From: an uncultured Acidimicrobiales bacterium
GTDB lineage: Bacteria > Actinomycetota > Acidimicrobiia > Acidimicrobiales > SZUA-35
Length of the DNA: 33,460 nucleotides
Direction: 5' to 3'
Assembly: GCA_938021675.1 (NCBI GenBank)
Contig: CALIFY010000093.1
Location: 1-33,460, forward strand
Shown piece after piece: positions 1 through 33,460 of the stretch; within the stretch, counting starts at the first letter, position 1; each line of letters opens with the position of its first letter. A program made the translations under genes and the position numbers. The notes under the pieces are model-generated. The model did not search any database. It was not told the origin of the DNA and worked only from the letters and a program-made list of their open reading frames with translations.

Positions 1-140
1 GACGCCTTCTTCGTCGGCGTTTTACGACCAGCGGTTCCGTTGGTCGAACTTCGGCGACGAGTTCCGGCACCGTTGGCCGTCGCCCTTCCGTTCTTGGTCT
101 TGCGTGTTCCCGAACTCGGGCCGCGGCGTGTGGCGGTCAC
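1..140 (-). CDS. N-terminus of a gene in the ftsW position (partial)
   Basis: Reading leftwards from a GTG at 140 there are 46 open codons that run off the window edge. The GTG overlaps the murD stop by 4 bp (GTGA), the junction type used through the rest of this cluster, which argues for a real start. The visible peptide is very basic and rich in Thr, Ser, Gly, Arg and Lys, ending near RKTPTKKA, with no membrane segment yet. In dcw clusters murD is normally followed by ftsW, the SEDS-family peptidoglycan glycosyltransferase that works with FtsI, so FtsW with a basic cytoplasmic N-terminal extension is the best guess. The visible part contains no FtsW motif, so identity rests on position only. 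MurG is less likely because its N-terminal glycine-rich motif is absent. Confidence 0.5.
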   Translation of the reverse strand, partial: MTATRRGPSSGTRKTKNGRATANGAGTRRRSSTNGTAGRKTPTKKA

Positions 141-1579
141 GATGTGCCCAACTCCTCTCTTACCAGACGGCTGAAAGCCAAGCCGCGTTCCACATAATTC
201 GGATACCAATCGAACGACGTGCACCCCGGAGAGAGCAGCACGGCGTCGCCCTCGGCACTCACGCGCTTGGCCTCGTGGATGGCGTCCGCCATCGAAACAG
301 CGACCGAGACCGGGACACGACCGCCGAATACCTCTTGAACCTCGGAGGCGGCGTCGCCGATGGCCACCACGGTTCGAACCGGCGGCACCGTTTGGCGAAG
401 CGGGTCGAGGGATAACCCTTTGTTCCGACCACCGGCAATGAGCACGACCGACCGGAACCCGCCAACGGCGGCGACCGTCGCATGGGGCACGGTCGCCTTC
501 GAATCGTTGTACCACTCGACCCCATTCGAACTTGCAATCAGTTCAAGCCGGTGGGCCAGACCTTCGAACGCCCGCAACGCTTCGACAACACCGTCGACCG
601 AGGCCCCGGCGGCCAACGCGATGGCCGCCACCGCAAGGGCGTTCGACAGGTCGTGGGGTTGGCGACGAGCGAGTTCAGATACGGCCACGAGCGGACCATC
701 GGGGCCGACGAGCCAGCGATTGTCTTCGACATCATTGGGCGCACCGGCCGCAGCCGCCTTCGGTCCCGAAGCGACCCGCCAACTCGCCCTCCGATCACCG
801 GCCTCGTCGTGTGACTCACCGTCAGGGTTGGTGGTGAACGTCACCACGGTAGGCCCGTCTGCTCCGTGCGTCGGTAGATGAGAGGCCACGACGGCGTCGT
901 CCAGGTTGCCGACCACCACCGCGTCCTCCTCGAGGTACGCCCAAATCGAGGCTTTCGCCTTCTCGTAGCCGTCCAGGGTGGCGTGAGCATCGAGGTGGTC
1001 CGGTGCAAAGTTGAGCCAGGCCGCAACGTCTGGTTGGAATCGGGCGCTGTGAGCGAGCCGGAACGACGACGCTTCGACGACGAACACCCGAGTATCGGGG
1101 TTGTCGATCGCTTGGACGAACGGAAGGTCGGTGTTGCCAACCGCCTCGGCGGTAAGGCCCGACCGACGAAGTGCGTCGGTCACCATGGTGGTAACGGTGG
1201 TCTTGCCGTTTGTTCCGGTGATGGCCACGACCGGCCGATCGTCCCACGCTCGTGCGAGATCAAACTCGCTGGCCACCGCTACACCAACCGATCGGGCCGC
1301 GGCGAAGACCGGGTGATCATCGGGCACGCCAGGGCTTGGAAGCAACACACTGGCCGAAGCGACGATGTCGTGAAGCTCATCGATCGACGGGGACTCGATC
1401 AGGGAAATACCAAGGTCGATCGCCTCTTCTCGCTGATCATCATTCGGACGATCGTCGACGACCAGCGGGGTATTGCCACGGTCGACCAACGCCCTAGCCA
1501 TCGCTCTACCGGTGATACCGAACCCCACCAGTAGTGGTGCGTCGAATCGCAGCGTTGGGGCAAGCGATTCGCTCGTCAT
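137..1579 (-). CDS. murD: UDP-N-acetylmuramoylalanine--D-glutamate ligase MurD
   Basis: MurD is the cytoplasmic ATP-dependent ligase that adds D-glutamate to UDP-MurNAc-L-Ala during peptidoglycan precursor synthesis. The 480-residue product has an N-terminal nucleotide-binding motif (GFGITGRAMARAL, about 19-31), the Mur ligase P-loop TGTNGKTT at 121-128, the NFAPDHLDAH segment, the carbamylated-lysine region YEKAKA, the HDLSNALA motif, YNDSKAT and the C-terminal LLSPGCTSFDWYPNYVERG signature typical of MurD. The ATG at 1579 is chosen because it overlaps the mraY stop by 4 bp (ATGA); the frame stays open further upstream, but only inside mraY. A hydrophilic stretch at roughly residues 275-315 looks like a lineage-specific insertion in the central domain. 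Its own stop overlaps the next start. Assignment is secure from the motifs and the neighbours. Confidence 0.96.
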   Translation of the reverse strand: MTSESLAPTLRFDAPLLVGFGITGRAMARALVDRGNTPLVVDDRPNDDQREEAIDLGISLIESPSIDELHDIVASASVLLPSPGVPDDHPVFAAARSVGVAVASEFDLARAWDDRPVVAITGTNGKTTVTTMVTDALRRSGLTAEAVGNTDLPFVQAIDNPDTRVFVVEASSFRLAHSARFQPDVAAWLNFAPDHLDAHATLDGYEKAKASIWAYLEEDAVVVGNLDDAVVASHLPTHGADGPTVVTFTTNPDGESHDEAGDRRASWRVASGPKAAAAGAPNDVEDNRWLVGPDGPLVAVSELARRQPHDLSNALAVAAIALAAGASVDGVVEALRAFEGLAHRLELIASSNGVEWYNDSKATVPHATVAAVGGFRSVVLIAGGRNKGLSLDPLRQTVPPVRTVVAIGDAASEVQEVFGGRVPVSVAVSMADAIHEAKRVSAEGDAVLLSPGCTSFDWYPNYVERGLAFSRLVREELGTS

Positions 1580-2649
1580 CGGGCACCGACTGAATTGACG
1601 TAGTCGCCGTAGAAAATGCCGAGGGCCAGTGTTGTCAGGCCGCCGGCGATCAGCCAGAACCGGATGATCACCTTGGTCTCCCGCCAACCCCGGAGCTCGA
1701 AATGATGATGGATCGGGGCCATCCGGAAGAGACGTTTTCCGCCGGTGACCTTGAAGACCGCGACCTGGAGCATGACCGACACGGTCTCGATGACGTAGAT
1801 GCCGCCGACGACCGGGAGAAGGAGGTGGGTGTTCATGGCCAATGCCATCGTGGCAATGGCCGTTCCGATGGCCAAGGAGCCTGTATCGCCCATAAAGATC
1901 TCGGCCGGGGCCGCGTTGAACCAGAGAAAGCCGGCACAGGCGGCGAGCATGGCCACCGCGATAACCGCGAGGTCTAGGGCGTGCGGTACGTCATAGATAT
2001 CCGTTGCGGGGTCGCCGGTTTGACGAAAAATCCAGAATCCCATCACGGCGTATGCGGCGAACGAGAAGCTCCCAGAACCGGCCGCCAACCCATCGAGTCC
2101 ATCGGTCAGGTTCACCGCGTTCGAAGTGGCATAGATCAGCAGCACGGCCCACAATGTCCACCCGTAGGGCCCAAAGTCGATTCCGAGGAAGCCGTGGCGG
2201 GTGAAGCTGAGCTCCGTACTCACGGTGGTTAGCTGAATCATCAAGACGGCGAACAACACCGCCACGCCGAGCAACCCTGCGGTCTTTAGCCGTGCGTTCA
2301 GGCCCAGGTTCCGCTCGCGGGATACCTTTATCCAGTCATCGAGGAAGCCGACAAGTCCGGCCCCACATATGGCACCCATTACCAGCAAGCCACTGCGGGT
2401 GATGATGCTGCCTTCCCGACCTCTCGTGAGGGCCAGGATCAGGTCGCTCAACAGGTATCCGCCGAGGGTTCCCAGAACGATTCCAATCCCTCCCATCGTC
2501 GGCGTGCCAGCCTTGACCATGTGGCCTTGTGGACCGTCTTCGCGGATCGGCTGACCAATCTTCGAACGGGTGAGCAGATCGATGAGCAACTGGGTGAGTA
2601 AGGCCGACAACGACAACGAGATCGCGGCGGCGAGGAGCATCCTGATCAC
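1576..2649 (-). CDS. mraY: Phospho-N-acetylmuramoyl-pentapeptide-transferase MraY
   Basis: MraY is the integral membrane enzyme that transfers phospho-MurNAc-pentapeptide from UDP to undecaprenyl phosphate, making lipid I. The 357-residue product has about ten hydrophobic segments and the diagnostic motifs: KAGTPTMGG (46-54), GFLDDWIKV with the aspartate pair (101-109), NLTDGLDGLA (180-189), a later FMGDTGSLAIG, and the C-terminal APIHHHFELRG histidine motif. Length is normal for the family. The start is a GTG at 2649 overlapping the murE stop by 4 bp (GTGA); an ATG three codons later is a possible alternative. Its stop overlaps the murD ATG. In most dcw clusters murF lies directly before mraY; here murE does. 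Confidence 0.97.
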   Translation of the reverse strand: MIRMLLAAAISLSLSALLTQLLIDLLTRSKIGQPIREDGPQGHMVKAGTPTMGGIGIVLGTLGGYLLSDLILALTRGREGSIITRSGLLVMGAICGAGLVGFLDDWIKVSRERNLGLNARLKTAGLLGVAVLFAVLMIQLTTVSTELSFTRHGFLGIDFGPYGWTLWAVLLIYATSNAVNLTDGLDGLAAGSGSFSFAAYAVMGFWIFRQTGDPATDIYDVPHALDLAVIAVAMLAACAGFLWFNAAPAEIFMGDTGSLAIGTAIATMALAMNTHLLLPVVGGIYVIETVSVMLQVAVFKVTGGKRLFRMAPIHHHFELRGWRETKVIIRFWLIAGGLTTLALGIFYGDYVNSVGAR

Positions 2650-4121
2650 CGCTCCACCTCCTCGGTCGACGATCCGACGTTTCCGAGGGCGTTCAGCGCC
2701 TCAAGCGCTACCTGCCGATCGTCGAACTCAAGGGTCAGATCGCCGACGATTTGGTCGGTCTCATGGCCTTTGCCTGCGATCAACACAACATCTCCAGTCG
2801 ACGCCTCACCAATGGCCAAGCCGATGGCCGCTCGACGGTCGAGTTCAACCAACGCGTCGGCCGGTCGTTCTATGCCGCCCAGAATGTCGTCAACGATTGC
2901 CGACGGCCGTTCCGACCGTGGGTTATCTGAGGTCACGATGACCAGATCTGCGTCTTTTTCAGCCACTCGGCCCATCTCCGCTCGCTTTTGCGCGTCCCGG
3001 TCTCCGCCACACCCGAACACGACGATGACCCGATTCGATGCCGCGATCTGTCGTGCCGCCCCCAGAGCGGCTACCAGAGCATCTGGGGTGTGGGCGTAGT
3101 CCACCGCCACATGAAATTCTTGTCCGGCATGTACTCCCTCGAACCGACCTCGGACCGGCCGGGTGCTGCCGAGGGCACGTGTAATGTTTGCCGATTCTAT
3201 CCCTAGCAGCTCGGTGGCCGCCGCGGCACCCAACGCATTGAGAACATTGTGCGAACCGGCCAGGTGGAATTCGACGGGACGGTCACGCCATCGGAAACGA
3301 CTGACCGTTCCCTCACCGGTGAGCCCCTCGGCTTCGGCCAACGAGTATCCAGTGGTTGGAACCATCTGGTCCTCGTGCAACCGGAGACCGTAGGAATCAT
3401 CCAGGTTGACGACGGCCTGATCTGACAGCTCCGGGCGAAACAGCAGAGCCTTGGCTTGGAAGTACGACTCGACATCGTGGTGAAAGTCAAGATGGTCGTG
3501 ACCGAGATTGGTAAACATGGCCAGCGCGAACCGCGTTCCCGCCACTCGTTGGAGCGAGAGGGCATGAGAGGAGACCTCCATGGCCACCGCCGTGACCCCT
3601 TGGGCTACGAACTGGGCCAACGTCCGTTGAAGGTCGGTGCCCTCTGGCGTGGTCCGAGGCCCGGCCAACGTCCCGATCATCTCACAACGAACCCCGGCCT
3701 CTGACCAGATGTCGGCCAGGAGCTGGATGATGGAACTCTTTCCATTGGTGCCGGTGACCCCGATGACGGTCAGACGCTCGGATGGCCGACCGTGAATCTC
3801 TGCCGCCACCGGCCCCATGGCGGCCCGCACCTCTGGGACCCGGATCTGTGCGATGTCAGCACCGGTGCCGCGAAGATCGAGCGCCCGCTCAACCAGCAGG
3901 GCGGTAGCCCCTCGCCGAACTGCCTGGGTGGCGAAGTCGTGGCCATCGACATTGGCTCCCGGCACACAACAATAAAGCCAACCGGGTTCGATTTGGCGGG
4001 AGTCGTGCGTGGCGTCGTCGACCGTTCGATCCAATACCGATCCGGTCGGGAGTTGTTCGGTGGCCGAACCGTGAAGGGTTCCGCCGGTCACGTCGAGCAA
4101 TCGTCCAATCGAGGCGGTCAT
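2646..4121 (-). CDS. murE: UDP-MurNAc-L-Ala-D-Glu--meso-diaminopimelate ligase MurE
   Basis: This cytoplasmic Mur ligase adds the third stem-peptide residue. The 491-residue product carries TGTNGKSS (about 123-130), the MurE-specific TTPEGTDLQR (157-166) and MEVSSHALSLQRV (181-193), FTNLGHDHLDFHHD, the carbamylated-lysine segment YFQAK (220-224), AVDYAHTPDAL, DNPRSE (399-404) and GKGHE near the C-terminus. DNPR is the motif of MurE enzymes selecting meso-diaminopimelate rather than lysine, so a DAP-type wall is predicted. The ATG at 4121 overlaps the ftsI stop (ATGA) and the gene's stop overlaps mraY. One Mur ligase accounts for the whole length, so it is not a MurE-MurF fusion. Confidence 0.96.
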   Translation of the reverse strand: MTASIGRLLDVTGGTLHGSATEQLPTGSVLDRTVDDATHDSRQIEPGWLYCCVPGANVDGHDFATQAVRRGATALLVERALDLRGTGADIAQIRVPEVRAAMGPVAAEIHGRPSERLTVIGVTGTNGKSSIIQLLADIWSEAGVRCEMIGTLAGPRTTPEGTDLQRTLAQFVAQGVTAVAMEVSSHALSLQRVAGTRFALAMFTNLGHDHLDFHHDVESYFQAKALLFRPELSDQAVVNLDDSYGLRLHEDQMVPTTGYSLAEAEGLTGEGTVSRFRWRDRPVEFHLAGSHNVLNALGAAAATELLGIESANITRALGSTRPVRGRFEGVHAGQEFHVAVDYAHTPDALVAALGAARQIAASNRVIVVFGCGGDRDAQKRAEMGRVAEKDADLVIVTSDNPRSERPSAIVDDILGGIERPADALVELDRRAAIGLAIGEASTGDVVLIAGKGHETDQIVGDLTLEFDDRQVALEALNALGNVGSSTEEVER

Positions 4122-6196
4122 GGTGCGTCCCCACCGTCAGCTGTTCCTTCATCAGCGACGTCCCCACCGTCAGCTGTTCCTTCGCCAGCGACGTCCCCAC
4201 CGTCAGCTGTTCCTTCGCCAGCGACGTCCCCACCGTCTTGGTCATCGGTCGGTGAGGGGTCGGAAGCGATGGACTCATCGGTCGTCTCGGCCGGCGTTTC
4301 GGTCACCGAGGGCGCGGCCGGGTCGGCGAGAACCGGCTCCTCTCCGTTGGCCGGTGCCGGCGTACCTCTCACCCGTTCCCCAACGTCGCGTCGAGGGGCG
4401 GCATCGTCTGGCGGTACACCGAGAACCCGGAGCGCGTACTGGCCGATCTCGGAGAATATCGGTGCCGCTACCTCGGATGCTGTTGTCGCCGTCTTCGGTT
4501 CGTCAACAACCACCGCAATTGCCACCCTCGGGTCATAGGCCGGGGCGAACCCGGCGAAGGTTACGACGAAGCGCCGATTCTCCGGACTGCCGTACCCGAC
4601 AGTGCCGGCGCCGTCTTCAAACACCTTCCATGCCGTACCGGTCTTGCCGGCAACGGCGTAGCCCGGAATGCTTGCGTTCCCACCGGTTCCATCTGCCACC
4701 ACGCCAACCAGCATGTCAGTCAATTCCCCTGCTGCAGCTCCACCGATCACCGGTTTTCCCGGGCCGGAGTCGACGAGGTGTTCGGTCCCATCCGGGGCCA
4801 AGAGGGAACGAACCAGAATCGGTTGCCGATATGAGCCACCGTTGGCGATAGCGGAATACGCCGCCACCAGCTGTGTAGCGTTTACCGTCACTCCTTGTCC
4901 GATCGGGATCGAACCCGCATCGCTCCCGTACCAATCCTCGGGGGCGCGGACCGTGCCGGTCGCTTCGCCTTGGAAGCCGATCCCGGTCGGTTGACCGAAA
5001 CCGAACCGGTTCAGGTAGCTGTGGATCTGAGTCGGACCAAGCCGTTCAGCCACCTTGATCGTTCCTACGTTCATCGAATCGGCGAGGATCTGGGCCAACG
5101 GATACGGAGCGGCGACCCGCGACGTCCGGTCGTTGAACGTCTTTCCGCCAATGTTGACTTGGGGCGGAACTTCGATTGTGCTTTCGCTAGTCAGCCCTAG
5201 CTCCTCGATCGCTGCGGCCATGGTGACCGTCTTCAGTACCGAGCCCGGCTCGAAGGTGTCGACCAGCGCAGTATTGGACTTTGGTACGACGCACTGGTTG
5301 CTGTCTTCGTCGCGGCTAACCGTTGCCATGGCCAATATCTCGCCCGTTGGCGGATCGGTCATTACCGCCGTAGCCCCTGCGGCGCCGGTGGCGTTGCAGT
5401 GCTCCATCAGCGTGTCTTCGGCCGCGAACTGAAGCCGGTTGTCGATGGCGAGCGCCACGTCGAATCCGGCCTCCGGGGGACTCACGGTCCAATCGCCAAC
5501 AGAGATACTGCCGAAGCGGCCACGTTCGAATTCCTCAACACCGGGCATGCCGGTCATGACGTTGTCGTATTGAGACTCCACCCCGTAGATGCCGCGTTTA
5601 TCGGGGTCGACGCGGCCGATGATCGGTCTGGCGAGGTTCTCGGCCGGGTAGATCCGTTGTTCCTCGACGCGGACAAAAACGCCAGCCATCTCCGCCGCTG
5701 TGTCATCGCTGTCGATCAACGCCTGTACTTGTGAGGCGACATCGCCGGACACCGTTCGGGCCAGCAAGGCGTATCGGTCACCGTCGCTTTCCCCCGCTAG
5801 ATCGACCGCCAGTTCCGTGGGGTCGACTCCGATCACCGGCCCCAGAAGAGCGGCGGTGGTCTCGCTGTCGCCTACCAGCTCGGGGTCGGCGACGATCTCA
5901 TTGCTCGGTGTCGAGGAGGCAAAGACGAACCCGTTGCGATCGACAATCTGGCCGCGATAACCGGCCAGCGGCCGCGTACCAGTTCGCTGATCCTCTCCAA
6001 GTGTTTGCAGATCTTCGGAGCGGACAGCCTGAAGGTCGACCAGCAACGCCACGAAACCGGCACCGATGATGGCGAATACCGCAAGGAGGAGAATAAGTCG
6101 ATTCTGAGGATCGAGAGGATTTGTCGTTCGCCGAAAGATTGTCCGCCGAACCGCCCGACGTCGAGCGTCTCTGGACGAGGCGCGGCGGGCCGTCAT
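4118..6196 (-). CDS. ftsI: Division transpeptidase FtsI (class B penicillin-binding protein)
   Basis: FtsI crosslinks septal peptidoglycan on the outer face of the membrane, in complex with FtsW and FtsQLB-type proteins. The 692-residue product has a basic cytoplasmic N-terminus, one membrane segment (about 33-53), a PBP dimerisation region, and a transpeptidase domain with all three penicillin-binding motifs: the nucleophile in SVLK (S319, K322), SMN (374-376) and KTG (518-520). After the domain ends near residue 590 there is an unusual extracytoplasmic tail of about 100 residues, rich in Asp, Glu, Pro, Thr and Gly, closing with three near-identical copies of GGDVAGEGTAD. The ATG at 6196 overlaps the ftsL-like stop by 4 bp. 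Function is secure; the tail is not a standard part of the family. Confidence 0.95.
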   Translation of the reverse strand: MTARRASSRDARRRAVRRTIFRRTTNPLDPQNRLILLLAVFAIIGAGFVALLVDLQAVRSEDLQTLGEDQRTGTRPLAGYRGQIVDRNGFVFASSTPSNEIVADPELVGDSETTAALLGPVIGVDPTELAVDLAGESDGDRYALLARTVSGDVASQVQALIDSDDTAAEMAGVFVRVEEQRIYPAENLARPIIGRVDPDKRGIYGVESQYDNVMTGMPGVEEFERGRFGSISVGDWTVSPPEAGFDVALAIDNRLQFAAEDTLMEHCNATGAAGATAVMTDPPTGEILAMATVSRDEDSNQCVVPKSNTALVDTFEPGSVLKTVTMAAAIEELGLTSESTIEVPPQVNIGGKTFNDRTSRVAAPYPLAQILADSMNVGTIKVAERLGPTQIHSYLNRFGFGQPTGIGFQGEATGTVRAPEDWYGSDAGSIPIGQGVTVNATQLVAAYSAIANGGSYRQPILVRSLLAPDGTEHLVDSGPGKPVIGGAAAGELTDMLVGVVADGTGGNASIPGYAVAGKTGTAWKVFEDGAGTVGYGSPENRRFVVTFAGFAPAYDPRVAIAVVVDEPKTATTASEVAAPIFSEIGQYALRVLGVPPDDAAPRRDVGERVRGTPAPANGEEPVLADPAAPSVTETPAETTDESIASDPSPTDDQDGGDVAGEGTADGGDVAGEGTADGGDVADEGTADGGDAP
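4126..4237 (-). repeat. 33-bp tandem repeat in the 3' end of ftsI
   Basis: Three consecutive 33-bp units (4126-4158, 4159-4191, 4192-4224) and a 13-bp partial fourth (4225-4237) encode three copies of an 11-residue acidic, glycine-rich peptide at the FtsI C-terminus. Units differ at only one or two bases, for example cat versus cgc in the middle, so expansion looks recent. The unit length is a multiple of three, so gain or loss of copies keeps the frame open up to the stop codon, which overlaps murE. Confidence 0.95.
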
Positions 6197-7044
6197 CCGG
6201 ACGCGACTCCCTCCGAGACCGCGCTCGATCCGGCAACGGTCGACGTTGGCTGATCGCTGGTGCTGGCACCAGCGAGTACCGCTTCCGGCGTCTCGCTACC
6301 GGTGGTGACAGCGGCTCCTGCGAGACCCGAACGAGGCTCTGCCTCGACCGGCAAGGCGCCAACCGCCACCTCCCCGTCGGTCTCGTCGGCAGTTGAAGGA
6401 ACCGGATCGGCGGTCTCGACGACCGTCTCGACGGACGCGAGCTCAGCAGCATCTTGTACAGGGTCGTAGTCAGAAGCCGGTGCTGCGATGAGTTCAACGT
6501 CGCGGGGCTCGGGATCCGGCAACGGATCCGGAGCTGGTGTTGATTCGGTATCGGGCGAGAAGGATACGGGTTCAGGCACGTCGGGAACCGGTCCGTTTGC
6601 TGCCAGGTAAACGGGCTCGACCGCTCGAACCATGCCGATCTCAGTCGCTCGGTCAACGATCTCGTGGGGGGCAGACGCTTCATCGACAGCTCGCTCCACC
6701 GTGGCTCGCTGAGCTGAAGCCTCGGCGATTTCACTTCGAACGGTGTCGAGTTCATGTTGACCGGCCACGAGTTGGGCGTGAACGAAGGCGACGGCAAAGA
6801 ACCCGGATAAGACCACGATGAACATTGCAAGCAACGCGTTCCGCCGACGGGCTCGGCAACGGATCGACGCTTGATCGAGCAGGTGAAGCGTGGAACGCCG
6901 AGCACGAGCCGACGTACCCCGTGGAGACGATCCGGTCGTCGAAGGCGCGGCCCCCTCGCCGCGCCTCGACGACCGGGCATACCCGCTGGTACGGCGCTTG
7001 TTCTTGATCGACCGGCGATTGGATTCGGCAGCTGCGGCGGTCAC
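6193..7044 (-). CDS. ftsL: FtsL-like bitopic division protein with long acidic tail
   Basis: The 283-residue product has the FtsL/DivIC layout: a very basic cytoplasmic N-terminus (1-70), a single membrane helix (about 71-90), then a coiled-coil-like stretch (92-125) and the motif PHEIVDRATEIGMVRAVEPVYL (split here around residues 126-147), typical of FtsL proteins next to ftsI. FtsL joins FtsB/DivIC and FtsQ to regulate septal FtsWI. Sequence conservation in this family is weak, so identity rests on topology and position between rsmH and ftsI. Residues about 150-283 are a Pro/Asp/Glu/Thr/Ala-rich extracytoplasmic extension; most FtsL proteins end soon after the coiled coil. The GTG at 7044 is chosen because GAAAGG lies about 7-12 bp upstream. 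The stop overlaps the ftsI ATG. Confidence 0.8.
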   Translation of the reverse strand: MTAAAAESNRRSIKNKRRTSGYARSSRRGEGAAPSTTGSSPRGTSARARRSTLHLLDQASIRCRARRRNALLAMFIVVLSGFFAVAFVHAQLVAGQHELDTVRSEIAEASAQRATVERAVDEASAPHEIVDRATEIGMVRAVEPVYLAANGPVPDVPEPVSFSPDTESTPAPDPLPDPEPRDVELIAAPASDYDPVQDAAELASVETVVETADPVPSTADETDGEVAVGALPVEAEPRSGLAGAAVTTGSETPEAVLAGASTSDQPTSTVAGSSAVSEGVASG

Positions 7045-7102
7045 GAAATTACCTTTCGGGGTGGCGGAAAAAATGGGGGATCATGGCGGTCAGACTGCGA
7101 GG

Positions 7103-8098
7103 TCATGCTGCCGCTCGTTCGATGGTGCGGAGTTTGGCGCTTGAGGCCCGAGGATTGGTCTGCAACTCGTCGTTTCTGGGGCGTCGAACGGCGGGGCGGA
7201 CGATGGTGAACGGCGCTGACGGCCCCTCGACCGGCAGACCGGGCGGGCGTTCGATTGTCGTCCGGCGACGGAACGAGTCCTTGACGATCCGGTCCTCACC
7301 TGAGTGATAGGTCATCACCATGCCGCGCCCCCCGGGGGTCAGGGCGTCGAGTGCTGTCTCGATGGTCGAACCGAGCACGGCGAGCTCATCGTTGACCTCG
7401 ATCCGAATCGCTTGGAACGTCCTCCGAGCGGGATGGCCACCCCGTCGACGAGCGGCGGCCGGAATGGCGGCAGCCACGATCTGGGCCAGCTCGGCGGTGG
7501 AAGCGACGGGGCGTGCGGCCACGATCGCCGCCGATATCCGGCCGGCGAACCGCTCATCGGAGTACCGGTGGATGAGTTCGGCCAGCCGACGTTCGTCGTA
7601 TGCGTTTATGACATCATCGGCGTCGACGGGACTATCGGGGTCCATCCGCATGTCGAGCGGACCATCGTTGCGAAAGCTAAATCCACGCTCGGCCCGATCG
7701 AGCTGCGGGGAACTCACCCCGAGGTCGAAGAGGAATCCGCTCAACGGTGGCTCAACCAAGACTCGATCGTCCAACTCGTCGAAACGAGCACGGTGAACGG
7801 TGGCCCGATGGCCGAATCGTTCAAGCCGAACGGTAGAGGCGTCCACCGCTGCCGGGTCGCGATCGAGGCCGACGACCGCGAGACGAGGGTTGGCTTCCAA
7901 TACCGCTTCGGCGTGCCCGCCGCCACCGATGGTGGCATCGAGGAAGGTACCGGCCGGAAGCGGGGCCACGAGATCGACGACCTGGTCGACCATGACCGGA
8001 AGATGATGAAACGAGCTGCCGCCGGGCGAGGGCCTGACCTCCGATTCCTGACGATTCACCTGAGGGTCGCGGCCCGAGCCGGTCGGAGGTTCAACCAT
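7103..8098 (-). CDS. rsmH: 16S rRNA (cytosine1402-N4)-methyltransferase RsmH (MraW)
   Basis: RsmH methylates N4 of C1402 in 16S rRNA with S-adenosylmethionine. The product of about 331 residues begins its conserved part at HHLPVMVDQV, followed by the SAM-binding loop DATIGGGGHAEAVL, DLGVSSPQLD, GPLDMRMD, RRTFQAIRIEVNDEL and YHSGEDRIVK (usual form YHSLEDRIVK). The frame stays open back to an ATG at 8293, which would add 65 residues that are not RsmH-like. The ATG at 8098 is preferred because it leaves a short leader before the conserved core; a GTG directly before it is equally possible, and no strong ribosome-binding site decides. It is the second gene of the cluster. The 280 bp separating it from mraZ is unusually long. 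Confidence 0.94.
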   Translation of the reverse strand: MVEPPTGSGRDPQVNRQESEVRPSPGGSSFHHLPVMVDQVVDLVAPLPAGTFLDATIGGGGHAEAVLEANPRLAVVGLDRDPAAVDASTVRLERFGHRATVHRARFDELDDRVLVEPPLSGFLFDLGVSSPQLDRAERGFSFRNDGPLDMRMDPDSPVDADDVINAYDERRLAELIHRYSDERFAGRISAAIVAARPVASTAELAQIVAAAIPAAARRRGGHPARRTFQAIRIEVNDELAVLGSTIETALDALTPGGRGMVMTYHSGEDRIVKDSFRRRTTIERPPGLPVEGPSAPFTIVRPAVRRPRNDELQTNPRASSAKLRTIERAAA

Positions 8099-8310
8099 CA
8101 CTCGACGGGCATTCCTAGCTACGTATCGGTCATCGATAACCCCCCGGACTGCGACGTGCGCCAGGTTGTATCTCCTGGGTGGCACTAAGAGGAGTAGCGG
8201 GCGGAGTCGTGGGGCAGAAGCACCCCTCCCCACATCCCGGGAGGCAATCGATGATCGATCTGTCAGGTTCGGTTTCGCCCTCACTCCTTTCATGAAGTCG
8301 GCGGGTGTAG

Positions 8311-8382
8311 GTAATTTAATTATGTACAGTGCGTATGAAAATCTACAGTGCTTTGACCCTGATTAGCTTTGAGCCTGATTAG
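8311..8382 (-). promoter_or_regulatory. AT-rich spacer with direct repeats between mraZ and rsmH
   Basis: On the plus strand two 16-bp tandem copies differing by one base, CTTTGACCCTGATTAG (8351-8366) and CTTTGAGCCTGATTAG (8367-8382), begin at the mraZ stop codon. Two TACAGTG heptamers (8325-8331, 8344-8350) lie 19 bp apart next to an AT-rich stretch (8311-8324). On the coding (minus) strand the AT-rich part contains CATAAT and TAATTA, which could serve as a -10 for an rsmH promoter, but no good -35 is visible. The rest of the spacer (8099-8310) contains only the non-conserved upstream extension of the rsmH frame and a small GC hairpin near 8212-8236. Confidence 0.4.
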
Positions 8383-8804
8383 AGGCCAAGTCGAGCAACC
8401 GCTTCCGCCAGTTCCTCGGCGGCATCCTCGGTTCCAAAGTCTTCCTGATATGTCTCTGCTGGCCAGATCTCAACTCGGTCATACAGACCGGAGACGACCA
8501 CCTGCGACTCGAAACCGAGCGCATCGAGCAACTCACGGGGAAGCGTGATGCGCCCTGCGGCATCGAGCTTGACCTCCCGCACGCTGTTCATCAGCTTGCG
8601 GAAGACCCTCATCGATATACGAGATGCGGCTGATTCCGCCTTCCATTTCTCGGCGACGACTCGAAACTCGTCGGCGCTCCAGAGTCCAAGACACCCGTCG
8701 AGCTGGGTGATGTAGCCGCGCTCGGCAACGAAGGCCCGAAAAGGCGAGGGAAGCACGACCCGGCCCTTGTCATCGAGCGCATGCTCGTACTGTCCGACAA
8801 ACAC
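8379..8804 (-). CDS. mraZ: Transcriptional regulator MraZ
   Basis: MraZ is a double AbrB-like (SpoVT-like) fold DNA-binding protein encoded at the head of dcw clusters that represses its own promoter. The 141-residue product has both conserved DxxxR motifs: DDKGRVVLP (D11-R15) and LDAAGRITLP (D81-R85), each opening one half of the internal duplication, and ends in an acidic helix. The frame is open up to 8933, but the family start is M-F-V-G-x-Y. The GTG at 8804 gives exactly that and is preceded by AGGTGA at a good ribosome-binding distance. Length matches the family. TGGG boxes at the expected 10-bp period lie about 95-130 bp upstream, supporting autoregulation. Confidence 0.95.
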   Translation of the reverse strand: MFVGQYEHALDDKGRVVLPSPFRAFVAERGYITQLDGCLGLWSADEFRVVAEKWKAESAASRISMRVFRKLMNSVREVKLDAAGRITLPRELLDALGFESQVVVSGLYDRVEIWPAETYQEDFGTEDAAEELAEAVARLGL

Positions 8805-8898
8805 TGGTTCACCTCGTTTCTCCTTGTCGTAAAGCCCATGAGCGCTCTCAACGCTGCGTATTGCGGCTAGCTGTTTTCCGAACTTCGTGGGCCCGTCT

Positions 8899-8932
8899 CC
8901 CACTGCGTGCCAAAGTAACCCACTTCCCCCCA
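8899..8932 (-). promoter_or_regulatory. MraZ operator: TGGG boxes in 10-bp phase
   Basis: On the minus strand TGGG occurs at plus coordinates 8929-8932, 8919-8922 and 8899-8902, with TGGC at the intermediate position 8909-8912. All four are exactly 10 bp apart. Direct TGGGN repeats separated by 5 bp are the established binding site of MraZ at its own promoter in Escherichia coli. A further TGGG at 8941-8944 is 12 bp away and out of phase. The position about 95-130 bp before the mraZ GTG fits an autoregulatory operator. Confidence 0.75.
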
Positions 8933-8981
8933 CCCCGCAACCCAGCCCGACACCAGGAGCGGTTAACGAATCACGGAAAGC

Positions 8982-8997
8982 GAGAACAGGCGTTCGA
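8982..8997 (-). promoter_or_regulatory. Possible LexA (SOS) box upstream of mraZ
   Basis: The minus strand reads TCGAAC-GCCT-GTTCTC. This contains the perfect core GAAC-N4-GTTC and matches the known actinobacterial/Gram-positive LexA consensus TCGAAC-N4-GTTCGA at 10 of 12 fixed positions. It lies about 180 bp before the mraZ start, within the only region that can hold the cluster promoter. A core of this size is expected by chance about once per 65 kb, so the location is the main support. Confidence 0.35.
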
Positions 8998-9172
8998 AAT
9001 TACAGGGACGTAACGAATGTGGGGGCTGGACCCACAGTGAGAGAAACCCCAGTAAACGACAGCGTTTTGGCCCCTCACGAGCTCCCCGGCCGACCGATCG
9101 GATCCCTGCAAAAACAGCGGTGGGACAGAGTGGGGGGTAATTTTCCTTGTTTGGCTCGCTAGAACCGGATGG

Positions 9173-9913
9173 GTGCACGCCCCACCGCCACACCCCTCCC
9201 GGTCCGCCAATGGCTGGTCGGTCTGGAACAGCACCGGCCTGGCCGGCCCATTTCATTCCGCTACCCCACATCCAGATGTCCCGATCACCCCAGAGGTTTG
9301 GGTTCACCGAGTCCACACCCCGGCGTTGGTGCTTGGAAGCACCCAGTCGGAAGAGCTGATCGATACCGCGACGGCCGCCGCCGACGGGGTCGAGGTCTGT
9401 CGCCGTCGCTCCGGCGGCGGTCTGGTTTACATAGATCCAGCCACCGACTGTTGGATAGATCTGATCATTCCGCCCTCATCGCCGTGGTGGGATGCCGACC
9501 TCGGTCGCAGCTTCCACCGTGTGGGAGAACAGTGGGCCGCAGTGCTCTCCGCGTTCCAACCTCCAGAAATGACGGATCGACCGGTAGTACACCGCTCCCC
9601 CGACCGACCAGCATCCAGGCGATTCTGGTGTTTCGCCGGCGTTGGTCATGGCGAGATCACCATCGACGGCGCCAAAGTCGTTGGCTTGTCACAGCGGCGG
9701 ACCCGACACTGGATCCGGATACAAACCATCGTGGCCGGCTCTTGGCCGACCGAACGCCTCCGCCGCTACGTGACGGCGACCGACACCACCACCGGCCAGG
9801 AGCTGTCGAACCACGATCCCGGTCGTGTCTCGGCCGGTCTGCCCCCCTCGTTTGGCTCACCGGCCCCAGACGAACTCGCAACACGGTTCCTCGCCACACT
9901 CCCTCCACCATGA
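9173..9913 (+). CDS. Lipoate-protein ligase A-like (biotin/lipoate ligase family)
   Basis: The 246-residue product resembles the LplA/LipB/BirA catalytic fold, which activates lipoate or a related acyl group and transfers it to a lysine of a carrier protein such as a 2-oxoacid dehydrogenase E2 or GcvH. Key features are CRRRSGGGLVYID (76-88), matching the RRxSGGG substrate loop, and GEITIDGAKVVGLSQRR (160-176), matching the segment with the conserved lysine (K168). It lacks the C-terminal accessory domain of E. coli LplA, as do many bacterial short forms, some of which are octanoyltransferases. The GTG at 9173 is the first start in frame and has no clear ribosome-binding site, so the true N-terminus is uncertain. 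It is divergent from mraZ. Confidence 0.75.
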   Translation: MHAPPPHPSRSANGWSVWNSTGLAGPFHSATPHPDVPITPEVWVHRVHTPALVLGSTQSEELIDTATAAADGVEVCRRRSGGGLVYIDPATDCWIDLIIPPSSPWWDADLGRSFHRVGEQWAAVLSAFQPPEMTDRPVVHRSPDRPASRRFWCFAGVGHGEITIDGAKVVGLSQRRTRHWIRIQTIVAGSWPTERLRRYVTATDTTTGQELSNHDPGRVSAGLPPSFGSPAPDELATRFLATLPPP

Positions 9914-10000
9914 GGGTTGGGAGGCTCGATCTTGAGACACAGGCCCGATCGCGAGAGAATCGAACTCTCTTCAACCCAGGGGGTGGGTTACTATCTGGCA

Positions 10001-10501
10001 ATGTCTCGGGCGTTGGTGCTGAATGCGACGTATGAGCCAATCGGGGTCGTCTCTGGCCGTCGAGCCATGATCCTGGCACTGGCCAAAAAGGTCGACGTGC
10101 TGGCCGAGACCGGCGCGACCCTCACCTCGTCGCACCTCAACGTGCCCGTCCCCTCAGTCGTACGGCTCCGCTACTACGTCAAGGTGCCGTACAAACGGAC
10201 TGCGCCGTTGAGCAGACGAGCGGTATTTGCCCGCGACCAGGGAAAATGCCAGTACTGCGGTAAATCGGCCGAAAGTATCGACCACGTCGTACCTCGCTCG
10301 CGAGGTGGCGACCACTCGTGGGACAACGTCGTCGCTTGCTGCCGCCGGTGCAACACCTACAAGAGTGACCGACTTCTGGAAGAGACCTCGCTCAGCCTTT
10401 CCATCACACCAGCCGCGCCAACCCAGTATGTCTGGGTGAAAGTGGCGGCCGGCACCGTTCCGTCGGCCTGGACGCCATACCTGGAACAGAGCGCAGCCTG
10501 A
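10001..10501 (+). CDS. HNH endonuclease family protein
   Basis: The 166-residue product starts MSRALVLNATYEPIGVVS, a pattern common to a widespread actinobacterial and cyanobacterial HNH family. The nuclease module has a zinc pair CQYC (83-86), the catalytic DH (94-95) in SIDHVVPRSRGG, the central asparagine in WDNVV (N109) and a second cysteine cluster CCRRC (113-117). The fold implies metal-dependent DNA cleavage, but no biological role is established for this family to my knowledge and no methylase or restriction partner is nearby. The frame is open from 9917, but the ATG at 10001 gives the conserved N-terminus. A G-rich stretch lies 15-20 bp upstream, a poor ribosome-binding site. Confidence 0.85.
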   Translation: MSRALVLNATYEPIGVVSGRRAMILALAKKVDVLAETGATLTSSHLNVPVPSVVRLRYYVKVPYKRTAPLSRRAVFARDQGKCQYCGKSAESIDHVVPRSRGGDHSWDNVVACCRRCNTYKSDRLLEETSLSLSITPAAPTQYVWVKVAAGTVPSAWTPYLEQSAA

Positions 10502-10590
10502 AATGCCCGCCGAGATCGGTTTGGCGTCCACCGCCTTCGGTGCCCTAACGTTACCGGCGCGTCACAACAGCCCATAGACGCCAGTGTCAA

Positions 10591-10695
10591 GATTCGATAA
10601 CAAGACCCAGAATCTAGATTCGATATCCAAGTTCGATACCCAGCTTCCATATGCAAAACTCGATATCGAAATCCAATTATCGAGTTCAATATCGA
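10591..10695. promoter_or_regulatory. AT-rich array of TTCGATA repeats with a 9-bp dyad
   Basis: TTCGATA occurs at 10593-10599, 10619-10625 and 10632-10638, then TCGATATCGA at 10660-10669 and TATCGA at 10678-10683 and 10690-10695. The spacings are near multiples of 13 bp, and from 10591 the sequence can be laid out as about eight degenerate 13-mers. Within it AACTCGATA (10657-10665), 12 bp, then TATCGAGTT (10678-10686) is a perfect inverted repeat. The array ends about 36 bp before the acyl-CoA dehydrogenase ATG, which fits an operator, though a decayed small satellite is also possible. The spacer 10502-10590 holds a short hairpin (CACCG-CCTT-CGGTG, 10529-10542) just after the HNH gene. Confidence 0.55.
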
Positions 10696-10731
10696 GGCCA
10701 ACCGATCCAGGCCAATATAAGGACCGAGCCG

Positions 10732-11982
10732 ATGCGACCAACGTATGACGAAGCTGCTGAATCGTTTCGCGAGAAAATTCAAGCTTTTCTCGCTGAACAT
10801 CTTCCATCGGGCTGGACGGGAATCGGTGCTCTCGATCGCGATGCCGCCTCTGCATTCACCGCCGGATGGCGAGAAGTTCTGCGAGACAATCAGCTTCTGG
10901 CCGCATCATGGCCAACCGAGTACGGTGGCGCCGGTCTCACCCCGCTCGAATCGGTCATCATGGCCGAGGAGTTCGAGAAAGCCGGTGTTCCCACCGGAGG
11001 AAGCAACGACGTATTCAGCATTCAGATGGTCGGCAACACCATCATCCAGTGGGGTACCGAAGAGCAGAAGCAGCACTTCTTACCCCGAATTATCTCTGGC
11101 CAGGACGTTTGGTGTCAGGGCTATTCTGAGCCAAATGCTGGATCCGACCTTGCAAACCTCGGCTGCCGAGCACAACTCGATGGCGACGAGTGGGTAATAA
11201 ACGGTCAGAAGATCTGGACGTCGGCCGGGCATCTGGCCAACTGGATCTTCGTCCTTACCCGCACAGAACCCGAAGCACCAAAACATCGAGGCATCACCTT
11301 CCTCCTCTGCCCAATGGAACAAGCCGGCGTCGAGGTCCGACCGATCACGATGCTCAACGGTGAATCGGATTTCAACGAGATCTTCCTCACAGACGCACGG
11401 ACCCCGAAGGAACATGTCGTCGGCGAAATCAACGGCGGCTGGGCCGTCGCCATGACCCTTCTCGGGTACGAACGCGGGGAGTCGGCCGCTACGACCCCGG
11501 TCCAGTACCGAGGTGAGCTCGACCGGTTGGTCGAGTTGGCGAGAGAACGGGGTAAGAGCGACGATCCATCGATCCGCCAACGCCTGATGTGGTGCTACTC
11601 GAAAGTTGAAATCATGCGCTATCTCGGAATGCGAACCCTGACCAAGTTCCTTGCCGGTGAACAGCCCGGTCCGGATGCATCGACGTTCAAACTTTTCTGG
11701 TCCGAATACCACAAAGCCTCCACCGAACTGGCGATCGACATTCTCGGTCCTGACGCAATGCATATCGTCGGCAAACTCCCGTCGAGCGCATTCGCCACCG
11801 ACGGCCCCGGCGCTCCGAACGACTCCGGTAGTTGGGTCGGAACCTTCATGACCGCACGAGCCGGTACGATCTACGCCGGGACCAGCCAGGTACAACGAAA
11901 CATCATCGGCGAAATGGTCCTCGGGCTACCGAAAGAACCTCGCAGTACTAGCGGGTCGTGGAAAGAGGGAGCAACATCGTGA
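10732..11982 (+). CDS. Acyl-CoA dehydrogenase family protein
   Basis: This FAD enzyme family oxidises acyl-CoA thioesters to trans-2-enoyl-CoA and passes electrons to ETF. The 416-residue product has the usual order: an N-terminal helical domain with ASWPTEYGGAGL, the flavin/substrate segment WCQGYSEPNAGSDLANL, the middle beta domain (INGQKIWTSAGHLANWIFVLTRT), and a C-terminal helical domain ending IYAGTSQVQRNIIGEMVLGLP. In the short/medium-chain enzymes the catalytic glutamate lies in YEGTS; here it is Ala, as in actinobacterial FadE-like paralogues with GG or AG there, so the base must lie elsewhere or the substrate class differs. The frame is open from 10651, but AAGGA (10719-10723) lies 8 bp before the ATG at 10732. 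It overlaps the next ORF by 4 bp. Confidence 0.92.
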   Translation: MRPTYDEAAESFREKIQAFLAEHLPSGWTGIGALDRDAASAFTAGWREVLRDNQLLAASWPTEYGGAGLTPLESVIMAEEFEKAGVPTGGSNDVFSIQMVGNTIIQWGTEEQKQHFLPRIISGQDVWCQGYSEPNAGSDLANLGCRAQLDGDEWVINGQKIWTSAGHLANWIFVLTRTEPEAPKHRGITFLLCPMEQAGVEVRPITMLNGESDFNEIFLTDARTPKEHVVGEINGGWAVAMTLLGYERGESAATTPVQYRGELDRLVELARERGKSDDPSIRQRLMWCYSKVEIMRYLGMRTLTKFLAGEQPGPDASTFKLFWSEYHKASTELAIDILGPDAMHIVGKLPSSAFATDGPGAPNDSGSWVGTFMTARAGTIYAGTSQVQRNIIGEMVLGLPKEPRSTSGSWKEGATS

Positions 11983-12227
11983 CCGCCGCCCTTCGTGCCG
12001 TGCTAGCGGTAGCAGGTCGACCAGATCTCTGGCCGACCGCCTTCGGCGCCGCCCGATCTCTCGCCCCAAATCACTGGTGGCGGCGCGCTCCCTACCTCCC
12101 ACTCCCCGATCGCCGATGGCTCCGGTTTCGATTGGTGACTGCCTATGGCGGAACAGGCTCACTGACCGACGGAAACTTCGACCCAGGTGACATGATCACC
12201 TGGCTTGAATGGCGCAAGAACTGGTGA
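11979..12227 (+). CDS. Small basic conserved-looking protein coupled to acyl-CoA dehydrogenase
   Basis: An 82-residue product starting at a GTG that overlaps the acyl-CoA dehydrogenase stop (GTGA), with AGAGGGAG about 10 bp upstream. It is rich in Trp, Arg and Pro: WPTAFGAARSLAP, then WWRRAPYLPLPDRRWLRFR, then an acidic end DPGDMITWLEWRKNW. It has no signal peptide or long hydrophobic helix. It resembles short uncharacterised actinobacterial proteins I remember with the pattern WWRRxPxLPxPD..YLxFRxxTAYGG; I cannot name a family. Coupling suggests coordinated expression with the dehydrogenase. No function is proposed. Confidence 0.7.
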   Translation: MTAALRAVLAVAGRPDLWPTAFGAARSLAPNHWWRRAPYLPLPDRRWLRFRLVTAYGGTGSLTDGNFDPGDMITWLEWRKNW

Positions 12228-12309
12228 ACACCGACGAAACGTTAAAAACGATCGGTCACCGCGAAACGACATCGCCATGCCGAACTTCGTCAACCATCGG
12301 TTTCGGCCG

Positions 12310-13209
12310 CTATTCGCCGGCGATGATCCCGATGGGACGACCGAGAGACCGAAAGCCGACCGCGGCGGCGCCGATCAACGGTCCAGCATCTCCACAGCCG
12401 GCAGGCTCGATCCGCGTGCCTCGACTAAAATCGAGCCGGCAAATCCGATCGACCTCGGCCTGGGCGGCAGCAAAAAACGGCTCGCCAAAACCGAGCGCCA
12501 CCGAACCGGCCACCAGTACCAGCCCAAGATCCAAAAGATTGGCAACCGAACCGGCCGCCTGTCCGACAAAGGCACCGGTGGCGGCCACGACCGAGGTAGA
12601 CGCCTCGGCGGCCGGGCGATTGGTGTGAGCGGCGATGGCGGTTCCCGACGCTTCGGCTTCCAATACACCGGCCACGTGGCGGGGCAACGTTCTCCCAGGG
12701 CAGGCCACGACCATCTGACCGATGTGCCCGGCGTTTCCGGTTGCACCATCGAGCAGCACACCACCGGACACGATGCCGCCGCCAACACCGGTCGACACCA
12801 CCATGGCCAAAAAGTCAGCGACACCAACCGCGGCACCAACCCACCCCTCAGCGAGGGCCAACGCTTTGGCGTCGTTGTCGACACGGGTAGGGAGCCCTGT
12901 CCACCGAGACAGTCGTTCGGCGAGCGGGAACGATCGCCACCCAGGAATGTTCAGCGGCGAGACCAGCGCCCCGTGAGATGACATCGGCCCGCCACAACCG
13001 ACCCCACAAACCGAAAAACGCTCGAACGAAGAAAAACGATCGACAAGCGAGGTCAACCGTTCGAACAACACGTCTTCGGGGGCATCGGGCGGGGTCGCTT
13101 CGACGGCCCGGTCGAGCAGCCGACCGTCGGCATCCACCACGCCAACGGCTAGTTTCGTGCCACCGATGTCGACAGCAAGAGCCAGATTGCTTGGGGAAGT
13201 CGGACCCAT
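12310..13209 (-). CDS. ROK-family sugar kinase-like protein lacking the zinc motif
   Basis: The 299-residue product has the ROK/ASKHA fold: phosphate loop AVDIGGTKLAVGVVD (12-26), GVGCGGPM (69-76), the catalytic-aspartate motif VDNDAKALALAEG (110-122), the second phosphate loop STGVGGGIVSGG (139-150) and the adenosine-region LVLVAGSVALGFG near the C-terminus. ROK kinases such as glucokinase normally have ExGH followed by CxCGxxGCxE, binding sugar and zinc. Here the first is HIGQ (162-165), and the cysteine motif is replaced by CPGRTLPRHVAGVLEAEASG (170-189) with one cysteine. Sugar kinase activity is therefore plausible but zinc binding is not. The ATG at 13209 is preferred to 13305 because the extension is not ROK-like. 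It is transcribed away from moxR. Confidence 0.85.
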   Translation of the reverse strand: MGPTSPSNLALAVDIGGTKLAVGVVDADGRLLDRAVEATPPDAPEDVLFERLTSLVDRFSSFERFSVCGVGCGGPMSSHGALVSPLNIPGWRSFPLAERLSRWTGLPTRVDNDAKALALAEGWVGAAVGVADFLAMVVSTGVGGGIVSGGVLLDGATGNAGHIGQMVVACPGRTLPRHVAGVLEAEASGTAIAAHTNRPAAEASTSVVAATGAFVGQAAGSVANLLDLGLVLVAGSVALGFGEPFFAAAQAEVDRICRLDFSRGTRIEPAGCGDAGPLIGAAAVGFRSLGRPIGIIAGE

Positions 13210-13304
13210 CGGGCCAGACCGTAGCCGATCGGTGTGTTTGCGGTAGTGACTCGTCTGTGGCTCCAACCAAGAACCTCCCAACGGAGAACTCCCTTTGCAC
13301 CCCA

Positions 13305-13344
13305 TTGACCGATAACCTCAGTTTAGTGACGTTGCACACGGAGG
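13305..13344 (+). promoter_or_regulatory. Possible promoter and ribosome-binding site of the moxR operon
   Basis: In the 145-bp divergent spacer (13210-13354), TTGACC at 13305-13310 matches the -35 consensus in five of six positions, but no good -10 lies 16-18 bp downstream; TTTAGT (13322-13327) is too close. GGAGG at 13340-13344 and AAGGA just before the GTG at 13355 are good ribosome-binding candidates. Confidence 0.3.
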
Positions 13345-13354
13345 ATCTCAAGGA

Positions 13355-14338
13355 GTGAGCACCACAGAAGCCCCAGCGTTTGATGAGACGAGGGCATACC
13401 AGTTCGCGACGGCCTTCAACGCCATCCGGGACAACATGCAGCACGTCATCCGCGGCAAGCAGAGCGTGGTCGAGATGACGCTGCTGTGCTTGTTGTCCGG
13501 CGGGCATCTGCTCGTCGAAGACGTTCCCGGTGTCGGAAAAACGCTTCTGGCCAAGGCACTCGGTGGCTCTATCGGGGCCAAGATCGGCCGTATCCAGTTT
13601 ACGCCCGACCTTCTGCCGGCAGATGTCACCGGCGTCAGCGTTTGGAACCGAAATACCGCATCGTTCGAGTTTCGTCGTGGCCCGGTCTTCACCGAGTTGG
13701 TGCTGGCAGACGAAATTAACCGCGCCTCGCCGAAGACGCAGTCGGCGCTCCTCGAATCTATGGCTGAGGCCCAGGTAACGGTCGACGGCGTAACCCACAG
13801 CCTCAGCACGCCGTTCATGGTGCTGGCTACACAAAACCCAATCGAACAAGAGGGCACCTATCCCCTGCCCGAGGCTCAGCTCGACCGTTTTCTGATGAGA
13901 ATCTCGGTGGGGTATCCGGACCGGGCAGACGAGCTGCTCATCCTCGAAACACATGAGACCGACGGGATCGTCGATCGTCTCCAACCGGTGGCGAACCTGC
14001 AGGATGTCATCGCCATGTGCCACATGGTGACCGCGGTGCAAATCGCCCCAGAGCTTCGCCTCTACCTGATCGACCTGGCAGCGGCGACCCGTGCCCATCC
14101 AGCCGTTGCGCTTGGGATGTCGCCTCGCGGCACTCTCAGCCTCCAACGGGTGGCCCGGTCTCGAGCGGCCGCTCAAGGCCGCGTGTACGTCACCGACGAC
14201 GACATCAAGTCGGTCGCCACCGCCGTCATCGCTCATCGCATGATCTTGCGACCCGAAGCCCTGCTCCAGGGCACGACGGCACCGGCGGTCGTCGCCGACG
14301 TTCTTCGGGCTGTGCCGGTTCCTTACGATAGGGTCTGA
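13355..14338 (+). CDS. MoxR-family AAA+ ATPase
   Basis: MoxR AAA+ proteins are cytoplasmic ATPases thought to act as chaperones or activators of partner proteins encoded beside them. The 327-residue product has Walker A (LLVEDVPGVGKTLLAKAL, GVGKT at 59-63), Walker B with the catalytic pair (VLADEINRASPKTQSALLE, D119-E120), the sensor-1 region ATQNPIEQEGTYPLPEAQLDRF characteristic of MoxR, and the C-terminal lid (LGMSPRGTLSLQRVARSRA). The start is a GTG at 13355 with GGAGG 10 bp upstream. It heads the common moxR / DUF58 / transglutaminase set, separated from the DUF58 gene by 70 bp. Confidence 0.95.
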   Translation: MSTTEAPAFDETRAYQFATAFNAIRDNMQHVIRGKQSVVEMTLLCLLSGGHLLVEDVPGVGKTLLAKALGGSIGAKIGRIQFTPDLLPADVTGVSVWNRNTASFEFRRGPVFTELVLADEINRASPKTQSALLESMAEAQVTVDGVTHSLSTPFMVLATQNPIEQEGTYPLPEAQLDRFLMRISVGYPDRADELLILETHETDGIVDRLQPVANLQDVIAMCHMVTAVQIAPELRLYLIDLAAATRAHPAVALGMSPRGTLSLQRVARSRAAAQGRVYVTDDDIKSVATAVIAHRMILRPEALLQGTTAPAVVADVLRAVPVPYDRV

Positions 14339-14408
14339 CCGCTTCGTGATCACGTCTCGTCTGCGGACCGACCGGCGTACCGATCGACCGGGAACCGAAG
14401 GCCCCTAG

Positions 14409-15581
14409 ATGCGACCGACCCGCGCCGGACTGGGCGTTGCATTCGTCGGGCTTGCGACCGGTATCGCCGGTCGCATGCTCGGCATCATCGAGTTGTACCT
14501 CCTGGCGGCGATGGCTGTCGGAGCGGTGATCCTCGCTGCAATCTATACCGCGTCGACCCGCCTTGATCTGTCGATCAGCCGAGTCGCAAGCCCAGCACGG
14601 CTGCGGGCTGGTGCTCCGGCCCGCATCGACCTCGCCATCAGGAACAACGCTCGTCGTCAAACACCGGTGCTCTCTGCCCATGACCAAGTCCAAGGAGGTC
14701 GGGGGGCATCGGTGCTTTTGGCTCCGCTCGTCGGTAACCGGGGTGAGGCCCGAATCGCCTATCGGCTCCCCACTCACCGACGGGGCCGGCTCACGGTCGG
14801 ACCGCTCGATCTGTCGCTGGGCGACCCTCTAGGTCTAACCCGAACCCAGCTACGGGCCGCAGAGGTCACCAATCTCATGGTCCATCCCCGATTGATCGAA
14901 CTGGCGCCGCTGGTGGCCATCGCCGGCCATGATCCAACCGCAGACCAGCAACCGATTCGGGCCATCGCCAACGCCGGCGATGAGTTCTTTGCGCTCCGCC
15001 CTTATGTCGTCGGCGACGAGCTGAAGCGCGTGAATTGGCGAGCATCGTCACGCCTTGACGACGAATTGGTGGTCCGTCAGGAGGAACGACCGAAAACCGG
15101 CCGGGTCACCGTCGTGCTCGATCGCCGGGACGACGTCTACGACGACGACGGCTTCGAGCGGGCCGTATCGGCCGCGCTCAGCGCGCTCCACGCCGGATTC
15201 CGGGGCGGCGATGCCTTGCGATTCGTGACCACCGCGGGCCCTGCGGTGTCCGACATCAGAACCCGATCCGAGCTTGATGCGGTGGACGAGCAGCTGGCGT
15301 TAATCGAGACCGTTCAGCGGGCGTCGCTGATCCGCAGTCTTGAAGAGCTGTCTCGGGTGAGTCGCGGCGGTAGCTTGGTCATCGTCACTGGTGCCGCCAG
15401 CGAAAAAACCCTGCCCGTCATAGCCGGTGCGAAGAAGGCCTTCGGATTGGTCATCGTCGTCGCTTGTCAACGGTCGCCCGAAGGCAATTACCGTTGGGCC
15501 ATGACCTACGATGGGTCAACCAACTTCACCGAAGAATGGCGGGTTGCGGTCTCTGGGGCGGGAGCGCATCTGAAACTATAA
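14409..15581 (+). CDS. DUF58 domain-containing membrane protein
   Basis: The 390-residue product has two N-terminal membrane segments (about 8-21 and 25-46), an extracytoplasmic-type beta region with RNNARRQTPVL, then the DUF58 core FALRPYVVGDELKRVNWRAS (split around 194-213) with SSRLDDELVVRQEE, and a VWA-like C-terminal half (VTVVLDRRDDVYDDDGFE). DUF58 proteins occur with MoxR ATPases across bacteria; their biochemical role is not established. The ATG at 14409 follows the conserved order and precedes the transglutaminase gene by 50 bp, so all three are probably co-transcribed. Confidence 0.92.
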   Translation: MRPTRAGLGVAFVGLATGIAGRMLGIIELYLLAAMAVGAVILAAIYTASTRLDLSISRVASPARLRAGAPARIDLAIRNNARRQTPVLSAHDQVQGGRGASVLLAPLVGNRGEARIAYRLPTHRRGRLTVGPLDLSLGDPLGLTRTQLRAAEVTNLMVHPRLIELAPLVAIAGHDPTADQQPIRAIANAGDEFFALRPYVVGDELKRVNWRASSRLDDELVVRQEERPKTGRVTVVLDRRDDVYDDDGFERAVSAALSALHAGFRGGDALRFVTTAGPAVSDIRTRSELDAVDEQLALIETVQRASLIRSLEELSRVSRGGSLVIVTGAASEKTLPVIAGAKKAFGLVIVVACQRSPEGNYRWAMTYDGSTNFTEEWRVAVSGAGAHLKL

Positions 15582-15631
15582 GAGTGGTGGTCAGCGGCCA
15601 CCACGGCGAGTTATCGAGAGAGGCCCCCGGG

Positions 15632-17977
15632 ATGAAAGACGAGCAACAGCCACCGATCTGGCTCGAAGTGGCGGCGGCGGCGATGGTGCCTGCGGCCTGC
15701 GTCGGGTTCATCCGCGTGTTCATCGAAGCATCGAGCGTGCTACCTATCGTCGGTGCCGCGTTGCTGTCGTCGGCGGTATCGGTTCTCGCCCGTCGCCTCC
15801 GCGTGCCCCTGGTCGTCTCCACCGCGATCTCGCTCACGCTTCTGACCGCATTGATCATCAACCGGTATGCGCCCGGCACGGCCCGGCTCGGCATCATCCC
15901 TACCGGACAAACACGAGCCCAGTTGAGCATTCTGCTCGACGAGCTGGTTTCGAACTTCCGGGAATTGAAGTCGCCGGTCCCCAACCTGGCGCCGTTCGTC
16001 GCCACCGCAATGGTCGGCGCCTGGATTATGGCGTTCTTGACCGACTGGGGTGCGATGCGTCTTCGGTTGGCTTTCGAGCCGGTCTTGCCGGCGGCGTTGC
16101 TGTTCATATTCAGTTCGATCCCGCCGGTGAACGCAAATCAGCATCAGGTGCTGGCGACTGTCATATTCGCCGGAGGTGTCGCGGTGTGGGCCGTCGGTCA
16201 ACGGGCCGCCAACATGTTGCAACGCGGCGTGTGGCTGGCGAACGACCACAAACGCGGACCGGCCAACATCGGCTTGGCCGGGGCGGCGGTGGCAACTGTG
16301 GCCGTGATCCTCGGCGCGTTCGTCGGCGGCCGTCTTCCTGGAGCAGGCGCCGACCCGATTTACAGCTTCGCCGAGAACGGCGATTCCACTCGCACCGTGG
16401 TCAGCCCATTCGTCAATATCGAATCGCGGTTGGTCAACCAGACGTCGAGAGAACTCTTTACGGTCACATCCGACCAGCCGAGCTATTGGCGGATCGCTGG
16501 CCTCGATACGTACGAGGACGACATCTGGAAGGTAGCCGGTGACTTTTCGCCCGAGGATGGACGCCTGCCAGGGCAGAGTTTCGATGACACGTCATCGAGA
16601 AACGAAGTAACCCAGCGTTTCGACGTGAAAGCGTTGGCCGCAATCTGGCTCCCGGCTGCGTTCGCTCCAACCGAGATAGTCGACTCGACCGCTGAGGTCA
16701 CCTGGAACGCCGAGCACAGCTCTCTGACGGTGGCAAACGACATTCCGAGCAGTGACGGTGTGCAATACAGCCTCCTGTCGAGCGTTCCGGCGTATAACGT
16801 CGATGAACTTCGGGCATCACCAGACGTTGTACCGTCCGGCGATATCGCCAACCGCTACCTCGGCCTACCGAGCGATCTCACGCCACAGGTTGCGGCGATG
16901 GCGGCCGAGGTAACCGCCGACCAGACGACGCGATACGACAAGATGCTCGCCCTTCAAACCCACTTCCGGGCTTTTGACTACAACGTTCGGCTCGGACCCC
17001 GCGAGGGCGATCCGATCGAGCAGTTCCTGAGAGAACGTGAAGGCTTCTGTCAGCAGTTTTCGGGAACGTTTGCGTTGATGGCCCGAAGCTTGGGCATCCC
17101 CGCCCGCGTGGCTACCGGTTTCACTTGGGGTGATCCGGCCGGGACTGATCCCGAGACCGGAAACGCCATCTATAGCGTGACCGGCCGCCATACCCATGCA
17201 TGGCCCGAGGTCTACTTCGAGGACATCGGATGGGTGGCGTTCGAGCCAACCCCCGGTCGCGGGCTTCCCGCCGCCGAGTACACGGGCCTCGATGCCGAAC
17301 AAGACTCGCTGGTACAACCCGACAACCCGGGTGGTCCGACAACGACGACGACGGTCGATGCGTCAAATACCCCGGTTACGCCTCAGCCCCAGAATTCGAA
17401 CGGCTTCGAAGAGCCCGACGTGATCGACCCGATCGACACCGACGCCGGCGGCATCGGTTTTTCGATCCCATGGCGGTTAGTGGCCGTGGTGCTCCTTATC
17501 GGAGCCTACGTGGGCGGCGTGCCTGCGCTTCTCCATTTGCGGAGGCTCTCCCGTCGCAACCGAGCGACAACCCCGTCGGCCAGAGTTGAGGCAGCATGGG
17601 CGGAGGCAGCCGAGGCCCTTGAACTTGGGTTCGAACTCGAACGAGTTCCATCCGAGACAAGAATGGAATTCGCCGATCGTCTAGGAGCCGATAGAAGAGT
17701 TCCCGCCGAGGAGATCAACGGGCTCGCCGAGGTTGCGACGGTCGCCCGGTTCTACCCGAACGGAGTAACCGATCTAGCCGCCGACCATGCCGATGATCTG
17801 GCAGAAACGGTTGAGGCCGAGGTTAAGTCGCGGGTCCCACTACACACCCGCTGGCTTCGTACCCTCGACCCTCGGCGGCTGTTTCGGCCGACGACGAGGA
17901 TCACCGACAGCGGACAACGGCCACTCGATGATCGGCTCCCAGGCCGTGATGACGAACTGGTCGAATTGGATCAGTGA
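15632..17977 (+). CDS. TgpA-like transglutaminase domain membrane protein
   Basis: The 781-residue product has about six N-terminal membrane segments (first 20-30, last near 215-235), a large extracytoplasmic region with a transglutaminase core, a final membrane helix (about 613-633) and a cytoplasmic DUF4129-like tail. The core has the cysteine in GFCQQFSG (C473), the histidine in HTHAWPEVY (H522) and FEPTP (E538) where many family members have FDPTP, so the third triad position looks like Glu; this form is, from memory, common in actinobacteria. Transglutaminase-like enzymes can act as proteases or acyltransferases; the substrate is unknown. The frame is open from 15464 inside the DUF58 gene, but AGAGAGG about 8 bp before the ATG at 15632 supports this start. 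Confidence 0.9.
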   Translation: MKDEQQPPIWLEVAAAAMVPAACVGFIRVFIEASSVLPIVGAALLSSAVSVLARRLRVPLVVSTAISLTLLTALIINRYAPGTARLGIIPTGQTRAQLSILLDELVSNFRELKSPVPNLAPFVATAMVGAWIMAFLTDWGAMRLRLAFEPVLPAALLFIFSSIPPVNANQHQVLATVIFAGGVAVWAVGQRAANMLQRGVWLANDHKRGPANIGLAGAAVATVAVILGAFVGGRLPGAGADPIYSFAENGDSTRTVVSPFVNIESRLVNQTSRELFTVTSDQPSYWRIAGLDTYEDDIWKVAGDFSPEDGRLPGQSFDDTSSRNEVTQRFDVKALAAIWLPAAFAPTEIVDSTAEVTWNAEHSSLTVANDIPSSDGVQYSLLSSVPAYNVDELRASPDVVPSGDIANRYLGLPSDLTPQVAAMAAEVTADQTTRYDKMLALQTHFRAFDYNVRLGPREGDPIEQFLREREGFCQQFSGTFALMARSLGIPARVATGFTWGDPAGTDPETGNAIYSVTGRHTHAWPEVYFEDIGWVAFEPTPGRGLPAAEYTGLDAEQDSLVQPDNPGGPTTTTTVDASNTPVTPQPQNSNGFEEPDVIDPIDTDAGGIGFSIPWRLVAVVLLIGAYVGGVPALLHLRRLSRRNRATTPSARVEAAWAEAAEALELGFELERVPSETRMEFADRLGADRRVPAEEINGLAEVATVARFYPNGVTDLAADHADDLAETVEAEVKSRVPLHTRWLRTLDPRRLFRPTTRITDSGQRPLDDRLPGRDDELVELDQ

Positions 17978-18015
17978 CTTGACCGGTACAAACAGGTAGG
18001 CACCGGAACAGTCGG

Positions 18016-18378
18016 TTAGTCGGAGTCTGGCTCGTCCTTGCGGTCGGCGTCGCGACCAGACTGCGGGTTAGCGGCTCGGAATGCCCGGGAGAATTGATCG
18101 ACGCCGGCTTTGCCCATCAGGCGCAGGTTCCGTTCGAACCCGATAGCGCTGCCCAACATGAGCAAAAACCCGACGAAGGCGATCAAGAAGTGGATCTGGA
18201 GGGTGGCCACCATGACCGCGATTCCGGCGATGAACCCCAGGACCGACCACTTGAGTGAGCCGAGCGCGTGGCGATACACGGTTGTCTCGCTGACCTCGCG
18301 AGCAAGGCGAGGATCGCTCTCGTGAAGGTTCTTCTCGATCTCGGCGAGAATCCTCTGCTCATCTTCTGACAGTGGCAT
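18016..18378 (-). CDS. DUF3040 membrane protein
   Basis: The 120-residue product begins MPLSEDEQRILAEIEKNL, the hallmark of the actinobacterial DUF3040 family, continues with a predicted amphipathic cytoplasmic helix, and has two hydrophobic segments (about 43-60 and 62-81) before a polar, charged tail ending in DEPDSD. No biochemical function is known for the family. AAGGAAC about 9 bp before the ATG at 18378 supports the start. It converges on the transglutaminase gene across 38 bp. Confidence 0.92.
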   Translation of the reverse strand: MPLSEDEQRILAEIEKNLHESDPRLAREVSETTVYRHALGSLKWSVLGFIAGIAVMVATLQIHFLIAFVGFLLMLGSAIGFERNLRLMGKAGVDQFSRAFRAANPQSGRDADRKDEPDSD

Positions 18379-18512
18379 TCGTTGTTCCTTACGCCCGGTC
18401 CTCGTAGCCCTTATCCACTAGTTTCGCGCATCAGGCTCTCTTGAACAACGCAGCCTGCAACGGAATCCTTCCCATTGTGGCCGATCGGACTAAGAAAACA
18501 GACCAATTCGGG

Positions 18513-19859
18513 TCATTTGCTCTGAGCCGGTGGTCGTGGCTCGTCCGGCCCCCACTGTTGTTCGCCGGTTCGTTTCGGTCCGGGACCCCGTTCACCGGCC
18601 AGGGTTACCGGCCCGATCGATGATGGGCCGAACCGATCGCGGATCTCATCGACGGCCGAATCTGCGGCCCGCCACGCCGCCCCTGATGTGTCCGGTTCGG
18701 CGTCGGCGTCGGCCCGTAAGAGGTCGTCGAAGGACAACTGATCGGCGATTTCCGAACCCAAGCCCGACGCTCCGACCCCGAGAAGACGGACGCCGTGGTC
18801 GAGCAGCCGGTGAGACTCAATCGCTCCCTCGAGCAAGCGTTCGGAGACCGAAACGATCTCATGCCCGCTGTCGGTTGGGCGACCGAGCGTCTCGGCCCGC
18901 GTGAGGGTCTCGAACGAACCGAGCCGCACCTTGATATTGACCGTCCGGCCTCGGAGCCCGGCGCGCCGCAACCGGGAGGCCACCGAATGGGCCATCCTCA
19001 CCAGTTCTCGTTGAAGGTCGGCTCGATCGGTCAGATCTCGACTGAACGTTTCTTCGTGTGAGATCGATTTGGTCGGCCGATTCGGTTCAACCGGTCGGTG
19101 ATCGACCCCGTTCGACACCGCATGGAGATGCCGACCGCTGGCGTCGCCGACCGTGCGGATGAGCAGTTCGAGCGGCACGTCGGCGAGCTCGCCGACGGTG
19201 GAAATACCGAGCCGAGCCAGGCGCTCGCCCGTCTTCGGTCCGACCCCCCACATCGCCCGCACCGGCAGCGGACGCAAGAACGCCTCCTCGTCGGCCACAC
19301 GGACCTCCTTGATGCCGAGACCGGGTTCGATCCGGCGCCCGACGACCCGGGGCTTGGCCGCTTCGGATGCCAATTTGGCCATCAGTTTCGAGGCGGCAAC
19401 GCCGACCGAACAGGTCAACCCCTCGCGTTCGGAGATCGTCCGGCGGAGCTCGGTAGCGATCGTCACCGACGAGCCGAGCAGACGGGTCGCACCCGAGACG
19501 TCGAGAAACGCCTCGTCGAGCGATAGCGGCTCCACCAGCGGGGTCACATCGCGAAAGTGGGCCATGATCTTTCCACTCACTTCGGCGTAGAGGGCATGAT
19601 CGCCGGGGAGGAACACGGCGTGAGGACAGAGCTGGCGGGCACGGGCAGACGGCATCGCGGACCGAATTCCGAAGACCCGGGCTTCGTATGACGCAGCCGC
19701 CACGACGCCACGGGCTCCGGTCCCACCGACGACAACTGGCTTCCCAGCCAGGGCGGGGTCCTCACGCACTTCAACCGATACATAGAACGCGTCCATGTCG
19801 ACGTGAAGGATGGCGACGTCGGAGTCGTCCGACGCACTCGACCCAACAACGTCGCTCAC
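18513..19859 (-). CDS. dinB: DNA polymerase IV (Y-family)
   Basis: Pol IV is an error-prone polymerase that bypasses DNA lesions. The 448-residue product has the palm metal motifs [12 protein letters not shown] (D21, D23) and [12 protein letters not shown] (D114, E115), the [14 protein letters not shown] segment, the helix-hairpin-helix thumb motif [17 protein letters not shown], a little-finger domain, and QLSFDDLL (373-380), a typical beta-clamp binding peptide. About 70 polar residues follow it and form a non-conserved tail. The start is a GTG at 19859 overlapping the Nudix gene stop (GTGA), so the two are translationally coupled. I see no LexA-type palindrome before the Nudix gene. Confidence 0.95.
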
Positions 19860-20380
19860 GACCGACTGATCCGGCGCGGCTTGCTCGGTCTACCTTCGAC
19901 GTTGAAGCGGAATACACGACCGTCGTCAACGTCGTCGTCGAGGTGGGCCATCAAGGGCTCGACGACCCAAGGGGCACTTCCCTCCAGCAACGACGCGGCG
20001 GCCGCCCGGTCGACGAATTCAGCGGCGACCACGATTCCGTCCGGGTCATCGATGTTCACCGACCCGGAGAACTCCGAGGCCCGGTGAGCTTCGACCCGAA
20101 GAAAAAACCCGGCGTCGGGCGCCATGACCTCAACCCGGTAGATAGGCCCAGTCCAGCGTGCAACCGTAATGCCGGTCTCTTCATGGACCTCCCGGGTCAA
20201 CCCATCGACCATGGTCTCGCCCTCTTCCACGACTCCGCCAGGAGGGCTCCACGCCGAGCTGCCGTTGCGGTGCTTGTTCTCGACCAGCAACAGCCCGCGT
20301 TCGTCTACGACCACCCCACCTGCGACCTGCCACTGGCGGAGGCCATCCGGCCCGATCGGCGGGATGTTATCTTCGGACAT
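19856..20380 (-). CDS. Nudix hydrolase
   Basis: The 174-residue product has a perfect Nudix box, G49-x5-E55-x7-R63-E-V-x-E-E-x-G-I71, in the segment [20 protein letters not shown] and onwards. Nudix enzymes hydrolyse nucleoside diphosphates linked to another moiety; substrates range from oxidised dNTPs to ADP-ribose and cannot be read from this sequence. Residues 1-17 are a short leader and the C-terminal 20 residues are basic. It is the first gene of a two-gene operon with dinB, overlapping by 4 bp. A role in nucleotide-pool cleaning beside a lesion-bypass polymerase is attractive but inferred. Confidence 0.9.
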
Positions 20381-20501
20381 GCTCTAGTTCTAGCTGAAGC
20401 GCCGAGTAGTTGTAGCCCGTATCGCCACAAACAACATCTCGGTACCGTGACCGTCGGCCTATCTGGGTCAAGTAGTTTCACCCACCGGTCGAAGGGTCGA
20501 T

Positions 20502-23500
20502 GTGACGATTCTACGAATGAGGGACGTAGGTTTCTCTCGGCCGATGGCTGCATTGACGGCCGTAGCCGTGTTTGCCACAAGTTTGGCCGTGTTACCGGGG
20601 AGGGTGTCAGCCGAGGGGGCACCGGTCACCGGCAGCCTATGGGTCGACTTCAACCGGGATGGTGACTTCGACGCAGGGGAAACTGCGGCCGACACCAGCT
20701 CATACTTTCCACCAGCTGGGATCACCATCACGGCATACGACATCGACGGTAACACCGCAACCGGGTTCGTCGACCCCGGCGACCCGCCAACGTACTCGAT
20801 TGATGTCAGCGGACTCGTCGGCACCGACTTCGTCGTCACCTACGAGCTCGATCCGGCCGACGTCACCGCCGGATACACCGAAACCTTCCCCGGGACCGAC
20901 CAGGTCGGGGCGACTCGAGTCGTCAGCGCCGGCGACATCTCGCATTTCGGGATCCTGCCCCCGTCCGAGTGCCCCCGCTCCGGCACTGGCGCCGATAGCC
21001 ATGCCAACGCCGCCGACGGCAAAGTATGGACGACTTGTTTCACCAACGGTGACCGTTCCAGCGATCCCCCGGCCGGCTCTCCCGACTTCAGTCTCTTGGG
21101 TCTCAATAACGTGGACGGCAACGACGACTTCATTGAGCAACTAGGCAACCGGGATCGGCTCGGCTCCATCTGGGGCCTGGCCTACGACGAATGGTCGGGA
21201 ACTCTTTACACGTCATCGTTCCTGAAGCGGCACAGCGAGTTGCCCGACGCTGACCAGGACGGCGATAACGATCTTGGCGGCCTCATGTGGCTCGATTATT
21301 CCGACGGCCTAGCCCCGACTGAGACCGTCTACGGCACCGACCTATCAGAAGACGCTGGTGGGCCGACCTACGGCGACGTCGAGCATCCTTCGCTGGTCGA
21401 CGGGAGTAGGGACGTCGACACCACCGCGTCCACTATGCCAAGTTTCGACTCCGACGCCTTCGCGCTGGTCGGGGCAACCGGGATCGGCGACATCGACTTG
21501 ACCCCTGACGGTCGCACGCTGCTAGTCATGAACCTGGAGACCAAGTCACTCGACCTGTACGACGTATCGTCGGTGCAATCCAATAGTGCCACCGGAGCCC
21601 CGGTCTTCTCGTCATCGATCGCAATGCCCGACCCGGGCTGCTCAATCCTGTCCACTACCCCGGCCTACCAACACCAGCCATTTGGTGTCACCACGGTCGA
21701 CGGCGACACCGCGCTGGTCGGCATCCAATGCGCTGACAATCTGCTGGGCGCGGTGTACGAGATCGCTCTCCCCGGCGGGGCCGCTACCCAGCTTGTGACG
21801 CTCGATGCGGCATACTATGCCCGAGCCGACCGGGGCGTCGGCCTAACCGAGACCTGGAACTCGTGGACCGATGACTTCTTCGAGCTGACAATCGAACCAA
21901 ACGGGGGCGGCTGGCCGACCGGCACCCACTACAACGCATACCGAAGCCAGCCCCTGATCTCCGACATCAACGTAAGTTCCGATGGCTCGATGGACATCAC
22001 CTTGATGGACCGCTCCGGCCACCAGATTGGCTGGGTCAACCGCAGTACTGACCCGACCGACACCGGAAGCTATTACATAGGTTTGGCATCGGGCGACACA
22101 TTGTACGTCTGCGCCAATGGTGCTCTGGAAGGCACGGCCGGCTGCCCGGTGGCCGACTCGGCCGAGGGCTTCTACACCGCCGATATCTTCCCCGGTGCCC
22201 ATCACGAGACCACAGTCGGCGGCGCCTGGGTCGGCGATTGGAGCCCGGAGCACGTCACCGTGCAGATGGATGCTCCCGATGCGTTCAACGCTGGCGGCAT
22301 CATGTGGTGGCCTCGCCTTGAAGACAGCCCAGAACTTGGCCTGACCGAGTTCTACAGTGGCGTATGGGCTAGCTCGGACCCCGGGGCCGGGTTCTTCTTA
22401 GGCAAGGCGGCCGGGATGGGCGATGTAGAGGGCTGCAATACCCCCCAATTCATCGGCGATTACGTCTGGCTAGACGCTGACAGCGACGGCATCCAGGATC
22501 CCGACGAGCAACCACTGGCCGAAGTTTCGGTGACGTTGTCCACCAGCAGCGGTCCGATAGCGACCACTGAGACCGATGGCGGTGGACACTACTCGTTCAC
22601 CTCGGCCGACGGAGTGCTGCCCAACAGCGACTACACAATCGAGTTCGACGTGGGCACGGCCAGCAACGCCCCGTCCGATCCAACCCAGCTCGTACCGACG
22701 TTGATCGACCAGGTCGATGAGCTGCGAGACTCCGACATCGATGTAGACGAGCGGCTGGCCGTCACCACATTGCCCCTCGGTATCAACCAGTCCGACCTGG
22801 ACGCCGGTTACGTCGCCCCGCTCGTCATCGGCGACTATGTATGGTTCGACGCCGACAGCGACGGCCTCCAGGGTCTCGACGAGTCCGGCATCGGGGGCGT
22901 TACCGTTTCGCTCTATGCCGACGATGGCGTTAGCCTGCTCGGCACCGCCGTCACCGACTCCGATGGCTTCTACCGGTTCTCGTCAGCAGTGTCCGAGCCG
23001 GCGGCAGGCAACGGTGACAACGTAGGCGGGGGTCTACCGGCCGACCAGGCGGTCAGTATCCGGCTCGACAATCCAGACGACTATGCCACGGGGCCCCTCA
23101 CCTCCTATCGGTTGACCGACCCGGACCAGACGTCGGCCGATCCCGGAGATGTCGATGATGAGGTCGACAGCGACGCAATGCTCGTCGACGGCTTCCCCCA
23201 GATGGGCGTGCCGGCTCAGTCGGATGGGGAGGACCTCAGCTTCGACGCCGGGTTCGTGCTGCCGCCGTTGCGGACCGGCAACATCGTTTGGTTCGACGAT
23301 AACAACGACGGCCGCTATGACCTAGGCGAATCCCCGATCGAGGGCGTAGTAGTCGAGCTCTACCCTGACGTCGGTAACGATGGAATCTTCGTCGAAGGTG
23401 TAGACGATGTCGGGCCGGCGTTATCCCCCGATACCCCCGGCGTGAATACGACTGGGAGCGACGGCCGCTGGCATGTCGACGGTCTGGCCGCCGGCACCTA

Positions 23501-26500
23501 CTTCGCCACCATCGCCTCAGGTCAGACCGCAACCATTGACGGCGCCCCACGTTCGCTCGACAACTACCTCTCGTCGAGCGGAGCAAGTCAGGACCCCGGA
23601 CCGAATACGACCGACAACATCGACGACGGTCAGCCGGTTGGGAGCTACGCCTCAGTCTCGGGACTCATCACCCTGGCAAATGGCGCCCTACCCCAGTCCG
23701 AAGTCGACAACACGAGCCAAGACGCCGAGGCCGCAGCAGAGCTGGTGACGGCCGAGTCCTATGCTGACAACGACTCGGACCTGACCGTCGACTTCGGGTT
23801 CGCCGAGAGCCTCCGAGTCGGGTCGACGCTATTTCTCGATCAAGAAAACGACGGCGCATACAACAACGCGGACACCGCCCTCGAAGATGTCATCGTCCAG
23901 TTACTGGACGCCGATAGCACGATCGTGGCCACAACCGAGACCGACGCTTCTGGCTTCTACTTTTTTGACGGTCTCGAACCGAATGTCGAGTATTTGATTG
24001 GAGTTCCCGCCGACCAGTCCGCCGCCCCCGATCCAACGGCTACTACCCAGCTGGTTGCCTCAACGGTGGTAACCGATGACATCGTTGCCGACAACCAGAA
24101 CCATGGCGCTCCAGCAGATGGTTTCCTGGCGGTGACCGCACCGTTCACCTTGGCCGCGGCCGGCGCCGGCTCGGACGAAGTCGAGGGTGTCGGGGGCGCC
24201 GACACCGAAGCGGGCGCAACCGCAGCGTTGACTACCAAGAACGACGCCAACTCCTACCTCGGGATTGACATAGGCCTAACGCCGTTCAACCTTTACCAGG
24301 TGGGCAATCAGGTTTGGTTCGACACCGACAACAACGGAATGCTCGATGGCGACGAGGTCGGGATCGACGGCGTTCTTGTCCAGCTGGTCGACGACGACAC
24401 CGCTGTGGTCGACGAAGTCAGCACTGCGTCCGGCGGCTTCTACTCCTTTACCGACCTCCCTGCTGGGACCTATGCCGTCCGGATTCCCGACGATCAGTCG
24501 ACCGCCGATGACCCAACCGCGCTCGATGATCTCGTTTCGTCGACCGGCCACATCGACCCCGACGACGTTGACGACGGTACAGCCCCCGAACCGAGCGACG
24601 ACCAGCGAGACAACGGCGAACCGGTCAGTGGCATAGCCCGGTCAGCATCGGCGCCGTTCGTGTTGGGCGACCCCAACGGTCAACCGGCCGACGACGGTGA
24701 ACCGGTGAACGAGATAGCCGAGGACGGGGTACTGCCCGACGGCCAATCTGATTTCACCGTGGACTTCGGCTTCTACCAGCCCCACCGGCTCGGCAACCTG
24801 GTGTGGGAAGACTTCGACGACGATGGCGCGGTCGACCCCGGCGAACCGGGTATTGACGGAGTCGAAGTAGCGCTGTTGGACGCTGACGGCGAGCCGGTCC
24901 GCGACGTTACTGGCGCCGCTATCACCGACACCACCGACAATGATGGCCACTATGAGTTCAGCGACCTGATAGCAGGCACCTACGAGGTGGCTATCGTCGC
25001 CGGTCAGAGCGTGCTTACCGGTTTCGAAGCCGGTGGAATCTCGACGGGTGAGAACGAGATCGACAACGACAACAATGCCAACGGTGACAGCGCAATAGGC
25101 TGGACCTCCGGTCCTATAAGCCTCGGGCTCGACAACGGTGAGCCGACGACAGAGACAGACGCCAATACCAACGTGTCTGCGGAAGACGCTACCGTGGCCG
25201 ACGACGCGTCCGACCTCACAGTCGACTTCGGCTTTCACCGTGGCCAGCGGTTGGGGGGCCAGATCTGGCTCGACGAGGGCACCGCTCAGAACGATGGTGT
25301 GTTCGATTCCGATGAGAACGCTATCGTCGGCCTCACCACCGAACTCTGGCTCGACGACGGTGACGACGTGTTCGAGCCCGACGATGACACTCGGCTCGAT
25401 GCAACACCAACTGACGGCGAGGGGAACTACGTCTTCGCCGGGGTGAGGGCCGACGATGCCTACTTCGTGGCAGTGGTACAAGGGACTGACGATCGGATCT
25501 CGTCAGCCGGCGCATCCTCCGATCCGATGCTGGACGACAACGTCGACGACGGTACCGACAGCGCCCCAGCCGGATACGTGACCGTCAGCGATTCGCTTTC
25601 CCTGGCTGGTCCCGGTCTTGAACCCACCGGTGAGACCGACACCCTTCCGCTGGCCGACGAGACCGAGAGCGACGCCAACGTAGTGACCGACTTCTATCCC
25701 GACGACAACTCGAACCTCCAGATCGACTTCGGCCTAATCGAAATGCCGCTGTTCCGTCTCGGTAACCTTGTCTGGGTCGACAACGACGGTGACGGATTGG
25801 CCGAGCCGGGCGAACCGGCGCTGCCCGGCATCACGGTCGAGTTGTACGACAGCCTCGATCAACTGATCGACAGCGACACCACCGACGACACAGGCCACTA
25901 CGAGTTCACCAACCTTGCGGCCGAGACCTACACCGTCTCTATCCCCCTCGATCAGGCAACGCTAGCCCCGTACCGGCTGAACTCGATCCACGAACAGACC
26001 GACGAGACCGACAACAACAACGACGGCATCACCGTGGATTCAGCCGCCACCTCCGCCGCCATCACTCTCGGCGAGAATGGATACAACGACGAACCGACCG
26101 ACGAAACTCTCCGGGCCGGTAGTCCGATCGACGATGACAGCGGCGACGGCGGCGTGGTCGGCGACGACCGCTCAGACATGACCATCGACTTCGGGTTCTA
26201 CGCCCTATCGCTGGGGAATCAGGTCTTCCTCGATCTTGACAACGACGGCCAATTCGAGCCCGGTGACGACGAGATCCCGATCGAAGGGGTCCAGGTCAAC
26301 CTGCTCGACGGCGACGGCGAACCGGTGCAGGACGAAACCGGAGCCGACCTTACGGCCGTGACCGACGAACAGGGCCTCTACCTCTTTACTGCCCTGGAAA
26401 ACGACGCCGACTACATCGTCGAGATCGACGGCTCGAACTTCGGACCCGGCCAGCCGCTGAACGATCACTGGTCGTCGACCGGGACGGCCACCGACATCGT

Positions 26501-29500
26501 GGCCGATGGCGAGGACGACGGCGTCGACCCCATCACCGTGACCGGCGACCTCGACACATTCGCCGTCCGATCGTCGACGGTGACCATGCAACTGGGTCAA
26601 GAACGAGAAGGCGAGGACCCCGACAACGATCCCGACACCGCCGACGATTCGGAAGACCTCACCGTCGACTTTGGGTTCTACTCTCTATCCCTAGGCGACA
26701 CCGTATTTCACGACATCGACAACTCCGGGGACGACAACGGCGGGACCGATGCCGGACTGGCCGGCGTCGAACTCGAACTGTGGCTTGACGACGGTGACGG
26801 TACCTTCGACCCCACCGTCGACTCCCTAACCGACACCAGCACCACTGGCGCTGCCGGACAATACCGGTTCGAAGGCTTGATCGACGACGCCGAATACTTC
26901 GTGGTAGTGGCGGCCGATAACTTCAATGACTCCGGAGTTCTTGATGGATTCCGATCGTCGACCGACGATGACCAAACCGACCAACTCGACGGAACCGACG
27001 ATGGGATAGACCCGACCGCTAACGACCCGACGGTCGTGGCCGGACCAGTAACGGCCGACGCCGGCACCGAGCCTGAAGAACTCGGGCAACACGATCCGAC
27101 GGTCGACGTTGGCTTCTACACCCTCTCGCTCGGCAATCAGGTCTGGTACGACGTCGACGCATCAGCCACCTTCGATGACGGGGAGACGCCGGTCGAGGAC
27201 GTCGTGGTCAACTTGATCGACGCCGACACCGGCGAGATACTCGACACCGCCACTACCGATGCCTTCGGCGCCTACCTATTCACCGGCCTGGTAGACGGTC
27301 AGGCGTACGTGGTCGAGATACCAGCCGAGAACTTCGATATCGCCGCACCGCTCGACGGCTGGTTCTCGTCCCCGGCGGCTCCGGCCGGGGACGATGGCGA
27401 TGACAATGGCATCGATCCGGTCATTGTCCCTGGCGACCTGAACAGTCTGGCTGTCCGGTCGGCTGAGGTCATCCCCGAGGCCGGCGTCGACCCCGGGGCC
27501 GACGGCGACGGGGTCCCACCGGTCAACGTCGACACCGACACCGATACCGATATCGACGGGGATGACCTCCGACCAGATAGCAACGAGAACTTGCTGGTCG
27601 ACTTCGGCTTCTACCAGCTGGCGGTCGGCAATCTAGTGTGGCTCGACATCGACAATTCGGGCACGGTCGACGATGGCGAAGAGCCGGTGCCCGGCGTGAT
27701 CGTCAACCTGCTCGATGCAAGCGGTGACTCCGTGCTTCACCCAGTCGACGGTGCACCGGTCACCGCCACCACCGGTCCTGACGGGACGTATGTCTTCGAG
27801 GGTCTTCCCGAGGGAACGTACGTGGTCGAAATTGATGCTGCCAACTTCGTTGACGATGGCCCGCTGGTCGGCACCGTGTCGTCGGAAGGGAACGACGTCG
27901 TCCCAGGCCAGGCTCCGGCCCCAGATGCCGACCCGACCGATGACGACGACAACGGCAACTTAGTCGACGCTGCCGGTACACCGGTCGTGGGGAGCCTCGT
28001 GTTCGACGCTGTCCGCGCCATCCCGGTCGCCCTGACCGGCGGGGAGGAACCGGTCGATCCGGCCGACGAACCGCTGGGATTGGCCGACGACGGTTCGGCC
28101 AACGCCACCGTCGACTTCGGCTTCTGGCCCCACCCGCCGTTCGAGATCGGGTCGACCATCTGGTTCGACTCCGACAACTCGGGCGATGGGGCCGATGTCG
28201 ATGGCAGCAACGAGCCGGCGGCCGATGACGTAGTAGTCAACCTCCTGGTCCTCGACGAGGCCACCGATGCCTACGTTCCGGCGGTCGACATCGACGGCGG
28301 ACCGGTCCCCCCGAGCACGACGGTCGACGGGGCCTATAACTTCACCGGCCTCCCGGCCGGCACCTACGTCGTCCAACTGGACCCGGCCAACACCGCCGCA
28401 GGCGGACCTCTCGACGGGCACAGCGTGTCGACCGGCCCGGCTTCGGCGACCGACCCCGAAGACCAGGTCGACGGCAACAACGACGGACTAATCGATCCCG
28501 AACTCGGCATGGTGTCCGGGCCGATCGTCCTGGCCATCGACGACCAACCCACCGGAGAGATCGACGGTTCGCCGAACGGAACCGACGACCGGTTCACCGA
28601 CCTGACCGTCGACATCGGCCTCGTCCCTACTCTCGAATTGGGCGATGAGGTCTGGATCGACCTCGACAATGACGGCCAGCTCGACCCCGACGAGGACTTC
28701 GCCCCTGACGGAGTGATCGTCAATCTGCTCGATGCCGGCGGGGACGTGGTGGGGACAACGACCACCACCGACGGCCGGTATCGGTTCGACGATCTACTTG
28801 AAGGTGACTACATCGTCGAGCTCGACGCTGCCAACTTCGCCGCCGACGGTGGGCTGGTTGGCTACGTAGCCTCGACCGGGGCCGCCTCGTCGATCACTCC
28901 CAACGACGATGTCGACCAGAACAACGACGGCACCGGTGAGCCAGGCCAGGTCATCCAATCCGGAGTGGTAACGCTGGCCTTCGCCTCCGAACCGTCGGCC
29001 GACGACGGCTCAGCCAACCACACCGTCGACTTCGGTGTCGTCCCCCGCCTGGCTCTCGGGGCCACAATCTGGCTCGACGGCGATAACGACGGCATCCTCG
29101 ACCCCGAAGAACTGCCGATTCCCGGCGTGGTCGTGCAACTGCTCGACGAGACAGGCGGAGTGCTGGCCGAGACCGCAACCGACGACGAGGGTCGATACTT
29201 CTTCGGCGACCTCGACCCGGGCACCTATACGGTGCAGCTCCCGGCGTCGAACTTCTCTTCCGGCGGGGTCCTGGAGAATTACGCCCCGTCGACCGGTCCC
29301 GGCGCCAACCAGAATGACAACGTCGACGGCAACTCCGACGGCGTGCTGGTCGACGGCAACCTCCGATCGGGACCCATCGTCTTGTCCTACGGCCAGGAGG
29401 TGGCCGGCAACGGCCTGCTCAACGTCACCGCCGACTTCGGCCTGGTCGAGCTAGCCCAATTGGCCGGTCTAGTGTGGCACGACGAGAACGGTGACGGCAT

Positions 29501-29963
29501 CCAGGGTCCGGACGAGGCCGGACTGGGAGGAGTCGAGGTCACCCTGGAAGACGCCGCCGGCGTCGTCATGGCCGAGATCACCGCCGGCGACGATGGCCGG
29601 TTCGCCATGACCGGGCTGCCGCCCGAGGCATACTCGATCTCGTTCGTCCTCTCGTCGCTCCCGGCTGGAGCCACCGTGACAACGGCCGACCAGGGCACCG
29701 ACGACACTGCCGACAGCGACGCCAACGCCGACGCTCGCGTCCTCGACATCGTGCTCAACAGCGGCGACATGATCGACAACATCGCCATGGGTGTCAAGCT
29801 GCCTAGTCCGTCGAACAGCGCCGACAATGGGACGGTACCAACTCTCTTGGCCTTCACCGGCCAGCACGGCTCGACCATGCTCGTCGCCGCCGGACTTTTG
29901 ATCATTGCCGGCGGCGGTCTTCTCCGATCCCGGCGACGGTTGCGCCCAGGGCTTCGAACCTGA
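20502..29963 (+). CDS. Giant LAFTG-anchored surface protein with 16 SdrD-B-like repeats
   Basis: The 3153-residue product has a signal peptide with cleavage likely after VSA (residue 37), an SdrB-like first domain (about 40-155, SLWVDFNRDGDFDAGE), a propeller-like region (about 155-650; GSIWGLAYDEWSGTLYTSSF, IGDIDLTPDGRTLLVMN), and 16 SdrD-B-like repeats starting near residues 652, 777, 926, 1107, 1268, 1431, 1585, 1754, 1905, 2065, 2211, 2376, 2550, 2714, 2853 and 2989. Most repeats run GNxVWxDxDNDGxxDxxE, then GVxVxLxDxxG, a GxYxFxxLxxGxY strand, an S-S-T-G-like segment and VDFGFY. LAFTG (3116-3120), a hydrophobic helix and a basic tail form a sortase signal. Acidic loops suggest calcium binding. 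The GTG at 20502 follows GAAGGG. An adhesin, matrix or surface-layer role is inferred; no sortase gene is in the window. Confidence 0.9.
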   Translation: MTILRMRDVGFSRPMAALTAVAVFATSLAVLPGRVSAEGAPVTGSLWVDFNRDGDFDAGETAADTSSYFPPAGITITAYDIDGNTATGFVDPGDPPTYSIDVSGLVGTDFVVTYELDPADVTAGYTETFPGTDQVGATRVVSAGDISHFGILPPSECPRSGTGADSHANAADGKVWTTCFTNGDRSSDPPAGSPDFSLLGLNNVDGNDDFIEQLGNRDRLGSIWGLAYDEWSGTLYTSSFLKRHSELPDADQDGDNDLGGLMWLDYSDGLAPTETVYGTDLSEDAGGPTYGDVEHPSLVDGSRDVDTTASTMPSFDSDAFALVGATGIGDIDLTPDGRTLLVMNLETKSLDLYDVSSVQSNSATGAPVFSSSIAMPDPGCSILSTTPAYQHQPFGVTTVDGDTALVGIQCADNLLGAVYEIALPGGAATQLVTLDAAYYARADRGVGLTETWNSWTDDFFELTIEPNGGGWPTGTHYNAYRSQPLISDINVSSDGSMDITLMDRSGHQIGWVNRSTDPTDTGSYYIGLASGDTLYVCANGALEGTAGCPVADSAEGFYTADIFPGAHHETTVGGAWVGDWSPEHVTVQMDAPDAFNAGGIMWWPRLEDSPELGLTEFYSGVWASSDPGAGFFLGKAAGMGDVEGCNTPQFIGDYVWLDADSDGIQDPDEQPLAEVSVTLSTSSGPIATTETDGGGHYSFTSADGVLPNSDYTIEFDVGTASNAPSDPTQLVPTLIDQVDELRDSDIDVDERLAVTTLPLGINQSDLDAGYVAPLVIGDYVWFDADSDGLQGLDESGIGGVTVSLYADDGVSLLGTAVTDSDGFYRFSSAVSEPAAGNGDNVGGGLPADQAVSIRLDNPDDYATGPLTSYRLTDPDQTSADPGDVDDEVDSDAMLVDGFPQMGVPAQSDGEDLSFDAGFVLPPLRTGNIVWFDDNNDGRYDLGESPIEGVVVELYPDVGNDGIFVEGVDDVGPALSPDTPGVNTTGSDGRWHVDGLAAGTYFATIASGQTATIDGAPRSLDNYLSSSGASQDPGPNTTDNIDDGQPVGSYASVSGLITLANGALPQSEVDNTSQDAEAAAELVTAESYADNDSDLTVDFGFAESLRVGSTLFLDQENDGAYNNADTALEDVIVQLLDADSTIVATTETDASGFYFFDGLEPNVEYLIGVPADQSAAPDPTATTQLVASTVVTDDIVADNQNHGAPADGFLAVTAPFTLAAAGAGSDEVEGVGGADTEAGATAALTTKNDANSYLGIDIGLTPFNLYQVGNQVWFDTDNNGMLDGDEVGIDGVLVQLVDDDTAVVDEVSTASGGFYSFTDLPAGTYAVRIPDDQSTADDPTALDDLVSSTGHIDPDDVDDGTAPEPSDDQRDNGEPVSGIARSASAPFVLGDPNGQPADDGEPVNEIAEDGVLPDGQSDFTVDFGFYQPHRLGNLVWEDFDDDGAVDPGEPGIDGVEVALLDADGEPVRDVTGAAITDTTDNDGHYEFSDLIAGTYEVAIVAGQSVLTGFEAGGISTGENEIDNDNNANGDSAIGWTSGPISLGLDNGEPTTETDANTNVSAEDATVADDASDLTVDFGFHRGQRLGGQIWLDEGTAQNDGVFDSDENAIVGLTTELWLDDGDDVFEPDDDTRLDATPTDGEGNYVFAGVRADDAYFVAVVQGTDDRISSAGASSDPMLDDNVDDGTDSAPAGYVTVSDSLSLAGPGLEPTGETDTLPLADETESDANVVTDFYPDDNSNLQIDFGLIEMPLFRLGNLVWVDNDGDGLAEPGEPALPGITVELYDSLDQLIDSDTTDDTGHYEFTNLAAETYTVSIPLDQATLAPYRLNSIHEQTDETDNNNDGITVDSAATSAAITLGENGYNDEPTDETLRAGSPIDDDSGDGGVVGDDRSDMTIDFGFYALSLGNQVFLDLDNDGQFEPGDDEIPIEGVQVNLLDGDGEPVQDETGADLTAVTDEQGLYLFTALENDADYIVEIDGSNFGPGQPLNDHWSSTGTATDIVADGEDDGVDPITVTGDLDTFAVRSSTVTMQLGQEREGEDPDNDPDTADDSEDLTVDFGFYSLSLGDTVFHDIDNSGDDNGGTDAGLAGVELELWLDDGDGTFDPTVDSLTDTSTTGAAGQYRFEGLIDDAEYFVVVAADNFNDSGVLDGFRSSTDDDQTDQLDGTDDGIDPTANDPTVVAGPVTADAGTEPEELGQHDPTVDVGFYTLSLGNQVWYDVDASATFDDGETPVEDVVVNLIDADTGEILDTATTDAFGAYLFTGLVDGQAYVVEIPAENFDIAAPLDGWFSSPAAPAGDDGDDNGIDPVIVPGDLNSLAVRSAEVIPEAGVDPGADGDGVPPVNVDTDTDTDIDGDDLRPDSNENLLVDFGFYQLAVGNLVWLDIDNSGTVDDGEEPVPGVIVNLLDASGDSVLHPVDGAPVTATTGPDGTYVFEGLPEGTYVVEIDAANFVDDGPLVGTVSSEGNDVVPGQAPAPDADPTDDDDNGNLVDAAGTPVVGSLVFDAVRAIPVALTGGEEPVDPADEPLGLADDGSANATVDFGFWPHPPFEIGSTIWFDSDNSGDGADVDGSNEPAADDVVVNLLVLDEATDAYVPAVDIDGGPVPPSTTVDGAYNFTGLPAGTYVVQLDPANTAAGGPLDGHSVSTGPASATDPEDQVDGNNDGLIDPELGMVSGPIVLAIDDQPTGEIDGSPNGTDDRFTDLTVDIGLVPTLELGDEVWIDLDNDGQLDPDEDFAPDGVIVNLLDAGGDVVGTTTTTDGRYRFDDLLEGDYIVELDAANFAADGGLVGYVASTGAASSITPNDDVDQNNDGTGEPGQVIQSGVVTLAFASEPSADDGSANHTVDFGVVPRLALGATIWLDGDNDGILDPEELPIPGVVVQLLDETGGVLAETATDDEGRYFFGDLDPGTYTVQLPASNFSSGGVLENYAPSTGPGANQNDNVDGNSDGVLVDGNLRSGPIVLSYGQEVAGNGLLNVTADFGLVELAQLAGLVWHDENGDGIQGPDEAGLGGVEVTLEDAAGVVMAEITAGDDGRFAMTGLPPEAYSISFVLSSLPAGATVTTADQGTDDTADSDANADARVLDIVLNSGDMIDNIAMGVKLPSPSNSADNGTVPTLLAFTGQHGSTMLVAAGLLIIAGGGLLRSRRRLRPGLRT
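22455..29810 (+). repeat. 16 divergent SdrD-B-like coding repeats
   Basis: Repeat starts in the DNA are at 22455, 22830, 23277, 23820, 24303, 24792, 25254, 25761, 26214, 26694, 27132, 27627, 28149, 28641, 29058 and 29466. Lengths vary from about 115 to 181 codons. Units share protein motifs but are visibly different in DNA sequence and in inserted loops, so this is an old, selected array rather than a fresh tandem duplication. The last unit (HDENGDG, then GVEVTLEDAAG) is the shortest and lacks the long inter-strand loop. Confidence 0.85.
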
Positions 29964-29975
29964 ACCGAAAGGCGA

Positions 29976-30019
29976 GCCCCCGAAACTGGGGCCGGCTACC
30001 GGACTTGTTGGTAGCCGGC
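29976..30019. terminator. Bidirectional hairpin between convergent genes
   Basis: GCCGGCTACC (29991-30000) and GGTAGCCGGC (30010-30019) form a perfect 10-bp stem with a 9-base loop. A smaller GCCCC/GGGGC stem (29976-29980, 29988-29992) precedes it and shares its last two bases with it. The large stem includes the stop codon of the leftward gene. It starts 27 bp after the giant gene's stop. There is no U-tract on either side, so it may be a U-less or bidirectional terminator. Confidence 0.55.
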
Positions 30020-30916
30020 CTCCGGGCTCCAGCGAAACACGATCGTCTCCGCCCCTTGGTCGGCCGGATGGGCCCGAAGGCTGAAGTCAAAGTCGATGGC
30101 GGTGGCCACTATGTTGACCGGTGCGGTGGCATCGGGCCGAAGCTTGATGGCTCGGACCGAGAGGGAGGCGCCCTCGCCTTCCAGCCGGGTCAGCAACGTA
30201 GGTTCCGACAATTCATCGGCCACCGGCACCACGTACAAGGCGCCGGCCCGAGCCGCCCCTAGCACTAGGACCCGGCTGCCGAGGCTCCGGCCGATGGCGA
30301 TCGAGGTGGCGTCGAACCCATCACCGAGTAGCGCGGCCTCGCCGGTCCGCCGATCGATCCGCCAGATCGAGCCTGATTCGGTCTCAGGGGTGCTCCCGGT
30401 CAGAGAGGTCGCGTATAAGTAGGGTTCGATGCAGTCGACAGCCAGTCCCATGATCCCGAACGGTTGATCGAGCGGATCGTGGGTCAGCGGCAGTTCGGCC
30501 CACGGGGCTAGCTCCCCGGTCTGGGGATCGACCCGAAAGATTGTGTTGCGCTGCTCGGCAGGGTTCTCCATCACGTCGATCACCGCCCGCGGTACGGTAA
30601 ACACCTCACCTCCGGCCGAGATGGAGATGGCGCCCAGATCGCCGGCCTCTGAGTACGAAGGGTGCACGAAGCTCTCCTGCCGGCCGTCCTCGCTCTGAAA
30701 AACAACGACAAGGCCCTGCGATTCCCGGGTGGCGGTAGTGAACACTGGATCGATCATCCCAGCTTCGGTGGCGAACGGTGGGGTCCCGTTACACGAGTCG
30801 AGCGTGATCGGCCCGGCGATCTCGACCCCGCGACTGGACGTACCAACTGCGACCACAGCTGCTGCGCCGGCCAAGGTCAGCACACCGACCGCGATCGCCA
30901 ACCCTCGCCGGCTCAC
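29996..30916 (-). CDS. Exported propeller-like protein of unknown function
   Basis: The 306-residue product starts with a basic segment (SRR) and a hydrophobic helix (about 5-28), fitting a signal peptide or membrane anchor. The rest is beta-rich, with blade-like segments such as GIMGLAVDCIEPYLYATSL, GSIWRIDRRTGEAALLG and FDATSIAIG, which suggests a small beta-propeller, an inference. No catalytic motif is recognised. The frame opens at an ATG at 30952, but a GTG at 30916 overlaps the stop of the upstream gene by 4 bp, the junction type common in this genome, and directly precedes the export signal; neither has a clear ribosome-binding site. It is convergent with the giant surface-protein gene and probably co-transcribed with the lipoprotein gene upstream. 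Confidence 0.7.
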   Translation of the reverse strand: MSRRGLAIAVGVLTLAGAAAVVAVGTSSRGVEIAGPITLDSCNGTPPFATEAGMIDPVFTTATRESQGLVVVFQSEDGRQESFVHPSYSEAGDLGAISISAGGEVFTVPRAVIDVMENPAEQRNTIFRVDPQTGELAPWAELPLTHDPLDQPFGIMGLAVDCIEPYLYATSLTGSTPETESGSIWRIDRRTGEAALLGDGFDATSIAIGRSLGSRVLVLGAARAGALYVVPVADELSEPTLLTRLEGEGASLSVRAIKLRPDATAPVNIVATAIDFDFSLRAHPADQGAETIVFRWSPEAGYQQVR

Positions 30917-32640
30917 CGTGCCAGAGGCCGGAAGATCGGGCCAGCTGAGCATGACGAGACGTCATTGCGGGCCAGGCCATCGTCGCCGACCACGGTCTCG
31001 ACCCAGCACGCCTCCGACCCCGGAGTCGGATCGTTGTGCAACTCGGGTACGACCCATACCACCGTGTCGGTCCCGCTCAATGTCTCGTCGTCGACAAACT
31101 GTTCGGGACCCTGCCGTTGATCGGCGTTGCAGCAGGGGCCGATGGTGACCAGCTCGCTGGCACCCTCCGCCGATGGTCGCCCTTCGGTGAAATACACCCA
31201 GGCTGGGTGCTCCTGCTCGTCGTGTTCGACCGACTCGATCGGCACCTCTAGCTCATAGTTATCACCTAGTTGAACGGTGTGGCGTGAGGCCGAGGTCTGA
31301 AACCACTCCTCCCGCTCGACCCGGCCACCGTCGATCATCGATAGGCTGGCCGGAAGAGCGACGCGGAGTACGGGTCGGTACACACCGGTATCGCCGCATC
31401 CCTTGCCCTGACTGGTGGCGACCGGGCGGAACGTGCCATCGCTATACATCCGTAGGCTCTGACGGTAATTGTAGCTGCACGGCGCCGGCCAACCTTCAGA
31501 CCAGTAGTCCTGATCCAGACTGAGGCCCACACCCAAGCTGTCGTCGATCGATCGAACGACCGGCACGTCGGCCGCTACCACAGCAGCCTGGGCGAAAGCC
31601 GGGCAACCTACAGCATCGGAGTAACCGAACCCGTCGTTGAGGGAGTATGAGACGTGCCAGTCGACCAGCTTGATCGACTCGGCCACCACCGTCCCCTCGA
31701 AGGCCAGGTCCTGGATGTGGAGCCCGTCGGAAGAAGTTAGTTGGTAGGTGGCCGACCACGGCCCTTCGGCCAGCTCATGCGACTCGTTGCAGTAGCGCTC
31801 GATTTGTACCTCTTCGGCTCGCCGGAGGGTGACCGGCTCAAGCAACTGGTCGGCGTCGTCGGAATCGAATCGGGTCCACGCTGCGCCGGCCACCACCAGC
31901 TCGGTAAGGTCGACGATGGCCCAAACCGCCCCGTCGTCGTTGAGGTATGTGGGGGCGACACAGAGATGTTCCTGGCGCTCGCAGCGAGAGCGAGACAGGC
32001 TGGTCTTGGTGGAGGCCATAACCGCCTCGTCAGTCCCGACACCGTATTCGGTCCGCAACTCGTCGACCACGGAGCTACTTGAGGCTAAAGACTCGGCCAC
32101 CTCGATCAGGTGGGCTGGAATGTCAGGAACGGTCCGCGGTTGGACAAACGAGTCTGATACCTCGCCACGGCTCAGATCGACATAGGCGGTCAGCGTCGCA
32201 TGGTTGGTGTAGTCGTAGAGTTCGACCCTACGACACTGGGCAACGTTGGCACAGTGGTCGGGACTCACGTCACCGGCACTCGGTTGGGTCACCGAAAAAA
32301 ACTCGACCAGGAAGTTCCCGTCGGCGATCTGCCGTTCCGACTCAGCCCAGAAGTCAGAGTCGAGAAAGATCTCATAGGCGGCCCGGTCCCCGGAGTCGGT
32401 ATCGAGGTCGAGCAGTGAGAAGGCTTGGCCCGGCGTTCTGACCTTGCGGTAGCGGGCGGCGACGACGACGTCCTCGGCCTCCATTTTGGCCGTCTCGACA
32501 TCGACTAGCTCGGCCCGGGCCGGGTCGACGGACTCCAACCGGGCTCCATCAGCCCCGACGCAAGCGACGCCGAGCAAACAGATCATCATCGATAACGAAC
32601 GCGAGGCAACCGACCGAGTCGCAGCGGAATACATCGGCAC
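30913..32640 (-). CDS. Putative lipoprotein with copper amine oxidase-like architecture
   Basis: The 575-residue product begins with an export signal and a possible lipobox LLGVAC (C27). I recognise features paralleling copper amine oxidases: two DL-T/S-x-x-E-type segments (YVDLSRGEV 153-161, IVDLTELVV 242-250), LHIQDLAFEGTVV then DWHVSYSLNDGFGY (307-340), CSYNYRQSLRMYSDGTFRPV (388-407) resembling the N-Y-[DE] topaquinone region, and TLSGTDTVVWVVPELHN (520-536) resembling the block around the third copper-ligand histidine (H535). However the residue after Y392 is Arg rather than Asp/Glu, and the expected HxH pair is not seen; the matching place reads GVYRPVLRVAL. A non-enzymatic or altered relative is thus likelier than an active oxidase. 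The ATG at 32640 follows AGGGTG. Homology is inferred by eye, not computed. Confidence 0.6.
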   Translation of the reverse strand: MPMYSAATRSVASRSLSMMICLLGVACVGADGARLESVDPARAELVDVETAKMEAEDVVVAARYRKVRTPGQAFSLLDLDTDSGDRAAYEIFLDSDFWAESERQIADGNFLVEFFSVTQPSAGDVSPDHCANVAQCRRVELYDYTNHATLTAYVDLSRGEVSDSFVQPRTVPDIPAHLIEVAESLASSSSVVDELRTEYGVGTDEAVMASTKTSLSRSRCERQEHLCVAPTYLNDDGAVWAIVDLTELVVAGAAWTRFDSDDADQLLEPVTLRRAEEVQIERYCNESHELAEGPWSATYQLTSSDGLHIQDLAFEGTVVAESIKLVDWHVSYSLNDGFGYSDAVGCPAFAQAAVVAADVPVVRSIDDSLGVGLSLDQDYWSEGWPAPCSYNYRQSLRMYSDGTFRPVATSQGKGCGDTGVYRPVLRVALPASLSMIDGGRVEREEWFQTSASRHTVQLGDNYELEVPIESVEHDEQEHPAWVYFTEGRPSAEGASELVTIGPCCNADQRQGPEQFVDDETLSGTDTVVWVVPELHNDPTPGSEACWVETVVGDDGLARNDVSSCSAGPIFRPLAR

Positions 32641-32768
32641 CGCGTCACCCTAGCTCGACCAAGGTAGTGGAGCAGCGACCAACCAAGTGATACGAATCGT
32701 CGCCGCCACACGAGCTGTCAGCCGACCCAAGTCGCGGTTGTGGCCCCCGCTCGCCGTGTAGAAGCCTC

Positions 32769-32774
32769 TAAGAT
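32769..32774 (+). promoter_or_regulatory. Possible -10 element of a leaderless transcript
   Basis: TAAGAT lies 7 bp before the GTG at 32782, about the distance from a -10 hexamer to a transcription start. No ribosome-binding site is visible before that GTG. This fits leaderless transcription, which is common in actinobacteria. No good -35 is seen at 17 bp; TTGTGG (32738-32743) is too far. The rest of the spacer 32641-32768 shows nothing I can name. Confidence 0.4.
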
Positions 32775-32781
32775 CTGACTT

Positions 32782-33186
32782 GTGGATGAGGAGACCGAGT
32801 CTGAGGTATCGAGGAGCGTGTCGCCGGCGGATTCGGCAGCGCCCCTTCCGTTCGAGGACCTGATCGCTCCGACGCCCACAAACCCATCGCCGCCAGCGCT
32901 CGCCCGATGGCTGGCTTTCGGTTCGATCCTACTCGGGGGTGGCCTCGGCGCTCTCGTGGGATTCGGGATCGGCGATCTCATGGGAGGCACCAGCACCTGG
33001 GCTGCGGTCGGCGCCCTGTGCGGCGGGCTGACCGGAGCCATCGGCGTCGGTGTCGTCGCCAACCTCACGTTGCGGGCGATGAACGAATGGCGATCGGTTC
33101 AACACCCTGAAGCCGATACTCCTGAAGCCGACGCAAAGGCGGACCGTCGTTCCTCGAAACAGTGGACGAGGCGGCCATCGACGTGA
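32782..33186 (+). CDS. Small two-helix membrane protein
   Basis: The 134-residue product has an acidic, Ser/Pro-rich N-terminus (1-40), two glycine-rich hydrophobic helices (about 43-66 and 72-94) joined by a short GGTST turn, and a charged C-terminus with a duplicated PEAD motif. It resembles small glycine-zipper or AtpI-like membrane proteins in layout only; I do not recognise a family. The GTG at 32782 is the first start in frame and may be leaderless. The stop overlaps the next start by 4 bp, so it is coupled to an inositol-monophosphatase family gene. Confidence 0.75.
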   Translation: MDEETESEVSRSVSPADSAAPLPFEDLIAPTPTNPSPPALARWLAFGSILLGGGLGALVGFGIGDLMGGTSTWAAVGALCGGLTGAIGVGVVANLTLRAMNEWRSVQHPEADTPEADAKADRRSSKQWTRRPST

Positions 33187-33460
33187 GCCAAGCCGACGTC
33201 ACCCACCAGAACAAAAAACGTCCTTCGACCTCGGCTCTCGCCGAGCTGGCGTCCTCTCTGGCCACCGAAGCCGGAAAGGTTGTGGCCGAGATGCGTCGTG
33301 AGGCGGTGCGCAACCCGGACACAAAGTCGTCGCCGACCGACCCGGTCACCGAGGCCGATCGAGCGGCTGAGGCCGTCATCGTCGACGGGATCCTCGCCGC
33401 CAGGCCCGACGACGCGATCATCGGCGAGGAGGGCACCGATAGGTCCGGCACATCTGGGGT
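33183..33460 (+). CDS. Inositol-monophosphatase family protein, N-terminal part (partial)
   Basis: From a GTG at 33183, overlapping the previous stop (GTGA), 92 codons are open to the window edge. After a basic leader come a helix (ALAELASSLATEAGKVVAEM), then SSPTDPVTEADRAAEAVIV and IIGEEGTDRSGTSG. The K-x-x-x-TDPVTEAD segment and the GEEG metal-binding glutamates are typical of magnesium-dependent phosphatases acting on inositol phosphate or histidinol phosphate (SuhB/HisN types). The DPIDGT and WDxA motifs would lie beyond the edge, so the substrate cannot be decided. Confidence 0.88.
   Translation, partial: MSQADVTHQNKKRPSTSALAELASSLATEAGKVVAEMRREAVRNPDTKSSPTDPVTEADRAAEAVIVDGILAARPDDAIIGEEGTDRSGTSG

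Follow-up and report, generated by a model that had tools for sequence, protein, structure and literature searches.

A giant, probably sortase-anchored protein with a stalk of sixteen SdrD-B-like modules and an uncatalogued head in an uncultured Acidimicrobiales bacterium

A gene that occupies over a quarter of the window (the whole 33,460-nucleotide stretch of DNA analyzed here) raises the question of how a protein of 3153 residues is built, held and used at the surface of an uncultured Acidimicrobiales bacterium. The open reading frame (20502–29963, forward strand) has a GTG start codon with the sequence GAAGGG 5 nt upstream and contains no internal stops. From the N- to the C-terminus, its product has a putative export signal, then a single SdrD-B-like module and a head of approximately 490 residues, then 16 more SdrD-B modules and finally a LAFTG anchor, with the following coordinates in the window:

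20502..29963, forward strand: gene for the 3153-residue surface protein (open reading frame listing, translation)
20502..20612, forward strand: putative N-terminal export signal, residues 1–37 (translation, by eye)
20628..20951, forward strand: SdrD-B-like module N-terminal to the head, with the loop DFNRDGDFDAGE (motif scans, Pfam GEVED)
20964..22445, forward strand: head domain, residues 155–648, uncatalogued and likely propeller-like (family alignments, profile against the PDB)
22452..29792, forward strand: stalk of 16 SdrD-B-like modules, residues 651–3097 (Pfam, motif scans, model)
29847..29861, forward strand: LAFTG sorting motif, residues 3116–3120 (translation, genome motif census)
29862..29960, forward strand: hydrophobic segment and arginine-rich tail (translation, NCBIfam LPXTG_anchor over cut-off)

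Residues 1–37 have, by eye, the basic start, hydrophobic core and VSA end of an export signal, and the protein would be exported in Sec fashion. The module that precedes the head scores 25.4 bits against the Pfam GEVED model in a cut-down protein (cut-off, 24.4) and 15.7 bits in the whole protein. Pfam SdrD_B (PF17210) recognizes 16 stretches (649 bits versus a cut-off of 29.7; E 3.1e-199 for the protein as a whole), and a motif scan placed 17 module starts, one before the head at residue 43 and 16 between residues 651 and 2987. Pfam and motif scan agree, in one intact open reading frame, with the original prediction of a 3153-residue protein carrying 16 SdrD-B-like repeats. The stalk modules are 111–181 residues long and are on average 32% identical (range 23–52%; neighbors, 36%), a divergence that points to an old array. 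At the DNA level the repeats are short and diverged, and TRF lists two short, weak arrays within the gene and one outside. Such few, short and weak arrays, together with modules that are only 23–52% identical, make an assembly error in the stalk unlikely.

To the eye of structure prediction, the repeats resemble those of staphylococcal adhesins. A pair of modules, modelled with an alignment drawn from the window protein itself (its rows overlap, so that the real depth is 16 modules), reached a mean pLDDT of 81.2 and a pTM of 0.68. The best solved match of this pair in Foldseek is 10ps, the A2-A3-B1-B2 structure of Staphylococcus aureus SdrD (E 3.1e-17); further SdrD entries, UafA and pilins of the CnaB type rank below it. 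The TM-scores against SdrD are 0.40/0.21, low values that reflect a different or uncertain arrangement of the two domains with respect to each other. The modelled pair nonetheless has the SdrD-B fold that had been predicted for the repeats.

The composition of the stalk bears on how such a rod could be stiffened. Residues 651–3095 contain one lysine and no cysteine, are 21% aspartate plus glutamate and carry a net charge of −476. At the lysine rate of the 17 other proteins in the window (1.62% of 6793 residues), 39.6 lysines would be expected in these 2445 residues (P about 2e-16). The stalks of relatives are lysine-poor too, though to a smaller degree; that of the protein on G000:C5, for instance, has 13 lysines in 2277 residues. 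The Lys-Asn isopeptide bond of CnaB domains needs one lysine per module, a pattern absent from a stalk with one lysine across 16 modules, which nearly excludes bonds of this type. By contrast with the 2000 shuffles, where it occurs 0.14 times on average and three times at most, a strict EF-loop pattern is found nine times in the stalk. A relaxed pattern fits the N-terminal module and 11 of the 16 repeats of the stalk, in line with the acidic DxDxDG-type loops noted earlier in the translation; the five repeats that it does not fit count against the calcium-stiffened rod proposed below. PMC3775735 places an EF-hand-type loop in each B motif of Sdr proteins, reports it to be functional in SdrD and records no isopeptide bond for CnaBE3. 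By analogy, and given the loops identified here, calcium bound in EF-hand-type loops, rather than isopeptide bonds, would be the likely mechanism of stalk stiffening. A nearly lysine-free stalk also lends itself to asking if calcium by itself is enough to make a CnaB-type rod rigid.

The C-terminal LAFTG motif (residues 3116–3120) is followed by a hydrophobic stretch and an arginine-rich tail, an anchor that had been read from the translation and that passes the NCBIfam LPXTG_anchor model (17.8 bits; cut-off 15.9) and not the Pfam Gram_pos_anchor model (16.9 bits; cut-off 20). We identified four sortases in the genome of the window (G000; 4.45 Mb in 99 contigs, 95% complete). One is the class E sortase that was to be sought there, encoded on contig C55 and above the curated NCBIfam cut-off (166.5 versus 160 bits). 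The other three are nearest class F, with the sortase on C57 above the cut-off and those on C23 and C1 scoring 139 and 134 against a cut-off of 166. In the alignment, the class E enzyme has AGHR, TACHP and AQR motifs, which we take to be of the catalytic type. LAXTG is described as the signal taken by class E sortases, SrtE1 being said to recognize both the A and the P forms (PMC5148588). The LAFTG pattern had 15 matches in the genome versus 6 for a reversed control. Seven of the 15 read in frame as an anchor, the motif near the C-terminus being followed by a hydrophobic segment and basic residues (the giant gene and contigs C5, C25, C28, C50, C74 and C89), and the other eight do not; the match on C25 has an unusual run of 113 residues up to the stop. 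Those on C50, C74 and C89 (L063, L065 and L066) belong to further open reading frames that end in LAFTG anchors. We also noted that the class F-like sortase genes on C1 and C23 (L040 and L039) directly adjoin genes whose DUF4397 products have a hydrophobic C-terminus, which suggests dedicated pairs.

The sortase classes and the lysine count decide against a pilus shaft or tip protein polymerized by a class C sortase. Although the CnaB-like fold matches shaft pilins too (5f44 and 5hts), the single lysine in 2445 stalk residues speaks against this role, and none of the four sortases is of class C (best class C score, 62.8 versus 160). We rejected the pilus and isopeptide readings on these two grounds and consider a role in pili extremely improbable.

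We favor instead, as the probable explanation, a fibrillar, adhesin-like surface protein that is anchored by a class E sortase and consists of a calcium-stiffened acidic rod and a propeller-like head that binds or acts. The sortase would cut LAFTG between T and G and the protein would become covalently joined to peptidoglycan. The sixteen modules would form a long, strongly acidic rod, holding the compact, propeller-like head out past the wall, where it may bind or act on a target that a surface or another cell presents. The adhesin function is what we infer from the architecture, and the interpretation originally given to the protein is supported on the whole: neither of the two outcomes that were to speak against it, a genome lacking sortases and repeats of another fold, turned up.

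Proteins of this kind are known. Tandem stalk domains and a head distal to a C-terminal sortase anchor are features of the fibrillar adhesin-like proteins described in two surveys (PMC8286594, PMC9210967), and the stalk domains named in the second include SdrD_B and DUF11 (PMC9210967). By the measure of Pfam, the head corresponds to no adhesive domain known from such proteins, which counts against the adhesin reading. However, the same surveys state that more than 90% of the predicted proteins with known stalks have no known adhesive domain (PMC8286594, PMC9210967), so a missing one is an expected gap. The protein also resembles S. aureus SdrD and SdrC (MSCRAMM Clf-Sdr) in its B-type modules (by PF17210 and by the fold of 10ps), its EF-hand-type loops, the N-terminal side position of its head and its sortase anchor. 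It differs from them in having no recognized A region, no SD-repeat by eye, LAFTG in place of LPXTG, and 16 modules versus the 2–5 given in PMC3775735. Neither full-length NCBIfam model reached its cut-off (SdrD, 390 versus 2500 bits; SdrC, 333 versus 1700). Chaplins are small hydrophobic proteins, unlike the giant, acidic and multi-domain window protein. As class E substrates, the Streptomyces chaplins ChpA-C nevertheless share with it a LAXTG-type signal and a class E sortase, as described in PMC5148588. We found no report in the literature pairing Acidimicrobiia with SdrD or with sortase, which does not prove the protein undescribed; a passage on the Ilumatobacter coccineum genome mentions 13 LPXTG-motif open reading frames as possible adhesion factors (PMC3910706). 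Here, a giant SdrD-B stalk protein and a class E sortase are found together in one actinobacterial genome. Its placement in Actinomycetota is supported by WhiB genes, which gave six matches here and, among 14 control genomes, matched in Corynebacterium rings only. While the protein is of a known kind, a fibrillar adhesin-like substrate of class E sortase, its uncatalogued head is the part worth study.

The head of the window protein matched no family in Pfam (E up to 1) or NCBIfam (E up to 0.1) and is a domain absent from both catalogues. Among 18 head members searched against Pfam (E up to 1), the Lactonase family (PF10282) was matched by four (best E 0.0016), the window's head not being one of them, and the YVTN propeller repeat by two (best E 0.003). 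The head profile retrieved ten PDB entries at E up to 10. The first eight are propellers of the lactonase or YVTN type or belong to the beta subunit of hydrazine synthase, 3scy having the best E (3.3e-5); the last two are CutA proteins (E 1.4 and 1.5). The best stretches of the propeller matches span 27–46 residues, all about one blade-like motif. Comparison of the profile with itself revealed no strong internal repeat (best off-diagonal P 0.014), and AlphaFold2 with single-sequence input returned a mean pLDDT of 35.9. The propeller-like head of the original prediction is moderately supported: with weak profile matches to beta-propellers and no strong internal repeat, the fold is likely rather than proven.

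Conservation within the head is strong at a few charged positions. Seventeen positions (numbered as in the window protein) are invariant in 18 aligned members, including R243, C410, W455, D503, R504, H567, E569, D590, K635 and D641. Eight further members outside this alignment (L021, L023, L024, L025, L033, L094, L095 and L097) all keep D503, H567, E569 and K635, which are therefore present in 26 of 26 heads examined. R504 is kept in six of these eight (24 of 26 overall) and D641 in seven (25 of 26); the scope of R243 and D590 is the 18 aligned rows, all of which have them. Reactive residues conserved to this degree are consistent with an enzyme, such as a surface-displayed hydrolase or lactonase-like propeller, that the stalk merely brings to its substrate in a role other than adhesion, since binding surfaces usually vary more. 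The solved matches of the profile also include 6-phosphogluconolactonases (3scy) and a periplasmic gluconolactonase (6igb, E 0.047). However, these matches are confined to the single blade-like motif, PF10282 was matched by some members only and never by the window's head, and the invariant charged residues may equally hold structure or metal. We regard an enzymatic head as rather unlikely.

The distribution of the head helps separate what is conserved in these proteins from what is not. With the N-terminal 658 residues as the query, the head was present in 12 of the 39 genomes searched in the family, its own included, and had no match in 11 other genomes of the genus (81–98% complete). In the phylum, the family profile (E 1e-20) identified it in at least 4 of 396 genomes, its own included, a lower bound because the threshold was strict and at most two candidates were scored per listed genome. 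The head also occurs on Streptomyces megaplasmids: five plasmid records match it (three from Streptomyces clavuligerus and two from Streptantibioticus cattleyicolor; 21–23% identity over 88–89% of the query), and the giant gene itself had no megablast match to plasmids. The head family had no match in viral contigs, and a contig search with the N-terminal part of the window protein found one locus, in Mycetocola, that matched the repeat only (query residues 651–676).

The anchor accompanies the head. We read 15 head proteins of the family genomes, 13 of them with a complete C-terminus (the headless protein on G000:C28 is not counted). In all 13, the end consists of [LI][AP]xTG, a hydrophobic segment and basic residues, the second letter of the motif being A in 11 and P in two; the P at P3 of these two (LPVTG) is less typical of class E and weighs against the adhesin reading. 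Both plasmid head proteins that were read end in LAHTG or LANTG, and no LPXTG-like motif was seen in the relative on G253. An L[A/P]xTG-type anchor is thus present in 15 of the 16 head proteins read to the end, a count that leaves out L021, L023, L024 and L025 (whose ends lie beyond the DNA) and L033, L094, L095 and L097.

The stalks, on the other hand, vary. The head protein on G018:C5 has 15 SdrD-B stretches and that on G000:C41 has three, whereas those on G000:C5, G004:C19, G005:C10 and G006:C1 have DUF11 arrays with 2–3 SdrD-B stretches. The window's genome encodes two proteins of about 3000 residues with heads about 35–41% identical and different stalks. In the proteins of S. clavuligerus pSCL4 and S. 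cattleyicolor pSCAT, the same head, an SdrD-B module (by eye) and a LANTG / LAHTG anchor fit within only 852 and 863 amino acids, with a Pro/Thr-rich stretch in place of the long stalk. Because the same head occurs on other stalks and with almost none, conservation lies in the head and not in giant size. Head and anchor together make up the conserved unit, one that is shared with Streptomyces, and the still unnamed head by itself is a concrete target for the study of ligand or activity.

These stalks could also be viewed as a surface coat, a charged brush of long acidic rods that serves spacing, hydration or the binding of divalent cations and in which the head has no specific partner. The net charge of −476 is consistent with this function, as is the second giant of the genome, an Asp-rich protein of 3037 residues with the same type of head and anchor. 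Yet a spacer needs no head, and this one is conserved across genera even without a long stalk, which makes a mere coat improbable. A bolder reading, which we consider less likely than not, sees the head as a propeller domain that is displayed on actinobacterial walls, is missing from the catalogues and has a conserved site for activity or ligand binding made up of D503-R504, H567-x-E569, K635, D641 and R243. Its stalks (16 SdrD-B modules, DUF11 arrays or almost none) would be interchangeable, so that reach could be tuned independently of function, and the mycofactocin and ergothioneine neighborhoods of some members would hint at a redox role at the surface.

Several head-family proteins are about 1000–1480 amino acids long (L046 in G037, L050 in G004, L051 in G006, L052 in G005 and L053 in G038). 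Genes near these short proteins include a mycofactocin radical SAM maturase that passes its cut-off in L050 and L053, the ergothioneine genes egtD/egtB, which do so in L053, an enoyl-CoA hydratase (L051) and a CoxL-like molybdenum hydroxylase (scored in L046 and L053, under every cut-off). The other genes around them were recognized by eye only, and some of the stretches end before the full set is covered. No such gene neighborhood was seen around the paralogues that were read in the genome of the window.

Returning to the window, the giant gene lies with two orphan genes in a stretch that sets this chromosome apart from those of its relatives:

20381..32717, no strand assigned: 12.3-kb stretch that holds the giant gene and two orphans (six genomes of the genus lack it at this site)
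29996..30952, reverse strand: 318-aa orphan, convergent with the giant gene (family genome search)
30913..32640, reverse strand: 575-aa orphan whose start looks lipobox-like to the eye (family genome search)

A search of 38 further genomes of the family gave no relative of either orphan. Neither has a Pfam family at cut-off, and the 318-residue protein has no solved relative below E 0.078. By eye, the latter has a propeller-like stretch of the GSIWRID type, and the 575-residue protein starts with a lipobox-like LGVAC. No terminator-like site was found in 29900–30060. The Pol IV gene has matches in ten other genomes of the genus, and we read its surroundings in the six of highest identity (63–76%). 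The order DUF58, transglutaminase, Pol IV and NUDIX is conserved in all six, as far as each stretch reaches, and the giant protein and the two orphans have no match there at E 1e-5. In four of the six, the NUDIX match is followed at 120–240 bases by a relative of the gene at 32718, a distance that is 12,337 bases in the window. Gain here and loss elsewhere cannot be told apart. Composition gives no sign of a recent foreign origin (63.5% GC in the stretch versus 62.6% upstream). In L088, a 120-residue open reading frame without a tblastn match adjoins NUDIX. In G025, an unrelated open reading frame of 688 residues occupies the same place (L089, 6025–8091), suggesting that the site may be a variable spot.
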